Below, in pieces: positions 1-63,405 of a stretch of 63,405 nt of DNA (positions are counted from its first letter, which is position 1; every line of letters begins with the position of its first letter). Origin of the DNA: a virus. Under the pieces are notes generated by a model. That model was not told where the DNA came from. It made no database searches and worked only from the letters and a program-made list of their open reading frames with translations. The position numbers were made by a program, and so were the translations under genes. The DNA lies in IMG/VR virus record IMGVR_UViG_3300032285_003896, positions 1-63,405 of that record; one strand, given 5' to 3'.

Positions 1-105
1 GTTGGAACTGTGACTATAGAAGATAGATTAGTTGGAACAATTAAAGAAAAGCAATTAGAACTTTATATGAAACCTACTTGGGTTAATGCAGAATACAAAT
101 TTTAA
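1..105 (+). CDS. C-terminal end of an unidentified protein (partial)
   Basis: The reading frame is open from the first base of the window and stops at TAA 103-105, leaving the last 34 residues, which end in a WVNAEYKF tail. The start lies outside the window. The next gene begins 14 bases downstream behind an A-rich leader (AATAAGTTATG), so the two are probably co-transcribed. Nothing in this fragment identifies a family. Confidence 0.6.
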   Translation, partial: VGTVTIEDRLVGTIKEKQLELYMKPTWVNAEYKF

Positions 106-119
106 TAAAAAAATAAGTT

Positions 120-335
120 ATGAGAATACAAAAAACAACTTTGCCTGAAGAAATCATAGAAATTAATAAGTGGTTCCAGACTTTTAATGTAGGATCTAGA
201 TGTGAGAAGCATACAAGATTTGCAAATGAAAATTTAAATGATCAGTATGATTTTAGTGGATTTAAACGTAAACAAGATAGATATCGTAAATTACAATTTT
301 TTAAGAATATTAAATTAGCAGATATATGGTCATAA
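120..335 (+). CDS. Small hypothetical protein, 71 aa
   Basis: The ATG is preceded by AAAATAAGTTATG, the A-rich non-Shine-Dalgarno leader used by many genes in this window, which supports this start. The product is basic and rich in Lys, Arg and aromatic residues, with no signal peptide or membrane segment. Its last 10 bases overlap the next gene, so translation is probably coupled. I do not recognise the family. Confidence 0.6.
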   Translation: MRIQKTTLPEEIIEINKWFQTFNVGSRCEKHTRFANENLNDQYDFSGFKRKQDRYRKLQFFKNIKLADIWS

Positions 336-646
336 TCCACAGTTTCCAAGTGCCTTTTGTTATCAATGATGAATCAGGAAGATATATTTTTGTTGACGGT
401 AAGAGAACAGATCTTCCAAGTAAGTCAGATAAGAAGGACTATATTTGGTTCAGAAGACCTTATCCAGGTGGAAAGAATGAAGCCTTTAAAATCCACTTGG
501 ATTGGGAAGTAAAAGGAAATGCCGGTAGATCATACAAAGTGGAAGTGGATCATAACAAGTGGTCATGTAACTGCCATTCTTTCAAGTTTAGTGGAAATAA
601 AAAATTCTGTAAACACATAGAGGAAATTAAGGCGTCATATTTATAA
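326..646 (+). CDS. Small SWIM-type zinc-finger protein, 106 aa
   Basis: The C-terminal third contains WSCNCHSFKFSG followed by KKFCKHI, which fits the SWIM pattern CxC-x(n)-CxH known to bind zinc and to mediate nucleic acid or protein contacts. Upstream is a short beta-rich segment with a KVEVDHNKW strand, as often seen before SWIM motifs. The gene overlaps its predecessor by 10 bases. A stand-alone SWIM protein could be a DNA-binding accessory factor; the family call is good but the role is unknown. Confidence 0.7.
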   Translation: MVIIHSFQVPFVINDESGRYIFVDGKRTDLPSKSDKKDYIWFRRPYPGGKNEAFKIHLDWEVKGNAGRSYKVEVDHNKWSCNCHSFKFSGNKKFCKHIEEIKASYL

Positions 647-675
647 TAGACTTAAGGTTGCCTAAATTATAATTT

Positions 676-1275
676 ATGAACAAGAAAACACAGGATTTCA
701 TAGCTCATGTAAAAGCAGAGTGTAAAAAGAATGGAGTTAAGTGTGATTTAAGGAAAGTATCCTACGTCAGACTGAGTAAAGGAATGAAATGCTCAGGGTG
801 GTTTGATTCTGACGGTGATCAACCAACACTTGTTTGTTCTATGAATAGGCCTGATTTTTTAGAAATACTTGTGCATGAATTTTGCCACATGCAACAATGG
901 ATAGAACAATGTCCAGAGTGGATAAGCTCAGATAATTCCATGAACTATGTGGATGATTGGCTTTCTGGTAAAGAAGTAAAGAACATTAAAAAATATATTG
1001 GATTAAGCAGAGATCTTGAATTGGATAATGAAAAGAGATCTGTTAAAATGATAAAAAAATTTAACTTAGATATAGATATACAATCGTATATTAAAAAAGC
1101 TAATTCATATATCCTATTCTATAATTGGTTATTAGAATCTAGAAAATGGAGTACACCTCAAAATTCACCTTATAAGAATAAAAAACTCCTATCAGTAATG
1201 CCTTCTACTTTTAGAATGGACTACACTAAAATCCCTGAGAAAATTAGAAAGGTGTATGAAGAAGAAAATATTTAG
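676..1275 (+). CDS. Putative zinc metallopeptidase-like protein (HEFCH), 199 aa
   Basis: An HExxH zinc motif (HEFCH, residues 67-71) sits in a predicted helix after a hydrophobic run, LEILVHEFCHMQQW. A downstream acidic stretch, LELDNEKRSV, could supply the third zinc ligand. There is no signal peptide, so the protein would act in the host cytoplasm or in the virion. The next gene starts three bases after the stop and also encodes an HExxH protein. Metal binding is likely; peptidase activity and substrate are inferred only. Confidence 0.65.
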   Translation: MNKKTQDFIAHVKAECKKNGVKCDLRKVSYVRLSKGMKCSGWFDSDGDQPTLVCSMNRPDFLEILVHEFCHMQQWIEQCPEWISSDNSMNYVDDWLSGKEVKNIKKYIGLSRDLELDNEKRSVKMIKKFNLDIDIQSYIKKANSYILFYNWLLESRKWSTPQNSPYKNKKLLSVMPSTFRMDYTKIPEKIRKVYEEENI

Positions 1276-1278
1276 AGT

Positions 1279-1668
1279 ATGGAACCCGAAGTAAAACTTA
1301 CGAGAAGTCACGTTAACAAAATATTAGATTGGTGTATAAATACCTACGGTAAATCAAATTTCAATAAAGAAATTCCTGTAGTAGAATTTAAAAAGCCAGA
1401 CTATAGCAATGAAGATTGCTGGGCATTCTATGATGAAATTGAAGGTGTCATTTTTATTAACAAAGAAAAGAATACCACACTATATGATCTAACAAATAGT
1501 ATCATTCATGAGTATACACACTATAAACAAAACATGAAGCATTACCAGATACTAAGTCTATATCTTCCTGATCATAAAAATCCAATGGAAATAGAAGCAG
1601 AAAAAGTAGCTAAAAAGGATAGTAAAAAATGTCTAAAAGAAGTATTTAATATTAAAAGTATCAAGTAA
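1279..1668 (+). CDS. Putative zinc metallopeptidase-like protein (HEYTH), 129 aa
   Basis: The HEYTH motif (residues 77-81) lies in the helix NSIIHEYTHYKQ, and a later MEIEAEKVAKK segment has the spacing expected for a third Glu ligand, the SprT/gluzincin-like arrangement. The gene follows the other HExxH gene with a three-base gap, so the two form a pair. A third HExxH domain is found in the HAD fusion at 56116-57018. The target is unknown; it may be a minimal domain that binds metal without cleaving. Confidence 0.65.
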   Translation: MEPEVKLTRSHVNKILDWCINTYGKSNFNKEIPVVEFKKPDYSNEDCWAFYDEIEGVIFINKEKNTTLYDLTNSIIHEYTHYKQNMKHYQILSLYLPDHKNPMEIEAEKVAKKDSKKCLKEVFNIKSIK

Positions 1669-1673
1669 CTTAG

Positions 1674-1682
1674 ATATTTATT
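1674..1682 (+). promoter_or_regulatory. Candidate late-promoter motif (ATATTTATT)
   Basis: This is a match to the AATATTTATW motif that recurs upstream of late-type genes in this window. It lies only four bases before the next ATG, which is close for a promoter, so it is weaker than the other instances. Confidence 0.3.
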
Positions 1683-1685
1683 GTT

Positions 1686-1901
1686 ATGTTATATTATGAC
1701 GTCCTGGATGAAATAGCAGGTTCATCAGAAATACCAAATGAGATCCATCCTTTATTCCATGTTAATCCTAGAGAAGCGTGGATAGAGATAATGGTTCAAC
1801 TTATAGAAAGAGGTGTTGTAAAAAATAGTTATGATAGTTTACAAAGCTACTCTACTATTTGGGAGGGTATGTTATACACTAAATTTAGCACTGTAAATTA
1901 A
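1686..1901 (+). CDS. Small hypothetical protein, 71 aa
   Basis: The frame runs from ATG 1686 and contains an aromatic, acidic N-terminus (MLYYDVLDEIAG) and a helical middle (AWIEIMVQLIERG). The start follows a TTGTTATG context. The next gene begins five bases after the stop. No family is recognised. Confidence 0.55.
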   Translation: MLYYDVLDEIAGSSEIPNEIHPLFHVNPREAWIEIMVQLIERGVVKNSYDSLQSYSTIWEGMLYTKFSTVN

Positions 1902-1906
1902 ATTGA

Positions 1907-2197
1907 ATGCTTTTACAACAACAAATTAGTGACACTTACGTACAGAGTCATTTAATGGAATATGGGATTTTAGGATTTTTAGCTTTTGTTCTAGGATATT
2001 TTGCTTGGATTCAATATAAAAGACTTGTCCAAAAAAATGACGAACTAGAAGTTAAAGTAGATAAATTGCAGGAAGAAATGATGGGTTTGTTAGTTGAGGA
2101 AAGAGATCGATTAGCACAATTAATAAGAGATAATACTGCTGCTCTTCAAGAATTGCAGAAAACAATATTTAAATTCATGGTTAAAAAAGGAGAATGA
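1907..2197 (+). CDS. Membrane-anchored coiled-coil protein, 96 aa
   Basis: One transmembrane helix (about residues 20-36, GILGFLAFVLGYFAWIQY) is followed by a basic KRL stop and a long heptad-patterned coiled coil to the C-terminus (DELEVKVDKLQEEMMGLL and onward). The topology resembles BhlA-like holin/bacteriocin accessory proteins or an i-spanin. It overlaps the next gene by four bases (ATGATG), so the two are translationally coupled. A lysis or membrane role is a guess. Confidence 0.6.
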   Translation: MLLQQQISDTYVQSHLMEYGILGFLAFVLGYFAWIQYKRLVQKNDELEVKVDKLQEEMMGLLVEERDRLAQLIRDNTAALQELQKTIFKFMVKKGE

Positions 2198-2505
2198 TGG
2201 ATTTCAAATCAAAGTCTTTACTCAAATTAGCAGATAAACTAATTAAATCTCATGAGGCTAAAGAACATTTTGATAGATCCCAAAAAGAAAAAGAATACTC
2301 CAAAAAAATAATGATACTCAAAGAGATCTTAACTACTGAGTATAAATTCGCCAATCAGCATAAAGTACTTCATCCAGAGTATAATATCAAATTAGATGTT
2401 ATCAGAAAACATATAGACTACGTAAAAAAGATCCAAGGATATAAAACACTAGATACTTCTGATAAACAGATCGTAGATCAATTAATGAACAAGTACGGAG
2501 TTTAA
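2194..2505 (+). CDS. Helical hypothetical protein, 103 aa
   Basis: A Lys-rich, entirely helical-looking protein (LLKLADKLIKSHEAKEHFDR at the N-terminus) coupled to the membrane coiled-coil gene by a four-base overlap. It may be a cytoplasmic partner of that protein. I see no enzymatic motif. Confidence 0.55.
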   Translation: MMDFKSKSLLKLADKLIKSHEAKEHFDRSQKEKEYSKKIMILKEILTTEYKFANQHKVLHPEYNIKLDVIRKHIDYVKKIQGYKTLDTSDKQIVDQLMNKYGV

Positions 2506-2522
2506 CTAACTACAAACAATTA

Positions 2523-2554
2523 TTTTTTTATTGGAATTAAATAGCTTAATTTTA
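2523..2554 (+). promoter_or_regulatory. Promoter: T-tract plus TAATTTTA
   Basis: TTTTTTTA (ending at 2530), then exactly 16 bases, then TAATTTTA (2547-2554). This matches the shared architecture TTTTTTTA-N16-TAnnTTTR. It drives the 30-residue membrane peptide that starts 22 bases downstream. Confidence 0.7.
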
Positions 2555-2575
2555 TTTTGAAATAAAAATAATACT

Positions 2576-2668
2576 ATGAGCACCATCGATAAAGTAGCAA
2601 TTATAACTATAGCACTTAATTTAGTAATAGTTGTATTAGTTCTTAGATACGGAAACAAAAAAAAATAA
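2576..2668 (+). CDS. Tiny single-pass membrane peptide, 30 aa
   Basis: The 30-residue product consists of a short polar start, a hydrophobic helix (IITIALNLVIVVLVL) and a positively charged tail (RYGNKKK), which predicts an N-out single-pass peptide. It is the first gene behind a clear promoter and is followed after five bases by the next gene. Tiny membrane peptides of this kind are often phage modulators of host membrane proteins; function here is unknown. Confidence 0.55.
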   Translation: MSTIDKVAIITIALNLVIVVLVLRYGNKKK

Positions 2669-2673
2669 AGATT

Positions 2674-2982
2674 ATGAAAGACATTTTTTACGACATTAAT
2701 GATTTTAGATGGTCCAAAGAAAACAATTCATTTTATGCAGATGCAAATTATCTTTACACATTAGGAGATTATAACAATGCTTTTCCAAATGGTAAAAGTA
2801 AATTCTATATAAAGAATTTTAAGACTAATGACTTTCGTTCATTTATTTTTCAAGAAGAAAGTATTTCACGTTTTATTGAAAAGTCTGATCCAGATTATGG
2901 AATACAAGAATATGCAATAGAAGAGACTGTCTGGATATACAAAAGTGAAGACGGGATCTTATGCCAAATAGCCCTTCCTTAG
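2674..2982 (+). CDS. Hypothetical protein, 102 aa
   Basis: An acidic, aromatic-rich protein with beta-like alternation (KSKFYIKNFKTNDFRSFIF) and no membrane segment. The start follows AAAGATTATG. It is the last gene before the phased regulatory array at 3003. No family recognised. Confidence 0.55.
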   Translation: MKDIFYDINDFRWSKENNSFYADANYLYTLGDYNNAFPNGKSKFYIKNFKTNDFRSFIFQEESISRFIEKSDPDYGIQEYAIEETVWIYKSEDGILCQIALP

Positions 2983-3002
2983 GCCAACTCTAGGCCATAT
3001 AC

Positions 3003-3073
3003 TATAACTGATTGATTTTCAATACTTTATAACCTATTGATTATCAACAAGTTATAACTGATTGATTTTCAAT
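3003..3073 (+). repeat. Array of three phased operator-like boxes
   Basis: Three 21-base units start at 3003, 3028 and 3053, a spacing of exactly 25 bp. Their core is ATTGA-TTT-TCAAT or a close variant, an imperfect palindrome preceded by TATAAC. The last unit ends 28 bp before the T-tract promoter of gene 3157. Related arrays with the same phasing lie before 4671, 17538 and 18639. Confidence 0.75.
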
Positions 3074-3102
3074 CGAGAATTTTTGAAAATAGCTAAAATA
3101 AA

Positions 3103-3134
3103 TTTTTTTATTTGAAAAATTTGTTATAATTTTA
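3103..3134 (+). promoter_or_regulatory. Promoter: T-tract plus TAATTTTA
   Basis: TTTTTTTA (to 3110), 16 bases, TAATTTTA (3127-3134). It is preceded by the phased boxes and by a GAAAATAGCTAAAATAAA element shared with the promoter at 4615. The following gene starts 23 bases downstream. Confidence 0.75.
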
Positions 3135-3156
3135 CTATATAACAAATCAATCAAGT

Positions 3157-3519
3157 ATGACTATTAAGATCTTCGTTTTCAACTACCTTACACATGAGAC
3201 AATTATTGACAGTACGATCGAAGTAAATGGTGACTACGCTGTAGCAGAAGCAAACCACAAGGCTTTTAGCGAAATGTATCCAGATTGTCAAGTTAACTTT
3301 GTTATTGACAAAGACAATTTCATCTTTGCTCCTCCTATTAACATGACACAGGACGAAATAGCTTACGACGAAGGTCGTATGACTTGGAACGAGTATATGA
3401 CTAAGTGGCATAACGGTGCAATGGAAAGCGATAGCGATATGCCCGACTACGAAGTAGAGAGACAGATCGACGAGCTTCTTGAGGCCGATTGGAACGAACG
3501 CGATGCTATCTGCCAATAA
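3157..3519 (+). CDS. Acidic hypothetical protein, 120 aa
   Basis: The product is strongly acidic, with a beta-hairpin-like start (MTIKIFVFNYL) and an acidic C-terminus rich in Glu, Asp and aromatics. Codons are visibly more GC-rich than in flanking genes. It is the first gene behind a promoter with three upstream boxes, so it is probably expressed strongly and early. The acidity could suit a DNA-mimic or host-takeover inhibitor, but that is speculation. An overlapping minus-strand frame is a shadow. Confidence 0.65.
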   Translation: MTIKIFVFNYLTHETIIDSTIEVNGDYAVAEANHKAFSEMYPDCQVNFVIDKDNFIFAPPINMTQDEIAYDEGRMTWNEYMTKWHNGAMESDSDMPDYEVERQIDELLEADWNERDAICQ

Positions 3520-3544
3520 TTAATTAATCTTAAAAATAAAAGTT

Positions 3545-3769
3545 ATGTTATACACAAAAAGAGACTTACAAAATTTAGACGCGATCGAACAAGCTTGGGA
3601 CGGAGACGAACTTAAGATAGAAGAGCAAGGATATAGAGTATGGCTTACGCATCCTGAAAATAGAAAGTACAGTGGCGACTACACTGTAGAAACTTTAGTT
3701 AACGGTAAATGGGAACAACAATCATGTTTATTTGATTTTGAATACAAAAATCTTCCATATATAAAATAA
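3545..3769 (+). CDS. Hypothetical protein, 74 aa
   Basis: The ATG follows AAAATAAAAGTTATG, the standard leader of this genome. The sequence is acidic with several Trp and Tyr residues (LDAIEQAWDGDELKIEE). It belongs to the run of small genes transcribed from the promoter at 3103. No family recognised. Confidence 0.6.
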   Translation: MLYTKRDLQNLDAIEQAWDGDELKIEEQGYRVWLTHPENRKYSGDYTVETLVNGKWEQQSCLFDFEYKNLPYIK

Positions 3770-3774
3770 AAGTT

Positions 3775-4071
3775 ATGATGTTTAAACAAAATGTAAACGC
3801 GTCAGCCGGTACTTCTTTTTTCGGTACCACTTTAAAAGCCTCAGTTAATGAATTAATCCAGATTTTTGGAAAGCCTACAATTCAAGATAATACTGGAGAA
3901 GATAAAGTAAATTTTGAGTGGGATGTAGAATGCCATGATGGAACTGTCTTTACTGTATATGATTGGAAAGAATACCGACCGATCGGTCTAGATGAACAAA
4001 TAGAGTGGCATATAGGTGGTATGAGTGAAGCAGATACAGAAAAAGCAAAAAGAGAAATCATTATATTTTAA
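3775..4071 (+). CDS. Hypothetical protein, 98 aa
   Basis: The product reads like a small alpha/beta protein: an SVNELIQIFGKPTIQDN segment, then a Trp-rich beta region (FEWDVECHDGTVFTVYDWKE) and the ending IEWHIGG. I think similar proteins occur in other Bacteroidota phages but cannot name a family. Two ATGs are adjacent (ATGATG); the first follows AAAAGTTATG and is chosen. Confidence 0.6.
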   Translation: MMFKQNVNASAGTSFFGTTLKASVNELIQIFGKPTIQDNTGEDKVNFEWDVECHDGTVFTVYDWKEYRPIGLDEQIEWHIGGMSEADTEKAKREIIIF

Positions 4072-4081
4072 AATAAAAGTT

Positions 4082-4156
4082 ATGGAAGTTACAATAATCC
4101 CGATCTTAGTTTATCCAAATTTTCCTAAAGAAATTAATACAATACATTTAAATTAA
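4082..4156 (+). CDS. Micro-protein, 24 aa
   Basis: A 24-residue frame behind the full leader AAAATAAAAGTTATG, which is the same as at its neighbours and is the main support for translation. The peptide is hydrophobic at its start (MEVTIIPILVYPNF). The stop is four bases before the next ATG. Whether it makes a stable product is uncertain. Confidence 0.4.
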   Translation: MEVTIIPILVYPNFPKEINTIHLN

Positions 4157-4160
4157 AGTT

Positions 4161-4553
4161 ATGAATAAAAATTTTACAGTAGCTAAACAAACTCAAGACA
4201 CTTCTAAATTAACTCTTTGCACTTTAACAATCAAAGATTGGTTCACTGCAAAAGCACAAGTGAAAAAGATCATGCCAAAAGATCCTGAGAAAGCATTAAG
4301 TATTCACAGTAAATTAAATCCTAATGCTATAGTTACAATATCTTGGGATAGTAAAGGTAAGCCAATGAGTAAGACTTTGGTTCCAGATAACATGAGACGT
4401 GATCAGGAGCTTGTGGACGAGCTAGAAATGGAGGTTGAATACTTCACAAAGAAGTGGTATGGTAAGATCAGTAAGGCTAAAATGGCTCAAATTCAAGCAG
4501 AAATAGAGTCAGAAACACAACTTATTGATAATGAATCAGTTGTAATGGGTTGA
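4161..4553 (+). CDS. Hypothetical protein, 130 aa
   Basis: A mixed-charge protein with a beta-rich middle (NAIVTISWDSKGKPMSKTLVP) and an acidic helical C-terminus. Its stop codon lies inside the first phased box of the array controlling the next gene, so transcripts of this gene end in or run through that regulatory region. No family recognised. Confidence 0.6.
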   Translation: MNKNFTVAKQTQDTSKLTLCTLTIKDWFTAKAQVKKIMPKDPEKALSIHSKLNPNAIVTISWDSKGKPMSKTLVPDNMRRDQELVDELEMEVEYFTKKWYGKISKAKMAQIQAEIESETQLIDNESVVMG

Positions 4554-4586
4554 TTTTCAATCAGTTATAACTAGTTGATTACCAAT
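4541..4586 (+). repeat. Array of two phased operator-like boxes
   Basis: Two units start at 4541 and 4566, again 25 bp apart. The cores are GTTGATTTTCAAT and GTTGATTACCAAT. The first overlaps the stop codon of the upstream gene. The last unit ends 27 bp before the T-tract region of the promoter, as in the other arrays. Confidence 0.7.
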
Positions 4587-4614
4587 AAAAACTTTTAAAA
4601 ATAGCTAAAATAAA

Positions 4615-4646
4615 TTTTTTTATCTCGTAGAATCGTTATAATTTTA
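4615..4646 (+). promoter_or_regulatory. Promoter: T-tract plus TAATTTTA
   Basis: TTTTTTTA (to 4622), 16 bases, TAATTTTA (4639-4646). It carries the upstream element AAAATAGCTAAAATAAA shared with the promoter at 3103. It drives the 291-residue gene at 4671. Confidence 0.75.
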
Positions 4647-4670
4647 CTATGAAACAAAACAATAAAGGTT

Positions 4671-5546
4671 ATGAATAATCAAATTATCCTCTCTGCTCTA
4701 GAATGTCAATTAGTTGCTAAACAATCTGAATTAGAATCGCACTCAACATTAGTATCAGATCCCGCTTTAAAAGCGCACACTCAAAATGTTTTACAGTCTC
4801 TTCGTGAGAATGTATCTACACTTATCCCTAATATTTCTGTTACTTCAGATCGTATAGAAATTATGAAGTCAGATAAAGATAGGTGGTCAAGTATAACTAT
4901 CTATTTAGAACACGATTGGAGATCTGAGGACAAGACAAAGTATGCTAAAATTAATTGGTATGGATCTTCTGCTACTTTAAAAGATGAAAATACCTTAAAT
5001 GATCTTCAAATATTTGGCGCGGTTGCTGCTAAACTTGCTTGGATCGAATATGAATTCGTAAATAATTGGAGACCGGCTATTTTGGCAATTGATAAAATAC
5101 CACAAAATATACAAAATGAAATCCGCCAAATTAATTATAGCATTCAATCAGTAAAAAATCAAATGAGAAATGACGGAATTGATAGCTATAAAAAAGAGGG
5201 ATTTGTTTGTACTCTTACTCCAACTTTGAATATATCAAGAGATTGGGATACAGAAGGTAATCCATACCAATTACAATCAAGTATTCCTAACATACAGCTA
5301 TCAACAGGTCGTGGTAAGTGGGATTATGTTTTTGCTAAGTCGTTCAAAATTTTAAAAACTAATAAGTACAAGACTACTTTAGAAGTAACTCAAAGCGATG
5401 ATAGAGTTATAGAACGTACAGTTACGGCTAGATCTTTCGATCAATTCATTTCTGAAGTTTACGATTGGCAGACAGATAAAGCTAAAGTGCATAATGATAA
5501 AATCACAGAAAGATTCAATACTCAGTACGCTAAACAATCTGTATAA
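4671..5546 (+). CDS. Hypothetical protein, 291 aa
   Basis: The start follows AATAAAGGTTATG. The N-terminus is a long helix (ALECQLVAKQSELESHSTLV), then an alpha/beta body with repeated Trp and Tyr residues. No catalytic motif is visible. Because it is the first gene after a promoter with operator-like boxes, it may be made early in infection. I do not recognise the family. Confidence 0.6.
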   Translation: MNNQIILSALECQLVAKQSELESHSTLVSDPALKAHTQNVLQSLRENVSTLIPNISVTSDRIEIMKSDKDRWSSITIYLEHDWRSEDKTKYAKINWYGSSATLKDENTLNDLQIFGAVAAKLAWIEYEFVNNWRPAILAIDKIPQNIQNEIRQINYSIQSVKNQMRNDGIDSYKKEGFVCTLTPTLNISRDWDTEGNPYQLQSSIPNIQLSTGRGKWDYVFAKSFKILKTNKYKTTLEVTQSDDRVIERTVTARSFDQFISEVYDWQTDKAKVHNDKITERFNTQYAKQSV

Positions 5547-5566
5547 TTAATTATAAAATAAAAGTT

Positions 5567-5944
5567 ATGAAAAAAATAAGTAGGAAGAAGTCCTTAGTGG
5601 ACTACATGATCGAGAATGGAAACAATTTTAGGTATAGCGACATGATAAAATATCTTGTCAAAATTTGTAGAGATAAAGATTATGAGTGGCAATATGATAG
5701 AGGATTCTATTCAGCAAATTTTGGTTTTAGTGGATACATGACTAGAGGTTGTGGTACTTGTGGAGTATATAAAAATCCCTCAGGTAAATGGAGTGCTAAG
5801 TATTATACAGAAGATGAAATCATGTTGTACAAAATAGAACGATTTGTGAATCCTGCAGTTCGTAAACTAGTAAGATATCCTTCGATATGGAAAGATACAA
5901 AATTAGATCTTATTAAAAAAATAGCTAAACTAGTTAAAAAATAA
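5567..5944 (+). CDS. Basic hypothetical protein, 125 aa
   Basis: A Lys-rich protein (starts MKKISRKKSLVDYM) with a Cys/Gly segment RGCGTCGVYKN that could be a metal site or a tight loop, and a basic tail KKIAKLVKK. The leader AAAATAAAAGTTATG supports the start. It may bind nucleic acid; no family recognised. Confidence 0.55.
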   Translation: MKKISRKKSLVDYMIENGNNFRYSDMIKYLVKICRDKDYEWQYDRGFYSANFGFSGYMTRGCGTCGVYKNPSGKWSAKYYTEDEIMLYKIERFVNPAVRKLVRYPSIWKDTKLDLIKKIAKLVKK

Positions 5945-5949
5945 AAGTT

Positions 5950-6171
5950 ATGGAAGAAATAAAACTAGAAAAAGCAATGTTTGAATTTAGTCAAGATGGT
6001 AATTGTGTTGATGGAGATATTGAGACACTAGAAATTAGATGTGAATCATCTTTAGGCATTGATAATGATGGTGGATGTTTCTACGTATTAAAAACAGAAC
6101 AGTGGGCTATTGACTCTGCTGCGGACTTACAAAAATTATTTGATAGAATTCAAAAATCGATAAAAAAATAA
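5950..6171 (+). CDS. Acidic hypothetical protein, 73 aa
   Basis: A small acidic protein with predicted beta strands followed by a C-terminal helix (SAADLQKLFDRIQKSIKK). It starts five bases after the upstream stop behind AAAAGTTATG. No family recognised. Confidence 0.55.
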   Translation: MEEIKLEKAMFEFSQDGNCVDGDIETLEIRCESSLGIDNDGGCFYVLKTEQWAIDSAADLQKLFDRIQKSIKK

Positions 6172-6174
6172 ATT

Positions 6175-6381
6175 ATGAGTACTAAATATTGTAAAGTGTG
6201 TCAGAAAGAAATTCATCCTAAACGTGTAGCATTAGGATACGGAACTACGTGTGTAGATCATAGTAGTGCAGAAAGATATACAGGAATTGTAGCCGCAGGA
6301 TCTAAGAATGACTTCGAAGTTCAGATCATTAAAGATCCTGAGATTGGTAGACAACTTGTACAGTTATCAAATATTTATTAA
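6175..6381 (+). CDS. Small zinc-finger-like protein, 68 aa
   Basis: The N-terminus has CKVCQKEI (CxxC) and, after about 15 residues, GTTCVDH, giving a C2-C-H type metal site. Similar short proteins with a 'CKxC...' start are common in phages. The C-terminus is a beta/alpha segment (DFEVQIIKDPEIGRQLVQL). Binding of zinc is likely; function is unknown. Confidence 0.55.
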   Translation: MSTKYCKVCQKEIHPKRVALGYGTTCVDHSSAERYTGIVAAGSKNDFEVQIIKDPEIGRQLVQLSNIY

Positions 6382-6391
6382 AAAACAAAAA

Positions 6392-6664
6392 ATGAATTAT
6401 TTAAGCCCGGTAGAATATAGTAAAAAAATGAAAGCACTAATGGAAGACGATTCAATTGCTGCAGAAGAAGTAGTACCTGTAAAAGGAGAGACTACTATGA
6501 AAGAAAGACTTTCACGACTTTCACCTGATGAAACAACTAAGCTTAAAGAATATATAGATAGTATCAAAGAGATCAAGAAAGCTATTGATGAATTATTAAA
6601 TAAAGAAGAGATAGAGGAAGGCGGAAACATGTCCTCAGGATTAGTACTTCCTGAAGAGGAATAA
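6392..6664 (+). CDS. Helical acidic protein, 90 aa
   Basis: ATG 6392 (starting MNYLSPVEYSKKM) is preferred over an upstream in-frame start that would overlap the previous gene by 70 bases, because it follows the A-rich AAAAACAAAAA leader. The middle is a strong helix (DETTKLKEYIDSIKEIKKAI) and the tail is acidic. It could be a small scaffold or adaptor; no family recognised. Confidence 0.6.
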   Translation: MNYLSPVEYSKKMKALMEDDSIAAEEVVPVKGETTMKERLSRLSPDETTKLKEYIDSIKEIKKAIDELLNKEEIEEGGNMSSGLVLPEEE

Positions 6665-6679
6665 AAAAAAATAATAGTT

Positions 6680-7021
6680 ATGCAAAATTTAGTTTCGGGA
6701 ATATTTTTTGGTGTCATAGGACAAGCACTCTCTTTTTTTCAATTACAAGCAGGAATAAGATTCGGTTGGACCGAGAAATGGAGTTGGGCTTTAATGCTAT
6801 TAGGCTTTCCAATTAGCTGGTCTTTCATGAAAAGTGTAAAGTACTTCATCGATGCATTTGATGGAGAGATCTATCCAAGTAGAATATTAGGATTTGCTGT
6901 AGGAATTATTGTGTTTAGTATTTTAGGATGGTTTCTGTTTAGAGAAGGAATCAGTTCTAAAACTGCAGTGTGTTTACTTTTAAGTTTGTGTATTATTCTT
7001 ATCCAAGTACTTTGGAAGTAA
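6680..7021 (+). CDS. Four-helix membrane protein resembling small DMT/SMR proteins, 113 aa
   Basis: Four hydrophobic segments can be seen (about residues 5-22, 33-50, 66-88 and 94-111). Length and topology resemble DMT/small multidrug-resistance-like proteins seen in phages, and the segment GWTEKWSWALMLLGFPISW is typical of that kind. Host inner membrane is the likely site. Transport activity is not shown. Confidence 0.6.
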   Translation: MQNLVSGIFFGVIGQALSFFQLQAGIRFGWTEKWSWALMLLGFPISWSFMKSVKYFIDAFDGEIYPSRILGFAVGIIVFSILGWFLFREGISSKTAVCLLLSLCIILIQVLWK

Positions 7022-7024
7022 ATT

Positions 7025-7054
7025 ATTTTTTACCTTAATTATTTTATAATTTTA
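7025..7054 (+). promoter_or_regulatory. Promoter: T-tract plus TAATTTTA (short spacer)
   Basis: TTTTTTTA ends at 7032 and TAATTTTA occupies 7047-7054, leaving 14 bases between them rather than 16. It precedes the phosphatase gene by 15 bases. The shorter spacer may weaken it. Confidence 0.5.
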
Positions 7055-7069
7055 TATAAATAAGTTATT

Positions 7070-7792
7070 TTGAAAACGGTGGTTATAGGAGATATTCATG
7101 GTAGATCTATTTGGAAATCAATAGTACAAAAAGAAAATCCTGACAGAGTAATTTTTGTTGGAGATTATTTTGATAGTTTCGATATCCCAGGATTAGATCA
7201 GATATATAATTTCAAAGAGATAATTTATTATAAAGAAAGCAACACTCAAGTTGAAGTTATATTGTTGATCGGTAACCACGACTATCATTATTTCCCGGAT
7301 GTCGGTTACAATGGAACATCAGGATATCAAACTGGAATTGCTCCTAACATTATTCAAGCGCTTCAAGAGAATAGACATTATTTACAAATGGCTTATCAAA
7401 TGGGTGAATTTGTATTCACTCATGCAGGTATAAGTAGCCAATTTATGGATGAAGTATTCGGAACTAACGGATGGAAAGTAGATACTTTAGCAGAAGATTT
7501 AAATGAGCTATTCAAATATAAACCTAAAGCTTTTGAATTTAGTGGTAAAAATCCTTATGGAGATGATCCAGAACAAGGTCCACTTTGGATTAGACCAAAG
7601 TCACTAATGAAAATAAATAGAGACACTTTAAGAAAGAAAATCATCCAAGTAGTAGGTCATACTGCAGTTCATAAAATAGATAAAGGAAGTAAAGCTACAG
7701 GAGGTAGATATTATTTCATAGACACTCTAGACACTAGTCAAGAATATATGATCATAGAAAATAATCAAATCTCATTTAATACAGTAAACTAA
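7070..7792 (+). CDS. PPP-family metallophosphatase, 240 aa
   Basis: The three signature blocks of calcineurin-like/PPP phosphatases are present: GDIHGRS (residues 7-13), GDYFDS (about 31-36) and GNHDYH, with later THAG and GHT motifs carrying metal-binding histidines. Length resembles lambda Ser/Thr phosphatase. The start is TTG in AAGTTATTTTG; the protein would lack its first strand if a later ATG were used. It may dephosphorylate proteins or nucleotides, substrate unknown. It has its own promoter. Confidence 0.85.
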   Translation: MKTVVIGDIHGRSIWKSIVQKENPDRVIFVGDYFDSFDIPGLDQIYNFKEIIYYKESNTQVEVILLIGNHDYHYFPDVGYNGTSGYQTGIAPNIIQALQENRHYLQMAYQMGEFVFTHAGISSQFMDEVFGTNGWKVDTLAEDLNELFKYKPKAFEFSGKNPYGDDPEQGPLWIRPKSLMKINRDTLRKKIIQVVGHTAVHKIDKGSKATGGRYYFIDTLDTSQEYMIIENNQISFNTVN

Positions 7793-7798
7793 AAAGTT

Positions 7799-8008
7799 AT
7801 GGATAGAATAGAAATGTTATATGATAATATGGATCGCTTCGATAAAGAACAAATGGCAGAGTATCTAATGAAAGATGGATATCCCACTCCGTATTCCCAT
7901 CCAGAAGAATTTAAATATCAAAATGAAATTCTAAAGTTGTATGACAAGTGGAATATGCTTACTCAAGAAGAAGAGGAAACTATTTTAAGAATAGCAAATA
8001 AATTTTAA
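7799..8008 (+). CDS. Hypothetical protein, 69 aa
   Basis: A Met- and Glu-rich helical protein (MLYDNMDRFDKEQMAEYLM) with leader AAAAAGTTATG six bases after the phosphatase stop, so it probably shares that transcript. No family recognised. Confidence 0.5.
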   Translation: MDRIEMLYDNMDRFDKEQMAEYLMKDGYPTPYSHPEEFKYQNEILKLYDKWNMLTQEEEETILRIANKF

Positions 8009-8010
8009 TC

Positions 8011-8175
8011 ATGTCTTTAATGGTAGATCTAATAGAAAATGTAGAGAATCTGTATTCTAATATGCCCGATAAAAGAAAAAGAAAAGAGTATCAAGATTGG
8101 AAACAAACTATAAACATTGTTATACAAGATATAAATAAATTGTGTAAATTTAAAATGTATAACGAAATAAAATAA
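8011..8175 (+). CDS. Small helical protein, 54 aa
   Basis: A 54-residue frame from ATG 8011, two bases after the preceding stop. Acidic N-terminal helix (LMVDLIENVENLY) and a basic middle (DKRKRKEYQDWKQ). Coding is supported by tight packing with both neighbours. No family recognised. Confidence 0.45.
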   Translation: MSLMVDLIENVENLYSNMPDKRKRKEYQDWKQTINIVIQDINKLCKFKMYNEIK

Positions 8176-8180
8176 AATAT

Positions 8181-8405
8181 ATGGCAGTAAGTCAAAAACC
8201 TAGAAAGAAAAGAGTAGAACCTAAAGTTGTTACTATGCAATCTGTACAAGAGCCATTATGGTTTCCTATTGATTGGGATAAAGTAGAGACTTTAGAAGAC
8301 ATGAAATTTATAATTAAAAACATGGGTTTAGGTTGTTCTAATCAAGCTCCTAGTTATGCAGAACTTAAAAAGTATTTGTCTGATAAACCTACAATTCAAA
8401 ATTAA
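8181..8405 (+). CDS. Hypothetical protein, 74 aa
   Basis: A basic start (SQKPRKKRVEPK) is followed by a short aromatic domain (PLWFPIDWDKVETLEDMKFI). The ending SYAELKKYLSDKPTIQN is polar. Five bases separate it from the upstream gene. No family recognised. Confidence 0.5.
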   Translation: MAVSQKPRKKRVEPKVVTMQSVQEPLWFPIDWDKVETLEDMKFIIKNMGLGCSNQAPSYAELKKYLSDKPTIQN

Positions 8406-8407
8406 TA

Positions 8408-8521
8408 ATGATAAATAAAATACTCTATCTTATATTTGGTTTATTTTGTACGGCAGCATTTCCTTTAGGATTATTACTTCTAGGAATTTATTTTGCTAAT
8501 AAACAAGAAAAAAGTAAATAA
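8408..8521 (+). CDS. Single-pass membrane peptide, 37 aa
   Basis: A hydrophobic peptide with one long transmembrane run (ILYLIFGLFCTAAFPLGLLL) and a charged tail NKQEKSK. It sits two bases after one gene and its stop touches the leader of the next. Its size and position are like the other micro-membrane proteins of this window. Confidence 0.45.
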   Translation: MINKILYLIFGLFCTAAFPLGLLLLGIYFANKQEKSK

Positions 8522-8522
8522 T

Positions 8523-8795
8523 ATGGCAGACTTTAGTAAACAGTATTGTGAAATATACGACCATGGATTTCCTTGGGATTTTGATATAGAAGAAATAGCA
8601 AATGAATTAGATCCTGGTTATATGAATAATGTTATTTGTGAAGGTTTTGGATTTGACGCAATAGGTAAAAAAGAATCTGGTGAAATTATACTACACTTTA
8701 GAGATTGGGAAACAGGAAAAAAATCTTGGGTTAACTATAAAGATTATATGGCAAAACAAAAATTAATGACTAATGAACAGTTGGATAGATCCTAG
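8523..8795 (+). CDS. Acidic hypothetical protein, 90 aa
   Basis: ATG 8523 (MADFSKQYCEIYD) is chosen because it starts right after the preceding stop; an in-frame start upstream would overlap that gene. The protein is acidic and Trp-rich (FPWDFDIEEIANELDPGY). Its last 23 bases overlap the next small gene. No family recognised. Confidence 0.55.
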   Translation: MADFSKQYCEIYDHGFPWDFDIEEIANELDPGYMNNVICEGFGFDAIGKKESGEIILHFRDWETGKKSWVNYKDYMAKQKLMTNEQLDRS

Positions 8796-8952
8796 AATTA
8801 ATAGGATAATAGAATTAGAGTTAGAGATAACAGACGCGGTCTCTAAAGGACATAAAGCGGCAGATAATGATAAGTTTAAAGAGCATAGAGAAGAGCTAAA
8901 GCGATTAAGAGAGGAGCTAAAAATAGAGCGGCGCGCGCAAGGGCGGGGATAA
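8773..8952 (+). CDS. Charged helical protein, 59 aa
   Basis: A frame beginning MNSWIDPRINRII continues as an Arg/Glu-rich amphipathic helix and ends in a very GC-rich stretch encoding ERRAQGRG. It overlaps the previous gene by 23 bases. The base composition at 8920-8980 (runs of GCG) is unlike the rest of the window. Coding is plausible, not certain. Confidence 0.45.
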   Translation: MNSWIDPRINRIIELELEITDAVSKGHKAADNDKFKEHREELKRLREELKIERRAQGRG

Positions 8953-9003
8953 AATTTCGCGAGGGCCTCAAAATTCATAAATACAAATATACAATAATAA
9001 GTT

Positions 9004-9345
9004 ATGCAATACCCAACCTTTGAAAAAATAATGCTTACCTACAAGCGTGCCTTAGAGGACATGACTGCGCTTCACAAGATTGGGTTAGACCTTTCCGAAG
9101 GCCCGTACGACCTCATGAGCCACATGTACGAAATGTTTAATGAATCTATGGGAATTCAATACAACGCCAATGGCGTGGACTGGATTGATTGGTACATATT
9201 CGAAACCGACTGGCAGCAGGCCAAGCACTACGAGGCCTATAATGAAAAGAACCAATTGATAGCCCAAGACTTGCGAGGCCTTTGGGAACTCCTAGAATCA
9301 GAATACAGACTTGATAAAAAACCAGAAATGCCACTAGACTTATGA
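9004..9345 (+). CDS. Hypothetical protein, 113 aa
   Basis: The ATG follows AATAATAAGTTATG. The protein is acidic and rich in Trp, Tyr and Met (GVDWIDWYIFETDWQQAKH). Codon choice is clearly more GC-rich than in adjacent genes, as in its overlapping neighbour at 9342, hinting at a recent shared origin. Opposite-strand frames here are shadows. Confidence 0.6.
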   Translation: MQYPTFEKIMLTYKRALEDMTALHKIGLDLSEGPYDLMSHMYEMFNESMGIQYNANGVDWIDWYIFETDWQQAKHYEAYNEKNQLIAQDLRGLWELLESEYRLDKKPEMPLDL

Positions 9346-9587
9346 AAACAAAACCGCAGCAAGACTACATAATCTGCTATAGAGATGTCGACCCGTACAC
9401 TATGCATATCGATGATGAAGGTGAAGTGTGCAGGACCGGTACCCGTGCCGGAGCGGAAAAGATTATCGAGGCGCTAATGGAGTTTAATCTGAAGTCTAAA
9501 CAAGGACGTCCTAATAGAGAATACCACATAGTAATTCAAGAGAGTCGTGGCCCGATAGAGAAGCCCAATCCCTGGTGGACTTGGTAG
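9342..9587 (+). CDS. Hypothetical protein, 81 aa
   Basis: The start overlaps the previous stop (ATGA), indicating coupled translation. An N-terminal beta segment (DYIICYRDVDPYTMHIDDEG) is followed by a helix (AGAEKIIEALMEFNLKS). It lies directly upstream of the tRNA-like gene. No family recognised. Confidence 0.55.
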   Translation: MKTKPQQDYIICYRDVDPYTMHIDDEGEVCRTGTRAGAEKIIEALMEFNLKSKQGRPNREYHIVIQESRGPIEKPNPWWTW

Positions 9588-9595
9588 AACGAATT

Positions 9596-9695
9596 AGTCA
9601 GGTGGCGGAATTGGTAGACGCAATAGGTAAAAATGCCATACGGATGTTTACCCATCTTATGCAAAGGCTTACAGGTTCGAATCCTGTCCTGACTA
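9596..9695 (+). tRNA. tRNA-Leu-like gene with an enlarged anticodon region
   Basis: Acceptor arms AGTCAGG (9596-9602) and CCTGACT (9688-9694) pair perfectly, the D arm is the leucine-type GCGGAATTGGTAGACGC, and the T arm is ACAGG-TTCGAAT-CCTGT, with A as discriminator and no encoded CCA. The part between D and T arms is about 49 bases, some 17 more than a normal tRNA-Leu. ATAGG/CCCAT (9623-9627, 9651-9655) can form an anticodon stem with one mismatch around a 23-base loop that itself has TAAA/TTTA ends. No standard anticodon loop is visible, so the anticodon is not assigned. Confidence 0.7.
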
Positions 9696-9711
9696 CTATG
9701 GATTTAAATAG

Positions 9712-9726
9712 CCCTATCTCATAGGG
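9712..9726. other. Perfect hairpin downstream of the tRNA
   Basis: CCCTAT-CTC-ATAGGG forms a 6-bp stem with a three-base loop 17 bases after the tRNA end. No T-run follows, so it looks more like a processing or stability hairpin than an intrinsic terminator. Confidence 0.45.
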
Positions 9727-9757
9727 AATTAGTACATTTATATAAATAATAAAGGTT

Positions 9758-10651
9758 ATGAATCTAGGATACGCTTGCATAAACATGACACTAGGAAAGG
9801 CTGTAACCACTAATCGTGGTATGGTCAAGCGTACGTTTCTCGCGAAGGGCCCGGATTGGGTATCCGAACTGGCGCTTGCTAATTCTAAGGATATAATTAA
9901 AATCCTAGAGTGGAATAGATTAAACGGTATCCGGCTGTTTCGCTTGACGTCTGCCCTTATCCCTTGGGGAGATAGTCTAGATCTCACACAATTAAAAGAC
10001 TACGAAGAGATTCGGTCAGAACTTAAAAAAGCAGGTGACTTTGCCAGGTTTCATGGCATTCGTATCACTTCACATCCTGGTCCATTCAATGTACTTGTGT
10101 CTCCAAATGCTGCAGTTGTAGATAAAACAATTCAAGATCTGGAAATGCACGGCAAGATATTTGATATGATGGGACTCGATGAGACCCCGTATAACAAGAT
10201 CAATATACATTGTAATGGTGTGTATGGAGATAAGAAAGCTGCAATGGATAGATTCATTACAAACTTTAGGAGACTTTCCAAGTCTGTAAGGTCTAGGCTT
10301 ACTGTAGAGAACGATGATAAAGCTAGTATGTATTCTGTTATGGATCTGTGGTATATCTGGAGTAAGATAGGTATTCCTATTGTGTTTGATTATCATCATC
10401 ATGGTTTTTGTACAGGAGATCTTACTGAGGAACAGGCTTTAAAGTTGGCAGCAGAGACCTGGCCTAAAGGCATTAAACAGTTAGTCCATTATTCAGAATC
10501 AAAAGCTCTACATGAAGGGGATGCTAAACAAAAACCTCAAGCACATTCAGATTATATCAAGGCACTACCCAATACTTATGGTCTTGATGTAGATATTATG
10601 GTTGAGGCAAAAGCTAAAGAGTTAGCTATACTACCATTCATTAAAAAATAA
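9758..10651 (+). CDS. uvsE: UV damage endonuclease UvsE/UvdE-like, 297 aa
   Basis: The start (MNLGYACINMTL) and the blocks FRLTSALIPWG, SHPGPFNVL, HCNGVYGDKKAAM, TVENDDKA, FDYHHHGFC and VHYSESK match the TIM-barrel UV-damage endonuclease family; His, Glu and Asp residues in these blocks bind the metal ions. The enzyme nicks DNA 5' of UV photoproducts. A TATAAATA box at 9741-9748 and AATAAAGGTTATG precede it. Full length for the family. It probably repairs phage DNA after light exposure. Confidence 0.9.
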   Translation: MNLGYACINMTLGKAVTTNRGMVKRTFLAKGPDWVSELALANSKDIIKILEWNRLNGIRLFRLTSALIPWGDSLDLTQLKDYEEIRSELKKAGDFARFHGIRITSHPGPFNVLVSPNAAVVDKTIQDLEMHGKIFDMMGLDETPYNKINIHCNGVYGDKKAAMDRFITNFRRLSKSVRSRLTVENDDKASMYSVMDLWYIWSKIGIPIVFDYHHHGFCTGDLTEEQALKLAAETWPKGIKQLVHYSESKALHEGDAKQKPQAHSDYIKALPNTYGLDVDIMVEAKAKELAILPFIKK

Positions 10652-10661
10652 AACCATATAT

Positions 10662-10880
10662 ATGAAAAACAAAAACCAAAGTTTTTTTATTCTAATTCTA
10701 TTTATGTTAGTCCTATCAACTACGAGTTGTAATGTTATCATGAAAGCCATTCATCCATTTAATGCACAGAATGACTGCCCTTCAAACAACCCTAAATACT
10801 TCTTTAAAAAGGCTGGCGCAAAACCTACTAAAGCTTATGTAAGAAATAATAGATTTACTCAAAGAAGATATAAGTATTAA
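10662..10880 (+). CDS. Small lipoprotein, 72 aa
   Basis: A lipoprotein signal is clear: basic start (MKNKNQ), hydrophobic core (FFILILFMLVLSTT) and a lipobox LSTTSC with Cys at about residue 23. The mature part is short and ends basic (NNRFTQRRYKY). It would be anchored in the host periplasm-facing membrane; phage lipoproteins of this size often act in superinfection exclusion or as spanin subunits. Role unknown. Confidence 0.65.
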   Translation: MKNKNQSFFILILFMLVLSTTSCNVIMKAIHPFNAQNDCPSNNPKYFFKKAGAKPTKAYVRNNRFTQRRYKY

Positions 10881-10881
10881 T

Positions 10882-11028
10882 ATGGAAACTAAACTCGTAA
10901 GATTTGCAAACGAATCTGAGTTTCTGGAAGCAGAAATAGACATGAGTCAGTTTATACCTGAAAAAGTATTTGATACAGAAGTATTTGGCTGGTATCAAGA
11001 CGTGGTATACATATCAATTAAAAAATAA
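10882..11028 (+). CDS. Small acidic protein, 48 aa
   Basis: A 48-residue acidic frame (starts METKLVRFANESEF) that begins one base after the lipoprotein stop and ends three bases before the next gene. The packing supports coding. No family recognised. Confidence 0.45.
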   Translation: METKLVRFANESEFLEAEIDMSQFIPEKVFDTEVFGWYQDVVYISIKK

Positions 11029-11031
11029 CCG

Positions 11032-11799
11032 ATGTCATCTAGTAATTTTTTTAATCCTAAGAGTAATCAAACTAATCTAAAGAAAGGATTTGTACACTTT
11101 AATGATCCAGGAGATAAACCCATTCTAGGACCTTTTCCAAGTCCTAGTCCAAGTCCTATGCCACTTCCGCCACTTCCGGATATAGTAATGTCAGGTTTAG
11201 TGCTGTGGTTAGATGCGTCTAGATATACTAGAGGTAATTGGGTAAGTTTAGTTGGTACAGATGTTGCAGTACTAACTAATGACTATGGAACAATTACTAG
11301 AGAGTCTAATAATGGTGGCGTGATCCAATCTACAGGCCTTAGTGATCAAGACGGATTTTTAGTAGAGAAGTATTACTCAGGAAGTTCTACAGTAATGACC
11401 GCAACTAAATATATGCCAGGAGGTGTTGATGGATATCAAGGCAGAGTAGTAGGTGCTTACTATAATAATTGGCTATTAGGAAACTGGAATGGATCCATTA
11501 ATCAATACTACGCAGAAGGTTGGATATACAATCCAGATGCACCAGATAATACTGATTGGAATATCTATACAGGAACTAGAAATAATTCTAATGTGTATAA
11601 ATTTTATAACGGATCAAATTTAATTGCATCAAATTCTAATGGTCTTCAAGGTCCAAATGGTTTAGGTATATTTAAACACGAATATTCAAACGAAGTAAGT
11701 TATGCTCAGTGTGGATTTGTATTAGTATATGATAGAGAACTTAGCAGCTCTGAAGTATTACAGAATTATGAAGGATATAAATCAAGATATGGATTATAG
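11032..11799 (+). CDS. LamG-like fold protein with Pro/Ser linker, 255 aa
   Basis: The N-terminus is disordered and carries a PFPSPSPSPSPMPLPPLP-like linker (about residues 38-56). From about residue 60 the sequence has the hallmarks of a concanavalin/LamG jelly roll: GLVLWLDASRY at the start, YNNWLLGNWNGS in the middle and QCGFVLVYDRELSSSEVLQN at the end. Such domains sit on phage fibres or capsid surfaces and bind glycans. It is unusual among the early-region genes, and its linker resembles those of the fibre genes at 32-36 kb. Surface-decoration role is inferred. Confidence 0.65.
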   Translation: MSSSNFFNPKSNQTNLKKGFVHFNDPGDKPILGPFPSPSPSPMPLPPLPDIVMSGLVLWLDASRYTRGNWVSLVGTDVAVLTNDYGTITRESNNGGVIQSTGLSDQDGFLVEKYYSGSSTVMTATKYMPGGVDGYQGRVVGAYYNNWLLGNWNGSINQYYAEGWIYNPDAPDNTDWNIYTGTRNNSNVYKFYNGSNLIASNSNGLQGPNGLGIFKHEYSNEVSYAQCGFVLVYDRELSSSEVLQNYEGYKSRYGL

Positions 11800-12019
11800 T
11801 AAAACTTGTTATACTTGTAATATTAAGTGGCCTTTGTTTATGTTTAAAAAAGATAGGCGAAAGTTCCAATTAAAAATTGCTTTAGGCAGAGTAAGAAACT
11901 GTAGAATTTGTACTCATAAAGAATCAAGAAATCCAGTTACTAGATTCAATTTTGATATTAATAAATTTGAAATAGTTAAATTGAATTGGAAACAAAGATT
12001 AAAAGAATTCCTTTCATGA
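11789..12019 (+). CDS. Small zinc-ribbon protein, 76 aa
   Basis: Starting at ATG 11789 the product has CYTCNIKW and, 32 residues on, CRICTHKE: two CxxC pairs that make a zinc ribbon. The overlap with the LamG gene is 11 bases; an upstream start would overlap it by 71. The C-terminus is basic. HNH-associated and transcription-related ribbons look alike, so no function is given. Confidence 0.55.
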   Translation: MDYSKTCYTCNIKWPLFMFKKDRRKFQLKIALGRVRNCRICTHKESRNPVTRFNFDINKFEIVKLNWKQRLKEFLS

Positions 12020-12072
12020 ATTATTGGTTATTACAAGCAATCGTTAAACAAATTAAAGCAGAAAAGAAATGA
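12016..12072 (+). CDS. Micro-protein, 18 aa
   Basis: An 18-residue frame (MNYWLLQAIVKQIKAEKK) linked by ATGA overlaps to both neighbours: its ATG overlaps the upstream TGA and its own TGA overlaps the next ATG. This may be a real amphipathic micro-peptide or simply a coupling device that carries ribosomes between genes. Confidence 0.35.
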   Translation: MNYWLLQAIVKQIKAEKK

Positions 12073-12314
12073 AAACTGCAATGCAAGAACTTATTGAGTG
12101 GGGAGATGGTATGCTTATCAATAATCCAAGTAAGTTATTAAGTTTTGGAGAGGCTATTGATAAAGCCGTAGAACTTCTTGAAAAAGAAAAGAAGCAGATA
12201 CTAGATGCTATGTTATATGCTCTTGATGAAGACGGGCATAATGGAGCATGGATGATTAATTTTGTTGAATCTTATTATAAAAAAATGTATGAAAAGGAAT
12301 CAAACTCTAAGTAA
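12069..12314 (+). CDS. Helical hypothetical protein, 81 aa
   Basis: An acidic, all-helical protein (SFGEAIDKAVELLEKEKKQI) of the kind found in Bacteroidota phage small-gene arrays. Its start overlaps the upstream stop by four bases. The 3' end overlaps the next small membrane gene by 26 bases. Confidence 0.5.
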   Translation: MKTAMQELIEWGDGMLINNPSKLLSFGEAIDKAVELLEKEKKQILDAMLYALDEDGHNGAWMINFVESYYKKMYEKESNSK

Positions 12315-12432
12315 AGTAGAAGATCTAGGATTTTATATTGTTATGTCTATTGCTTCTGTAATAGGAGGATTTGGTATTTTAGGCTTAATAGCAAAATTAG
12401 TAATAGAAATATCAAGTATATTTAAGCATTGA
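12289..12432 (+). CDS. Small membrane protein, 47 aa
   Basis: A frame from ATG 12289 encodes a polar start (MKRNQTLSKVEDLGF) followed by a long Gly/Ile-rich transmembrane region (GGFGILGLIAKLVIEI). It overlaps the previous gene by 26 bases in another frame and ends four bases before the next. Supported by hydrophobicity and packing only. Confidence 0.4.
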   Translation: MKRNQTLSKVEDLGFYIVMSIASVIGGFGILGLIAKLVIEISSIFKH

Positions 12433-12436
12433 TTAT

Positions 12437-12673
12437 ATGATAGAAATATTAGGTTATATAGCAACAATAGCAACAATAGGATCATTCATGATCAAAGATA
12501 TGTTTCCTTTAAGGATTATGAATGGACTTGCATGCTTACTATGGATTGTATATGGTATTGTGAGACAAGATACCCCAATTATAGTAGTTAACACATCAAT
12601 CATGCTTATTAATCTAGTATGGATCTTTAAATATATAAAACAGTCTGGATATTTATATAAAAGTATAAAATGA
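12437..12673 (+). CDS. Three-helix membrane protein, YgjV/SemiSWEET-like, 78 aa
   Basis: Three hydrophobic helices (about residues 4-20, 26-43 and 48-66) are spaced as in SemiSWEET and YgjV-type proteins, with FPLRIMNGLACLLWIVYG between helices 1 and 2. Single three-helix units dimerise to form a transporter in SemiSWEETs. It could carry a small metabolite across the host inner membrane; this is inferred from topology. Confidence 0.5.
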   Translation: MIEILGYIATIATIGSFMIKDMFPLRIMNGLACLLWIVYGIVRQDTPIIVVNTSIMLINLVWIFKYIKQSGYLYKSIK

Positions 12674-13272
12674 ATTTAAGGAAATTATTATCAGAAGTTT
12701 TAAGTGAACTGAATCTTCCCAAGCCAGAAGATGCATACCCTTTTGATAGTATTAATAAATCTAGAGAAAAAGAAGGTCCTAATGCTAATGCAACAATGTA
12801 TTCATATAGATATACCAATAATAAAGGAGACGATATGGAGATCACTGTTCGTTGTGAGAAAGTTACAGATATAAATAATCCAGGACCGATGAGACCTAAA
12901 ATGACAGTTGCGTTCTCTAAATACGAAAAAGAACCATCAGAAGGTGAGTTGTATGCACGAATGTTAAGAAGAGACGATGATGAAGAATACGATGATGATC
13001 CAGATGACGAAAGAAAATATAGTGAAAAGACCGGAGCCGGTGATTTTATAAAAGTTTTAGCTACTGTAGTTGAGGCTGTAAAAAAGACTGCGGATGATTA
13101 TGCTAAAGGTATTGACAACATATATGAAATAGCATTTGCTCCATCAGATAAAAAAAGAAAGAGTGTCTATGACCACTATGTACAAAGTCTATTCCCTTCC
13201 TGGAAAAAAGATCTAACTAAAACTAGCAATTCCTGGATTTATTTAATCAACAAAAATTATAAAGGAAAGTAG
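12670..13272 (+). CDS. Hypothetical protein with targeting-like N-terminus, 200 aa
   Basis: The start overlaps the preceding TGA. The N-terminus MNLRKLLSEVLSELNLP is an amphipathic helix with LxE motifs, like others in the 53-62 kb cluster and like T4 capsid-targeting peptides. The middle is acidic (DDDEEYDDDPDDERK) and the rest alpha/beta. I do not recognise the family. Packaging into the head is a hypothesis. Confidence 0.6.
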   Translation: MNLRKLLSEVLSELNLPKPEDAYPFDSINKSREKEGPNANATMYSYRYTNNKGDDMEITVRCEKVTDINNPGPMRPKMTVAFSKYEKEPSEGELYARMLRRDDDEEYDDDPDDERKYSEKTGAGDFIKVLATVVEAVKKTADDYAKGIDNIYEIAFAPSDKKRKSVYDHYVQSLFPSWKKDLTKTSNSWIYLINKNYKGK

Positions 13273-13282
13273 AATATTTATT
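13273..13282 (+). promoter_or_regulatory. Candidate late-promoter motif AATATTTATT
   Basis: An exact match to the recurring motif, lying directly after a stop codon and 10 bases before the ATG of a small basic gene. Confidence 0.45.
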
Positions 13283-13291
13283 CTAAAAGCC

Positions 13292-13408
13292 ATGGCAAGA
13301 GCAAAGAAAACCTGGAGACCAATGAAATCCAGAAAGAACGGTCTAAAGCATCGAGACAGGATAAATGAGAATAATAAGATACTAAAAAGATTAAAAGAGA
13401 TCCACTAA
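13292..13408 (+). CDS. Very basic small protein, 38 aa
   Basis: About half of its 38 residues are Lys, Arg or His (MARAKKTWRPMKSRKNGLKH). It has a candidate late promoter upstream and a terminator overlapping its end, so it forms its own transcription unit. Its size and charge suggest a nucleic acid binding or DNA-condensing peptide, for example a head core component. Confidence 0.5.
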   Translation: MARAKKTWRPMKSRKNGLKHRDRINENNKILKRLKEIH

Positions 13409-13424
13409 AAACGGATCTTTTTTT
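13396..13424 (+). terminator. Intrinsic terminator
   Basis: AGATCC (13398-13403) pairs with GGATCT (13413-13418) around a nine-base loop, with extra A-T/G-T pairs outside, and is followed by a run of seven T. The 5' arm overlaps the end of the preceding CDS. The T-run also serves as the T-tract of the next promoter. Confidence 0.75.
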
Positions 13425-13449
13425 ATTTAAATGGATTGTGTTATATTTG
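13418..13449 (+). promoter_or_regulatory. Promoter: T-tract plus TATATTTG
   Basis: The terminator T-run (to A 13425) is followed after 16 bases by TATATTTG (13442-13449), the exact Bacteroidota -7 consensus. It drives the small-gene array starting at 13468, whose ATG lies 18 bases after the box. Confidence 0.75.
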
Positions 13450-13467
13450 ATTAATAAGAAACAAATT

Positions 13468-13875
13468 ATGGCACGATTTACATATTATACAGTGGGTTAT
13501 GGTGTATTTAGTTTGCTGGGTGAACGATACAGGATGGGTAGGATAGAAATATATGATAGCCAAGATGAAAGCGGTTACGCTGTCTCAGAAGGGGAATATT
13601 GTATGCCATTTGAAGCAGCCCGTAAATTTGAGGAATTTATAGAAGCCTTAACAACAGATCTACCAATACAAATAGATATAGGTTCAGTTAAATGGTGTAA
13701 TAAAGAATGCGCTGATGAATTAGGTATAGATCCCGAACTAATGCATGATGATGCAACTAAGAAAGCCTATTGGAGAAAGAAAAACGATATATATGCCGTT
13801 GAAAAAGGCTACAAAGATTGGGATGATTTAGTAGCACATTCAAAATTTGCACCTAAAAATAAAGAAAAGCTATGA
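13468..13875 (+). CDS. Hypothetical protein, 135 aa
   Basis: Starts at ATG 13468 (MARFTYYTVGYG). An upstream in-frame ATG at 13438 lies inside the promoter and is rejected. The N-terminal half is beta-rich, the rest acidic and helical (ADELGIDPELMHDDATKKAY). First gene of a coupled operon of diverged paralogues. No family recognised. Confidence 0.6.
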   Translation: MARFTYYTVGYGVFSLLGERYRMGRIEIYDSQDESGYAVSEGEYCMPFEAARKFEEFIEALTTDLPIQIDIGSVKWCNKECADELGIDPELMHDDATKKAYWRKKNDIYAVEKGYKDWDDLVAHSKFAPKNKEKL

Positions 13876-14081
13876 CAGCAGCAGAAAAAGCATATGAATT
13901 AGTCTTAAAATTCCAATTCAAGCAAGAAGGTATAAGGAAAGAACTTGCTAAGAGGAGTGCATTAATAGCAGTGCACGAAATGATGAGAATAGCTCCTTGG
14001 GGAGGTGATATAGATACACAAATAGAAGATGGTTCTAAAGAGTTTTATATGAATGTAAAAAAAGAAATAGAAAAACTATGA
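13872..14081 (+). CDS. 'EKAxELVxKF' small protein, 69 aa
   Basis: The pattern starts with MTAAEKAYELVLKFQ, continues with AKRSALIAVHEMM and ends in KKEIEKL. Proteins of this layout are frequent and multi-copy in Bacteroidota genomes and phages. It is a paralogue of the gene at 14282 (same start, ALxxVxE helix and EIEKL end). It overlaps the previous stop by four bases. Function unknown. Confidence 0.6.
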   Translation: MTAAEKAYELVLKFQFKQEGIRKELAKRSALIAVHEMMRIAPWGGDIDTQIEDGSKEFYMNVKKEIEKL

Positions 14082-14278
14082 TATCAAAAGAAGACTATTG
14101 GAAGCAGGTAGATTATATAAACAGTATGAAATCAACTGTTACACTAGAACCTAAAATAATACCAAGTGAGAAGTTTACAGTTAAAATCAAATCAACAGAA
14201 AACATATTTTCCAGAATATGGCAAATGATTGTAACTCCTTTTACTTGGATATTTTTTGGCTATATTAAAATTAAATAA
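14078..14278 (+). CDS. Small protein with C-terminal membrane-like helix, 66 aa
   Basis: A polar N-terminus (ISKEDYWKQVDYINSMK) is followed by a hydrophobic aromatic C-terminal segment (IWQMIVTPFTWIFFGYI). It is coupled by ATGA overlap to the upstream gene. It could be tail-anchored. No family recognised. Confidence 0.5.
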   Translation: MISKEDYWKQVDYINSMKSTVTLEPKIIPSEKFTVKIKSTENIFSRIWQMIVTPFTWIFFGYIKIK

Positions 14279-14281
14279 CAT

Positions 14282-14515
14282 ATGACACCACAAGAGAAAG
14301 CAGCAGAATTAGTACGCAAGTTTAAACCATTGGTGACGTTTTCTATGGGCGTTGATCCCTCTTATGTATTAAGAATAGCTAAGAAATGTGCATTAGTGGA
14401 AGTGGATGATATATTAAAAGTTGTACAAAGCTTAAACAGACATGATACTGAATATATTAGGGATGAACACATTCCATACTGGGAGGAAGTAAAACAAGAA
14501 ATAGAAAAACTATGA
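14282..14515 (+). CDS. 'EKAxELVxKF' small protein, 77 aa
   Basis: Paralogue of the gene at 13872: MTPQEKAAELVRKFKP at the start, CALVEVDDILKVV in the middle and WEEVKQEIEKL at the end. The two share a helical scaffold and an identical EIEKL terminus. Overlaps the next gene by four bases. Confidence 0.6.
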   Translation: MTPQEKAAELVRKFKPLVTFSMGVDPSYVLRIAKKCALVEVDDILKVVQSLNRHDTEYIRDEHIPYWEEVKQEIEKL

Positions 14516-14742
14516 GATGGAGAGGTAAGAAAGAATTACAAGACGGAGCTGAACGATTGCGTAAGCGATTTGCTTGGTTTCCTGTTGAAGTATCTACTCA
14601 AAGTAGTAAGAATGATAGATATTGGGTTTGGTTAGAAAGATACTATCAATATCAAAAATACTCAGTAAGTTATGACGTAATTGCAGGGGTAAGTGTTATG
14701 AGGTGGATAACAATTGATAATGTTATATGGGAAAATTTATAA
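14512..14742 (+). CDS. Basic aromatic protein, 76 aa
   Basis: Rich in Arg, Trp and Tyr (MRWRGKKELQDGAERLRKRF at the start, then alternating aromatic beta segments). Start overlaps the upstream TGA. The composition suggests a small nucleic-acid or wall-binding fold, but no family is recognised. Confidence 0.5.
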   Translation: MRWRGKKELQDGAERLRKRFAWFPVEVSTQSSKNDRYWVWLERYYQYQKYSVSYDVIAGVSVMRWITIDNVIWENL

Positions 14743-14745
14743 GTT

Positions 14746-15033
14746 ATGAAACAACAAACAGTAATAGAATACTTAATTGAGCAACTACCTATAAGAATGC
14801 AAAACTATCTACAAAAGGAGATAGAACAAGCCAAAGAAATGGAAAAAGCTCAACGCATCAAGGATTATAATGCGGGTTATGTTGATGCACAACTCAATCA
14901 TGTTAATGATGTAGAGAATTATGTTTATGAAAGTGAATACCTTAAATCAAGAATAGACGAGCTTGATAATCAAATAAAAGATAAGCAAAATAACATTGCA
15001 AATATGTTAATTAATGGAGAGTTAAATAAATAA
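14746..15033 (+). CDS. 'QQTxxEx...KEMEK' small protein, 95 aa
   Basis: Begins MKQQTVIEYLIEQL, carries EIEQAKEMEKAQRIKDYNAGY, and ends in a coiled coil. The QAKEMEK-x-Q-I-x-x-Y core is repeated in the genes at 15492 and 15880, so the three are paralogues. This family is abundant in Bacteroidota phages and has no known role. Leader ATAAGTTATG supports the start. Confidence 0.6.
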   Translation: MKQQTVIEYLIEQLPIRMQNYLQKEIEQAKEMEKAQRIKDYNAGYVDAQLNHVNDVENYVYESEYLKSRIDELDNQIKDKQNNIANMLINGELNK

Positions 15034-15036
15034 ACT

Positions 15037-15270
15037 ATGACACAACAAGACATTGAAATCAAAAAAGTGCAAGCAAAAGAGATTGCTATTGCTACAAAGA
15101 AAACTCTATACACATGTGTCTATTGGAATAGCAATGGTGTGATGTTCACTAATTCTCCATCAGAAGATAAAAAATACCAAGAATCTTTAGCCCTAAGTAT
15201 GTCTAAGCACGCAGAACATACATGTATTTATTCATTCGATATTGATATACCCAATTTTAAAAATAAATAA
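15037..15270 (+). CDS. Hypothetical protein, 77 aa
   Basis: A start like that of its neighbours (MTQQDIEIKKVQ) leads to a beta-containing body with two Cys residues. It follows the previous stop by three bases behind AATAAACTATG. No family recognised. Confidence 0.5.
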   Translation: MTQQDIEIKKVQAKEIAIATKKTLYTCVYWNSNGVMFTNSPSEDKKYQESLALSMSKHAEHTCIYSFDIDIPNFKNK

Positions 15271-15273
15271 ACT

Positions 15274-15495
15274 ATGACAGTCAAAGAACTAATAGAACAA
15301 CTCAGTACCTTAGATCCAGAGATGCAGGTATTTACCACAGGTTATGAAGGAGGATTTGAATCAGTAGAGAATATTAATAGTATTGAAGATATTGTACTAA
15401 ACTACCATGAAGAATGGTACTACGGACCTCACGAAAGCATAAACAATGTCTCAAACTCAAAAGATTATACCACAGTTAAAGGATTAATACTATGA
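15274..15495 (+). CDS. Conserved small phage-type protein, 73 aa
   Basis: The start MTVKELIEQLSTLDPEMQVF and GYEGGFESVENI match a layout I know from many small phage and Bacteroidota proteins ('TVKELIExLxxLdPdxxV'). It overlaps the next gene by four bases. Function is not known. Confidence 0.6.
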   Translation: MTVKELIEQLSTLDPEMQVFTTGYEGGFESVENINSIEDIVLNYHEEWYYGPHESINNVSNSKDYTTVKGLIL

Positions 15496-15707
15496 AACAA
15501 ACAGCAACAGAGTGGTTATTCACTCAGTTATATGAAAAGTTTGAGATGAAGGGTGATGGTAAAGAGATGAATGCGATACTCGAACGGGCAAAGGAAATGG
15601 AGAAAGAGCAGATAATAAGTACCTACTTAGATGGAATAATACACCCTCTTGAGATGGAAGCAACTAAACAAGCTGAACAATACTATAACGAAAGATATAA
15701 CCAATAA
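15492..15707 (+). CDS. 'QQTAxEW...KEMEK' small protein, 71 aa
   Basis: Second member of the paralogue set: MKQTATEWLFTQLYEKFE, then ERAKEMEKEQIISTYLDG, ending in EQYYNERYNQ. The order of blocks matches 15880-16146 most closely. Coupled by ATGA to the upstream gene. Confidence 0.6.
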   Translation: MKQTATEWLFTQLYEKFEMKGDGKEMNAILERAKEMEKEQIISTYLDGIIHPLEMEATKQAEQYYNERYNQ

Positions 15708-15710
15708 ACT

Positions 15711-15869
15711 ATGTCACACTATATAGACGAAGAAGGTATACTAAAAATAGAAGTATTCACCATAAGTGCTGACTACAAGTTGCTTGACAAAGAAAGTAGA
15801 ATGGAAGTGCTTTCTTTGCTTAAGGATTGGCTTGATATGGAAGTAATTAAAATACAATTCGAAGATTAA
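15711..15869 (+). CDS. Acidic small protein, 52 aa
   Basis: A 52-residue frame (MSHYIDEEGILKIEVFTISA) between two paralogues, three bases after one and ten before the next. A beta-hairpin and one helix can be imagined. Supported by packing and the AATAAACTATG context. Confidence 0.45.
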   Translation: MSHYIDEEGILKIEVFTISADYKLLDKESRMEVLSLLKDWLDMEVIKIQFED

Positions 15870-15879
15870 ACAAATAACT

Positions 15880-16146
15880 ATGACACAACAAACAGCAGTA
15901 GAATGGTTTTATCAAAGAATATTAGCGGAAGATATTAAATTAGTATTTGAACAAGCCAAACAAATGGAGAAAGGGCAGATAATGAAAGCATACGATGACG
16001 GAGCAATAGAAACAATGCAGGAACAAGAGGGTTTAGATATAAGTAAGGATCAGAATGGTGAAGAATCAGGAAGATACTACAATAAAACGTATAAGGAAGA
16101 TAAGCCAAAGAGAATCCATATAGAAAGAAGCCCGGAATGGCCATAA
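15880..16146 (+). CDS. 'QQTAxEW...KEMEK' small protein, 88 aa
   Basis: Third member of the set: MTQQTAVEWFYQRI, FEQAKQMEKGQIMKAYDDG, and RYYNKTYKED near the end. It closes the array started at 13468. The divergence among the three copies suggests old duplications under selection, possibly against host defence, but nothing shows this directly. Confidence 0.6.
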   Translation: MTQQTAVEWFYQRILAEDIKLVFEQAKQMEKGQIMKAYDDGAIETMQEQEGLDISKDQNGEESGRYYNKTYKEDKPKRIHIERSPEWP

Positions 16147-16156
16147 ATATAAAAAC

Positions 16157-16774
16157 ATGATCATACATACAATATGGATAGGATCTGAGATACCTGTTAG
16201 ATACCATGGTAACTTAGATAGACTCAGGATCTTAAATCCAGGCTTTCAACACATACATTGGGGACAAAATGATATAATCAATATTTTGACATATTTCAAT
16301 TTAATAGAATTATATAACTCTATGCCTAGTTTTATAACTAAATTAAATTTAGCAAAGTATTTAATACTAGATAAATTTGGCGGCATATTCACAGACTTAG
16401 ATATAGAATGGAAAAAGTCATTTATAGAAATTATGAATGATCAGCAGTTTAATGATATAGATATATTACTAACACATCCAGCAGATACTCCACATTACTA
16501 TATAAATAATCAACAGGTTTATCTTTTAGATGATCCATTTATTATAGCTAGACCAAATCTACTTAGTCAATGTGTTGACTTTAGATTTAAAAGAGAGTTA
16601 AGAATAGATCCAAAAACAAAAGCTATACATAAAGCAGAACCTATAGGTCCTTTTCTATTAACAGAGTGGATCTATACTAATCAAATAAGGCACAGTGCAT
16701 TTAGCCAAACTGCATTTTTAAGTCTAAACGGTCTTTACGGATATCATCAACAGTTAGATCTGTGGAATAAATAA
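16157..16774 (+). CDS. DXD glycosyltransferase (capsular/TcdA-like sugar-binding family), 205 aa
   Basis: The N-terminus MIIHTIWIGSEIP and the block KYLILDKFGGIFTDLDIEW, with DxD at about residues 80-82, are typical of glycosyltransferases of the Gly_transf_sug (PF04488-like) type, which use nucleotide sugars with Mn2+. It lies apart from the late glycosyltransferase island at 23.7-32.1 kb, so it probably acts on a different target, such as host surface glycan or a host protein. Confidence 0.75.
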   Translation: MIIHTIWIGSEIPVRYHGNLDRLRILNPGFQHIHWGQNDIINILTYFNLIELYNSMPSFITKLNLAKYLILDKFGGIFTDLDIEWKKSFIEIMNDQQFNDIDILLTHPADTPHYYINNQQVYLLDDPFIIARPNLLSQCVDFRFKRELRIDPKTKAIHKAEPIGPFLLTEWIYTNQIRHSAFSQTAFLSLNGLYGYHQQLDLWNK

Positions 16775-16821
16775 AAAGATATCGACCGGCCCAAGAAATA
16801 ATAAATACTATAAACACCAGA

Positions 16822-17025
16822 ATGCCAGATAAGAATAATAAGGATAATAATCCAGATACACATCCAAAGGTATATATAGCCCTAAATAAAGCAGAGATAG
16901 AGGAATTAAAACAAAAGGTAAAAGAATACATAAACCATAATAATAAAGAAAAGGCAGCAGGTATACAAGAAGCCATAGACTGGATAATAGCACATGATAT
17001 ATACACAAGACCATGGACAAAATAA
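16822..17025 (+). CDS. Lys-rich small protein, 67 aa
   Basis: A polar, Asn/Asp/Lys-rich start (PDKNNKDNNPDTHPK) leads into a helix (LNKAEIEELKQKVKEYI) and a second helix ending ARPWT-like (YTRPWTK). It overlaps the next gene by 13 bases. Frames on the opposite strand are shadows. No family recognised. Confidence 0.5.
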   Translation: MPDKNNKDNNPDTHPKVYIALNKAEIEELKQKVKEYINHNNKEKAAGIQEAIDWIIAHDIYTRPWTK

Positions 17026-17183
17026 AATCACGGCCACTTACCGATAAAGATAGAGAAGCCATAAGCCTATGGATACTAAAGGCCAAACAAGACAAGGCAC
17101 AAAGCTGGCTCGGTAAATGGTATTGGCAGATAAGAATAGATAAGGAAAAGAATAGGAATAGGAATAAGGCTGGAGAGATCTAG
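17013..17183 (+). CDS. Basic small protein, 56 aa
   Basis: A basic, Trp-containing peptide (SLWILKAKQDKAQSWLGKWY) with a Lys/Arg/Asn-rich tail. It starts inside the previous gene and is the last gene before a 350-base intergenic region. Supported by reading-frame length in a gene-dense area only. Confidence 0.4.
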   Translation: MDKIKSRPLTDKDREAISLWILKAKQDKAQSWLGKWYWQIRIDKEKNRNRNKAGEI

Positions 17184-17197
17184 CCTTTCCCTTTTCT

Positions 17198-17235
17198 GCC
17201 AAACTAGTAGGTAAAACATCGCCAAACTAGTAGGT
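17198..17235. repeat. Direct repeat, two copies of a 15-mer
   Basis: GCCAAACTAGTAGGT occurs at 17198-17212 and again at 17221-17235, 23 bp apart. This is at the start of the 17184-17537 gene-free stretch, which also holds AGTGTTAG-like short repeats, the two boxes at 17390-17458 and a promoter. No coding signal is seen in that stretch. Confidence 0.6.
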
Positions 17236-17389
17236 GGATATATTTGGGTATAAAGATATAAAGATATACTAGGAAAAAAAAGTGTAGCTATAAAATATAA
17301 AGTGTAGGATAGTGTTAGAATGTGTCAATTTGTGTTAGAAAGTGAAAAAACTAGAATCTATAGCAAGGAGCTGTATCCTGCCCGCGTCA

Positions 17390-17458
17390 CCTAAGTGATT
17401 GATTATCAACAGGTTAGGGATTATAAATAAAGATATACATAAAGTGTTGGTTACCAAT
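17390..17458 (+). repeat. Two operator-like boxes
   Basis: Units at 17390-17410 (core ATTGATTATCAAC) and 17438-17458 (core GTTGGTTACCAAT). They are 48 bp apart, about twice the 25-bp period. The second ends 28 bp before the T-tract element of the promoter, as in the other three arrays. Confidence 0.65.
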
Positions 17459-17487
17459 AAAAACTTTTGAAAATAGTTACTCAAATA

Positions 17488-17519
17488 TTTTTTTATATCA
17501 CTGGATTGTCTTACTTTTA
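17488..17519 (+). promoter_or_regulatory. Promoter: T-tract plus TACTTTTA
   Basis: TTTTTTTA (to 17495), 16 bases, TACTTTTA (17512-17519). The upstream element AAAACTTTTGAAAATAG is the same as that before the promoter at 18584. It drives the gene at 17538. Confidence 0.7.
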
Positions 17520-17537
17520 CTATATAACAAATCAATT

Positions 17538-17846
17538 ATGACTATGAACAGAATGACTATCCGCCTTACACACTCTAGATCTTATGCAAGACTTGCTAAA
17601 GCAGTTAAAGATATGAATGAGAATATCTATGGTTCTGATCTCTTTGCCGAAGACAGGATCGAATTTAAGGACATCTACGACAAGAACGGAAACTTAATGC
17701 ACTTTGAACTTACAGGAAGCCCTCTAGATATGTTCCAGATCGGCCTAAGATACGGACACATGGAAGAAAGGGAATACCTATCACCTTACTTAAACCAAAC
17801 CTATAAAGATATCTTTACTCCTACACCAGAAACCATTGCACAGTAA
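17538..17846 (+). CDS. Hypothetical protein, 102 aa
   Basis: A mixed alpha/beta protein (MTMNRMTIRLTHSRSYARL) expressed from a boxed promoter. Codons are somewhat more GC-rich than average for the window. A second Met three residues in is also possible as start. No family recognised. Confidence 0.55.
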   Translation: MTMNRMTIRLTHSRSYARLAKAVKDMNENIYGSDLFAEDRIEFKDIYDKNGNLMHFELTGSPLDMFQIGLRYGHMEEREYLSPYLNQTYKDIFTPTPETIAQ

Positions 17847-17868
17847 TTAAAAAATAAAAATATATAAT

Positions 17869-18078
17869 ATGAAGATGAATGAATTAAAGAGGCTAGCGAC
17901 AATGACTAGCACACAGTATCAGACAGAGAATCCTAATTATGAACCAATGTTCCCTGCCGGTTGGGTAGACGATAAGAATTGGCCTGATCTTACCTATAAC
18001 TATGAGGGCTTTAGGAAGACTCAGATCGAGATCGATGACTATCAAGAGCGTATGGCCGGCTGCTACGATACAGAATAA
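17869..18078 (+). CDS. Acidic hypothetical protein, 69 aa
   Basis: A helical start (MKMNELKRLATMTSTQYQ) is followed by a Pro/Trp/Asp-rich region (MFPAGWVDDKNWPDL). It follows the gene at 17538 on the same probable transcript. No family recognised. Confidence 0.5.
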   Translation: MKMNELKRLATMTSTQYQTENPNYEPMFPAGWVDDKNWPDLTYNYEGFRKTQIEIDDYQERMAGCYDTE

Positions 18079-18126
18079 AAGTGTGGCACTTTGGGGATCG
18101 GCTACAATAGGTTGAATGAATTGTCT

Positions 18127-18134
18127 TATATTTA
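18127..18134 (+). promoter_or_regulatory. -7 box TATATTTA without upstream T-tract
   Basis: TATATTTA is followed by the CTATATAACAA context also found at the boxed promoters, but no T-tract lies 16 bases upstream. It probably serves the HTH gene at 18172 and may need an activator or another sigma contact. Confidence 0.5.
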
Positions 18135-18171
18135 CTATATAACAATTAGCAATAAACAAAAACAAACAGTT

Positions 18172-18417
18172 ATGCAAAATTCAAACAGGCCTTCGAGCTA
18201 CCAAAAGTTGACTTACATCCAAAAGGTAAGTCGTATTAATCGCAAGCTCCGTACTGGAGACATCACAACCGTAGCTGAGACTACCGGTTTTTCTACCACT
18301 CACGTATCTGACGTGATCTCTGGCAAGTACTTCAACGACAAGATCGTTAACGAAGCCTATGACATGACACGTGGTCGTCTGTCAAATGCAGTTAAGCTGT
18401 CTAGCTTAGAGGCATAA
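18172..18417 (+). CDS. Small helix-turn-helix DNA-binding protein, 81 aa
   Basis: ATG 18172 (MQNSNRPSSYQK) follows AACAGTTATG; a longer frame would begin upstream of the -7 box and is rejected. The block TVAETTGFSTTHVSDVISGK followed by NDKIVNEAYDM is a canonical HTH of the kind common in Bacteroidota. It is flanked by a solo -7 box and an intrinsic terminator, so it is an independent unit. It is a natural candidate for the protein that binds the phased boxes nearby; this is inference. Confidence 0.75.
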   Translation: MQNSNRPSSYQKLTYIQKVSRINRKLRTGDITTVAETTGFSTTHVSDVISGKYFNDKIVNEAYDMTRGRLSNAVKLSSLEA

Positions 18418-18444
18418 TCTATTCGCTTTTTATGATTTGTTACC

Positions 18445-18476
18445 GGCCTGGGGTTTTCACCCTGGGCCTCTTTTTT
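18445..18476 (+). terminator. Intrinsic terminator
   Basis: A 9-bp stem (GGCCTGGGG with CCCTGGGCC, two G-T pairs) closes a six-base loop and is followed by TCTTTTTT. It ends the HTH unit, and its T-run abuts the first box of the next regulatory array. Confidence 0.85.
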
Positions 18477-18555
18477 ATAAGTGGTTGATAACCAATAGGT
18501 TAGGATCCCCATAACTGATTGATTTCCAAGCCTTTATAACTGATTGATTGCCAAT
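18476..18555 (+). repeat. Array of three operator-like boxes
   Basis: Units at 18476-18496 (core GTTGATAACCAAT), 18510-18530 (ATTGATTTCCAAG) and 18535-18555 (ATTGATTGCCAAT). The last two are 25 bp apart; the first is offset by 34. The last ends 27 bp before the T-tract of the next promoter. Confidence 0.7.
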
Positions 18556-18583
18556 AAAAACTTTTGAAAATACTCAAAATAAA

Positions 18584-18615
18584 TTTTTTTATTTGAGAAA
18601 TTTGTTATAATTTTA
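18584..18615 (+). promoter_or_regulatory. Promoter: T-tract plus TAATTTTA
   Basis: TTTTTTTA (to 18591), 16 bases, TAATTTTA (18608-18615). Nearly identical to the promoter at 3103 over about 45 bases, including the ACTATATAACAAATCA initial transcribed region. Confidence 0.75.
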
Positions 18616-18638
18616 CTATATAACAAATCACAAACAGT

Positions 18639-19061
18639 ATGACACAGATTATCAACACAACCACAATTTCAGATGTAGATTTCATTAACGGCCAGAAAGG
18701 AGAATACAGAGCCATAGTAAAGGTTAAAGCCGGATTCGTAACAGTAGTTGATGATCTAGGATCGACAGCCAATTGGAGTACAGGACCACAATGGAAAAGA
18801 GCCATTGATGTCTTCAGAGGTTTTAAGAAAGGTGCACTACAGACAATCCAATTCCGTGCAGAAGGTTCAAAGACCTGGTTAACAGTGTTCGCAAGATCAG
18901 GTAATAAGATCAGACTTATGGATAAAGAATTGTTCAGAGATATGGAAGTTGGAGATATCAACCAAAGTTGGAGTAATACCAACCTATGTGATCAGAAACA
19001 ATATGGCATGGTAAATGCCAAGACTTGGGCAAGTAAAGCATTTGTTAAGAATGCTGCCTAG
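18639..19061 (+). CDS. Hypothetical protein, 140 aa
   Basis: A beta-rich protein with DVDFINGQKGEYRAIVKVKAG at the start and Trp-containing segments later (GDINQSWSNTNL). No membrane or catalytic motif is visible. Placement behind the strongest-looking boxed promoter suggests high early expression. No family recognised. Confidence 0.6.
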   Translation: MTQIINTTTISDVDFINGQKGEYRAIVKVKAGFVTVVDDLGSTANWSTGPQWKRAIDVFRGFKKGALQTIQFRAEGSKTWLTVFARSGNKIRLMDKELFRDMEVGDINQSWSNTNLCDQKQYGMVNAKTWASKAFVKNAA

Positions 19062-19073
19062 TCCAAAAATAAA

Positions 19074-19105
19074 TTTTTTTATATCAAAATAAAGTCTTAT
19101 ATTTA
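19074..19105 (+). promoter_or_regulatory. Promoter: T-tract plus TATATTTA
   Basis: TTTTTTTA (to 19081), 16 bases, TATATTTA (19098-19105). No operator-like boxes precede it, so it can be compared with the boxed class. It drives the DUF932 gene and probably the structured region beyond it. Confidence 0.75.
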
Positions 19106-19132
19106 CTTATACAAACAAATAAAATAAAGGTT

Positions 19133-19936
19133 ATGTCAAAATTATCAATGTCAGCTATCAGCCCAATCAGTTTAGAAACAGCAAGAGAACAAGCACCAGC
19201 TATCTTCGCAACCTCACCGGCTCCTACAATCAAGAGTCCTAAGTATCAGTTCACACCTACCTTCGAGGTTATTGACCATATGAAGAATATGGGTTATGAG
19301 TTAACAGCTGCTAAGCAGTCTAGATCTGGAGTAGACCTCCGTAAGAATTGGGGTATCCACATCACTGAGTTCCAACATCCTGATCTATACATCAAGGATC
19401 CTCAAGGTGATATCGAGGCCCGTCCAACAGTTGTGTTGATCAACTCACATGACGGTACACGTCCACTTCAATTTGAGATGGGTCTCTTCCGTCTTGTATG
19501 TTCTAATGGTCTGATCATCAAAGACAAAGACCTAGGATCATTCCGTGAGAGGCACACTAAGTACAACTTCCAAGAGGTAAAGGACCTGATCGATTCAAAG
19601 GTATCTGGACTCCAAGACGTTGTAGGTAAGATTAGCCAATGGAATATGGTAGAGATGACAGACAAACAAAGGTATCAGTTTGCTGTAGAAGCCTTGGCCT
19701 TAAGATTGAATACTGATCGTCAGCCTGAACAGTACGAGGTATTAGATATCCTTAATGCTAAACGTAAGGTAGATGCCCAACCTACACTATGGCACACCTA
19801 CAATACCGTACAGGAGAACCTGATCAAAGGTGGCTTCCAATTGAACAATAGGCAGGCTAGGGCTATCAAAAACCCTGTAGAGGATCTAGTTCTTAACCAA
19901 GGCCTATGGCAGCTAGCCGATGCTTACGCTAACTAG
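19133..19936 (+). CDS. DUF932-type phage/plasmid protein, 267 aa
   Basis: Blocks such as GYELTAAKQSRSG, VVLINSHDGTRPLQFEMGLF and RLVCSNGLIIKDKDLG resemble the DUF932 family, which is shared by phages and plasmids and often sits near replication or early genes. LWHTYNTVQENLIKGGF near the C-terminus is also characteristic. The family's role is not established. Codon use is more GC-rich than in nearby small genes. Leader AATAAAGGTTATG supports the start. Confidence 0.8.
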   Translation: MSKLSMSAISPISLETAREQAPAIFATSPAPTIKSPKYQFTPTFEVIDHMKNMGYELTAAKQSRSGVDLRKNWGIHITEFQHPDLYIKDPQGDIEARPTVVLINSHDGTRPLQFEMGLFRLVCSNGLIIKDKDLGSFRERHTKYNFQEVKDLIDSKVSGLQDVVGKISQWNMVEMTDKQRYQFAVEALALRLNTDRQPEQYEVLDILNAKRKVDAQPTLWHTYNTVQENLIKGGFQLNNRQARAIKNPVEDLVLNQGLWQLADAYAN

Positions 19937-19949
19937 TTGGTTAGAGAGG

Positions 19950-20081
19950 CGGTGTGCTAGTACGTCATTAGCGCCTTGCTCTCGACCTTTAGCATGGAGC
20001 TAGCATGATGGCAAAGGGATAGTTCTTGTAGATAGGGGCTTGCTGGCAGGGGGGCCCCGCGTTGACCACTCCTGCACACCG
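19950..20081 (+). ncRNA. GC-rich structured RNA candidate
   Basis: CGGTGTGC (19950-19957) and GCACACCG (20074-20081) form a perfect 8-bp closing helix. Inside, CCTTT/AAAGG (19986-19990 with 20013-20017), a CATG/CATG stem and GGGGC/GCCCC (20035-20039 with 20054-20058) can form. The 198-base gap between genes is far more GC-rich than the rest of the window and has no convincing frame. Downstream of the DUF932 gene on the same strand, it may be an independent RNA or a 5' leader for the gene at 20136. Confidence 0.5.
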
Positions 20082-20135
20082 GGGAAATTCCCAAATTGGT
20101 ATAAAAAGTAAATACGTAAATAAAAAATAAAAGTT

Positions 20136-20429
20136 ATGTCAAAGAAACTATTTGAAAAGGCCTATCCATTTGGATTTGAAGTTAACAAGTTCGAAGGAGA
20201 CCGGAATTACACGATCACCGGTAATCTTACAAGAGAGTATTGTTTTAAGGAGTACGACAGTAACTATGATGTTGAGGAACATATACAAGATCATGTAAAT
20301 TGTGAAGGGATCGGCTTTGATTCAGAGTTTAGCCAGTTCTTTGCCCATGCGGATACAGAAGAGAGAGCCATACAGTTTTGCGAAGACATCCAGGCTTGGT
20401 TTAATAATATAAAAGAGTTAGTAGGTTAA
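20136..20429 (+). CDS. Acidic hypothetical protein, 97 aa
   Basis: An alpha/beta protein (KLFEKAYPFGFEVNKFEGD) with an acidic C-terminus. The leader AAATAAAAGTTATG is standard. It is the first gene after the GC-rich structured region. No family recognised. Confidence 0.55.
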   Translation: MSKKLFEKAYPFGFEVNKFEGDRNYTITGNLTREYCFKEYDSNYDVEEHIQDHVNCEGIGFDSEFSQFFAHADTEERAIQFCEDIQAWFNNIKELVG

Positions 20430-20458
20430 TAATTAAATAAAAACAAAAACAGAATAAC

Positions 20459-20602
20459 ATGAATGAGTACAGAATCTTATCGACAACGACAGCAGACAAT
20501 TTATCAGAGGTAGTAACAAAGTATCTCCAGCAAGGTTGGGAACTTTGGGGTGATCCATTTATAAAAGAAGGTGTCTATTGCCAAGCTATTACTAAAAAAT
20601 AA
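20459..20602 (+). CDS. DUF1737-like small protein, 47 aa
   Basis: The sequence YRILSTTTADNLSEVVTKYL followed by QQGWELWGDPF is close to the short DUF1737 fold, in which one strand, a helix and a Trp-containing hairpin follow. Such proteins occur alone in bacteria and phages without known role. Confidence 0.6.
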   Translation: MNEYRILSTTTADNLSEVVTKYLQQGWELWGDPFIKEGVYCQAITKK

Positions 20603-20607
20603 TCCCT

Positions 20608-20763
20608 ATGAGAAAATTAGAATTCTTATTTATGATCTTGGCCGGGGCGTCTGCCTCGGTCTCCATCATCATCAATAGAGATGGTGGTTGGCAAGCCATT
20701 GGTTGGCAGGTATGTACTCTCCTATGGATAGGAACCTGTTGGTTAAAAACCCTTAAAAATTAA
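20608..20763 (+). CDS. Small two-helix membrane protein, 51 aa
   Basis: Two hydrophobic segments (about residues 5-21, LFMILAGASASVSIII, and 31-46, including VCTLLWIGTCW) are separated by a NRDGGWQ turn. Starts five bases after the previous stop. Holin-like size, but early location argues against lysis. Confidence 0.45.
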   Translation: MRKLEFLFMILAGASASVSIIINRDGGWQAIGWQVCTLLWIGTCWLKTLKN

Positions 20764-20767
20764 TTTT

Positions 20768-20932
20768 ATGGTGAAGATTTTTATGATAACCTTAGCCATT
20801 ATATTATTCCTTTCAGCCTTAGTGCTTCTTTTTCTCTTAGGAGGCCAAGGGATAACAAACGCATTCCCTAATTCAGGATTTGCTAATTGGTGGAGAAAAC
20901 AAATTGTTGACGAAAACCCTTCGGAGGAATAA
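20768..20932 (+). CDS. Small single-pass membrane protein, 54 aa
   Basis: One long hydrophobic helix (MITLAIILFLSALVLLFLL) is followed by a polar domain containing NWWRKQIVDENPSEE. It lies between two other small genes with gaps of a few bases. No family recognised. Confidence 0.45.
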   Translation: MVKIFMITLAIILFLSALVLLFLLGGQGITNAFPNSGFANWWRKQIVDENPSEE

Positions 20933-20934
20933 TT

Positions 20935-21189
20935 ATGGACATATATAAATTGTTAGACAGTATGACTAAAGAGGATATAGACGAGGCCTTAAGGTATCTT
21001 CCAGATCTTAATAAGGCAGGCCTTATAAAAGAGTTTGCCAAGAGAGTAATAGCAGCAGACGGGATTCCTAGCATTTCCGATGCTATGTACTATGCCTATT
21101 ATGATCTAATGATAGATTCCGATACCGGGAAATTCAAGCTCGAATACCAAAACCTATTCCCAAGCTCCGGGAAAGACCCAATTTTCTAA
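20935..21189 (+). CDS. Helical hypothetical protein, 84 aa
   Basis: An acidic helical start (YKLLDSMTKEDIDEALRYL) and a C-terminal Tyr/Asp-rich half. Begins two bases after the previous stop. No family recognised. Confidence 0.5.
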   Translation: MDIYKLLDSMTKEDIDEALRYLPDLNKAGLIKEFAKRVIAADGIPSISDAMYYAYYDLMIDSDTGKFKLEYQNLFPSSGKDPIF

Positions 21190-21208
21190 AAACCTTAAAT
21201 ATAGATTT

Positions 21209-21448
21209 ATGAAAAAAGTGGATAAAGATTACACCCCGCATTTCTTGACCCATGTTCCAGGAGGAAAGAGGTTAGATATCGTATACCATTCTGGTAAAAC
21301 CTTTAGACAGAATAACTGCCATTACCCAGAGAGGTACGTTAAGACTCTAATAGATAACCCTGAACTAGAACCCGTTCGTGAGGCTTATTATAATGGAAAA
21401 CCTTTTTACTTCAATGGGAAATTTAATTATGCAGAATCTAAGGCCTAG
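21209..21448 (+). CDS. Basic hypothetical protein, 79 aa
   Basis: The product is rich in Tyr, His and Lys (DYTPHFLTHVPGGKRLDIVY) and looks like a small beta-sheet protein. After its stop come 84 bases without a gene, containing a GGGCCCC palindrome but no clear terminator. Confidence 0.5.
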   Translation: MKKVDKDYTPHFLTHVPGGKRLDIVYHSGKTFRQNNCHYPERYVKTLIDNPELEPVREAYYNGKPFYFNGKFNYAESKA

Positions 21449-21532
21449 AGGATGTTTCTAGTGCTCAAAAGGGTTTAGAGTGATAAATTTGTATATATGG
21501 TATTTTAGGGCCCCTTCAAAAACGTGCTTTTT

Positions 21533-21820
21533 ATGACATTCATAATCGTTTTACTTATAGCAAGTCTTATTATTTGTGTAGCTTATCTATTTAGAAAATT
21601 TCTATGGTATATAACTTGGTTTCTATTTGGTATAGCTATGCTAGGGCTTCCTGTAATGTTCTTAGATCTTGATATCGGTCTATCAATGTTAATCTATGGA
21701 TTAGTATTCTTGGTCACAACCTGGCTAGTCATATCGGCTTCTGCGGCTATCGTTGCATTTGTTGCCCTACCCGTATCAATTCTCGTAGGATTCTTTAAAA
21801 GTCTTTTTAGAATACGCTAA
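21533..21820 (+). CDS. Three-helix membrane protein, 95 aa
   Basis: Three strongly hydrophobic stretches (about residues 2-22, 30-58 and 60-90) with few charges. ATG 21533 (MTFIIVLLIASLII) is taken as start; an in-frame GTG nine bases upstream is an alternative. It precedes the first late-type gene on this strand. No family recognised. Confidence 0.5.
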   Translation: MTFIIVLLIASLIICVAYLFRKFLWYITWFLFGIAMLGLPVMFLDLDIGLSMLIYGLVFLVTTWLVISASAAIVAFVALPVSILVGFFKSLFRIR

Positions 21821-21828
21821 TATTTATT
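21819..21828 (+). promoter_or_regulatory. Candidate late-promoter motif AATATTTATT
   Basis: Exact copy of the recurring motif, overlapping the preceding stop codon and 18 bases before the ATG of the 252-residue acidic gene. Confidence 0.5.
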
Positions 21829-21846
21829 AATAGTAAAAACAATATA

Positions 21847-22605
21847 ATGGCAGATAATTTTAACATTGCAAAATTCCTTAAAGAGAATGCTTTAGGACCT
21901 CATGGAATCTTAGGTAGATATGTAGACCTTAAACCTCTTAAAGAAGCTGATAAAGAAGATCTTGGTGGTTGGGATGGAGATGGAAAGCATGATCAATATG
22001 ACGGTAAATATGATGCTGAACACGGACCAGCTATTACTAATGAATTAGAAAAGCCTGAGCAGATCTATACCAATGATTGGATGAATGATAGTATTGAAGG
22101 TAAGAAAGTAGGTGCTTGGACATGCTATTATGAGGATCATCAAGATGTTATTTATTGGCTTCATGACAAGATTAACTCAGAAGATGTCGTTGTTTATGCT
22201 ACTCCAGGTTGGGATGGTGCTAAAGGTATTGCTTGTGAAACTTCAGTTGATAGTGGCGAAGCAGTTATAGATCATGAAACTATAGGAGATAATTCTTATC
22301 CTGATTTTGAATCTTATGCTGAAGCCGTTACTCCTTATCTTAATAAGGTAGAAAAGAAGTACAGTGATATGAATGAAGAAGTGTCAGTTAGTTCATCAGG
22401 TGTAGAAATGGAAGAGGCGCAAGATTATGAATATCAAAGTGCAGAAGAATTTGATCTTGAACCACAAGAAGGGCCAAACGATCCACTAGGACCAGATGCT
22501 CCTAAATATCCAAGAGCGGATTTTGCAGACGCAGTATATGCAGCAAATCAAGCAGGATTAAGTAAAGATGAACTAATTAGATTAGTAAATCAAAACGCTA
22601 AATAA
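21847..22605 (+). CDS. Acidic protein with targeting-like N-terminus, 252 aa
   Basis: The start NFNIAKFLKENALGP resembles FNIQKYLTENNLT of the gene at 62149, and both are preceded by the late motif. A Gly/Asp-rich region (GGWDGDGKHDQYDGKYD) and a beta domain (VVYATPGWDGAKG) follow, then a very acidic, Pro-containing tail. No family known. An N-terminal capsid-targeting role is proposed by analogy with T4 internal proteins. It ends 30 bases before a terminator. Confidence 0.65.
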   Translation: MADNFNIAKFLKENALGPHGILGRYVDLKPLKEADKEDLGGWDGDGKHDQYDGKYDAEHGPAITNELEKPEQIYTNDWMNDSIEGKKVGAWTCYYEDHQDVIYWLHDKINSEDVVVYATPGWDGAKGIACETSVDSGEAVIDHETIGDNSYPDFESYAEAVTPYLNKVEKKYSDMNEEVSVSSSGVEMEEAQDYEYQSAEEFDLEPQEGPNDPLGPDAPKYPRADFADAVYAANQAGLSKDELIRLVNQNAK

Positions 22606-22634
22606 AAGAACCCCTTGCGACTCCCAGATATTAA

Positions 22635-22658
22635 AGCTCCACTAGTTGGGGCTTTTTT
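22635..22658 (+). terminator. Intrinsic terminator of the rightward region
   Basis: AGCTCCA (22635-22641) pairs with TGGGGCT (22647-22653), including one G-T pair, and is followed by six T. It stops plus-strand transcription before the convergent minus-strand genes. Confidence 0.8.
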
Positions 22659-22671
22659 ATTATATGAGCAC

Positions 22672-22694
22672 AAAAAAAGCCAGCAAAAGCTGGC
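22672..22694 (-). terminator. Intrinsic terminator of the leftward late region
   Basis: Read on the minus strand: GCCAGC-TTTT-GCTGGC followed by seven T. It closes the minus-strand block that begins near 52.9 kb and faces the plus-strand terminator 14 bases away. Confidence 0.85.
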
Positions 22695-22729
22695 CTCTTA
22701 TTAATATAAAAATTAATAAAGAATTAAAA

Positions 22730-22897
22730 CTAAGCGGCTTTCTTTTTAGACGCAATTGACCAGCCAGCTCCTGCAAGAGTCATTACTGCTCCTAGGATCT
22801 CTTGAAATAAAGCATCGTCAACTAATCCTTTTGCAACGATAATACCGCCTACAAAAGTTAATGCATGTCTAATTAGACCTAAAGTTTGATCTTTCAT
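22730..22897 (-). CDS. Holin-like small membrane protein, 55 aa
   Basis: The frame starts MKDQTLGLIRHALTFVGGII, continues AKGLVDDALFQEILGAVMTL and ends SKKKAA. This layout, a helix, VAKG-x-VD turn and second Gly/Ala-rich helix with a basic end, matches the putative holins of the Pam3-gp28 kind. It would form pores in the host inner membrane at lysis. It is the last gene before the terminator and has a late motif upstream. No endolysin is seen next to it. Confidence 0.65.
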   Translation of the reverse strand: MKDQTLGLIRHALTFVGGIIVAKGLVDDALFQEILGAVMTLAGAGWSIASKKKAA

Positions 22898-22938
22898 AAT
22901 ATTACTTTTTAGTTAAAAATATGTACCATTGGTACTAT

Positions 22939-22948
22939 AATAAATATC
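22939..22948 (-). promoter_or_regulatory. Candidate late-promoter motif GATATTTATT
   Basis: Minus-strand match with one mismatch, 41 bases before the holin-like gene. Confidence 0.4.
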
Positions 22949-22956
22949 TTTGATTT

Positions 22957-23409
22957 CTATTCTAAGTCCTTTCTGTAAAATCTGCCCTGTATATTATCAT
23001 TATAGGAATCTATACGAAGTACATCAAATTTCATTTGCCAATAAACTTCCCAATAAGTAAGTTGTTTTTTAGAGTAGCACAATTGAAGGATCTCTCTAGT
23101 GAATATTTCGTTTCCTAATTCCTTTCTTTCTAAGTTTAAATTCTTATTACTTCCATAATAAGTTAGCCAGTCACTTTCTTTAGTGACTTTCTTCTTCTTT
23201 GGGACGCGCCCAGGTTTGATCCAGGCCTCTGTTTCCTTTTTGGTTAATGTTTTATTAGTATTGTTATAAAGAACCTTTCTACCTATGTAGAATCGATTCG
23301 TGATAATGTTTGTTACCCTATATATAAAGCCAATTGCATTCTCTGGAAAATCTTCTATCTTCTTGAATTCTCGATAGCTTCCAAGTGCATCTACATAAAA
23401 CCATTTCAT
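22957..23409 (-). CDS. SegE-like GIY-YIG domain protein, 150 aa
   Basis: GFIYRVTNIITNRFYIGRKV (from about residue 27) contains the GIY-YIG pair in the form FIY...FYIG with the Arg that follows, and DWLTYYGSNKNL matches the second block of SegE-like proteins. T4 SegE is a homing endonuclease. Here the gene is intact, not inside an intron and lies between tail genes, which fits a free-standing homing endonuclease; a repair nuclease is the alternative. Confidence 0.75.
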   Translation of the reverse strand: MKWFYVDALGSYREFKKIEDFPENAIGFIYRVTNIITNRFYIGRKVLYNNTNKTLTKKETEAWIKPGRVPKKKKVTKESDWLTYYGSNKNLNLERKELGNEIFTREILQLCYSKKQLTYWEVYWQMKFDVLRIDSYNDNIQGRFYRKDLE

Positions 23410-23419
23410 ACTTTAAAGT

Positions 23420-23725
23420 TTAACTATCCCATCTGACTATGAAAGTCATATCTGTATTTTGTGGGATGGGATACGGTCTTGATAATTTTCCTACTACTAA
23501 AAGTTCATCTTGATCATTATATAATCCAACCATAGTAGTGTATGGATGAAAGTCTGATCCTGTTACTGCGTCTATATAAGATCCTGATGTACCTGCTTTA
23601 TTTGCGCTAGGATTTAATGTGTAGTTAAAATCATTCTCATCAACATGACATCTAATCTCATTTTGATAAATGGTAGATTCAGCAACGAATGATACAGTAA
23701 AAGGTTTATAGGGAATAATAGCCAT
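23420..23725 (-). CDS. Short virion-type module, 101 aa
   Basis: NDFNYTLNPS...TTMVGLYNDQDELLVVGKLSRP repeats the C-terminal module of the protein at 36487-37521 (EYNYTTNPS...TTVGMYNDNNELVAVAKLSKP). I know this module from structural proteins of T4-like phages. The whole protein is this module, so it is probably a virion component or a donor copy for recombination. A late motif lies just upstream. Confidence 0.65.
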   Translation of the reverse strand: MAIIPYKPFTVSFVAESTIYQNEIRCHVDENDFNYTLNPSANKAGTSGSYIDAVTGSDFHPYTTMVGLYNDQDELLVVGKLSRPYPIPQNTDMTFIVRWDS

Positions 23726-23731
23726 ATTATA

Positions 23732-23741
23732 TATAAATATT
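23732..23741 (-). promoter_or_regulatory. Candidate late-promoter motif AATATTTATA
   Basis: Exact minus-strand match six bases before the ATG of the 101-residue module, overlapping the end of the large transferase gene. Confidence 0.45.
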
Positions 23742-26124
23742 AGTTCTCACGTCTTTCTTCAGGACTATAATGAGCAATTCTATTATGATTTATTGGACTA
23801 GCTAATAATATCGCGGGTTTAAGATTTCCTTTTTTAGTTTCTTGAAACATATAACTCATCCAAGTTTGTTCATAAGGATTTGCCCATACAGTATCTAAAA
23901 ACATTTTTTGATTTCCTTTCTTATTAGTTATAGTTGGCCAATTACAGTAGTATATATCACCAGTAATATAACTTAATCCATCAATAACTTCTATTTTATC
24001 AAATTTAGTTCTAGGAGAATCTGGATCTAAACCTGTTATTGGTAGTTTATCATATGTTGGCCAAAATTCTGATCTAATAGATTGAGGAACATTGTACCAA
24101 GAAACCTGAATATTATTATCCATGTAAACTTCAGTATAAGACAGCTTAAGAAAATCTATATCCGAAGATTCCATTATTTTTAATGCTTTAGTATATAAAT
24201 CTGGTACATGGGTTCTAAAACCGTTTCTACAGTATCCATCTACAGGTTCATGTATTCCCATATCGTCTTCTAAAAAAATATAGTAATCGCTATCTGATTC
24301 TTGGAAGTGCTGAGCGGCTCTAAAACGTCCTCCATTTATTCCTGTATTTTCATTAGTTATGATATGTTCAAAATTATACTTCTTACAAATTTCTGCGTTA
24401 GCTAATCTCGCTTCATCATTAGTAGAATTATCTATCAAAATATTTCTAGTATCTGTTATCCACTTAGGATGCTTAAGCCATGTTTGTATGGTATATTCTA
24501 ATTGATGAGGAAAATTAAATGTTAACATATACAATGACAGTTTTAATTTTTTTGTGTCAATGTATTTTCTAATAATTTTTATTTCATTTTGTGGTATGTC
24601 TTCTAACTCTACTTTATCATCTAATAGAGCTTGAACAAATTTAACTATTAAACCATTGTAATCTAAAGCGTATCTTCTATATGTATTAGGTTCTAGGTAA
24701 GACATTATAGTAAATATACTCTCTTCAGTTCCCATATATCCAGATCCTAAAGATCTTTGTAATATAGCATAATACGTAGAATTAGCTTGATTTATTATTT
24801 CTTTTCTACCACCAAATAAACCCCCTCTACAAACATGTTCAACTTTTTTTCCAGCATATTCATTAATAGCAGAGTAATTAAATCCATGAATTTCATTTAC
24901 TGCGTCATAAGGATAACTTAAAAATAAAAATGATTCTAAGTATGGAAGTATTTTATCTAACGCTTTATTATCTGTAAAATATTTTTCATATACGCTATTA
25001 GTAATACCTGCATCTAACCAAATAAAATGATTAGTATCAAAAGGGTTCCATATAGTAACATCATTAAGCATAAACATCTTAGATTGAACTATTGGATTAT
25101 ACCATTCTAATGAGGCTTGAGGACTTGTTTTTAACCAACCTCCTTCGCCTGTTTGATTATACCAATCTGGATTGTTTCTTACTTTTTGTGTTTGATCCCA
25201 AAAAGGAGCATATAAATTTTTTACATCTTCTAATTCATACACTTTAACAAACGTATTTTCTTTAGATCTTTTTTGCCAAACTAAATATTCATATTCTTTA
25301 GGAATATAGATAAACATATTAACATCAATATCTAAAAATTTATTGAAGTTTTCTATGTAGTGACTAAAATCTCTATTAGGCCTTCCTATATTCCAAAGAC
25401 CAGTAACCACAGTTAAATCTAAATTAGATTTTTTTGATTCAATAGGTTTTAAATTTTGTACATATTCTTTAACTTTTTGTATATCCCACAAAGCTAAAAC
25501 TTTTCTATTTCCATTTTCAAAATTATCGACTCTAACATCTTCCTCTAAATATACATCAGCATCAGGAAAATTAAATGGAGATGCCATTAAATTAACTGGA
25601 TAAAATCTCCCAAAATCTACACCTTCGTTTTCTCTATGAACATCATTAGGATTACACCTACTCCAACCTTGATCTGTTTTTTTAGCCCATGTAGTACTTA
25701 AAAGATATTTACAATTTGATCTTAAAATATTTTCTACTATTTTTTTTCCTTCTTCAATAGGAAAGTGTCCTATAATATCTCTGACAATTAATAGATCTGA
25801 TTCTGGTATATCGTCTTTTACTAAATCAAAATTAATAAATTTTATTCTTGGACTATTATACTTTTCATTATTTTGTTGAATACATTTATCTACTATATCA
25901 CCGCCAATGTAACTCTCAAAATTAAAAACAATTTCTTTCATCCAATGAAAGTCTCCGCACGGAATGTCAACTACAGATTTAATATTTTTTTGTAATACTA
26001 ACTCTTTTATTTTTTCTCTAAGTAATTTAGTTTCTTCTAATGTACTGCCAGGACCAGATCTACTTTCAGTACTACCAAAACCAAATGTATCATATATGTT
26101 AGAAAATGTTTCTTTATATTGCAT
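23740..26124 (-). CDS. Three-domain methyltransferase/glycosyltransferase fusion, 794 aa
   Basis: Residues about 1-225 are a class I SAM methyltransferase: VVDIPCGDFHWMK is motif I. Residues about 235-510 match HtrL/YibB (WlaTC-like) glycosyltransferases, with LTVVTGLWNIGRPNR at the start and FIWLDAGI (about 368-374) as the key block. From about residue 530 a GT2-like glycosyltransferase follows (SLYMLTFNFPHQ...YIFLEDDMGI, the last holding the acidic metal site). The gene is the last enzyme of the island. It probably adds and methylates sugars on one glycan; target is inferred. Confidence 0.8.
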   Translation of the reverse strand: MQYKETFSNIYDTFGFGSTESRSGPGSTLEETKLLREKIKELVLQKNIKSVVDIPCGDFHWMKEIVFNFESYIGGDIVDKCIQQNNEKYNSPRIKFINFDLVKDDIPESDLLIVRDIIGHFPIEEGKKIVENILRSNCKYLLSTTWAKKTDQGWSRCNPNDVHRENEGVDFGRFYPVNLMASPFNFPDADVYLEEDVRVDNFENGNRKVLALWDIQKVKEYVQNLKPIESKKSNLDLTVVTGLWNIGRPNRDFSHYIENFNKFLDIDVNMFIYIPKEYEYLVWQKRSKENTFVKVYELEDVKNLYAPFWDQTQKVRNNPDWYNQTGEGGWLKTSPQASLEWYNPIVQSKMFMLNDVTIWNPFDTNHFIWLDAGITNSVYEKYFTDNKALDKILPYLESFLFLSYPYDAVNEIHGFNYSAINEYAGKKVEHVCRGGLFGGRKEIINQANSTYYAILQRSLGSGYMGTEESIFTIMSYLEPNTYRRYALDYNGLIVKFVQALLDDKVELEDIPQNEIKIIRKYIDTKKLKLSLYMLTFNFPHQLEYTIQTWLKHPKWITDTRNILIDNSTNDEARLANAEICKKYNFEHIITNENTGINGGRFRAAQHFQESDSDYYIFLEDDMGIHEPVDGYCRNGFRTHVPDLYTKALKIMESSDIDFLKLSYTEVYMDNNIQVSWYNVPQSIRSEFWPTYDKLPITGLDPDSPRTKFDKIEVIDGLSYITGDIYYCNWPTITNKKGNQKMFLDTVWANPYEQTWMSYMFQETKKGNLKPAILLASPINHNRIAHYSPEERREN

Positions 26125-26129
26125 AAAAA

Positions 26130-26942
26130 TTATTTTGAATAACCATGATCTATAAAAATTTTATATAAATTATTTCCATTATCACTAACCTCAGTTTGTC
26201 TAAATATATTACATCCTTCATAAGATTCGTGATGAGTATGTCTTAATACAGGAAATGTAGACACTCCTCCGCCATTTATCCAGTCATCAAAAGTAGGAAA
26301 ATTAGGTATTGATTCGTGTGTTTCAACTATTCTATCTCTTTTTTTACTAGAAAAATAAGCTGCCATTAATATATCATCTGCCCAAGAATAATACTCTTTT
26401 ACAAAATCAAAAAAATCTTCTTCAAAATAACGTCTTTTATATGATACTGTTTTATAATGCTGAATTATATCTACTCTGATACTTATTTTTTGGGATGTGA
26501 AATAGTAGTCTCTACTATCACCAAAATTAGATGCAAAATTTCCATTTTCGTCTCTAGATCTCATTCCATCATATCCAACAATACCTTCTTGCCATTTATT
26601 TTGATTTTCAATTTGAGTCTTTACCATATCAGGATCATAAACTAGGTCATCATCAACTACAATTATTATAGTTTCAGGATCAGTTATTCTTTGTACTGTT
26701 GGTATTAATTTAGTTGCTGGACCTAAATCTTCTGTTCTAAAAATTTTAATTTTACTGCACTCCTCTAACCATTCAGGAATAATATATTCTTCTCTAGTTA
26801 AATTATTAATATAAGGAATATTAAAATGTATTTCATAATCATCATAATTTTGATTAATTAATGAATTAATACATAATTTTATTCCTTGATCATCTAATAC
26901 TGAAAGCCTTGAAGGTATTGTTGTTAGTGTTACTATTGCCAT
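26130..26942 (-). CDS. GT-A type glycosyltransferase, 270 aa
   Basis: The start IVTLTTIPSRLSVL and TIIIVVDDDLVYDP (DDD at about residues 97-99) show a GT-A nucleotide-sugar fold with a metal-binding acidic motif. ADDILMAAYFSSKKR later fits an acceptor-side helix. It lies five bases from its neighbour in the glycosyltransferase operon. Sugar and acceptor are unknown. Confidence 0.75.
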   Translation of the reverse strand: MAIVTLTTIPSRLSVLDDQGIKLCINSLINQNYDDYEIHFNIPYINNLTREEYIIPEWLEECSKIKIFRTEDLGPATKLIPTVQRITDPETIIIVVDDDLVYDPDMVKTQIENQNKWQEGIVGYDGMRSRDENGNFASNFGDSRDYYFTSQKISIRVDIIQHYKTVSYKRRYFEEDFFDFVKEYYSWADDILMAAYFSSKKRDRIVETHESIPNFPTFDDWINGGGVSTFPVLRHTHHESYEGCNIFRQTEVSDNGNNLYKIFIDHGYSK

Positions 26943-26951
26943 ATTTTTTAA

Positions 26952-27875
26952 TTAATTGTAATTCCAAAGTTGACCTCTACTTATATAAAAAGATTTTAGT
27001 CTTTCATAATTTATTTTTATAAATTCCTCTTTACTTTCTAATGTACAAATAAAATCTCCTTGACACCAATTCCAAAATCTATCTTCTGGAAATGTTAGTA
27101 TAGAAAACCCTCTATTTACTTCAAAGGTAAGTGATGCTACATCTATATCTAATATAGAATGAACTATAGATTGAATGGGTTCATTATTTACTGCCCAAAT
27201 TCCATGACGGCCTAAAATAAATAAATCTTCACGGTTATTTACTAATATTTCGTAGACTATATTATTAAAAATATCTAAATAATTTTTTATATTATTTTTA
27301 TTTTTAAAAGTATAGCAAAAAAAGTTGCCATCATTAGAATATAATCTAGGATTTAATTGTTGATAATTATTTTCTTTAATAATTATATTAGCTAAATCAC
27401 CAAATCTATCTGTAAAATCATAACCTCCATTTCCTATTACCATATCTTTATTTAAAGAACTGAAAGAATTTTTTATAGAGTCATATATTAACTGATCAGC
27501 TTTACATTCAATATCGCAATTGCAAACAAAAATAGCATCATACTTTTCTATTTCTGGTAAGCAGAATACAAATCTCCATATAGAACCAGGTATTACCCAA
27601 TCTTTTTCAAGTACATATGTAGCGTATTCTTTTTCATTTAATGTTTTTATTGGTAATTTTTCGTACTCAATAGACCACGGATAATCCTTTCTTAATTCAT
27701 CAATATCTTTTATTATTATATTTTTGTAACTTTCTAATGATTTAAATATAGGATCTTCTTTCATATCCGTCATAATAAGGACATCAAATAAAGAATAACT
27801 TTCTATATTTTTTAAAATACTATAAACTATACGATTTCTAAATGTTGGACCTATTGTATAATATACTAGAAGCAT
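26952..27875 (-). CDS. Putative glycosyltransferase, 307 aa
   Basis: DVLIMTDMKED and YDAIFVCNCDIE (about residues 113-123, a DxE/DxD-like position) fit a GT-A fold. RKDYPWS and the surrounding helix align with ARKNHPWS in the gene at 27892, so the two are diverged paralogues. The weak acidic motif leaves the catalytic state open. Very AT-rich, like its neighbours. Confidence 0.6.
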   Translation of the reverse strand: MLLVYYTIGPTFRNRIVYSILKNIESYSLFDVLIMTDMKEDPIFKSLESYKNIIIKDIDELRKDYPWSIEYEKLPIKTLNEKEYATYVLEKDWVIPGSIWRFVFCLPEIEKYDAIFVCNCDIECKADQLIYDSIKNSFSSLNKDMVIGNGGYDFTDRFGDLANIIIKENNYQQLNPRLYSNDGNFFCYTFKNKNNIKNYLDIFNNIVYEILVNNREDLFILGRHGIWAVNNEPIQSIVHSILDIDVASLTFEVNRGFSILTFPEDRFWNWCQGDFICTLESKEEFIKINYERLKSFYISRGQLWNYN

Positions 27876-27891
27876 TATTTATTTTTTTAAT

Positions 27892-28908
27892 TTATATATT
27901 TTTATGTTTAATAATAATATTATTATTTTCTGTTATGTTATACGTAGCATGTGTTGCATGATTATTATAATAATTTATTAAAGCATCTTTATTCTTTTTG
28001 ATATATTCTTCAGTTGTAAACACTGTTTCATTTTTATTAGGAGGTAAAAGATTCCAATTAGGAAGCATATTAGAATAATACCATGAATCATGCGGTGTTG
28101 ACATATGAAATCCTAATGTATCATCTTCCCAATAGTGAAGACGATTTTTTATTTTATAATTAAAATTAATTTCAAAAATTCTTAATAAGTATCCAACTAT
28201 ATCATCTATTTTAGTATACCCATGATTTTTTTGAAAAAAATGATTTTTAATATGTATGTTATCAGAAAAATTATAACAGTAAGTTATATAATCAAAAATT
28301 TCGTAAAATAATTTTATATCTTCTTTATTTTTAAAACTAAAATCACAAGTAAATAATTCACAATACCAATAATCTTCTGGAATGGTTAACTGTGGAAATT
28401 TACTTTTTAATAGATTTCCTATATGACCAAATATCGGTGATGAGTATGTTTCATCCATAGGACCTATATGAGGAATACCAAGTACGCCCTCAGGAATTTT
28501 TTTAAAAAAGTTATCTATAATTTTTTGTTGGTTGGTTATAAAAACATTATTTCCTACATAACTAAATTTTAAAATATTATTTTCGTACATATATGGAAAC
28601 AAAAATCTCATCGTACAAAAAGGAAGTAGGCTATTTTTTTGTTTATAAAATTGATGAAAATTTTTGGCATATAATTCTGGATCTTTTTCTTTATAATGAA
28701 CTTCAATATCATTAGTACTCCACGGATGATTTTTTCTGGCATCTTCTATATCTATAATAGTTAGAAGATTTTTATAAGGTTCGTATAGTTCATAGTTATC
28801 TACTAAATAGATATAATTATGTGTGGTCTCTTTATTATTTTCTATAAATGGTAGAAACCTAGTTTTAAAATGTACCGATCCAAATACTTGCCTTATAAAT
28901 TTACTCAT
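27892..28908 (-). CDS. Putative glycosyltransferase, paralogue of 26952 gene, 338 aa
   Basis: Shares the xxARKNHPWS block (about 57-64), the spacing to TMRFLFPYMYEN and the general helix order with the 307-residue neighbour. The CNCDIE position is replaced by SYVGNNVFI, so a metal-binding DxD is not visible; it may be an inactive or substrate-binding partner. It overlaps the methyltransferase gene by four bases. Confidence 0.5.
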   Translation of the reverse strand: MSKFIRQVFGSVHFKTRFLPFIENNKETTHNYIYLVDNYELYEPYKNLLTIIDIEDARKNHPWSTNDIEVHYKEKDPELYAKNFHQFYKQKNSLLPFCTMRFLFPYMYENNILKFSYVGNNVFITNQQKIIDNFFKKIPEGVLGIPHIGPMDETYSSPIFGHIGNLLKSKFPQLTIPEDYWYCELFTCDFSFKNKEDIKLFYEIFDYITYCYNFSDNIHIKNHFFQKNHGYTKIDDIVGYLLRIFEINFNYKIKNRLHYWEDDTLGFHMSTPHDSWYYSNMLPNWNLLPPNKNETVFTTEEYIKKNKDALINYYNNHATHATYNITENNNIIIKHKNI

Positions 28909-29603
28909 ATTTGATTTTTTAAAAAGACAGTTTGTCTACCCCATAATACTTTAACATAATTATTTTCAAGTAAATAAGGAGTTAGTAATTTGTCTTTACC
29001 AGCGCTATCTGTATTAAAATCAGTATCATCAATAGAAATAATATGTAAATCTGATAATTTATTTTGAGCAGCTAAAAAAGCTTCTAAATGTCTTTCTGCA
29101 TATTCATGAGTTCCTTTATCCCAGCCATCTAAAAAAAGAAAATCAATTTTTTTATCAAAGTCTTTTAAAAATTGAATACCATCTTGAGGAATACAGATAT
29201 GTAAATTATCTGGAATTGGTTCTTTTATATGATATTGATATTGTTTTTCTAGTTCTGTTTTACAATGTTCATCAATATCTACGGTGTAAACATCAAATCC
29301 TTCTCTAGCCCAAAAATAAGTTGAATGCCCATCTTGACAACACGGAGGTGCATCTTTACTTTCTAAATTAATAGAATTATTATAATAATTAATGCATGAT
29401 TGAGTTAACTCTCTTCTTGTTGATCCAATTTCTACTACAACTTTAGCATCGATTATTTTTAATAGTTCAATTGTTTTTGTTATCCATGGAGCTGGGTAAT
29501 TTCTAATGCTATTTTCTTCATGAGTTAAAACATCATGAGTCCAATAATAAGTGTTTTTTTTAAAACTATCACATGCTTTTAAAACTTCAATAAATTTATT
29601 CAT
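28905..29603 (-). CDS. SAM-dependent methyltransferase, 232 aa
   Basis: KVVVEIGSTRRELTQ is motif I, DVYTVDIDEHCKTE is motif II with the acidic residue for SAM ribose, and KIDFLFLDGWDKG is motif IV, as in class I and FkbM/CmcI-like sugar methyltransferases. It sits between glycosyltransferase genes, so methylation of the glycan is likely. The start overlaps none; the stop overlaps the next gene by four bases. Confidence 0.8.
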   Translation of the reverse strand: MNKFIEVLKACDSFKKNTYYWTHDVLTHEENSIRNYPAPWITKTIELLKIIDAKVVVEIGSTRRELTQSCINYYNNSINLESKDAPPCCQDGHSTYFWAREGFDVYTVDIDEHCKTELEKQYQYHIKEPIPDNLHICIPQDGIQFLKDFDKKIDFLFLDGWDKGTHEYAERHLEAFLAAQNKLSDLHIISIDDTDFNTDSAGKDKLLTPYLLENNYVKVLWGRQTVFLKNQI

Positions 29604-29606
29604 ATA

Positions 29607-30878
29607 CTATATTATTTCTTCTTTACGTTCACACCACCCTCTTTCATTACTATATCCCCATAGTACTAATCTAGATGGTTTTTTATTTACTAAAAATATT
29701 TCTTCAAAATCAAAATAACCTGATTCAGTACTTAATACTCTTTTTATATAATCTTTTTCTAAATTTCTTACATATATAGGTTTACCTGCTTCATCATCAA
29801 ATGCCATATGAATAAATTCATAATCATCAAAAGGAAAATCAGTTTTATATAATTTTACTAAATGATAAAATGATTGTGTAAAAGATAATTCCCATAAACT
29901 GTCATCTTTGATAAGAGGATTAGGAGGGTACTTATTATCTAAAGTATATTGCTGAACTGATTTATTTTTAAAATGAAAACCTGCGTATTTTTCGTAGTCT
30001 CGTAAACTTCTAACTGTTCCTAAATCATATCCTGTTAAGTCTATATTTGGATCTTCTTCTGTTCCTAATAAAACTCTTATTTTTTTTCTAGCATATTCTT
30101 GTTTATTCCACCAATCTACTCCTAATTTAGAATCATCATCCCATTTTAACATACCTGATCTTTCTTCACGCATAGTAGAATGCCACACTACTAATTTATG
30201 TGGATGAAATAAATCATACCCATGAGTATATGATCTTACTGTTAAATTTAATTCTTCACCTGAAAAATAGATATCTGGATCGTGTCTTATTTCTTTAGCC
30301 CACTCTGATCTTGCAAAACAAAAATGCCCTGATAAAAATCTACTCATTGGAGGTTCCGTCATAGTCTCCCATCCTGTAAGTAAGCCTGGTCTAATGAATA
30401 TCGTTCCATGAGGATAGAAGCAAGCAAAATGCTGTTGCCACGGCTCCATTGTGCGGCCACCAGGATCATCAAATGGTGTATATAATGGTAGATAGGCTGC
30501 AAGAATTGGTTTGTAACCACGAGCCTCTAAACCACTATGCATATCTATTAAAGTCTCATCCCAATCTTTAGCAAATCTATGATGTGAATCTAATTGACAA
30601 ATGTAATCTTCATCTGTTAATAATTTTTCGTTTATAATGGCTCTTGCCCAAGGAAGTCCTTGAGCTTCATTATATAAACACTCATAAATTTTAAATCGAG
30701 TATCTCCTTCAAATTCAGATAAATCATCAAATTTATCATCAGGATGATATTGTCTACAAATACCAAAATGTATTCTTTTTGGATATTTAGCATTTGCTAA
30801 TGCGTCTTTAATAGTAGGAATTAATTCTGGATCTCTGTAAGCCGGTAAATGTACTAGTATTGTTTTTTTCTTATTCAT
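29607..30878 (-). CDS. GlcNAc-transferase-like glycosyltransferase (PF11397 type), 423 aa
   Basis: VHLPAYRDPELIPTIKDAL at the start and ICQLDSHHRFAKDWDETL (DSHH at about 97-100) are the hallmarks of the GlcNAc-transferase family that includes Dictyostelium Skp1 hydroxyproline GlcNAc-transferase. FSGEELNLTVRSYTHGYDLF is the second conserved block. These enzymes act on polypeptide acceptors, which matters because a Thr/Ser/Pro-repeat fibre is encoded just upstream. Paralogue of the next gene, which it overlaps by eight bases. Confidence 0.85.
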   Translation of the reverse strand: MNKKKTILVHLPAYRDPELIPTIKDALANAKYPKRIHFGICRQYHPDDKFDDLSEFEGDTRFKIYECLYNEAQGLPWARAIINEKLLTDEDYICQLDSHHRFAKDWDETLIDMHSGLEARGYKPILAAYLPLYTPFDDPGGRTMEPWQQHFACFYPHGTIFIRPGLLTGWETMTEPPMSRFLSGHFCFARSEWAKEIRHDPDIYFSGEELNLTVRSYTHGYDLFHPHKLVVWHSTMREERSGMLKWDDDSKLGVDWWNKQEYARKKIRVLLGTEEDPNIDLTGYDLGTVRSLRDYEKYAGFHFKNKSVQQYTLDNKYPPNPLIKDDSLWELSFTQSFYHLVKLYKTDFPFDDYEFIHMAFDDEAGKPIYVRNLEKDYIKRVLSTESGYFDFEEIFLVNKKPSRLVLWGYSNERGWCERKEEII

Positions 30879-32127
30879 ATTCTATAACTTGATCTATTCT
30901 TTCTAACCAACCTTTTGATTCACTATGAGGCCAAACTCTCCAAGAATACGGTTGTTTATTATCTTCGTAATCTCTCCATATGTGTATAAACTGATCATTT
31001 TTATCTTGACTAAATAAAGATATAATTTCACTTTTATCGCAATCTTTTCTATATACGTCATTACCATTTTCATCTAAAAAGGCTACAGCAAATGAATCAT
31101 AATCAGATTCAGTAAGAGATCCTTTATATACATCTATACAATGTTTTATTCTTGATGCTAAACCTGATTCATAATCTCCTTTTATTGGAGGAAAATTATT
31201 TTGTATAGTCTCAACATGAATTTGTCTAGTACTAAATTTTAATCCGGCATATTTTTCAAAATCTTCTAAAGATCTTGTAGTTCCAAAATAATTTGGAGCT
31301 AATGCTCTTCTAGTGCATGAAGAACAACCTGGATCCATTCCCATTAATTTTCTATATCTTGCATAAGAAGCATCATCTCTTTGTTTCCAATCTCCTGAAT
31401 CATCCCAATGTTTTTTCTTTCCTTCTCTTGTATATTCATGCCAAATTACAGGTTTATGAGGAGAAAAAAGATCATACCCAAATGTATAAGCTCTAGCGGC
31501 TAAAGAACTTTCCTCACCATGAAAATATAATTCAGGATCATAAGGAACTTCTATAGGAAACGATCCTAAAGTAAAAATAAAATGTGCAGAGATAAATCTT
31601 GACGGGAAAGGTTCTTTTAAATCTTCCCAATTATCTACGTGATGAGGAGCTAAAAATATTGCACCTCCAGGCATAAACCTATCTATATTCAATCCCCAAA
31701 CTTCATTAACCCTACCTTTTGGATCTTTATCTGGATAATATCCTGGTATATAAGCTGATAATAAAGGTTTTTCGTGGCCTTTACATTGTAAATAGTGCAA
31801 ATAATCCTTTATTGTAATATCCCAATCTTTACTAAATCTATGATGAGAATCTAATTGTAAATAATATTTTTCTCCATTATAATTTTTTTGGATTTCTGAC
31901 CTCATCCAGCAAACTCCTTTAGCTTCTTTATAAGGAATATCTAATATAATAAATCTTGGATCATCTTTATATAAATCTAAAGTATCCCAAGTATCTTGTT
32001 CTGCATGTTGCCAACCAATACAAATAGTTAAATCTTGTGGATTAGCACAATTCTCTAATAAGTTATTTATAGTAGGGAGTAATTCAGGGTCCCTATAGGA
32101 GGCTATCGAAACAAAAATTTTTGACAT
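30871..32127 (-). CDS. GlcNAc-transferase-like glycosyltransferase (PF11397 type), 418 aa
   Basis: VSIASYRDPELLPTINNLL and YLQLDSHHRFSKDWDITI (DSHH about 93-96), with FHGEESSLAARAYTFGYDLF, match the same family as the gene at 29607. The two are about equal in length and collinear. It is the first gene of the island, with a promoter box ending only four bases before its ATG, so the mRNA is probably leaderless. The duplicated pair may add successive sugars or different acceptor sites. Confidence 0.85.
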   Translation of the reverse strand: MSKIFVSIASYRDPELLPTINNLLENCANPQDLTICIGWQHAEQDTWDTLDLYKDDPRFIILDIPYKEAKGVCWMRSEIQKNYNGEKYYLQLDSHHRFSKDWDITIKDYLHYLQCKGHEKPLLSAYIPGYYPDKDPKGRVNEVWGLNIDRFMPGGAIFLAPHHVDNWEDLKEPFPSRFISAHFIFTLGSFPIEVPYDPELYFHGEESSLAARAYTFGYDLFSPHKPVIWHEYTREGKKKHWDDSGDWKQRDDASYARYRKLMGMDPGCSSCTRRALAPNYFGTTRSLEDFEKYAGLKFSTRQIHVETIQNNFPPIKGDYESGLASRIKHCIDVYKGSLTESDYDSFAVAFLDENGNDVYRKDCDKSEIISLFSQDKNDQFIHIWRDYEDNKQPYSWRVWPHSESKGWLERIDQVIEYE

Positions 32128-32131
32128 AACT

Positions 32132-32163
32132 TAAATATACTAAATTAATTTGATATAAAAAAA
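32132..32163 (-). promoter_or_regulatory. Promoter of the glycosyltransferase island
   Basis: On the minus strand TTTTTTTA (32163-32156) is followed after 16 bases by TATATTTA (32139-32132), the exact early-type architecture. The ATG is at 32127, four bases after the box, where the start of transcription is expected. Confidence 0.75.
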
Positions 32164-32169
32164 TTTATT

Positions 32170-35100
32170 TTAAGGAGCTGGGCAATACTCAAAATACTGT
32201 CCTTTAGCACCAAAATCTATTACTGTAGCTCTTACATATAAAGTAAGATTTCCAGTTATTGTAATGCTAGATCCAAGTCCTGGTCCAGCACTAAATGGTT
32301 TACCACATCCTGGTGTAGCTGCAGCAGCGCAACTGGAATTCAATCCATAATTGTAATATACTCCATTATCTGAAGAATTACTACCTCCAAAATATAGAGT
32401 ATCTCCGTATTTTAAACCGGTAATTGTTCCTAATAAAGTACATGTTACGGTATTAAGCGATCCACCTAATTGAGTTACAGTAGGACCTGCTGTAGTATAA
32501 TAGAATTTCCATGAATCTGTTGGAGTAGGACTTGTTATTGCTACATCTTGGTTAGCATATACCGTTACAGTATATCTAGGAGATGATGGAGTTATACTAG
32601 GAGTCTTAGTTATACTAGGCGTTTTACTTACAGTAGGAGTAGGTGATGGAGCGACAGGACAATCAGTATAATTTCCTGATCCATCAATGTTAGCAGTGAA
32701 TGCTAATTGAGTACCTGTAGTTATTACATAAGATGCATAACAAGATGTTCCGCCATTTGCAGGACATGTTGTAGTACCACTAACAGAATCAAATTGTACT
32801 GGTGCTGATGTAACATCATGAAGTAGTCTAAAATATACTAATGTACCACTTGGTACAGATAATCCTGTCATTGATCTACATATAGTATCGTTATTAACAG
32901 TAGGAAGCATACTGGACCAAGGACCATTTACGCCGACGGTAGAATATTGAAGTTTAAATGCATCCGATGTTGGTGTAGCTCCATTAGTAGCTTTTATAGC
33001 TGGAGTTACAATTGGAGGACTCGCTGAAATACTTGGAGTTACACTAGGCGTCTTAGATGGAGTTGGCGTTGGTGATGGACATACAGCTGTTGATGTTATA
33101 GTTCCATTTCCATCTATTTGGCCATATATACTACCGTCTGAATAATACCCAATAGGAGCGTAATTAGCTGATGATAGAGGATGTGTAAGCACAGTATATA
33201 ATGTATCTCCTACTCCAAAAGTTGAACTATATGAATAATAAGTTGTTCTAGATGCTATACACGCAGAATAAGGAGACGATGAACTATATCCTAAACTGAA
33301 TGAGTATATTGTTGGCTCTGATTGAGAAGGAGACAAAGATATACTAGGAGTAGGAGTAGGCGATTTAGTAACTGTTATACTAGGAGTCTTAGTTAAACTA
33401 GGTGTTACTGATGGAGTTCTACTAATCGTTATACTAGGAGTCTTAGTTAAACTAGGTGTTACTGATGGTGTTTTAGTAACACTAGGCGTAGCTGTTAAAC
33501 TTGGTGTTGTAGTTATACTAGGTGTTAAACTAGGAGTTATACTAATACTAGGAGTGACACTAGGAGTAGCTGATATCGATGGAATAGTTGTACAATCAAC
33601 AACGTCTACTATTATACCATTTACGTTTACCTGTACTGCCCAAGTACTTGATCCTTTAGTAAATAAAAACCAACCATTAGAACCTATAGTAGGAGCCCAA
33701 TTAGTTGATAATCCTAAATTAGTATAAAGTTGCTGTAGTGTAGTAGGTATAGTGTAAACAGGACTTTGATAAATAGTACCATTATTGGCTGATCCTACAC
33801 GACAGGCAGTTGTATAATCTATGAAATCTGTATTAGATATAACAAACGCAGTCGGTGGAGTAGATATACTAGGAGTTACTGTTGGTGTTATACTAGGTGT
33901 AATTGTTAAACTTGGTGTTATACTAGGTGTAATTGTTAAACTTGGAGTTATAGATACGCTAGGTGTTATACTAGGCGTAGCTGTTAAACTAGGTGTTTTA
34001 GTAATACTAGGTGTTATAGTTACGCTAGGTGTTATAGATACGCTAGGTGTTAAACTAGGGGTAGCTGTTATACTAGGCGTTGCTGTTAAACTAGGTGTTA
34101 TAGATATACTAGGTGATACACTAGCTGCCGGTGAAGAACTAGGTGTTATAGATACACTAGGGGTAGCTGTTATACTAGGCGTTATAGATACACTAGGTGT
34201 TAAACTAGGCGTTTTAGTAATACTAGGTGTTATAGTTACACTAGGCGTTATAGATACACTAGGTGTTAAACTGGGGGTAGCTGTTATACTAGGCGTTATA
34301 GATACACTAGGTGTTAAACTAGGAGTAGATGTTATACTAGGTGTTAAACTAGGGGTAGCTGTTATACTAGGTGTAGCTGTTAAACTAGGTGTTATAGATA
34401 CACTAGGTGTTATACTAGCTCCTGGTGAAGAACTAGGTGTAGCTGTTATGCTTGGTGTCGCTGTAATACTAGGCGTAGCTGTAATACTAGGCGTAGCTGT
34501 TAAACTAGGTGTAGTTGTAATACTAGGTGTAGCTGTTATGCTAGGTGTAGCTGTAATACTAGGAGTTAAACTAGGAGTAGCTGTTAAAGTAGGTGTAGCT
34601 GTAATACTAGGTGTTTTAGTAATACTAGGTGTTATAGTTACGCTAGGTGTTATAGATACACTAGGTGTTATGCTAGGTGTTGTAGTTATGCTTGGCGTAG
34701 CTGTTATGCTTGGCGTAGCTGTTAAACTAGGTGTAGTTGTAATACTAGGTGTGGCTGTTAAACTAGGTGTAGCTGTTATGCTTGGCGTAGCTGTTAAACT
34801 AGGTGTAGTTGTAATACTAGGTGTTAAACTAGGTGTGGCGGTAATACTAGGTGTAGCTGTTAAACTTGGAGTTATACTAGGAGTACGACTTGGAGTTTTA
34901 CTAATAGATATACTAGGTGTTATACTTGGAGTAGCCGATAAACTAGGAGTTAAACTAGGTGTTATAGATATACTAGGTGTTATACTTGGAGTGGGACTAG
35001 GGCTTGGAGCGACTACATATTGTACTGAAAAATTACCATAATCGTAAGGATCAGTATCAACTTCTTTAACATAATTTGTATCATCTGGAACAGTTAGTGG

Positions 35101-35235
35101 ATATCCAGCTAATAATTCGTCTATAGTTACTCCGGTAGCTATTAGTGTATCAAGGCCACCATTATTATAGTATATATCAAATGGGCCGACAACTCCATTA
35201 CCAAAATTAGGATCCAATGTTATTATTATATCCAT
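32170..35235 (-). CDS. Modular fibre-like protein with long Thr/Ser/Pro repeats, 1021 aa
   Basis: Residues about 1-76 form a small N-terminal domain, about 77-457 a low-complexity tract built on TPSITA/TPSLTP-type hexads, then three globular beta modules (about 80-130 residues each, with paired Cys) separated by shorter TPS linkers (such as PSPTPTPSKTPSVTPS), and a final module ending FEYCPAP. This is a beads-on-string fibre or adhesin. It follows the tail-fibre gene at 35255 and precedes two GlcNAc-transferase-like genes. Dense O-glycosylation of the tract is inferred. Confidence 0.8.
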   Translation of the reverse strand: MDIIITLDPNFGNGVVGPFDIYYNNGGLDTLIATGVTIDELLAGYPLTVPDDTNYVKEVDTDPYDYGNFSVQYVVAPSPSPTPSITPSISITPSLTPSLSATPSITPSISISKTPSRTPSITPSLTATPSITATPSLTPSITTTPSLTATPSITATPSLTATPSITTTPSLTATPSITATPSITTTPSITPSVSITPSVTITPSITKTPSITATPTLTATPSLTPSITATPSITATPSITTTPSLTATPSITATPSITATPSITATPSSSPGASITPSVSITPSLTATPSITATPSLTPSITSTPSLTPSVSITPSITATPSLTPSVSITPSVTITPSITKTPSLTPSVSITPSITATPSVSITPSSSPAASVSPSISITPSLTATPSITATPSLTPSVSITPSVTITPSITKTPSLTATPSITPSVSITPSLTITPSITPSLTITPSITPTVTPSISTPPTAFVISNTDFIDYTTACRVGSANNGTIYQSPVYTIPTTLQQLYTNLGLSTNWAPTIGSNGWFLFTKGSSTWAVQVNVNGIIVDVVDCTTIPSISATPSVTPSISITPSLTPSITTTPSLTATPSVTKTPSVTPSLTKTPSITISRTPSVTPSLTKTPSITVTKSPTPTPSISLSPSQSEPTIYSFSLGYSSSSPYSACIASRTTYYSYSSTFGVGDTLYTVLTHPLSSANYAPIGYYSDGSIYGQIDGNGTITSTAVCPSPTPTPSKTPSVTPSISASPPIVTPAIKATNGATPTSDAFKLQYSTVGVNGPWSSMLPTVNNDTICRSMTGLSVPSGTLVYFRLLHDVTSAPVQFDSVSGTTTCPANGGTSCYASYVITTGTQLAFTANIDGSGNYTDCPVAPSPTPTVSKTPSITKTPSITPSSPRYTVTVYANQDVAITSPTPTDSWKFYYTTAGPTVTQLGGSLNTVTCTLLGTITGLKYGDTLYFGGSNSSDNGVYYNYGLNSSCAAAATPGCGKPFSAGPGLGSSITITGNLTLYVRATVIDFGAKGQYFEYCPAP
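33865..35007 (-). repeat. Long tandem repeat tract in the fibre gene
   Basis: Degenerate 18-bp units (on the plus strand CTAGGTGTAGCTGTTATA and variants) encode the Thr-Pro-Ser hexads. Because codons are few and regular, the opposite strand is also open for about 400 codons; that frame is a by-product. Tracts like this expand and shrink by recombination. Confidence 0.85.
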
Positions 35236-35238
35236 TTA

Positions 35239-35248
35239 ATATAAATAC
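35239..35248 (-). promoter_or_regulatory. Candidate late-promoter motif GTATTTATAT
   Basis: A variant of the recurring motif three bases before the ATG of the 1021-residue fibre gene. Confidence 0.35.
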
Positions 35249-35254
35249 TTTTTT

Positions 35255-36481
35255 TTATAATGCTCCACATACGTTATAACCTATTATTTTATAGTCATTA
35301 CTACCTATGGTAACAATTTGAGGACTAGATGTTATAGTAGTTCCGTTTACAACTAATGCTGTAGGCTTCCAACTATTAGCTCCTCCATTGGCACATAAAG
35401 GAAGCGTATCTGTAAAAGTTCCATTTGGTGTTCCATTAGGAATAAATAGTTGCGTTGATCCAATAAATGAACATCCACCTAAAAGGGTAGTACAATTAGT
35501 ACCACTATATCTTGATATAGTTCCTGTTATAGTAATATCATCTTTAATATCTCCATTATTATCTGCTTCTGCTAAAACAAATCCACTTCCATTATTAAAA
35601 CCATAAACATATATAGTAGCTTGTATATCTGGTGAAGGACTAGGAGTCACGGTCATAGTAGGTGTAACTGTAGGTGTTGAAGTTACAGTAGGTGTTATTG
35701 TTTTACTCGGTGTTTTAGTCGGAGTAGGTGTTTTACTAGCTCCTGGTGAAGGACTAGCAGTTTTTGTAATCGTTATACTCGGAGTTACAGTAGGAGTCCT
35801 TGTCAGACTTGGTGTTATAGTCGGAGTAGGGGTTTTACTAGCATTTGGTGTAGTACTTACTGTTGGAGTAGGTGTAGGACTTGGACCCGTAGCTACACTT
35901 ATATTAAATGTAAAATTAAAATTTAATATTATCCCGACATAATCAGGATTAGTTATTGTAACTATAGCTTGAGAATATATAATATTTCCTACGTGAACAT
36001 TATTATTAAATGTGTCTACTATATTTCCATTACCATCATCAATAATACTATAAGTTAATCCATCTGTTGAAAGTAACTTAAAAGTTTTTCTACTAATTTG
36101 TTCACCAAATTGAGTCCTTGGGATCGCTAGAAAACTTATATTACTTCCAGTAGCAGAAGGAAAATATCTATAATCATCATCTAAAGTTCCTGAAGCTGCT
36201 GTGGATTGTAAAGAAGAATCCCAATAAGAAGCTGATTGATTACTAACTGAACCGGTTAAATAATTTTGATAATACAGCTGTCTAATTACAGCATAATTAT
36301 TTCTTGCTGTATATGTTGTACTTCCTGGTTTTCCTGCTTTATTAGCAGTATAATATATACCCCTATTAGTAGTTATTCCATTGCTATACAAAGACTGACT
36401 AGCATAGGTATTAGAATACTTTACTTTTATAGGAGTCGAAGAAGCATCTGATTTTTTTATTGTATTCTTCGATCTGCTCAT
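35255..36481 (-). CDS. Fibre-like protein with Pro/Thr linker, 408 aa
   Basis: An N-terminal beta domain (about 1-195) is joined by a PTPTPTVSTTPNASKTPTPT-type linker (about 200-285) to a C-terminal module with paired Cys that resembles the modules of the 1021-residue protein. GKPGSTTYTARNNYA lies near the start. It is five bases from the upstream tail gene, so it is probably a tail-tip or fibre component and a second candidate glycosylation substrate. Confidence 0.7.
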   Translation of the reverse strand: MSRSKNTIKKSDASSTPIKVKYSNTYASQSLYSNGITTNRGIYYTANKAGKPGSTTYTARNNYAVIRQLYYQNYLTGSVSNQSASYWDSSLQSTAASGTLDDDYRYFPSATGSNISFLAIPRTQFGEQISRKTFKLLSTDGLTYSIIDDGNGNIVDTFNNNVHVGNIIYSQAIVTITNPDYVGIILNFNFTFNISVATGPSPTPTPTVSTTPNASKTPTPTITPSLTRTPTVTPSITITKTASPSPGASKTPTPTKTPSKTITPTVTSTPTVTPTMTVTPSPSPDIQATIYVYGFNNGSGFVLAEADNNGDIKDDITITGTISRYSGTNCTTLLGGCSFIGSTQLFIPNGTPNGTFTDTLPLCANGGANSWKPTALVVNGTTITSSPQIVTIGSNDYKIIGYNVCGAL

Positions 36482-36486
36482 TTATT

Positions 36487-37521
36487 TTACCAATCTAGTT
36501 TTACACGAATAAGTGCTTCCTTAGTAAAGTCTTTTGTTAAAGGCTTTGATAGTTTAGCTACAGCTACTAATTCATTATTATCATTATACATACCTACAGT
36601 TGTTGGATATGTTTGAGGACTATTGATAAAGTTTGAATATATTAATGTTCCCGAACCAGATATAAATGATGGATTAGTTGTGTAGTTATATTCTCCATTC
36701 TTTACTCTTACAAATATATAATCTGAAGAAATTGTTTCTTGAGAATTTAATTGGAAATTTGCTCCTTGACTAATTGCTAGATATATTAAATTATGATTAT
36801 AAGAACTAGCTCCTACAGTATTTGCTGTGCTAAGTGTATAACCTAAACCACCAGCAGTAGTTGCTAATTGTAAAGCTTTCGGATTTAAAACTAATAGTCC
36901 AAGATCAGGAAGCATTAGCCCATAACTTCCGGATGCTGTGTAACCTTTAGCGCTAGCTCCAGATAGTAAAGGACTATTTACAGAAGTTCCATTAGATCCA
37001 GATATGATATCATAAACTCTACCTCCATCTACATAATTTACAGTTGTAACATCATTAGAGTTGTCTGTTAATTTTAAAATAGTTCCAGAACCGTCACTCA
37101 ATTTAAGATTAAATGTACCAGGAAAAAGACTTTCTTTATACCTATTTCTATCTATTGGTATTGCAATTAGATCAACTGATGAAGTATTTCCTGTTCCAAA
37201 GTTTACTGCACTTTCTGCATCTCCATAAATTAAGTTTCTATACTGTCCGAAAGTTATTCTAGAAGGAGTATTTCCAGGGACTAAAGAATTTAAAGGAGCT
37301 GATCCTAAACCTGTATAGTTGCCATAAGCAATAGAGAATTGTACAGATGAAGTTGCTTGAGTTACTGGTGCATTATAAATGTCTATGTAATAACTTCCTG
37401 TTGTACTTGCAGAAGCTGTATAAAATGAAGATAATACAGTAGCTCCGTTACTCCATGCTGGAGCCACAACTGCGTCGGATGATACTACAAAATCTGTTGG
37501 GTCTAATCTTGTGAATGACAT
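36487..37521 (-). CDS. Virion structural protein, 344 aa
   Basis: A beta-rich protein with many Ser, Gly and Thr. Its last 78 residues form the NYTTNPS...TTVGMYNDNNELVAVAKLSKP module, shared with the 101-residue gene at 23420. In T4-like phages this module occurs in proteins encoded next to baseplate genes. The gene lies between tail genes, which supports a fibre-attachment role. Confidence 0.7.
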   Translation of the reverse strand: MSFTRLDPTDFVVSSDAVVAPAWSNGATVLSSFYTASASTTGSYYIDIYNAPVTQATSSVQFSIAYGNYTGLGSAPLNSLVPGNTPSRITFGQYRNLIYGDAESAVNFGTGNTSSVDLIAIPIDRNRYKESLFPGTFNLKLSDGSGTILKLTDNSNDVTTVNYVDGGRVYDIISGSNGTSVNSPLLSGASAKGYTASGSYGLMLPDLGLLVLNPKALQLATTAGGLGYTLSTANTVGASSYNHNLIYLAISQGANFQLNSQETISSDYIFVRVKNGEYNYTTNPSFISGSGTLIYSNFINSPQTYPTTVGMYNDNNELVAVAKLSKPLTKDFTKEALIRVKLDW

Positions 37522-37532
37522 ATCTTAATTTA

Positions 37533-38192
37533 TTATTGATTTACTTTTGTAATAGTTACAGGAATAGATATCCTAGCTCCAGAATCACGACCAACAACAA
37601 TTAGTGTTGTGTATAGTGAAGTATTAGATCCAAATAGAGTGTTAACAGTTGTTGCACTTATATTAATAGTCGTTCCAATTACTGTCTTACTTACATTAGT
37701 ACCAATAGTAGTTGTTGAATTTAATTGAGTAGCTTCTGCTGTATTAATGCCAACTCCATTAAATGAACTCATAGTTCTAACGTCACCTATAGTAGCTACG
37801 TATCCTGATTGTTCAAATGTAGATGTTGCACCTAAATAATTTAGGGTCTGCGGAGTTATTGAAAGAGATGCTCCTTGACGAAGAGTAATTGCTGTATATC
37901 CAAGATCAAGAACTGGTATTTTAGCTGTTCCTCTTGGGAGAGTAATAAGTTTATATTTCATTATCTCTGTGTCGTTAGGATATGCTTGAAGAATAGGCAT
38001 TGCTTCAATAGCTTCACCATAAAAAGCAGAACCAGATGGGTGGACTGGATTATATAAGGTATAATCAATCTCATCATCAGCTAATGAAAATTGAGTAATT
38101 CTAAATGACCCATCATTCCGGGCTAGAAGTTCTCTACCTTTTTTAGTTAAGATAGCATCTACAATTACTGAGGTATTACTTAAATATGACAT
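37533..38192 (-). CDS. Tail-associated structural protein, 219 aa
   Basis: VDAILTKKGRELLARNDGSF and ITQFSLADDEIDYTLYN are blocks I associate with structural proteins encoded near baseplate genes of T4-like phages. The C-terminal half is beta-rich. A motif resembling the late promoter lies 15 bases upstream. Confidence 0.65.
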   Translation of the reverse strand: MSYLSNTSVIVDAILTKKGRELLARNDGSFRITQFSLADDEIDYTLYNPVHPSGSAFYGEAIEAMPILQAYPNDTEIMKYKLITLPRGTAKIPVLDLGYTAITLRQGASLSITPQTLNYLGATSTFEQSGYVATIGDVRTMSSFNGVGINTAEATQLNSTTTIGTNVSKTVIGTTINISATTVNTLFGSNTSLYTTLIVVGRDSGARISIPVTITKVNQ

Positions 38193-38207
38193 AAAAAATG
38201 GGCTTTT

Positions 38208-38217
38208 AAATAAATAT
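38208..38217 (-). promoter_or_regulatory. Candidate late-promoter motif ATATTTATTT
   Basis: Minus-strand variant of the recurring motif, located 15 bases before the 219-residue gene and in the 72-base gap after the 1359-residue gene. Confidence 0.4.
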
Positions 38218-38264
38218 AATGAATTCTATTTTATTTTACACTATTAAAAAATAAGTGTATTGTA

Positions 38265-41200
38265 TTATTGTGGTATTAAATTTTGTTGTTTTAAGGCTTT
38301 TACTACATTTCCTGAATTATCTTTTACATCTTGTTCTATATATTGAGGAAATAATAAACCATCTTGGGTAATTGGCGTGCCTAAATCATAATTTAATATG
38401 ACATTAGTTTCATCAGGAAGTCTTTTTAGTAACATATATTTGGATATCTTTCCGGGTATAGTTTTATTGTCTGTATCTCCTGGATCTAGATCTCTATCTA
38501 GATTTAATACCCAAAAAGATCCACTATCATCTGTAAGTTGTGTAACAGACTCAATTCTATATTCTGAGTTATTTGTCCAACGACCTGTTTGATTATATAG
38601 TCTAATTAAATCCATTTGAGATCCAGATAAAGAAAATACTGGCGTATCCATTCCGCCTGTAGACTCATTAGATGCTGGTGTAAATATAAAACTGTTATAA
38701 TATGCAGATTGCGATGCAGATAATTTTATACTGTTTGTGTCTATTGCATACCAAGCATTATTTCCAGTTACATCCTCAATAGTAGTTATATAATTAGTAA
38801 CAATAGAACTGCCTCCAGTAGGATCGTAAGTTTCTTCATAAGATATACTCGCACTCACGCTGTCTCCATTTATCCATACACCTTTAAAATTTGAAGGCAA
38901 ATATATATTAGATGTAATTGGACCAGATGATCCAGCTGGTATTGTTGTAATCCCACCATAACTTTGTGGACTAACTACCCTACTAGTATTTGTTAATCTA
39001 TAAATAATTCTAGTTTGTAAAGGTGTTGGTGATGTTACCGGCGAAGATATCGTTAAAGGTACAATTGTAGGATAATATGTCCCTGCATCATTTACAACAC
39101 CCGCAGATAAAGTTCTCCAATAACTACCACTCGTAGAATCTATAATTGCATAGTTTGGGGTGTTAATACTAGATGTAGTACTAGTAGGTTCATTTAATTT
39201 GTAATACATACTTTGATTACCAGCCAAATTATATATCATAGGAGAATATCTAAAACCTCCTTCATAAATAGAAAAATTACTATTATTAGTTAATTTTTGT
39301 ATATATGGTTGTGTTGGATCATAATTAAATAGTGAAACGTTTGTTGTTTCTCCTGACTTAAATATATTTTGAGTATAGAATATATTAGTATTAGTTTTAG
39401 TTAAGTCTAATACATTTTGATTGTTATCTATAATATATTTAATTTGAGCGTTAGCTCTTTTAGGAAGCTGAAATGATGATGAAAATATATCTACTAAATA
39501 AGCATACTGATATTTTAATTTATCAACAGCGGCAGTCTTACCATAAGAATTATCTCCAGGAGTATATGTGGTCCAAGTAGCACTAGTAGTTTTTGATCCT
39601 ATATATCTAGGAATAATTGATCTTTGTAAAAAATAATTATAGTCTTGAACCTGGGCATATGGACTATTTGGATTATTATAGTCATTATAATTATCATTCT
39701 GAGAATCATTTATTGACTTAGTTATTATTCCTAAGTTAACAGGGGTTTGTTGATTTGTACTATAATCTAAATCCCAAAGATAAATTGATCTAACAGAAGA
39801 AGTTACATTTTGATATAAAGCGCCTCTAGAAACTCTAATAGGATCTGTAAATGACGGATCGATATTATTTGAATTTTCTGTTTCGTCAAATGCATTACCT
39901 GTAGTAACAACTATTTTTGATCCACTTAATTCTCCATTAAATCTTTCCATTCCTTGAGAACTAGTGTACGCAGCTGGTCCTAAAGGTGTGTTTACAAATG
40001 AACTCCAATAAGTAGATCCAGATAGCATGCCGCCTTCAGAACCTGATACTTTAACCATTTGTATAGACTGTGAATAATTATTAGTAAAACTAATATCAGG
40101 TTCATGTCTTGCATACTTATTTCTTTCTAGCATGTGAGATTTTACAATAATACCTGTAGCAAGATTTGCTCTGGCAGGTACATAATCTTTAATCATTTTG
40201 AATAAAGAGTTATTGTAAAATTTAATTAGTCTTATATATTCCCAAATACTACTAGGTTGAGTATAGTTTGAAAAATATGCATTACTAGCGCTAACTAAAC
40301 TAGAGTACGATGAAGAATATTGATCATCAGGATGACCTATTAATTGATTAATATCAAAATATCCTAATGAAGCAGTTATATTTGTATTAATAGTATCTGC
40401 TGGAGAAAATCCTACTTCAATATTTGTACTATTAATTCTATTATCTTTATCGTAGTATTGTAACGTAGTAAATGGAGATAGCAGTGATGATGATAATTCT
40501 AAACTACCGCTTACATTTCCATTACTTCCTGTTGAAATAGTTAGTTTATACTGAGTTGTATTAAGATCAAAAACTCCATCAATAGCATTTATAGGACTTC
40601 CTCCAAATTCTCTAACTGTTAAAATTTCTTCCGGTATACCAAAAGTACTTATTAAAGCTTTTACACCTCTTTGAGTTCCTTTTGTTTTAAGTAAATATGG
40701 TAAGTTATGATAAAGTCTTTTATATAATTCGTCTTGAATAGTAGCCGCAGGAAGTGTTGTTAAACTTGAAGTAACATAATTAGTTATTAATTCAGATCCT
40801 GTTGGAGGTAGTAAACTGCCGTCAGGATTAATACCAAATAGTGTATAATACAGGTTATCAGATACATTTGAGTTTGTATATAATTGTATTCCAAATCCCT
40901 TTAATGCGTCAGAAACAACATCTAATGATATTCCTGTATCTGGATTATTTGTTGCATTATATCTATTAGATAAGTCTTTATAATATATCCAAATATTATC
41001 AAAGTGTTGACCTATCATATCCAAAAAAGTAACATAAGAGTCATTATTTGGATCGTCTAAAAGATATTGAGGAATACTATTATGAAGCAGATCTTTATTA
41101 GTACTATCATAATAAGATGCTGAAAACAATAAAGATTGTGTTATTGCATTTGGTACTATATTTGTGGATCCTAAGAAGCTAAGAGCTTGAGAAGATGTTA

Positions 41201-42344
41201 CAGAATATAACTGATATGGTTGTGTGGTTGTTGACTTAGGCCACGCAAAAGATGCAGATTGAAAATATAAAAAGTATTCGTAAGTATCAAAATTTTGAAT
41301 AATATTGTTTATAGAAGATTGAATATATCCTATTGATGATGAAGCAATTGTAGAAGTCGACGGTCCTCCATTTATAGATAATTGCTCAACTAATTGAGCA
41401 TTATAAGATTCTATTAATCCTAATTTGTAAACAAAATTATTTACTCTTTCTGTAGCACTAGAAAAGTGTATAAAATTACTAAAATTACTATAGTCAATGT
41501 TTATATCAACAGACTTATCTTGATAATAGCTAAGTAATTTTTGATAAGAAGAAGTTACCGGACTAGATAATAAATTATTGTAATTGTAATATGGAGTAGT
41601 TTGTCCATTTTTACTATTTACAACAACATTATAATTTGGCCCTCTTAAAGAATTTATATCTTGAGTTGATTCTGCTTGAACTTGGATATTTACATTAAAA
41701 CTAACAGACTCAGCTATTTTATCTACTATCCATAATTGTGTCTTTAAATCATATTCTGGAGATAGTGGAGCATATAATTTTACTAATAAGTAACCTCCAT
41801 CAGCATCTTCAGTATAAGCTACGTTATCTGCAATTATAGTTTGATTATTGCCTAAATTAAGATAAAATACAGGATAATAATTTTTATTACCAATATAAAC
41901 TTGATATTGATTAAAACCGTTTTTAATTTCAGAATTGCTAATTGCTTGAGATGCTAATTTTAATTCTGTCCTTGAAGTAGATATTTCTTTTATCCAATAA
42001 AATCTACCATAAGCAGAATTAAATAATTTTTTATGAAAATGATATTGTATATTTAAATTACCTCTATTATACCCTCTATTTTTTAGATCTTTTTCAGGAT
42101 CTAATGTAAGACTAGAATAGGTGTTATTTTGTGGATTTGCTGTTAAATATGGATAATAGTCTGTAGCGTCGTAATCAAAATCTAATAACTGACTCTTTTC
42201 ATCATAGATATATAATTCTATATAATCATTTGTATCACCAAATTGAGTGTTAATATAGTTGGATGTAACTAATTGTCTATCTAATGGAGATAAATTTTGA
42301 CTCTCTGCTCCCTGCCCTGCGTATGTTATATTAACTAATTCCAT
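38265..42344 (-). CDS. Large baseplate-type protein (gp7-like position), 1359 aa
   Basis: The segment YHNLPYLLKTKGTQRGVKAL followed by ISTFGIPEEILTVREFGG is a block I associate with large baseplate proteins of T4-like phages. Position next to the gp6 and gp25 homologues corresponds to the wedge genes. The protein is larger than T4 gp7 (1032 residues) and contains many Ser/Tyr/Asn-rich beta segments. A gp7/gp10-like scaffold that holds fibres is the best guess. It overlaps its neighbour by one base. Confidence 0.65.
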   Translation of the reverse strand: MELVNITYAGQGAESQNLSPLDRQLVTSNYINTQFGDTNDYIELYIYDEKSQLLDFDYDATDYYPYLTANPQNNTYSSLTLDPEKDLKNRGYNRGNLNIQYHFHKKLFNSAYGRFYWIKEISTSRTELKLASQAISNSEIKNGFNQYQVYIGNKNYYPVFYLNLGNNQTIIADNVAYTEDADGGYLLVKLYAPLSPEYDLKTQLWIVDKIAESVSFNVNIQVQAESTQDINSLRGPNYNVVVNSKNGQTTPYYNYNNLLSSPVTSSYQKLLSYYQDKSVDINIDYSNFSNFIHFSSATERVNNFVYKLGLIESYNAQLVEQLSINGGPSTSTIASSSIGYIQSSINNIIQNFDTYEYFLYFQSASFAWPKSTTTQPYQLYSVTSSQALSFLGSTNIVPNAITQSLLFSASYYDSTNKDLLHNSIPQYLLDDPNNDSYVTFLDMIGQHFDNIWIYYKDLSNRYNATNNPDTGISLDVVSDALKGFGIQLYTNSNVSDNLYYTLFGINPDGSLLPPTGSELITNYVTSSLTTLPAATIQDELYKRLYHNLPYLLKTKGTQRGVKALISTFGIPEEILTVREFGGSPINAIDGVFDLNTTQYKLTISTGSNGNVSGSLELSSSLLSPFTTLQYYDKDNRINSTNIEVGFSPADTINTNITASLGYFDINQLIGHPDDQYSSSYSSLVSASNAYFSNYTQPSSIWEYIRLIKFYNNSLFKMIKDYVPARANLATGIIVKSHMLERNKYARHEPDISFTNNYSQSIQMVKVSGSEGGMLSGSTYWSSFVNTPLGPAAYTSSQGMERFNGELSGSKIVVTTGNAFDETENSNNIDPSFTDPIRVSRGALYQNVTSSVRSIYLWDLDYSTNQQTPVNLGIITKSINDSQNDNYNDYNNPNSPYAQVQDYNYFLQRSIIPRYIGSKTTSATWTTYTPGDNSYGKTAAVDKLKYQYAYLVDIFSSSFQLPKRANAQIKYIIDNNQNVLDLTKTNTNIFYTQNIFKSGETTNVSLFNYDPTQPYIQKLTNNSNFSIYEGGFRYSPMIYNLAGNQSMYYKLNEPTSTTSSINTPNYAIIDSTSGSYWRTLSAGVVNDAGTYYPTIVPLTISSPVTSPTPLQTRIIYRLTNTSRVVSPQSYGGITTIPAGSSGPITSNIYLPSNFKGVWINGDSVSASISYEETYDPTGGSSIVTNYITTIEDVTGNNAWYAIDTNSIKLSASQSAYYNSFIFTPASNESTGGMDTPVFSLSGSQMDLIRLYNQTGRWTNNSEYRIESVTQLTDDSGSFWVLNLDRDLDPGDTDNKTIPGKISKYMLLKRLPDETNVILNYDLGTPITQDGLLFPQYIEQDVKDNSGNVVKALKQQNLIPQ

Positions 42345-42682
42345 TACATTAATTGATTAATATTGGTGAATGTCTGATTAAGATCTAATAATTGTTGACG
42401 AAGTGAATTAATCTCTTCTATTAAGGCTTGTTTTTCAGCATCGATTACTGAACCTCCTATATATTGTTGACTTCTTTCTACTAAATATTTATGAGAATTT
42501 ATATTTCCATCAACAGGAATATCAAAAAATAATTGATCATAATAAGTAAAAAAATCATCTACTGTTACAGCAGTTAATGTTGGTGCAGTTACTGGAGTTA
42601 TCAACTCACTAAAACTGGTATCGATGGCCTTTGTATAGGTATTAAGACCATAAATTTGTTTTACTAAATCTACATTTGCCAT
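42344..42682 (-). CDS. Small tail/baseplate-region protein with coiled coil, 112 aa
   Basis: An extended N-terminus is followed by a C-terminal coiled coil (EKQALIEEINSLRQQLLDL). Its one-base overlaps with both neighbours place it firmly in the baseplate operon. It may be a trimerisation or linker protein. No family recognised. Confidence 0.6.
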   Translation of the reverse strand: MANVDLVKQIYGLNTYTKAIDTSFSELITPVTAPTLTAVTVDDFFTYYDQLFFDIPVDGNINSHKYLVERSQQYIGGSVIDAEKQALIEEINSLRQQLLDLNQTFTNINQLM

Positions 42683-43791
42683 TATCTAACTACTTTAAAT
42701 ATTAAATTATTATCAGTATCGTAAGACTCTCCGTCTGGTAGTACTGTTCTTATAAGTACTTTATAATATCTTTCTGGCTCTAATCCATTCATATATAAAT
42801 TAAAATAACTATTAGTTCCATCACAACTTATTTTAGTATAATTAGTATCAAAATCTATAACAATATCATCTGTTTTTGCATCTTGAAGTGCCCAATAAGA
42901 TGTTTCTGGTAGGGCTTTATTAGTTGTATAAAAAGAAGATGTAGTAAATACCCTCGCAGGATATTTATCTCTTGCATTAATTATAATCTTATATTTTGAT
43001 GTTCCGTATTTATAGTTACCATTGTTGTTGGCTAATGTTATTATAGTATTAGAATTATCAACAATAGATAAATTTCCATTGTCATATGAACTATCATCCC
43101 ATTTTATTTCTAAAGTAGGAGGGTATATGGTGTGGGTATCAACAGAAAAAAAACTTAATCCTATATAACTAGTATCATTTTGTTCTATAGCATCTGTGTG
43201 TTTTATAATAAATCCATTATTATATTGAGATCCATCAAACCAGGTATTTACTATATCTGTAACATCTATATTAATATCTTTATTATCCTTATATCCAAAT
43301 GATTGAGTAACATATACATCAGTCCATGAACCACCTCCAGGAGTTAAATGCGCAGATCTAAAAAATCCCCAGTTATTAACAGTGGTTGTAAAAGATCCAG
43401 TATTATACCAACAAACACCGTTTCTAGTTTCTGGGTTATCTGAAGCTTTTCCTGTTCCCATTGACCAAGACTGAGAAATTTGTCTTATTTCTAAACTATA
43501 TGTAGTAGTTAAATTTTCTGCATTAGCAAGATATAATCTTAGATTTGTTTGATAAGATCCTGTTGTAAATGATTTAATAGTACTTAAATCTTTACCATCA
43601 AATAATATAAGAGATCTTCTTAAGTCATCACTTAGTAACGGAGTATTTGGTACTGGATCAACAAAATAATTCAATGGATATTGATTATTTTTTACTGATA
43701 CTTCTAATATTTCATCTAGTCCTGCATTGGCTGCCGGTCTACTTGAATATATTGAGGCATCTGCTGAAGGAAATATTTTATATACGGCCAT
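42682..43791 (-). CDS. Virion protein with DNRLRE-like beta domain, 369 aa
   Basis: The start YKIFPSADASIYSSRPAANA, then RRSLILFDGKDLS and later NIDVTDIVNTWFDGSQYNNG, match the beta-sandwich 'DNRLRE' type, which has Ala/Ser-x-Asp-x-Ile starts and V-x-W-turn ends. A fibronectin-like C-terminus follows. It is next to gp6, so it is likely attached to the baseplate wedge. Glycan binding is possible. Confidence 0.65.
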   Translation of the reverse strand: MAVYKIFPSADASIYSSRPAANAGLDEILEVSVKNNQYPLNYFVDPVPNTPLLSDDLRRSLILFDGKDLSTIKSFTTGSYQTNLRLYLANAENLTTTYSLEIRQISQSWSMGTGKASDNPETRNGVCWYNTGSFTTTVNNWGFFRSAHLTPGGGSWTDVYVTQSFGYKDNKDINIDVTDIVNTWFDGSQYNNGFIIKHTDAIEQNDTSYIGLSFFSVDTHTIYPPTLEIKWDDSSYDNGNLSIVDNSNTIITLANNNGNYKYGTSKYKIIINARDKYPARVFTTSSFYTTNKALPETSYWALQDAKTDDIVIDFDTNYTKISCDGTNSYFNLYMNGLEPERYYKVLIRTVLPDGESYDTDNNLIFKVVR

Positions 43792-43801
43792 TTTTTATTT
43801 T

Positions 43802-45658
43802 TTACATTGTTACTACGCGTCCTTGAATATCTGTATTAGGATATTTAACTTCGAATATAGATGGATCTAAAGAAGGATATATTACATTATTTAAAGTACC
43901 AGCAGAGATATCATAAGAATATCTAGAATATCCTGAAGCCTCTCCTGATTTATTAACTATTCTTACATCTTTAACTGTTTGCACTCCTTCTACTTGATCT
44001 AGAGTTGAATATATATCTCCTAATATAATAGGTTCATTTATTTGCCAATTATCAATATTAAAGAAATTTTGCATTTGAATTATGCATCTAGCAATAACAT
44101 CTTGACTTGTATAATTAGGTCTAATAACAATATCAAAATTACATGCTATGTTTATAATATACGCAGGTTTGATATTAATTGAATCAGTCATCATTCTATA
44201 ATCTGAAAGATATGTCTGAATATTCTGTAATAATGCTGGGGAAGGATCTGCTAGTTGATTTGCATTATTTAATCCTAGCAAATAAAGACTTACTAATATT
44301 TGATCTTTTTGGCTTATATCTGATTGCATGTAATTATTAAATGTAGCATCGTCTTTTGTTACATAAGCTTTAGATACTTTACCATATTGTCCTGGCATAC
44401 TAAGAGTCCTAGATAGATAATCTTGTTGAGTAACTGCTCTTAACTGTGTAGGAAATTCATTAGCTATATTAAATCTTAACTCTTCAACAGTATCACCATC
44501 CCCACCACCTACAGCAGGATTTGGGTTATTTACAGCTATAGTATTTTGGAAACTAGTATTTCCAGTAACAGTATAAGATGATATTTGAGTTAGTTGATTA
44601 GATAGAGCGTTAGCACTTGCACCACCACCTACTAAATAATTAAATGTAATTGTGGTATTTTTAGGAGCTAGTCCATAAGTTTGCGTAGTTACAAAATTAG
44701 TTGGATCAAATGAACTAGATAGTTGACTAAGACCACCTCCTGTTAATCCAACACTTACTGAATTAGGGTTAGGAATAACTGCAGTATCAGCTACTGAATT
44801 TATGCCAGATCCAAATTCAATTTCTAATGATCCATCAGTTCTAAACCTAGAAACAAAACGTCTAGGTACTTGAAGTTTTTGAATCATATAAGGAACCTGA
44901 TTTGAATACTGGTATAAACTTGGATAGTTTAATGCCGTATTTTGTACTGGTGTTAATATATAATCTTGAGCTAAATAAGGTACTTCATACCAAGTATTAC
45001 CATTAGAATCTATAGCACTTAATATAGATATAATAGATGTATCTTGTATTGTTACTGTAGAAAATCTTTGAGGAGAAGAAAATGAAAATGCTGCAATTTT
45101 ACTTTGTCCTGAAAGTGCTTGAACAGTTTTCTTTAATAAATAAGTACTAGGATTTCCTCCACCATCAATAGTATAAACTTCTATAGTAGTTGGATCATAT
45201 GAAGAAGAGGTAGTAAAATCTACTTTTTGAGGAGTATAAAATACAACTGAGCTATTAATTGAAGATTTTACCTGCATTCCTTGTTGTATAGTCATTGCAT
45301 ATGAAAAGTCAGGTGTTGTATCTGTTCCGTTTGTTATAGAAGGAACTTGTTGATACACGTCTAAATCTACTATTGCGGCAGAAGATACTTTAGGTCTATA
45401 ACCTAACATATATGCTAATGTATAAAGATTATTTTTTTGTTTAGCATATTGTAAAAAAGTTTCTTGAAGTTGATTATCAAGATAGAACGACATAACATCA
45501 CCAACGTATGAAGCCATTTCAATAAACATACTACCAGGACTAGCTTGACTAAAGTCATTATAAACTGTAGGATAGTACGCTTTAGCATAGTCTATTAGAT
45601 CTGCTTTAAAAGAACTAAAATCTTTATTTAAATATTTAATGTCGATTTCGTTAGGCAT
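43802..45658 (-). CDS. Baseplate wedge protein, T4 gp6/J-like, 618 aa
   Basis: The N-terminus NKDFSSFKADLIDYAKAYYP followed by GSMFIEMASYVGDVMSFYLD is strongly typical of T4 gp6 and Baseplate_J proteins. PGQYGKVSKAYVTKDD and LLQNIQTYLSDYRMMTDSI are the later J-like blocks. Gp6 forms the ring that links baseplate wedges. The gene lies two bases from the gp25-like gene, as in T4-like gene order. Confidence 0.92.
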   Translation of the reverse strand: MPNEIDIKYLNKDFSSFKADLIDYAKAYYPTVYNDFSQASPGSMFIEMASYVGDVMSFYLDNQLQETFLQYAKQKNNLYTLAYMLGYRPKVSSAAIVDLDVYQQVPSITNGTDTTPDFSYAMTIQQGMQVKSSINSSVVFYTPQKVDFTTSSSYDPTTIEVYTIDGGGNPSTYLLKKTVQALSGQSKIAAFSFSSPQRFSTVTIQDTSIISILSAIDSNGNTWYEVPYLAQDYILTPVQNTALNYPSLYQYSNQVPYMIQKLQVPRRFVSRFRTDGSLEIEFGSGINSVADTAVIPNPNSVSVGLTGGGLSQLSSSFDPTNFVTTQTYGLAPKNTTITFNYLVGGGASANALSNQLTQISSYTVTGNTSFQNTIAVNNPNPAVGGGDGDTVEELRFNIANEFPTQLRAVTQQDYLSRTLSMPGQYGKVSKAYVTKDDATFNNYMQSDISQKDQILVSLYLLGLNNANQLADPSPALLQNIQTYLSDYRMMTDSINIKPAYIINIACNFDIVIRPNYTSQDVIARCIIQMQNFFNIDNWQINEPIILGDIYSTLDQVEGVQTVKDVRIVNKSGEASGYSRYSYDISAGTLNNVIYPSLDPSIFEVKYPNTDIQGRVVTM

Positions 45659-45660
45659 TT

Positions 45661-46074
45661 TTACATATTTTGTATTGTCAAGATAACCGAATCATTTTCA
45701 TTTGATCTTAATAATCTATAACTAAATTTTATATTAATTGAATTATAATCTGGATTTCCTATTATTTCTAATTGAGTTACTTGTATTTGAGGAAAATAAT
45801 TTTCCATCTGAGTCATTATAGACTGTTTTAAATCTTCAAAAGATAGTCTATCAATTTGTTCAAATAACCTAGATCTCAATCCAGCTCCAAAAGTAGGATT
45901 AAATGGTCTTTCTTTAGGGTCTGTTAATAGATAATTTATTATATTATATTTTATCTGTTCCTTTGTAGTATATACAGAAGTAAATACATTAGCAGCCTGA
46001 AAAGGTATTTTAACTCCAATACCTGTTGAAGGTTTAAGATCTAAAGGTGATATTTGTTTTAATCCGTATGCCAT
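45661..46074 (-). CDS. Baseplate wedge protein gp25-like, 137 aa
   Basis: LLTDPKERPFNPTFGAGLRS followed by RLFEQIDRLSFEDLKQSI is the classic gp25/GPW block; length is normal for the family. Gp25 nucleates sheath assembly on the baseplate wedge. It directly precedes gp6 in the transcript. Confidence 0.93.
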   Translation of the reverse strand: MAYGLKQISPLDLKPSTGIGVKIPFQAANVFTSVYTTKEQIKYNIINYLLTDPKERPFNPTFGAGLRSRLFEQIDRLSFEDLKQSIMTQMENYFPQIQVTQLEIIGNPDYNSINIKFSYRLLRSNENDSVILTIQNM

Positions 46075-46526
46075 TAAATAGCTCCTTGTGCTTTAAGTTT
46101 TGACATTAAACCTGTAAAATCTGGCACCTCATTTATTTGTACTGCATCTAAATTTGAACTTGCTCTAGCAGTTCCTAGCATACTTTCTACAGAACCAACA
46201 CTTGCCTCAGCTGGTTGGAATGCCATAGTTGGACTAGAATATTCACTATTAAATGACATTGCATTATCAGAAGTCATACTTAGTGCTGTCTCATTTAAAA
46301 GACTTGCCATAGGGCTACTTCCTTGGAATTTAACACCGGCAACTGGATTTGATCTATGTGTATTAAGGGTTCCTGGTATTTTTGTTTTAACCTCTTCTTG
46401 TAATGCTTTTTTCTGATCTACATAAACTGGTTGTTTGATCTCCTTTAGCATTTTAGGGAGTTCTTCCTTTAGAACCGCACGGAGTTCTTCTCTGATTAAT
46501 TTTCTTAGTAAGTCTACTTGTGCCAT
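46074..46526 (-). CDS. Baseplate-region protein with helical N-terminus, 150 aa
   Basis: The first 40 residues are a strongly charged amphipathic helix (LLRKLIREELRAVLKEELPK), then an extended Ser/Ala/Gly/Met-rich region. It overlaps gp25 by one base and has a late motif five bases upstream. It may be a small chaperone or hub adaptor; no family recognised. Confidence 0.6.
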   Translation of the reverse strand: MAQVDLLRKLIREELRAVLKEELPKMLKEIKQPVYVDQKKALQEEVKTKIPGTLNTHRSNPVAGVKFQGSSPMASLLNETALSMTSDNAMSFNSEYSSPTMAFQPAEASVGSVESMLGTARASSNLDAVQINEVPDFTGLMSKLKAQGAI

Positions 46527-46530
46527 ATTT

Positions 46531-46540
46531 TATAAATATT
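46531..46540 (-). promoter_or_regulatory. Candidate late-promoter motif AATATTTATA
   Basis: Exact minus-strand match four bases before the 150-residue gene and just after the stop of the 679-residue gene. Confidence 0.45.
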
Positions 46541-46544
46541 ATTT

Positions 46545-48584
46545 TTAATGGTTTTTAAGATCCCTTATCTGATCATCTATGTCTTTTATTTTCCTAACTA
46601 TAGCTGCAGTACTTGCAGGATTTGTAGTCGTTGCTAGTGTTTCTTTTAATTTTTTCTTTTCTGCCTCAAGATCATCTATTTTTAACTGATTAATTTCACT
46701 ATCATTTTTTTTAATAACATCACTAGTATATTTACCATTAGGATCTGTCTTTTTTAAATCAGTTTTAAGCTGTTCACTGTTTTTAATCATCAATTTACGC
46801 ATTCTTCTCTTAAGCGCCTTACCTCCAGGTAAGTTATTTATAAATGCATTAAGACCACTACCTTGCTCAGGATCAGTATTATCTGGGGCGTCTAATCCGG
46901 AATCAAAATTAGTAATTTGCATATCATCAATATTAATATCTACTTCTCCTGTATAATTTAATGCCTCATTCATGATTTCTATATCTCCTATAGGAAATGC
47001 ACTGAAAGCTGAATTAACTAATCCTTTAGATACTAAAAGAACTTTTACTTCATTTATTATTATTTGATCTAATGAAGCAAATGTTGGAGTAGTTTGAACA
47101 GCTAAAACGCCATTAATATCTAAAGCAACTCCGTACCTTCTTTTTAATCCGATACCCTGATCAGTTATTTCTTCATCAACTATTTTAATTTGGTATTTTC
47201 CAAAATTAGTATTTAGTTTATTTTTATTATCTTCGTATTCGCTAATAAATTTTTGTAAGTCATTTGTTGTTCCAACTAAATTATTTATAGTGTCTTTAAT
47301 TTCTTCTGCTAAACTAGGATCTACATTATCACAATTCTCTATATTAAGTAAAATCAGTTCTAATTTTCCAATAATATTAACCATCCCAGATATTAATAAT
47401 ACTGCAAATGAAGATAGTAAACTCAAAACTGAATTGATTTGTCCTAGCCTTCTTATAAGTCTTTTATTTCCTTCTATAGTTAATTTATTTTGAACTACGT
47501 CACTTAACTTTGCAGTAGCTCCTATAGGAGGCGGTCCTAATGGTATTGCAAAAAAGTATGCTTTAATTAGATTAAATATCCAAATTAATCCCATAAGTAG
47601 TTTAATTAAAAACCTAGATGAATTTATAAACCCAACTATTTTCCTTCCAACAGAATTAATCTTATTAGCAGTTTTTAATATAGACTTTAGCGTAGGAATA
47701 AGTTTAGTTACAGGTATTTGACTACTTAATTTAGCTATTTCATCTGAAACTGCTCCATTTGTAAAAGTGTCTGCTAAACTTACTGCAGAAGCGGCTGAAT
47801 TTAATCCTTGAATAGCAATAGAAATGCCTCTTACCTTATCTACGTAACCAATTATTTTTTGTAATTCTGAATTAGGAATCTGTCTAAGATCTGTGTACTT
47901 ATTAAATATGCCTAATGAATTTTGTAAAAAATTATTAAATATAGAAAGTTGTGGAAATGCACTAGTTAAATCAGGATCATTTAAACCTGAGTTTGGATTT
48001 AATAAAGAATCAAATATATTAGATATTTCCTTTGTCAATGCATAAAGCCCTAATTTACTTTCAGGATTTTTTGCATCTCCATATTGAGTATAATAACCAT
48101 CTATAAAAGATTGAATCTGAAATGCTTTATTTTGAATATACCACTTTTTTTTACCTAATGAATCTGTTGGCGGAGTATCTTTTGGATTAAATTTTTTACC
48201 GCCTGGTACATTATTTATAGCATAATTAATCAAATTACAGAAGTCAACACCGGCAACTACTTCAAGAAGTTTAATTATACCTTTATCAAGTGCTTTTTTA
48301 ATTGGATTTATTTCGTCTTCACTAACACTATACTTTCCGTATAATAATTCGCTAGTTTTTGTTTGGGCATCAATAATAAAATGTGCAGTAACTCCAATAG
48401 CTCTTTCTAATCCTTTTGAATTTCCTTTACTAATATCTATATCTTTAGCATTACGACTAAGTACTTTTACAGCTGGTAATCCAGGCGGTGTTTTATTTGC
48501 TGTAGCTAAGGCAGCAGGATTTAGTTTAGTACTTACATTTGTAGGTGCACTAATTTTAGTATTTATAGTTACTGGATCTGACAT
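46545..48584 (-). CDS. Large tail/baseplate protein with hydrophobic middle, 679 aa
   Basis: The middle has two hydrophobic stretches, around IKLLMGLIWIFNLIKAYFFA and SLLSSFAVLLISGMVNIIG, that would be membrane segments in isolation. The C-terminus is a charged coiled coil (DDLEAEKKKLKETL). It sits between the spike and gp25 genes. Hydrophobic helices in a tail-tip protein could contact the host membrane during DNA injection, or line a tape-measure-like structure. No family recognised. Confidence 0.55.
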   Translation of the reverse strand: MSDPVTINTKISAPTNVSTKLNPAALATANKTPPGLPAVKVLSRNAKDIDISKGNSKGLERAIGVTAHFIIDAQTKTSELLYGKYSVSEDEINPIKKALDKGIIKLLEVVAGVDFCNLINYAINNVPGGKKFNPKDTPPTDSLGKKKWYIQNKAFQIQSFIDGYYTQYGDAKNPESKLGLYALTKEISNIFDSLLNPNSGLNDPDLTSAFPQLSIFNNFLQNSLGIFNKYTDLRQIPNSELQKIIGYVDKVRGISIAIQGLNSAASAVSLADTFTNGAVSDEIAKLSSQIPVTKLIPTLKSILKTANKINSVGRKIVGFINSSRFLIKLLMGLIWIFNLIKAYFFAIPLGPPPIGATAKLSDVVQNKLTIEGNKRLIRRLGQINSVLSLLSSFAVLLISGMVNIIGKLELILLNIENCDNVDPSLAEEIKDTINNLVGTTNDLQKFISEYEDNKNKLNTNFGKYQIKIVDEEITDQGIGLKRRYGVALDINGVLAVQTTPTFASLDQIIINEVKVLLVSKGLVNSAFSAFPIGDIEIMNEALNYTGEVDINIDDMQITNFDSGLDAPDNTDPEQGSGLNAFINNLPGGKALKRRMRKLMIKNSEQLKTDLKKTDPNGKYTSDVIKKNDSEINQLKIDDLEAEKKKLKETLATTTNPASTAAIVRKIKDIDDQIRDLKNH

Positions 48585-48585
48585 T

Positions 48586-49023
48586 TTATCTTGTATAAGT
48601 ATTTTTAGACAAAATAGAGTCTGCTATTAATGAAGTACGTAAACTCTCAGCAGAATTAAATAATAATTGACCGGCATCTCTTATACTTTGCATAGTAGCT
48701 CCCATTGTATCAGGTTCAGAAGACGCTAGTTGCATGTATCTGCCTGCTTGCATAATATTAGATAATAATACCTGTAATTGTGTATTTAGCGTTCTTCCTA
48801 ATACTACAGGTTCACCTAGTTTTTTTGCTTCATGACCTAATTCTATATTAGGAGAATCTATTTTTACTCCCTCTACTGCATCAAGATTTATAGTTTTTGT
48901 AGATGATAGTGAAACAGCTTGTTTTCCAAATAGAAATATAGCATCAGTTTTAGAATGCAGTGTTACTCTATCTGATGATATTATAATTTGATTACCTTTA
49001 TATGGAAATTCTGGTTTAAACAT
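48586..49023 (-). CDS. Spike/hub-associated protein, 145 aa
   Basis: The first 60 residues have the repeating short strands of a beta-helical spike tip (IIISSDRVTLHSKTDAIFLF, then SLSSTKTINLDAVEGVKIDS), followed by the EPVVLGRTLNTQLQVLL helix that I know from baseplate hub genes. It overlaps the gp5-like gene by one base. It probably completes the membrane-piercing spike. Confidence 0.7.
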   Translation of the reverse strand: MFKPEFPYKGNQIIISSDRVTLHSKTDAIFLFGKQAVSLSSTKTINLDAVEGVKIDSPNIELGHEAKKLGEPVVLGRTLNTQLQVLLSNIMQAGRYMQLASSEPDTMGATMQSIRDAGQLLFNSAESLRTSLIADSILSKNTYTR

Positions 49024-49925
49024 TACTTATTACTATTTTTATCTTGAAATTGAGCAGAAGTTACTTCATCAGATATAAAAGGTTTAACTAATTGTACAGG
49101 AGGTTGAATTATAGCACCTGTACTTGTTCTAAAAGATGCAAGAGGAAATAAAGTTAAGTCTTCTATGTTTATTTCTTGCCCTGCGGTTAAATATATAGAC
49201 GATTTATCTTTATTTATATCTTCTACTATAGGATCAAATTTACTTAGCGTAGAAGATCTACCCTGTCCATTAACTATAATAGTTATAGGATCTCCATTAT
49301 TTCCAGAATTAGACCAGTTATTACTTTTTTTCATTACTGGAACTGTGCTACCAAATCTTATTGATTGACCGAATCTAGATTCTAATATTGTATCTCCTTC
49401 AAATGGCTGCAAATTTCTTACAGTTTCTTTTTCTTGAAAAGTATATCCTAAAGGAAGTTTTGTTCCTTGAACAGCAGATCCTTGATATCCTGGTTGATTT
49501 GCATATTGATTTAGGAATTTTGAATATTCTGACATATTTGGAAATGCAGCATGATTAACATGATTCCATAAATCATAAGGAGGGAAATAAAAAAATTTTT
49601 GATTAGAAAAATTATCATTTAATCCATCGGTAGGTCCGGCTATAATTAGTACTATTTCATTTATAGTAGGATATTGTTTTATAAAACTAAATATAGGCCA
49701 TGCTGGAGGAGATATTCCTTTTGATTTTGACGTAGCAAGACTTGAATATAATAATTCATAGCTTATCTTTCCTATATCACTAGGACTTCCATAATCAGGA
49801 TTAGGTAATTTGCTATTTCCTGAATAAGGTCCCATTACAATAGACTTAACCCTTCCTATTTGAAAGTAATGACCACCTACTTTGGCTAAATCAGAATCAA
49901 TTTTATTTCCAAATACATATCCCAT
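49023..49925 (-). CDS. Baseplate hub/spike protein gp5-like, 300 aa
   Basis: LQPFEGDTILESRFGQSIRF, NNWSNSGNNGDPITIIVNGQ and EDINKDKSSIYLTAGQEI match the OB-fold part of gp5 in T4-like phages that lack the lysozyme domain found in T4 itself. The N-terminus is a hub-binding region. Together with the next gene it makes the spike. Confidence 0.8.
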   Translation of the reverse strand: MGYVFGNKIDSDLAKVGGHYFQIGRVKSIVMGPYSGNSKLPNPDYGSPSDIGKISYELLYSSLATSKSKGISPPAWPIFSFIKQYPTINEIVLIIAGPTDGLNDNFSNQKFFYFPPYDLWNHVNHAAFPNMSEYSKFLNQYANQPGYQGSAVQGTKLPLGYTFQEKETVRNLQPFEGDTILESRFGQSIRFGSTVPVMKKSNNWSNSGNNGDPITIIVNGQGRSSTLSKFDPIVEDINKDKSSIYLTAGQEINIEDLTLFPLASFRTSTGAIIQPPVQLVKPFISDEVTSAQFQDKNSNK

Positions 49926-50287
49926 TATGCTTGAGGTAGTTGTTTAGGATCTTTAACTTTTAAACTAGTAACTTCACTAAATAGCTGTTCTATATCCTTT
50001 TCAGTAAGAATACCATTATCTTCAGCTCCATCTTTTTTAGAGTCAGTGGAGTCTTTTTGGAATATAGTAAGTAGCTTCATTAAGACTTCATCATTCTTTA
50101 AGCTAGAATCAAAGAAGCCTTTTAATAGAGGGACAATCACAATAGCGTCTCCGGCTGTTTCAATCATATCTGTCAGCCTCAAGATCTCATCTCGTAGTGT
50201 TTTATCTTGATTTTTATGCTTGTTATAAACTTCTTCTACGAGGTCTGCAATGGTTTTATCCTTGAATATGACTTTATCTAACTCCAT
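49925..50287 (-). CDS. Hypothetical protein, 120 aa
   Basis: A helical, charged protein (TIADLVEEVYNKHKNQDKTL) with an AGDAIVIVPLLKGFFDSSLK middle. It lies between gp55-like and gp5-like genes, overlaps the latter by one base and has a late motif upstream. Similar short helical proteins accompany baseplate genes in T4-like phages, but I cannot name one. Confidence 0.55.
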   Translation of the reverse strand: MELDKVIFKDKTIADLVEEVYNKHKNQDKTLRDEILRLTDMIETAGDAIVIVPLLKGFFDSSLKNDEVLMKLLTIFQKDSTDSKKDGAEDNGILTEKDIEQLFSEVTSLKVKDPKQLPQA

Positions 50288-50297
50288 AAAGGTTTAG

Positions 50298-50307
50298 AAT
50301 AAATATT
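50298..50307 (-). promoter_or_regulatory. Candidate late-promoter motif AATATTTATT
   Basis: Exact minus-strand match 10 bases before the 120-residue gene, directly after the stop of the gp55-like sigma. Its position marks the boundary between the regulator and the structural block. Confidence 0.5.
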
Positions 50308-51059
50308 TAGTAATCATTATTTTCTAAATAGTTGTCTAATATCTGCTTATAGATGGTTTTTAACTTCTTGATCACTTTAGTTATAGTGTTAGATTGAGCA
50401 TCTGCCATCTCTTTTACGTAAATAAACACTGCTTTTTTATTAAAAATGTCTATATTTTCCCTTTTTTTAAATATTTCTAGTATTGCGTCAGCTATTTTAA
50501 GCTCATCATTCTTATCAAAAAGTTCTAGTAGATTATCGTCAACGTATTTAATAAATAACTCAACAACCTCTAATTTGTCTAATTCTGGTTCTGGTTCTTT
50601 AACAATTATACTGTTCAAGAGAGCATTATCATCGTTCTGTTCCCCTATCTCAGCCTTAGAAACTAATTTTTTATAGTTTTTCTGGTTGTAAATAATCAGA
50701 TATCTCTTAGCAATCGTTCCAAAATAGGAGTATGCCTTACCTTTTGATTGATCATAAAGGTCTAATTTTTGCAAAAGAAAAGAAATAACTTCATATTTTA
50801 AATCCTCTATATTATCAACCTCAGTATAATAAAATTTAAAAGTATGGATAATGTTTTCTACTAATTTATAAAATCCGTAATGGATATCTTGGTTATAAAT
50901 CCTATTCCTTTCAGCTAAAGATGTACTCATTCTATATCTAAGAATGGCCTCCTCAGTCTCAGAAGTAAAGTAGTTATTTTTTACCTTTGGTTTTCTTTTT
51001 CTAGGCTCTCCTTTCTTAGTTAAAAGAACAGCTTCCTCAAGTCCTGTTTTCACATCCAT
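50307..51059 (-). CDS. Late-transcription sigma factor, T4 gp55-like, 250 aa
   Basis: The region YKLVENIIHTFKFYYTEVDN through KLDLYDQSKGKAYSYFGTIA and AKRYLIIYNQKN has the layout of sigma region 2 in gp55-type late sigma factors (helix, 'D-x-x-KGKAYSYF', basic helix). T4 gp55 is 185 residues; this one is longer at both ends, with a Lys-rich N-terminus. It would direct host RNA polymerase to late promoters, here perhaps AATATTTATW. Confidence 0.75.
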   Translation of the reverse strand: MDVKTGLEEAVLLTKKGEPRKRKPKVKNNYFTSETEEAILRYRMSTSLAERNRIYNQDIHYGFYKLVENIIHTFKFYYTEVDNIEDLKYEVISFLLQKLDLYDQSKGKAYSYFGTIAKRYLIIYNQKNYKKLVSKAEIGEQNDDNALLNSIIVKEPEPELDKLEVVELFIKYVDDNLLELFDKNDELKIADAILEIFKKRENIDIFNKKAVFIYVKEMADAQSNTITKVIKKLKTIYKQILDNYLENNDY

Positions 51060-51060
51060 A

Positions 51061-51333
51061 TTAAGCTTCTATATATTGATTAATTGAGTTTTGCATTGTC
51101 TTAACGTTCTCCATAAGACTTAAAAATTCAGGATCAGATTGAACCCACAATGTAGCATCTATCTGATCTGCAGCCTTATTGATATCTTTCATAGATTCTT
51201 TTATGCCATTAATAAAAGTTTGTTGTCCTAATACTAATGCTTCTAATTTTTTATTTTTTTGGAATAGATTCCATATCACGTATCCCACTACAGATACTAC
51301 CCATATTGATATAGAAATAATAATTGTTATCAT
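51061..51333 (-). CDS. Membrane-anchored small protein, 90 aa
   Basis: One N-terminal transmembrane helix (IIISISIWVVSVVGYVIWNL) is followed by a polar helical domain. It lies between gp55 and HD genes with a four-base overlap upstream. A topology like this fits an i-spanin or an inner membrane anchor; function not known. Confidence 0.6.
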   Translation of the reverse strand: MITIIISISIWVVSVVGYVIWNLFQKNKKLEALVLGQQTFINGIKESMKDINKAADQIDATLWVQSDPEFLSLMENVKTMQNSINQYIEA

Positions 51334-51971
51334 AGTTTATTTATTTGAAGTTCTACTTTACTTGCCATCATATCCGCTTGATGTAAAATATAGGCAATGT
51401 TTGATCTTAATTCATTATCTTTATTATAAGTAATATAATAAGCCTTATTTGATTCTTCATATAACCCATCATGAAGTTTAATAGCTAGATATTCATTTTG
51501 AGTCACTGGAATACCAGCTTGCTGAAGATAAAATAAACTTCTATCTGCAACTCTCATGTATGTTATATTAGGATTGTATTTATATACGGCTCCTTGTTTT
51601 TCTACATGCCACTGAGAATCATTAGGAAGATACATAGGTTCATCATTAGTACCTAATTTTCCTAAATCATGATTGATTGCTGAGAATACTAATTCTTCTG
51701 TTGTATAATCTTTTCTCTGGCCAAATTTATCCCAAACCTTTTCAAATACCAACGATCCCTCAACTACTCTGATAACGTGATCTATATATCCACCAGCAAA
51801 GGCATTATGATGATCTAATTTTGTAGAAGCCGGTGAAGTAGCTAAAGTTTCTTCAATAGATTTATAAAATTCAATAAGTTTATCTCCTCTATCTTGACTT
51901 ATATACTTTTTTATTATCCCATAAAACTTATCCAGATTCTCTAACATCTGTTCAGGTTGTAATTGTTTCAT
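51330..51971 (-). CDS. HD-domain phosphohydrolase, 213 aa
   Basis: KLDHHNAFAGGYIDHVIRVV and AINHDLGKLGT (HD pair about 101-102) are the metal-binding blocks of an HD phosphohydrolase; DGLYEESNKAY and HQADMMASKV give the later His and Asp. These enzymes hydrolyse nucleotides or cyclic nucleotides. It could act on (d)NTPs or on signalling nucleotides of host defence. No promoter of its own is seen. Confidence 0.85.
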   Translation of the reverse strand: MKQLQPEQMLENLDKFYGIIKKYISQDRGDKLIEFYKSIEETLATSPASTKLDHHNAFAGGYIDHVIRVVEGSLVFEKVWDKFGQRKDYTTEELVFSAINHDLGKLGTNDEPMYLPNDSQWHVEKQGAVYKYNPNITYMRVADRSLFYLQQAGIPVTQNEYLAIKLHDGLYEESNKAYYITYNKDNELRSNIAYILHQADMMASKVELQINKL

Positions 51972-51988
51972 AACTATTTAGTTTTAAA

Positions 51989-52159
51989 TTAATCTTCAGT
52001 ATTAATTAGTACTTCAATTTCTTTCATTTTATTTTCAATTTTTGCTATTTGATTAGCAAATTCTTCTCTAGGTCTATTATCAGACAGCATAGCTTTTTGA
52101 ACATTTATAAAATTTGTTATCTCAAAAAACTTTTTTAAAATCAATTGTTTATTTCTCAT
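51989..52159 (-). CDS. Small helical protein, 56 aa
   Basis: A basic N-terminus (MRNKQLILKKFF) leads to a helical pair with EEFANQIAKIENKMKEIEVL. It lies four bases from the glutaredoxin-like gene and 17 from the HD gene. No family recognised. Confidence 0.5.
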   Translation of the reverse strand: MRNKQLILKKFFEITNFINVQKAMLSDNRPREEFANQIAKIENKMKEIEVLINTED

Positions 52160-52163
52160 ATTG

Positions 52164-52487
52164 CTAATTTAATTTATTTTTTAGATAATATAGCATACTA
52201 TCTATTGAGTGCATAGGTATTCCTGTTACTCCACCATCAAAATCTTTATTTTTTCCAATCATATCATAAGATTTTGCGATATATAAGATCTCTAAAATCC
52301 TATCTTCTTTATCTGTTATTAATACCATAGGATATTCTTCAATACCAAGTAAAGATTCTAGTGAATCACATTGGTTTGGATTATCTTCACAATTAGTATG
52401 TGTATAAAATATACTATTATCGGACAATTCTTTTTTTAATTTATTGCATCTATTGCAATTTTCTAATGTTATCAATTGTATTTTCAT
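52164..52487 (-). CDS. Glutaredoxin/thioredoxin-like protein, 107 aa
   Basis: The start MKIQLITLENCNRCNKLKKE has a CxxC active site (C11, C14) after the first strand, and EEYPMVLITD supplies the cis-Pro region, as in glutaredoxins. In T4 a glutaredoxin (nrdC) is the electron donor for ribonucleotide reductase. The start overlaps the upstream stop (ATGA). Confidence 0.8.
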   Translation of the reverse strand: MKIQLITLENCNRCNKLKKELSDNSIFYTHTNCEDNPNQCDSLESLLGIEEYPMVLITDKEDRILEILYIAKSYDMIGKNKDFDGGVTGIPMHSIDSMLYYLKNKLN

Positions 52488-52654
52488 AATTGATCTTCTT
52501 TAAATTCAATATCTATTTTTTGCATTATGTAATACCAAGCTTTTTTCTCTTCATTATCCATGCTTTCATAATTCATAGATAGATATATATATAAAGCTTG
52601 TATTTGATCATCTGTTAATTTACCATCATCTATTTGTAAATCTTCTAGTTTCAT
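52484..52654 (-). CDS. Small acidic protein, 56 aa
   Basis: A helical, acidic frame (KLEDLQIDDGKLTDDQIQAL) that is the first gene after the structured RNA region of the minus-strand operon. ATGA coupling to the glutaredoxin-like gene supports coding. No family recognised. Confidence 0.5.
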   Translation of the reverse strand: MKLEDLQIDDGKLTDDQIQALYIYLSMNYESMDNEEKKAWYYIMQKIDIEFKEDQL

Positions 52655-52666
52655 AATAGGCTAGTT

Positions 52667-52685
52667 TAAAGGTATTTTACCTTTA
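52667..52685 (-). other. Perfect 8-bp hairpin in the minus-strand leader
   Basis: TAAAGGTA and TACCTTTA (plus-strand order) pair around a three-base loop. On the minus strand it lies between the structured RNA and the first gene, without a U-run, so it could be a processing site for separating the RNA from the mRNA. Confidence 0.5.
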
Positions 52686-52726
52686 TTTAGAGTGTAAGTG
52701 ACTTTGTTTTTTATCGATAACTTATA

Positions 52727-52915
52727 TTTAGAATCCTTTAGCGGACTAAACCGTCGGATATGGCCGATATTATTCTAAAATTTCTTTATCAACTATTTTT
52801 ATATACCTGAAGCATTATGCTTAGTCTTAGCTCCTGGTAGCCGTGTTGTTTACTTAGTCTAAAATCTCACTCATGGAATTTAACCAAGCTATGGTATAGA
52901 TCCTAAGTACACGGC
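52727..52915 (-). ncRNA. Structured RNA candidate at the 5' end of the leftward operon
   Basis: Four helices can be drawn. GCCGTGT (52840-52846) with ACACGGC (52909-52915) continues after a five-base bulge into ACTTAG/CTAAGT (52852-52857, 52903-52908). AAGCAT/ATGCTT forms a hairpin at 52810-52822. A three-way element has TTTAGAAT/ATTCTAAA (52727-52734, 52772-52779) enclosing TTTAG/CTAAA (loop CGGA) and TCGG/CCGA. On the minus strand the RNA begins near the expected transcript start (about 52923), five or so bases before the first helix. No coding frame is convincing here. Confidence 0.6.
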
Positions 52916-52927
52916 ATTAGTATAAAT

Positions 52928-52959
52928 TAAATATACAACAAATAATTGAAACAAAAAAA
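52928..52959 (-). promoter_or_regulatory. Leftward promoter: T-tract plus TATATTTA
   Basis: Minus strand TTTTTTTG (52959-52952), 16 bases, TATATTTA (52935-52928). It would start the structured RNA and the glutaredoxin-HD operon. It is back to back with the rightward primase promoter. Confidence 0.75.
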
Positions 52960-52975
52960 TTTATTTTAATAAATA

Positions 52976-53007
52976 TTTTTTTATGTCAAATTAATGTCTT
53001 ATATTAG
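52976..53007 (+). promoter_or_regulatory. Rightward promoter of the primase gene
   Basis: TTTTTTTA (to 52983), 16 bases, TATATTAG (53000-53007). The primase ATG at 53012 is four bases after the box, so the mRNA is probably leaderless. An in-frame ATG at 52994 falls inside this promoter and is not used. Confidence 0.7.
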
Positions 53008-53011
53008 TATA

Positions 53012-53941
53012 ATGGATAATGAACTTTTAGTTTTAGGCTTATTAGAATCTGTTCTTGGTAAAGGAAAAGGATCAAAGACCACTATGGACTATGCTTTTTA
53101 TTGCCCTGTATGTAAGCATAAAAATCCTAAACTTATTGTTAATATTAAATCTGGACAATATAATTGTTGGACATGCCACCCAGCCACTAAAGGTAAAACT
53201 CCTGTATCATTATTGAAAAAAATAGATGCTCCAAATGATAGGATAATAGAAATGAAGAGTTATTTTAAAGGAGATAATACTAGAATTGATACAGTAAAGC
53301 CTGATAAAGTAACCCTACCAGAAGAATTTATTTCGCTAACCACTTCAGATAAATCACTAGAAACTAGACATGCTATAGCTTATTTACATAAGAGAGGAAT
53401 AACAGATAGCGATATTAAAAAGTATGGAATAGGATATTGTAAAACAGGAAGATATAGAAATAGGATCATAGTACCATCATACGACAAATCAGGAATTCTA
53501 AATTATTTTATTGCTAGATCATTTGAGAAAGATCCAGGACGTAAATATGATGCTCCTACTTGTAATAAGACTGAAATTATTGGTTTTGAGTATTTTATTA
53601 ATTGGTCTATTCCTATTATACTTTGCGAAGGCATATTTGATGCCATTTCAATTAAAAGAAATGCTATTCCTCTATTTGGAAAGACTATTCCAAAATCACT
53701 AATGATGAAATTAGTAGAATCTGAAGTAAAAACTATATATTTAGCATTAGATAAAGATGCTTTAAAAGAAGCTCTTGAATATTCACAAAATCTTTTGAAC
53801 CTCGGTAAAGAAGTTTACCTAATTGAACTAGAAGGGAAAGATCCTTCTGATCTTGGTTTTAGTAATATGACTAAGTTACTACACAAAGCAAAGCCACTAT
53901 CTTTTGGTGATCTACTTCTTAAAAAAATCCAACTACTATGA
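53012..53941 (+). CDS. DNA primase (zinc finger plus TOPRIM), 309 aa
   Basis: CPVCKHKNPK (C31, C34) and NCWTC (C52, C55) form the template-binding zinc finger. LHKRGITDSDIKKYGIGYCK and RIIVPSYDKSGILNYFIAR resemble the DnaG core, and PIILCEGIFDAIS with ALDKDA is the TOPRIM metal site. Length is close to T4 gp61 (342 residues). It synthesises RNA primers for lagging-strand replication. The longer in-frame start at 52994 is rejected because it lies in the promoter. Confidence 0.88.
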   Translation: MDNELLVLGLLESVLGKGKGSKTTMDYAFYCPVCKHKNPKLIVNIKSGQYNCWTCHPATKGKTPVSLLKKIDAPNDRIIEMKSYFKGDNTRIDTVKPDKVTLPEEFISLTTSDKSLETRHAIAYLHKRGITDSDIKKYGIGYCKTGRYRNRIIVPSYDKSGILNYFIARSFEKDPGRKYDAPTCNKTEIIGFEYFINWSIPIILCEGIFDAISIKRNAIPLFGKTIPKSLMMKLVESEVKTIYLALDKDALKEALEYSQNLLNLGKEVYLIELEGKDPSDLGFSNMTKLLHKAKPLSFGDLLLKKIQLL

Positions 53942-54732
53942 TTGAACAATCAAAAAATATCTACAAAGATAACTTCTTAAGAAGAATTGTAGAGACAGAT
54001 CCTGAACTAAGACAGATAACTTTACACGATTCTAGATATTATCAAAGATCACCTGGGGTATTTTATCCTTCTGTTACTACAATATTAGGTTACTTTCCTA
54101 AAGGGCATTTTTTTGAGACGTGGATTAAGGATGTTGGGCATAATTCCGATATCATTATGCGTCGTGCAGGTGATGAAGGAACTCAAGTTCATACCGCCAT
54201 TGAGAAATATCTTAGCGGTGAAAGTATTAGGTGGATTGAATCTGATGGACGTGTTAATTATAGCACTCATGTATGGAAAATGATCCTTGGATTTACAGAT
54301 TTTTGGACTACTTATAAACCGACGCTGCTACTATCAGAAGAATTTATGTACTCAGATACACATAAATACTCTGGAACACTAGATTTATTAGTTGAAATAA
54401 ATGGAAAGAAGTGGTTACTTGATATAAAGACATCTAATAATATACATGAAAGCTATTATTTACAAATGTCAGCATATACAAAGGCATATGAGGAACGATA
54501 TCTTCAGAATGTAGATCACAATGGAATTATCTGGCTTAAGTCAACCAAGCGTGGCCCAGACAAGTATGGTAAGAAAATGCAAGGAGCTGGTTGGGAAATT
54601 ATTGAAGGTAAAAAAACAGTTGATGAATACTTCCAAATGTTCTTGCACACTTATGAAACATACAAAATAATGCATCCAGAGCAAGATATTGAGCTACTTA
54701 CGCTTCCAAACACTGTTAAACTTTCTGATTAA
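53938..54732 (+). CDS. PD-(D/E)XK nuclease, RecB/Cas4-like, 264 aa
   Basis: GTQVHTAIEKYL holds the early His, YSGTLDLLVE the Asp (about 149), and WLLDIKTS the D-x-K pair (about 162-164); YYLQMSAYTKAYE is the Q/Y helix of RecB-like exonucleases. It overlaps primase by four bases, so it is likely part of replication or recombination. No Cys cluster for an iron-sulfur centre is seen, which argues against a full Cas4. Confidence 0.85.
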   Translation: MIEQSKNIYKDNFLRRIVETDPELRQITLHDSRYYQRSPGVFYPSVTTILGYFPKGHFFETWIKDVGHNSDIIMRRAGDEGTQVHTAIEKYLSGESIRWIESDGRVNYSTHVWKMILGFTDFWTTYKPTLLLSEEFMYSDTHKYSGTLDLLVEINGKKWLLDIKTSNNIHESYYLQMSAYTKAYEERYLQNVDHNGIIWLKSTKRGPDKYGKKMQGAGWEIIEGKKTVDEYFQMFLHTYETYKIMHPEQDIELLTLPNTVKLSD

Positions 54733-54740
54733 TATTTATA
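54731..54740 (+). promoter_or_regulatory. Candidate late-promoter motif AATATTTATA
   Basis: Exact match overlapping the nuclease stop codon, six bases before the next ATG. It marks the start of the putative late cluster on this strand. Confidence 0.45.
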
Positions 54741-54746
54741 GGTAGT

Positions 54747-55532
54747 ATGATTAAGCTACTAGATATATTAAAAGAGGTTAAATCTCGAAAAAAAGCCATT
54801 ATTATGGCTGGAAGTGCCGGAGCTGGTAAATCGACATTTGTTAAACAAATTGAACCAGACCTAAAAAGTGCGCACTGGAATGAATTAAATGCAGATAAAT
54901 ACATTGAAGACAAAGATAGTCCAATGTATAATAATTTAGGTAAAGCTTCTGCATATATAGAGAAACAAGAACTACCCCAAACTATAAATAAAGGTCAAAA
55001 TTTCCTTTATGATACTACTGCTACCAATGTATCTAAGATACAAAATATAGCAGACTCAGGTTATGATACCAAGATGGTTATGGTATATACAAGTCCGATC
55101 GTTAGTTTCCTTCGTAACTTTAAAAGAGAAAGAAAAGTACCTACTGTAGGAGTTCTTTCTAGTTGGAATAATGTATATAAGAATTTATCTACTTATAAAG
55201 ATATGTTTGGAGATAATTTTTACTTAGTTGAAACAGGATTAACACCTGAAGAAGCAAAAATGGTAGAAAAATTTAATCAAGCTTATAATTCAGGAAAATT
55301 AAAAGAATTTTTTGAATCTTTATTAAACTCAGGAGAATTTAAATCAACATTTAGAAAAGATCCAACTAAACAAAAAACTCCTGAAGAAATAGCACAATCA
55401 AAAGCACTAGTAAATAAACAAATAGATATTCTAGCTAATCAATTTGATGATATAGAATCTCAAGTAAAGTCTTTAGGTAGTTATGATATGTCAAATGTTG
55501 TGAGTAAAGTAAAATCATTTATAAAATCATGA
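54747..55532 (+). CDS. P-loop kinase, zeta-toxin-like, 261 aa
   Basis: Walker A is MAGSAGAGKST (about 20-30), ELNADKYIED follows as the acceptor-side block, and FLYDTTATNVSKI is Walker-B-like, as in zeta toxin and related sugar/nucleotide kinases. The N-terminus MIKLLDILKEVKS looks like a capsid-targeting peptide. Zeta toxins phosphorylate UDP-GlcNAc; the substrate here is unknown. It overlaps the next gene by four bases. Confidence 0.75.
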   Translation: MIKLLDILKEVKSRKKAIIMAGSAGAGKSTFVKQIEPDLKSAHWNELNADKYIEDKDSPMYNNLGKASAYIEKQELPQTINKGQNFLYDTTATNVSKIQNIADSGYDTKMVMVYTSPIVSFLRNFKRERKVPTVGVLSSWNNVYKNLSTYKDMFGDNFYLVETGLTPEEAKMVEKFNQAYNSGKLKEFFESLLNSGEFKSTFRKDPTKQKTPEEIAQSKALVNKQIDILANQFDDIESQVKSLGSYDMSNVVSKVKSFIKS

Positions 55533-56119
55533 TGAATTTTGATCATATAGGAAGACAAATTGTCGAAGATCTATTAAAAGAAGGAAGTCCTGATGTAGGA
55601 CCTTGCTTTTTTCCTGGTAAATTTAAACCTCCACATAAAGGACACTTTGAAGCTGCTAAATACCTAGCATCACTAAATTACATTAATAAGGTATATGTAA
55701 TTATATCGAATGTAACTAAATTCGGAATAACACCAGAAGATTCACTATATATTTGGCAAGAATATCTTAAAGCAGAACCTAATCCAAAAATAAGTGTATC
55801 AATATCTAAAGAATCTACTCCTATAAAAGATATATTTGCTTTTATGGTAGAAAATCCAGATGTTGATCCAATATACGTTGCAGGCGGTGCAGAAGAGGTA
55901 GAAGGTATAGGATATTTTAATAGTATTCAAAAAAGATATCCTAATAGAGTAAGAAAAGAAGTTATACCTGCTCAATTTGGAAGAATAACTGCAACAAATA
56001 TGAGAGGTGCAATTAAAAATGGTAACTTTGAAGAGTTTGCTAAATTTATTCCTGACGCTGCATATAATAAAGGAGTTGCAAAAGATGTATTTGGGCGTCT
56101 TATTAAAATAATAAAATGA
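55529..56119 (+). CDS. Nucleotidyltransferase (HxGH, cytidylyltransferase/NMNAT-like), 196 aa
   Basis: FFPGKFKPPHKGHFEAAKYL contains the HxGH motif (HKGH, about 36-39) and ITATNMRGAIKNG resembles the ISxTxxR block. Together they define adenylyl/cytidylyl transferases such as NMNAT. It sits between a P-loop kinase and a HAD protein, so nucleotide or NAD-type metabolism is plausible. The N-terminal MMNFDHIGRQIVEDLLKEGS is a helical extension of the targeting type. Confidence 0.75.
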   Translation: MMNFDHIGRQIVEDLLKEGSPDVGPCFFPGKFKPPHKGHFEAAKYLASLNYINKVYVIISNVTKFGITPEDSLYIWQEYLKAEPNPKISVSISKESTPIKDIFAFMVENPDVDPIYVAGGAEEVEGIGYFNSIQKRYPNRVRKEVIPAQFGRITATNMRGAIKNGNFEEFAKFIPDAAYNKGVAKDVFGRLIKIIK

Positions 56120-57018
56120 CAGACGATTTAAAAAAGCAAATTATAGAAGAGTTTATACAGTATTGTAAATCTGTACTAAAAATAGAAGAACTACCTCCTA
56201 TTCAATTTACTAATGATAGAGCGTGGGCAGTAGAAAGACATAGTTTTGGAGAATTTGATCCAAATAAAAATACTCTTTTTGTTTATGTAGGTAATAGAAA
56301 TCTAGCAGACATACTTAGAACTCTAGGTCATGAGTTAGTTCATCGTAAACAAGCTGAACTTGGAATGATAAAAAATGGTTCTGGTAAAACAGGATCAGAA
56401 ATAGAGAATCAAGCTAATGCAGTAGCTGGTGTTTTAATGCGTAACTATGGTAAGACTAATGATCTTATATATGAAATTAAGACTCCTAGCCTAAAAGACA
56501 TTTATGAAGAGGAAAAAATATCTAGATTAAAGATATATTGTGATATGGATGGAGTACTTTGTGATTTTGATACTCAATTTGATCATTATTATGGAGTAAA
56601 TCCTAGAGATTATTCAAATGATAAAGGAAAAAAAGTATTTGAAGATGCTGTAGATAAGGCAGGCATACAATTTTGGACAAAAATGCCATGGTTTCCAGGA
56701 GGAAAAGAATTGTGGTCTAAAATATCTCCTTATAGTCCTTCTATAGTTACTAGTCCTGGAAATTTCAAATATGCATTAGAAGGAAAAAAGATCTGGATTA
56801 AAGAAAATCTATCTCCAGAACCAAAAAGTGTCTTTTTTGCTAAAGCAGGAAATAAACACCTAGTAATATCTACTAAACCAGAATCAGAAATTAAAAACTC
56901 TATTCTAATTGATGACTATTTTCCAAATTTAGCCCCATGGAAACAATTAGGAGCTATAGGAATCATGCATAAATCATTTGAAGGAACAAATAACATATTA
57001 AATAAATTTAAGTTATAA
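56116..57018 (+). CDS. Metallopeptidase-like/HAD phosphatase fusion, 300 aa
   Basis: Residues about 1-125 have an HExxH helix, LRTLGHELVHRKQ (HELVH 72-76), and a later SEIENQANAVAG that can give a third ligand. From about residue 138 a HAD domain starts with KIYCDMDGVLCDFD (nucleophile D143-type) and ends with SILIDDYFPNLAPW, as in 5'(3')-deoxyribonucleotidases. The linker SLKDIYEEEKI is LxE-rich. A fusion of these two activities is unusual. Overlaps the previous gene by four bases. Confidence 0.75.
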   Translation: MTDDLKKQIIEEFIQYCKSVLKIEELPPIQFTNDRAWAVERHSFGEFDPNKNTLFVYVGNRNLADILRTLGHELVHRKQAELGMIKNGSGKTGSEIENQANAVAGVLMRNYGKTNDLIYEIKTPSLKDIYEEEKISRLKIYCDMDGVLCDFDTQFDHYYGVNPRDYSNDKGKKVFEDAVDKAGIQFWTKMPWFPGGKELWSKISPYSPSIVTSPGNFKYALEGKKIWIKENLSPEPKSVFFAKAGNKHLVISTKPESEIKNSILIDDYFPNLAPWKQLGAIGIMHKSFEGTNNILNKFKL

Positions 57019-57028
57019 TAAAATTGTT

Positions 57029-57604
57029 ATGGAAGAGAAACAGTCTATGAAAAAGGAGTTCTCTAAAAAGGACGTCCAAAGAATGCGAAATATTATCACA
57101 GGAAAAACTGGAGATAAGACACAAACTCTAGCAGGTTGGGAAAAGAAGCGATCAGATTATAAAGAGGGAGACATTTGGGAAGAGCAAGGAAGATCTTGGA
57201 CTATTAAAAATGGTATAAAACAAACTCTAACTAAGTTAGATGGATTTAAAAAGTTAGTTGTCTTACCATTATGCTGTCCCAGATGTTCTAAACCTATGAA
57301 AGCTAATGATCTTAATAAAAAAATGTATTCTATATATAGCACCTGTTTAAACTGTGCTATTGATATTGAGGCTAAAATGAAATTAGAGGGTACTTTTGAA
57401 GATTATGAAAAAAGAATGATAAATTCTAATAAAAATGCTAGTTTAGAAGACTTTGAAAGAGCCGTAGATCAGTGGTTATTAGATAAAGATACCTTTGTAA
57501 GTGAGGCAGGAGATGTAGAAAGTTGGCAAGGTGGAGACAAAACAAAGATATACCAGGAAATAAAAGCTAACTTGGATAAACTAAAGAATACCGATATTTA
57601 TTAG
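57029..57604 (+). CDS. Zinc-ribbon protein, 191 aa
   Basis: Two CxxC pairs (CPRCSKPM and CLNCAI) about 30 residues apart form a ribbon in the centre. The N-terminus is basic (MKKEFSKKDVQRMRNIITG) and the C-terminus helical. Leader AAATTGTTATG. Phages near this type encode similar proteins in the packaging region, but I cannot name the family. Structural or DNA-binding. Confidence 0.6.
   Translation: MEEKQSMKKEFSKKDVQRMRNIITGKTGDKTQTLAGWEKKRSDYKEGDIWEEQGRSWTIKNGIKQTLTKLDGFKKLVVLPLCCPRCSKPMKANDLNKKMYSIYSTCLNCAIDIEAKMKLEGTFEDYEKRMINSNKNASLEDFERAVDQWLLDKDTFVSEAGDVESWQGGDKTKIYQEIKANLDKLKNTDIY
57593..57602 (+). promoter_or_regulatory. Candidate late-promoter motif GATATTTATT
   Basis: Match with one mismatch, overlapping the zinc-ribbon stop, 15 bases before the next ATG. 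Confidence 0.4.
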
Positions 57605-57617
57605 CAAATTATATAGT

Positions 57618-58502
57618 ATGCCAGCAACTTCAAAAAAACAACAACAACTAATGGGCATAGTTCATGCTCTACAAACAGGAGACATGAAACCTTCACAAGC
57701 ATCAGGTAAAGCAAAAGAAATGGCTAAATCAATGAAAAAAGGAGATGTAACTGACTTTGCATCTACTAAACATAAAGGACTTCCTAAAAAAGTAAAAAAA
57801 GAAAACCTAGACGGAGCAATTGAAACCTTATATATGGTTCAAAAGCCATATGCAGGATGTGAATTAACTTCACTAGTAAAACCTATTGATCCATTAGTTG
57901 GTCTTGAAGGCAGTGAAATAGTTGCAGATCAAGTTCATGGAGTTTACCCTGATCAAGATCAAGCTGACGTAGTTGCCAATGAACTTTATGAAGCTTATTG
58001 TGCAAAAGAAGATATGCTTGAAGAGAAAAAAGGTCAGGTTGGAGAAAAAATTAAAAAGGCTATTGATCAACTTGAAAAAAAGCATAAAGAACATATTAAT
58101 TTAGCAAAAGAAGATCCTAAAAATGCTTCTAAACATAAAGAACATATTGCTAAAATAGCCCATCAGATCGACGATCTTATGACTAAATTAGAAAAGATTG
58201 AAAAATCTAAAAAAGAAATTAAAAAAGACGAAAAAAAGAGTCTTAAAGAAGCTTATGAAGTTCATTTTTCAGATGGAGTAAGACAAGCTAAAAAATTTAA
58301 AGATCCAAAAGCGGCACTTAGTTTTGCTAAGCAATTAATAAGCACTAATAAAAATTTACAAAGTGTAGATGTATTCAATGCTGGACCAAATTTTCATTCA
58401 ACAGCTGATACAGATGCAGTAATTGCTTGGTGGGGACCGGGTTCTTATATGGATAATAAATCAAAAAAAGATGCTAAATTAGCAGCTAAAAAAATAAAAT
58501 AA
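57618..58502 (+). CDS. DUF3008-like protein with long helical domain, 294 aa
   Basis: The N-terminus MPATSKKQQQLMGIVHALQT then DVTDFASTKHKGLPKKV closely follows the DUF3008 consensus. A charged coiled-coil stretch (EKIKKAIDQLEKKHKEHINL) and a small C-terminal beta/alpha domain follow. DUF3008 domains are found in phage virion-associated proteins and in bacterial DNA-associated proteins; the exact role is not known. Confidence 0.7.
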   Translation: MPATSKKQQQLMGIVHALQTGDMKPSQASGKAKEMAKSMKKGDVTDFASTKHKGLPKKVKKENLDGAIETLYMVQKPYAGCELTSLVKPIDPLVGLEGSEIVADQVHGVYPDQDQADVVANELYEAYCAKEDMLEEKKGQVGEKIKKAIDQLEKKHKEHINLAKEDPKNASKHKEHIAKIAHQIDDLMTKLEKIEKSKKEIKKDEKKSLKEAYEVHFSDGVRQAKKFKDPKAALSFAKQLISTNKNLQSVDVFNAGPNFHSTADTDAVIAWWGPGSYMDNKSKKDAKLAAKKIK

Positions 58503-58864
58503 TGGAACCATACGCACTATTTATTGGAACTTTATTTCAATCTAGAAATCAAGCTCACATTTATCACTTGCAAACTAATTCTTTCGCAGTTCATAAAGCT
58601 CTACAAGAGTATTATGAAGAGATCGTTGAATTAGCTGATGGTCTAGTTGAATCATATCAAGGTAGATACGGTATTCTTCGTGGATATAAAATGGAAAATG
58701 CTATTAAAGAAGATGATAATCCTGTAATGTATTTTGATGCACTATCTAAATTTGTAGAAGTAATTAGAACAAAGGTACCGCAAGATTCTTATATTCAGAA
58801 TGAAATTGATAATGTAGTTGGTCTTATTGAATCAACAAAATATAAGCTTAAATTTTTACATTAA
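58502..58864 (+). CDS. DUF5856-like helical (Dps-like) protein, 120 aa
   Basis: HIYHLQTNSFAVHKALQEYY then EEIVELADGLVESYQGRYGI is the helix pair of DUF5856-type phage proteins, which look like Dps/ferritin-like bundles. The His and Glu residues could bind iron. The start overlaps the upstream TAA (TAATGG). Packaged iron or DNA-protection protein is a guess. Confidence 0.6.
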   Translation: MEPYALFIGTLFQSRNQAHIYHLQTNSFAVHKALQEYYEEIVELADGLVESYQGRYGILRGYKMENAIKEDDNPVMYFDALSKFVEVIRTKVPQDSYIQNEIDNVVGLIESTKYKLKFLH

Positions 58865-59202
58865 TGTACGAATTAAACGAAGGCGAATTCTGCCCACAAT
58901 GTTTGGCTGAATACATTAAAGAGTGCTGGGGTAAACCTATGGAAGAGTTAGAGGAAGCAGAATATAGAGGCAGAAAAGTAACTCTAGGTAAACCCTTTTT
59001 AACACCAGACGGTCCTAAGAAAAGATCTGTATATGTTAAGAATGCTAAAGGAAATGTGGTTAAAGTTAACTTTGGACAAAAAGGAGTTGCAATAAAAAAG
59101 CATCTTCCAAAACATAGAAAAAGTTATAGAGCTAGACATCATTGTGATACTAATCCTGGACCTAGATGGAAAGCAAATTATTGGAGTTGTAGAGCATGGT
59201 AA
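58864..59202 (+). CDS. Virion-associated-type protein with RHxCD...WSCR motif, 112 aa
   Basis: The C-terminal part KVNFGQKGVAIKKHLPKHRK, then SYRARHHCDTNPGPRWKANY and WSCRAW is a block I recognise from proteins of many large phages. A CPQC pair lies at residue 9-12. It overlaps the previous gene by one base and the next by seven. Function not established. Confidence 0.6.
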   Translation: MYELNEGEFCPQCLAEYIKECWGKPMEELEEAEYRGRKVTLGKPFLTPDGPKKRSVYVKNAKGNVVKVNFGQKGVAIKKHLPKHRKSYRARHHCDTNPGPRWKANYWSCRAW

Positions 59203-59672
59203 AAGATGAAGAAATAGTATGTAATAATTGTGGATGGCATTGGAAGCTGTCTGATGGTGGTAAAGACCCATATACCTGTCATAAATGTGGACATAATAAT
59301 AAAGAAATGAAACTAACAGAAATTTTAAAAGAAATGGCTAAAACTGATATTCACTTTCAGAATATAGTTGATACTTTTGTTAATAGTGATAATCACACTA
59401 AACAAAATATTGCCAAGTACGTATCAGGACAACCTCATTTAAATCTTGATAAATTAGAAAAAGACTTATTAGAATTAGGTCACGATGATGTTGTTGAGAT
59501 TGAAAAAGAATTAGGTATCTATGATTTAGAAGAGAAAAAAGAAAAGCCTGGTCTTTGGGCAAATATAAGAGCTCAAAGAGCTAGAGGCGAAAAACCTGCC
59601 AGAAAAGGATCAGAAGAATATAAAAAAGCAGTTAAAGCCGCAAAAGAAATTAATAAAGCAACAAAGAAATAA
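59196..59672 (+). CDS. Zinc-finger protein with KPGLWANIRAQR tail, 158 aa
   Basis: CNNCGWHWKLSDGGKDPYTC and HKCGH give a Cys4 ribbon at residues about 7-30. Directly after it comes MKLTEILKEMAK, an LxE-type helix, and the C-terminus has EKPGLWANIRAQRARGEKPA, a module seen in several phages. It looks assembled from short recurring modules. A packaged or virion role is suggested by the neighbours. Confidence 0.6.
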   Translation: MVKDEEIVCNNCGWHWKLSDGGKDPYTCHKCGHNNKEMKLTEILKEMAKTDIHFQNIVDTFVNSDNHTKQNIAKYVSGQPHLNLDKLEKDLLELGHDDVVEIEKELGIYDLEEKKEKPGLWANIRAQRARGEKPARKGSEEYKKAVKAAKEINKATKK

Positions 59673-59673
59673 A

Positions 59674-60327
59674 ATGAACAAAGTATCTTTTATCAAAGCC
59701 CTTCTTGAAATGGACGAAGCTTCATTTACTAAGAAATATAATGATGATCCTAAATTAAAAGGAGGACAAAAAAATCTTCCTGATGAATTACAGGCACAAA
59801 TAGTTAAAAAAGAAGGTGCTGACCACGAAGTATTTATGGCAGATGCTAGTTTACAACAAATTATTAAAGATGCTACAGAGTTACTAAATAAAATAGGAAC
59901 CCAAGAAAAAGATTTACCTGGTTGGATTCAAGATCACATAACTAATTCAGAAAATTATATAGCTCAAGCTAATAAAGGTTACCATGAATATAGTGAAGGT
60001 GCAACTAGTGAGTATGATATGGATGAACTTCCAGATGGTTCAGAAGAGAAGTTAGCCGGAGATCAAGAAGATAAAGAAGAAATGTTTCTTAAAAATATGA
60101 TGGAAGATCTTTTTGAAGTTAAAAAGAAAAAACCTTCTGCTGGACTTAGTAAAGCACAAAAATCTACTATAGCTAAGAAAGCTAAAGCTGGTAAAGATGT
60201 TGGAAAAAAAGGAAAAGGATTTGAAAAATTAGCGGCAACAGCAGCTAAAGAATATGGATCAAAAGAAAGAGGTCAAAAAGTAGCTGCTGCTGCAATGTGG
60301 AAAAATGCTGCAAAAAAAGCTAAATAA
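59674..60327 (+). CDS. Protein with KKAKAGKDVGKKGKGFEK basic tail, 217 aa
   Basis: An N-terminal helix (SFIKALLEMDEASFTKKY) leads to an acidic middle and a very basic C-terminus: LSKAQKSTIAKKAKAGKDVG then GFEKLAATAAKEYGSKERG, a module I know from other large phages. The tail probably binds DNA. Its targeting-like N-terminus and late neighbourhood suit an internal head protein. Confidence 0.6.
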   Translation: MNKVSFIKALLEMDEASFTKKYNDDPKLKGGQKNLPDELQAQIVKKEGADHEVFMADASLQQIIKDATELLNKIGTQEKDLPGWIQDHITNSENYIAQANKGYHEYSEGATSEYDMDELPDGSEEKLAGDQEDKEEMFLKNMMEDLFEVKKKKPSAGLSKAQKSTIAKKAKAGKDVGKKGKGFEKLAATAAKEYGSKERGQKVAAAAMWKNAAKKAK

Positions 60328-60329
60328 TT

Positions 60330-61814
60330 ATGCAAGTGAGTAATAACGATATATTAAGGACTATACTCTTACAAGAATTAGATAGGATGGAACCTGAAAC
60401 TTCTACGTTTGAGGATGATCCTATGAAATTTATATTAAATAAATATCAAGGTCTTAAAAGCACCTTAGAATATTTAATGACTCCGTCATTTGAAGAGTAT
60501 GTTACAGGTATATATGTTGTAGCTCCTAAACCAACTACATTTAAAATAGTTTTACATAACGGCCAATTTTTCTTTTTACAGTTTATGGGTAAAGCATATG
60601 AAGCAACTGTACAAGGAAAAAAATATTATTTAATGACCATTGGTGAGAAAGAAAGAGCGATGGTTGCTATTTCTAGATTATTAAGATATGGAAATCCTTT
60701 AAAGACTAAAGGTCCAGAAGGAGCAGAACAAGCAACTAGAGATTCAGAAGGACCTGCAGAAGAAGCAGGACCAACACCTCCTGCAGAGACTAGTGCACCA
60801 GAAGGAGAAGAGCCACTAAAAGAATCTAAAATATTAGAAGAAATTCTAAAAAAAGATTTGTTTGAAGCTGATACTTCAAGAGCTTCTAATTTTGAATTTG
60901 CTTTAGTTTTAGCTTGGTATGATACATTCAAACCAAAATCAGACGAAGTATATTCTGTAGGAGGATTAACTCCAGCTCTGATTAAAATTATTAAAGCGGA
61001 TAAAGAAATGTATGCGGGTGCTATGAATGCTATAAAAACTTATAAAAGTACATTCAAAGGAAAATCAGCATATAAAGTACCTCGAACAGCTTCTATTACT
61101 TCTTTTTGGAAAAGTTTTGGTGCATCAGACAATACACCAAAAACAGATGTGTTATTAGGAAGTGCTAGAGTATCTGTAAAAGTAGGAATTGCACAATTAT
61201 TATCTGCGGGAAAAAATGAATCTGAAGCTACTTTAGCTGCATCTGTAAAAAACACTCCTAGTATTAAAGAATCTGATTTATATACAGAATTAGAAAACAC
61301 AGTAAATCAATTTGTTAAAGTAGGTTACACTAAAAGTGGTACAGTAGGAGACGCTTTAAAAACAGGAAAAAATAAAGATATTAATAAAGCTGAAAAATTA
61401 CATAAAAGATCTATGGAACTTTTAAAACAGTTATTCAGTGAAAATAGAGATTTCAAAATAGCTTTTATGAAAGAGGCTATGTCTGGATCTGAAAAATTTG
61501 GACCAGGATCTCCTGCTTGTGCAGAATATGTTTTATCTACAACTAAAAATTTTAGTAATCCTAAATTACATGTTATAGATGATAGTTATTCTGAAAAAGT
61601 AGGAGACCAAGTTAGAATTCAAGTAAGATTTAAAAGTACTAGTGAAAAACTTAAATCTGGAAAAACAGGAAGATATAGATTCTGGACAGCGTTGTCTGGT
61701 ATTTTAGATCCATCAAAAATAAGTGAAGAAGAACTTATGGAAGATGGTGGTGATTCTAGCACTCCTATAGATGTTGACGTATTAGGTAACGATAGTGTTG
61801 ACTTTGGAGTATAA
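60330..61814 (+). CDS. Large hypothetical protein, 494 aa
   Basis: An N-terminal alpha/beta domain (about 1-125), an Ala/Glu/Pro-rich linker (about 125-165) that ends in KILEEILKKDLFEAD, and a large C-terminal domain with SARVSVKVGIAQLLSAGKNE and FMKEAMSGSEKFGPGSPACA. SVKxGxAQL resembles a conserved motif of large phage proteins that I cannot name. Ends 65 bases before the next gene, with a promoter between. Confidence 0.55.
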   Translation: MQVSNNDILRTILLQELDRMEPETSTFEDDPMKFILNKYQGLKSTLEYLMTPSFEEYVTGIYVVAPKPTTFKIVLHNGQFFFLQFMGKAYEATVQGKKYYLMTIGEKERAMVAISRLLRYGNPLKTKGPEGAEQATRDSEGPAEEAGPTPPAETSAPEGEEPLKESKILEEILKKDLFEADTSRASNFEFALVLAWYDTFKPKSDEVYSVGGLTPALIKIIKADKEMYAGAMNAIKTYKSTFKGKSAYKVPRTASITSFWKSFGASDNTPKTDVLLGSARVSVKVGIAQLLSAGKNESEATLAASVKNTPSIKESDLYTELENTVNQFVKVGYTKSGTVGDALKTGKNKDINKAEKLHKRSMELLKQLFSENRDFKIAFMKEAMSGSEKFGPGSPACAEYVLSTTKNFSNPKLHVIDDSYSEKVGDQVRIQVRFKSTSEKLKSGKTGRYRFWTALSGILDPSKISEEELMEDGGDSSTPIDVDVLGNDSVDFGV

Positions 61815-61829
61815 TTTATACAAAATAAA

Positions 61830-61861
61830 TTTTTTTATATCAATTTTTTGTTGTATATTGT
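61830..61861 (+). promoter_or_regulatory. Promoter: T-tract plus TATATTGT
   Basis: TTTTTTTA (to 61837), 16 bases, TATATTGT (61854-61861), a weaker -7 box. It drives the small gene at 61879 and possibly those up to the terminase. Confidence 0.6.
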
Positions 61862-61878
61862 AAGAGTAAATTAAGTTT

Positions 61879-62124
61879 ATGGCTAAGAAAGAAATTGGTT
61901 TTAGAAAAATAAAGACTATAGAAGGCATTATTATGCAACTTTATGAGGACAAAGGAGGAATATATAAACCCCACTGCGCAACAGGTCCTGCAATAATTTA
62001 TCCAGATTCGGATAAAAGAACTTCAGAATACTATTTTTACGGCGTTAAATATGACCACAATAAGTGGTATGAATTAACTAAATCATATAGGACCCCAGAT
62101 CCTAAAGAAGATTTAGATGATTGA
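61879..62124 (+). CDS. Small 'GPA' repeat-type protein, 81 aa
   Basis: YKPHCATGPAIIYPDSDKRT then EYYFYGVKYDHNKWYEL is the single unit of a 'HxxxGPA...YYxxGxxH..W' motif that repeats in many phage and bacterial proteins. Here only one unit is present. Has its own promoter. Function unknown. Confidence 0.6.
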   Translation: MAKKEIGFRKIKTIEGIIMQLYEDKGGIYKPHCATGPAIIYPDSDKRTSEYYFYGVKYDHNKWYELTKSYRTPDPKEDLDD

Positions 62125-62126
62125 TA

Positions 62127-62136
62127 AATATTTATA
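62127..62136 (+). promoter_or_regulatory. Candidate late-promoter motif AATATTTATA
   Basis: Exact match two bases after a stop codon and 12 bases before the ATG of the 120-residue gene. Confidence 0.5.
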
Positions 62137-62148
62137 AGTAAAAAGACA

Positions 62149-62511
62149 ATGCAACCATTTAACATCCAGAAATACTTAACCGAGAATAACCTCACTATTA
62201 TTTCTAAAATCAGAGAAGATGTTCAAGACTCTGAAGATCAAGAACCTACTAAAGATGATTTAAAATCAACAGAAAAAGATTTTAGAGATCTTGATAAAAA
62301 GAAAAAAGAATACGCAGATCTTCAATCAAAAGTAAAAGCTATTATAGCTAAATACACAGAAAAATCTCCAGATGGAACTTTAAAACTTAAAGATGTAGCT
62401 GGATATAAAATAGCTGTAGGTAATATTCCTGACAGATTAAGACTTCTTAAACAACAGATAGACTCTGTAGAACAACCTAAATTAGACCAAAATGAAAAAG
62501 ACACTGATTAG
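62149..62511 (+). CDS. Charged helical protein with targeting-like N-terminus, 120 aa
   Basis: The start PFNIQKYLTENNLTIISKIR parallels NFNIAKFLKENALGP of the gene at 21847. The rest is a Lys/Asp-rich coiled coil. It overlaps the next gene by 20 bases. It could be a scaffold or internal protein of the head. Confidence 0.6.
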   Translation: MQPFNIQKYLTENNLTIISKIREDVQDSEDQEPTKDDLKSTEKDFRDLDKKKKEYADLQSKVKAIIAKYTEKSPDGTLKLKDVAGYKIAVGNIPDRLRLLKQQIDSVEQPKLDQNEKDTD

Positions 62512-63184
62512 CATTTCCGTAATTCTTGTAGCATTAATTGCTATATGGTATTTATTTGTTTTTAGCCCTGCTAAATTTGATACTAAACCTTATGAAGCAA
62601 AAATAGATTCACTTCAACATGGGATTGATTCTATCGCTCTTGTAAATGATACATTAGAACTTGGTATAGATTCTCTACAAGGAGAAAATTTAATTTTAGT
62701 TGAAAAAACTGATTTACTTAAAGGTAAAATATCTGATTTAAAGTTTAGTTTAAAACAATCTGAATTATCTCATTTATATACTCCTAGTCAAGTAGATAGT
62801 TTCTTTGTAGCTAGATATCCTGAAAAATATGCTGAGGTATCTAATGATACAACTCAGCTTCCTATTCAAGTAAGTAAAGCTGTAATAGTTGATTTGCAGC
62901 AAGGAGATATTAATAAAAATATTGTAATTGCTCAAGATAGTGCTATTTTAAATTTAGATCAAACAATACTTAACACTAATCAAATTGTATCTACTTTAAG
63001 AGATAAAGAGGTTAATTATCAATCTATAATTCAAAAACAAATTGAGCAAGGCGATAATTATAAAACTCAAATTGATGGATTAAAAGAAGATATTAAAAAA
63101 AGCAATAGAAGATTTAAAATTGGTAAAATACAAAAATTTGTTCTAGCAGCTTTAGTAGTAAGTCTTGCTGTAACACACAAATAA
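62492..63184 (+). CDS. Membrane-anchored coiled-coil protein, 230 aa
   Basis: An N-terminal transmembrane helix (LISISVILVALIAIWYLFVF) is followed by a long coiled coil with heptads (DSLQHGIDSIALVNDTLELG onward) and a short hydrophobic C-terminus (FVLAALVVSLAVT). The layout resembles an i-spanin (Rz-like) or a membrane-tethered assembly factor. The stop TAA overlaps the terminase ATG by one base, so the two are coupled. Confidence 0.6.
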   Translation: MKKTLISISVILVALIAIWYLFVFSPAKFDTKPYEAKIDSLQHGIDSIALVNDTLELGIDSLQGENLILVEKTDLLKGKISDLKFSLKQSELSHLYTPSQVDSFFVARYPEKYAEVSNDTTQLPIQVSKAVIVDLQQGDINKNIVIAQDSAILNLDQTILNTNQIVSTLRDKEVNYQSIIQKQIEQGDNYKTQIDGLKEDIKKSNRRFKIGKIQKFVLAALVVSLAVTHK

Positions 63185-63405
63185 TGGCTGATACACAGAT
63201 CAATATAAAAGAAAGAATAAAGGAGGAATTTGTAAAATGCGCAACAGATCCTGTTTACTTTATGAAGAAGTATTACATGATTCAGCATCCACAAAGAGGC
63301 CGTCAATTATTTGATCTGTATCCATTCCAAGAGAAAGTACTAAGATTATTTCAAAAGCATGATTACTCTATAATAAATAAGTCCAGACAGTTAGGTATAT
63401 CTACA
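63184..63405 (+). CDS. Large terminase subunit, T4 gp17-like (N-terminal part, truncated by window)
   Basis: The first 74 residues include CATDPVYFMKKYYMI, FDLYPFQEKVLRLF and KSRQLGIST, which match the N-terminus and Walker A-type loop of T4 gp17 and its relatives. The enzyme is the ATP-driven DNA packaging motor with a C-terminal nuclease, which lies beyond the window. Confidence 0.92.
   Translation, partial: MADTQINIKERIKEEFVKCATDPVYFMKKYYMIQHPQRGRQLFDLYPFQEKVLRLFQKHDYSIINKSRQLGIST

Follow-up and report, generated by a model that had tools for sequence, protein, structure and literature searches.

A conserved structured leader RNA at the head of a baseplate/tail operon in T4-like phages that probably infect Bacteroidota

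What is the role of a long, elaborately folded RNA placed directly ahead of genes for phage tail proteins? This question is raised by an IMG/VR virus record (IMGVR_UViG_3300032285_003896; 63,405 bp of virus DNA, analyzed over its whole length and hereafter called the window), in which a structured leader of ~250 nt (52923-52655, minus strand) separates a divergent DnaG-type primase gene from the first gene of a leftward baseplate/tail operon, which it heads. To our knowledge, late gene control in Bacteroidota phages has been little explored. The initial annotation had described a structured RNA at the head of this operon, a description that is fully supported by the promoter, the fold and the compensatory changes reported here, and had considered a riboswitch-like leader, a packaging RNA and a host-targeting RNA as possible identities.

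The operon contains genes for baseplate wedge proteins (PHROGs 261, 43 and 219) and small genes without assigned function. Its first gene (52484-52654, minus strand), which is conserved beside the RNA, specifies an acidic, helical protein of 56 aa (pI about 4; median net charge -11; three helices predicted, AlphaFold pLDDT 82), for which a known-fold search returned only weak chance matches and no family assignment. It overlaps by ATGA with the second gene (52164-52487, minus strand), whose product of 107 aa is glutaredoxin-like (Pfam PF00462, E = 0.0006, just below the curated cut-off). At the right edge of the window, the start of a TerL-like sequence could be recognized by eye. Bacteroidota hosts are characterized by unusual promoters and the lack of Shine-Dalgarno (SD) pairing. 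An SD signal was detected upstream of 2 of 49 phage genes in comparison with 2.6 expected, A occupied position -3 in 31 of the 49, and the closest cultured phage by primase was Flavobacterium phage immuto (45% identity). Thus, a Bacteroidota host is likely for this T4-like phage. Elsewhere in the window, a protein with a Zeta-toxin-like/AAA kinase domain (54747-55532, plus strand; Pfam PF06414, E = 3e-11) adjoins the replication genes.

Transcription of the leader and the late operon was assigned to a minus-strand promoter (52930-52967) composed of an A-tract, ATTTTTTT, TTTCAA and TTGTATATT, with TATATT as its -7-like element. By using a matrix derived from 42 relatives, with the window left out, this site scored 47.0 bits, compared with a maximum of 12.2 bits in 20 shuffled 63-kb sequences, which confirmed, with a shift of a few bases, the promoter that had been claimed at 52959-52928 (minus strand). 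The block AAAATAAATTTTTTT-N-TTTCAA-N-TTGTATATT was common to 46 copies upstream of the leader. Six further sites above 20 bits were found in the window, including the divergent promoter of the primase gene (52968-53005, plus strand; 29.0 bits) and copies at 61822-61859 (plus), 32134-32171 (minus), 19066-19103 (plus), 3095-3132 (plus) and 18576-18613 (plus), with scores of these five ranging from 20.8 to 43.3 bits. Since the block recurs at several high-scoring sites and the null scores are far lower, it represents a promoter class of the phage. The minus-strand copy at 32134-32171 belongs to a run of glycosyltransferase-like genes recognized by eye (26130-32127, minus strand), and a promoter variant ending in TTATAATTTTACTAT was observed at 3095, 18576 and, weakly, 4607. 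Based on the numbering of the F. johnsoniae -7 element (T-12/A-11; PMC6847099), transcription is predicted to start at 52923, 12 nt from the T of TATATT, and helix P1 begins about 9 nt after this position in the window. No terminator-like site was found between the promoter and the first gene (minus strand, 52960-52650). The leader is predicted to constitute the 5' untranslated region of the operon's mRNA.

The leader architecture includes at least nine helices plus pseudoknots over ~250 nt of the minus strand. In the 5' domain, P1, P1b and P2 close on P3 and are directly followed by P4/P5. The 13-bp bulged helix that had been proposed (52915-52903 with 52857-52840) corresponds to P1 (52915-52909 with 52846-52840) and P1b (52908-52903 with 52857-52852), and it is supported by compensatory changes in nearly every pair. 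P2 (52900-52897 with 52861-52858), recognized by alignment and covariance model, encloses the P3 hairpin (52866-52894; CCRUAGCUUGG-loop-CCAUGAGYGNG), whose loop (52883-52877) fits the T-loop motif UNNRANU and whose R-Y pair 52892-52869 covaries between A-U and G-C. A leader peptide starting from an AUG within P3 (AUGAGUGAG) was rejected, as indels in the alignment interrupt its reading frame and not every copy has the AUG. The P4/P5 hairpin (52804-52839; UACC-A-GGAGC...GCUUC-A-GGUA), previously noted as a hairpin of six to eight pairs, is part of the conserved fold and shows two-sided changes, with pair 52832-52811 occurring in A-U, C-G and G-C forms. The 3' domain consists of P6 with P7 and P8, and likewise retains the three-way element recognized earlier (52793-52713). 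This element is closed by P6a (52793-52786 with 52720-52713) and P6b (52779-52772 with 52734-52727); within it, P7 (52754-52767; UCGG...CCGA) has 100% of its cells paired, in the forms UCGG/CCGA, UUGG/CCAA, UCGA/UCGA and UCAC/GUGA, and P8 (52742-52753; CGG...CCG) was defined by comparative alignment. A TTTAG/CTAAA hairpin in the three-way element was discarded because it is confined to the clade of the window and not conserved; P8 plus the pseudoknot PK1 take its place in the fold.

Considered as a single sequence, the fold is moderately unusual (z = -2.54; 1 of 200 shuffles). The comparative evidence was drawn from 40 distinct copies that are less than 93% identical, and compensatory changes in homologous regions, which the initial annotation had proposed as a test, proved abundant in both domains. 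In the sequence-only alignments, 87.7% of cells pair in the 5' domain and 82.5% in the 3' domain, compared with at most 42% and 56%, respectively, in slid controls; two-sided changes affect 17 of 31 pairs in the former and 17 of 21 in the latter, and the observed covariation score was matched by none of 500 shuffles. With the covariance model, whose alignment leans towards structure, 95.9% of cells pair in the 5' domain and 21 of its 31 pairs show two-sided changes. Separate Watson-Crick-to-Watson-Crick changes on the tree number at least 75 in the 5' domain (covariance-model alignment) and at least 65 in the 3' domain (sequence-only alignment). A conservative, phylogeny-aware null test, which replays substitutions along the tree, was also performed. 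With 70 sequences, the best five of 29,646 column pairs are pairs of the model, two of them at E < 0.05; with 40 sequences, four model pairs reach E < 0.05, most of the remaining model pairs being individually below significance. In addition, helix cells contain more G-U than A-C (128 versus 49, or 91 versus about 49 after removal of one conserved G-U pair, which is kept in 37 of 40 copies), and therefore the leftward strand is the folded one, in agreement with the leftward promoter. Among the 40 copies, 54 columns are invariant, and much of this conservation falls at unpaired or core positions. These comparisons argue for a conserved aptamer-like core with covarying helices.

Apart from the T-loop hairpin P3, the features added to the earlier description are two pseudoknots, the second of which is less certain. 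PK1 joins the strand after P8 (UAAAGG in the window, 52735-52740) to one preceding the start codon (CCUUUA, 52667-52672, 12 nt upstream of this codon), and the two are complementary in all 40 distinct copies. Pairing is kept through different sequence types (UAAAGG/CCUUUA, UAGGG/CCCUA, CAGGG/CCCUG, UAAGGG/CCCUUA, UAGAG/CUCUA and UAUAG/CUAUA), and these six main types require six or more changes on the tree; automatic scoring accepted 38 of 40 copies, compared with at most 29 of 40 in 2000 shuffles of partners among sequences. Of 31 copies in which the distance from PK1 to the start codon was measured, 28 fall within 10-19 nt; three copies have 22, 25 and 31 nt, and the distant copy L199 has about 63 nt. 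Because of this variation, occlusion of the start site cannot be uniform across copies. PK2 would pair GACU in the P5 loop (52823-52826) with AGUC (52700-52703). Across the family, the loop contributes GAC or GAU and the downstream strand GUC or AUC, and 36 of 40 copies are able to form PK2; in L199, the strands are GGU/GCC. This pseudoknot is probable from the alignment and not proven, since it is missing in one clade (L098/L119/L126/L165) and shows few independent changes. The eight-pair hairpin that had been noticed before the first gene corresponds to P9 (52667-52685; UAAAGGU-ACCUUUA), a local, lineage-specific hairpin that is kept in 25 of 40 copies, absent in 15, and competes for the 3' strand of PK1. 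As regards a riboswitch expression platform, PK1 can form in all 40 copies and the competing P9 in 25. An intrinsic attenuator was rejected, as P9 is not followed by a U-run.

The leader was found on about 100 IMG/VR contigs, at a constant place in the loci checked. A primase query returned 80 related contigs, many of which carry it; a search with the T-loop pattern gave 83 stretches (81 real), and a second pattern gave 16 further ones. Matches to a third pattern, based on the 3' domain, were mostly GC-rich chance matches and added at least two whole copies and at least one partial copy, the real new loci among the matches listed being L199, L268 and, partially, L249. The L249 copy (1068-1260) lacks the promoter and P1-P3, and P4 with everything 3' of it directly adjoins the primase start; this reflects either a natural deletion or an assembly error. 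In the loci checked, the gene order was constant (primase, RNA, small acidic gene, glutaredoxin-like gene, phosphohydrolase-like gene), with an extra small gene between the last two in some loci. Nine records, including those of 162, 180 and 183 kb, each contain one significant copy of the RNA, with a further match in one of the nine that is not significant (E = 0.5). In the primase tree, RNA carriers fall on either side of the midpoint root and surround two clades that truly lack the RNA (L022 and L024 are also without it, as truncated contigs rather than true losses), indicating that the RNA is ancestral in this phage group and has been lost at least twice. In the one RNA-less relative examined, the same first gene follows a leader of ~110 nt, and no other copy of the RNA was found in its 174-kb record. 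Hence, the RNA is not essential, as two clades have lost it and the relative examined retains the first gene. An inverted repeat (GTCCTA...TAGGAC) was observed in the short leader of the RNA-less locus L059 (2890-2935), and a similar sequence in the alignment of its clade (L046-L082); this repeat may be an operator, or else a hairpin that took the place of the RNA.

The Rfam search recommended by the initial annotation recovered no known family at the leader: Rfam 15 gave no match at gathering thresholds or, within 52600-53050, at a permissive E <= 10, and no relevant match at E <= 5 for 12 diverse relatives. Similarly, blastn of three different RNA copies against cultured phages gave no match, nothing was found in Flavobacterium phage immuto with the RNA model, and a scan of 84,980 bacterial and archaeal genomes, which covered the T-loop pattern as given, returned five matches, none with the rest of the fold. 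No tRNA or tmRNA was detected by ARAGORN in the window or by Rfam in the leader region. A separate Rfam tRNA match (9596-9695, plus strand; 40.9 bits), not reported by ARAGORN, has tRNA-Leu-like D and T arms and about 28 bases in the anticodon-arm region compared with 7 in the model; it may represent a tRNA with an intron or a decoy tRNA. Some translational riboswitches, such as SAM-II and preQ1, place a pseudoknot near the ribosome site. The leader resembles them in its conserved core, a pseudoknot strand near the start codon and an alternative pairing in some lineages, but it has no SD to sequester, a non-metabolic gene context and no Rfam match. The leader of T4 gene 32 is an autoregulatory pseudoknot that controls translation, and the two share a pseudoknot in a phage mRNA leader; however, the first-gene product here is strongly acidic at a pI of about 4, and it is therefore unlikely to be an RNA-binding autoregulator. 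Autoregulation by this product is further disfavoured by its retention in the RNA-less relative. The T-loop motif also occurs in T-box RNAs, RNase P and tRNA; the likeness, a loop that fits UNNRANU with closing G-C pairs, is a local one at the sequence level, and Rfam found none of these families in the leader region. T-loop RNAs have been reviewed (PMC4810234, PMC4919913). The nearest known kind is represented by the orphan leaders manA and wcaG, which were described from T4-like cyanophages and marine metagenomes as candidates for regulation in cis (PMC2864571). They are likewise structured RNAs of unproven function in potential 5' untranslated regions of T4-like phages and metagenomes, but they precede varied metabolic, chaperone and photosynthesis genes, whereas the leader here precedes one conserved tail operon. 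HK022 putRNA is also structured and likewise heads an operon directly behind a phage promoter, with putL just downstream of its promoter; however, it has about 70 nt and two stem-loops (PMC9378689), in contrast to the ~250 nt, T-loop, three-way element and two pseudoknots of the leader. Thus, with respect to Rfam 15 and the open-access papers covered, the leader is a new RNA family.

As judged from sequence and comparative data, the leader most likely controls the timing of tail-gene expression. Its linkage to one operon, its place after the promoter, the lack of a terminator and the position of PK1 near the start codon argue for control in cis, and we give about even weight to the proposal that it is a new cis-acting RNA gating the late operon, probably at translation initiation via PK1. 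The 5' domain (P1-P5 with the T-loop hairpin) and the 3' domain (P6-P8) would form a compact tertiary fold held by PK2, which would present the 5' strand of PK1 to its partner, which in most copies lies 10-19 nt before the first start codon. Formation of PK1 would either enclose the ribosome landing site of this SD-less mRNA in structure or position it, and initiation would differ where PK1 opens or, in some lineages, gives way to P9. The state may be set by a ligand, by a protein of the phage or the host, by a tRNA-like partner or by folding kinetics alone. Initiation in Flavobacterium is tuned by the mRNA structure that surrounds the start codon (PMC6847099), and opening or closing of PK1 could thus set translation of the first, coupled genes. 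The overlap of the first gene with the glutaredoxin-like gene could allow the effect to be passed on by coupling; on the other hand, tail genes far down the operon may lie out of range of control exerted on the translation of a 56-aa gene.

Several other roles have to be weighed against gating in cis. The 54 invariant columns among 40 copies, largely unpaired or in the core, suggest a binding surface, and the fold is nearly complete ahead of the gene start, as might be expected of a processed or independent RNA that is released from the transcript and acts elsewhere, for instance on a host target or as a scaffold. However, such a trans-acting RNA is unlikely in view of the constant place before the same gene in the loci checked, the single significant copy per record, the end of PK1 near the start codon in most copies, and the failure to find a terminator of its own on the minus strand (52960-52650). 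The packaging and host-targeting RNAs suggested earlier remain unsupported for similar reasons, i.e., no Rfam match, no own terminator, one copy per genome and linkage to one operon. A nascent RNA that binds host RNA polymerase and allows readthrough of the long late operon, like HK022 putRNA, would be consistent with the location directly downstream of the promoter of a long operon, as in putL (PMC9378689), but antitermination of this kind appears improbable: the leader far exceeds the ~70 nt and two stem-loops of putRNA (PMC9378689), a PK1 reaching near the start codon would be superfluous, and the RNA-less relative keeps the same operon start.

The start of P1 about 9 nt after the predicted transcription start in the window would also suit a tight 5' fold that shields the late mRNA from 5'-end-dependent decay; however, a simple hairpin would be enough for this purpose, which the T-loop, PK1, PK2 and the three-way element exceed, and we regard a role as stabilizer as rather doubtful. 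Finally, the palindromes might have arisen by chance in a DNA-level element, such as an origin, a packaging site or an operator, as the region is a divergent intergenic region of a phage. This is very improbable, given the excess of G-U over A-C on the leftward strand, the G-U pair in 37 of 40 copies, the pseudoknots and T-loop as features of RNA, and a position downstream of the promoter.

Among the identities first considered, the riboswitch-like leader is the leading option with regard to its location in cis, conserved core and pseudoknot near the start codon, but the operon it heads is devoted to tail structure. The leader lies in cis in the 5' untranslated region, as in riboswitches, and the genes downstream have no metabolic theme, being baseplate wedge genes and small genes. 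It is conceivable, though on balance unlikely, that it belongs to a new riboswitch-like class, or is an RNA or protein sensor, by which T4-like phages of Bacteroidota, a widespread group, sense the condition of the infected cell and time the production of tails, with a pseudoknot beside the late operon's first start codon opening or closing in response. If the leader does sense something, it would represent a new regulatory RNA class that acts on virus structural genes rather than on metabolism. Being deeply conserved and placed ahead of the tail operon, the RNA provides a testable handle on the switch to late expression in these phages.
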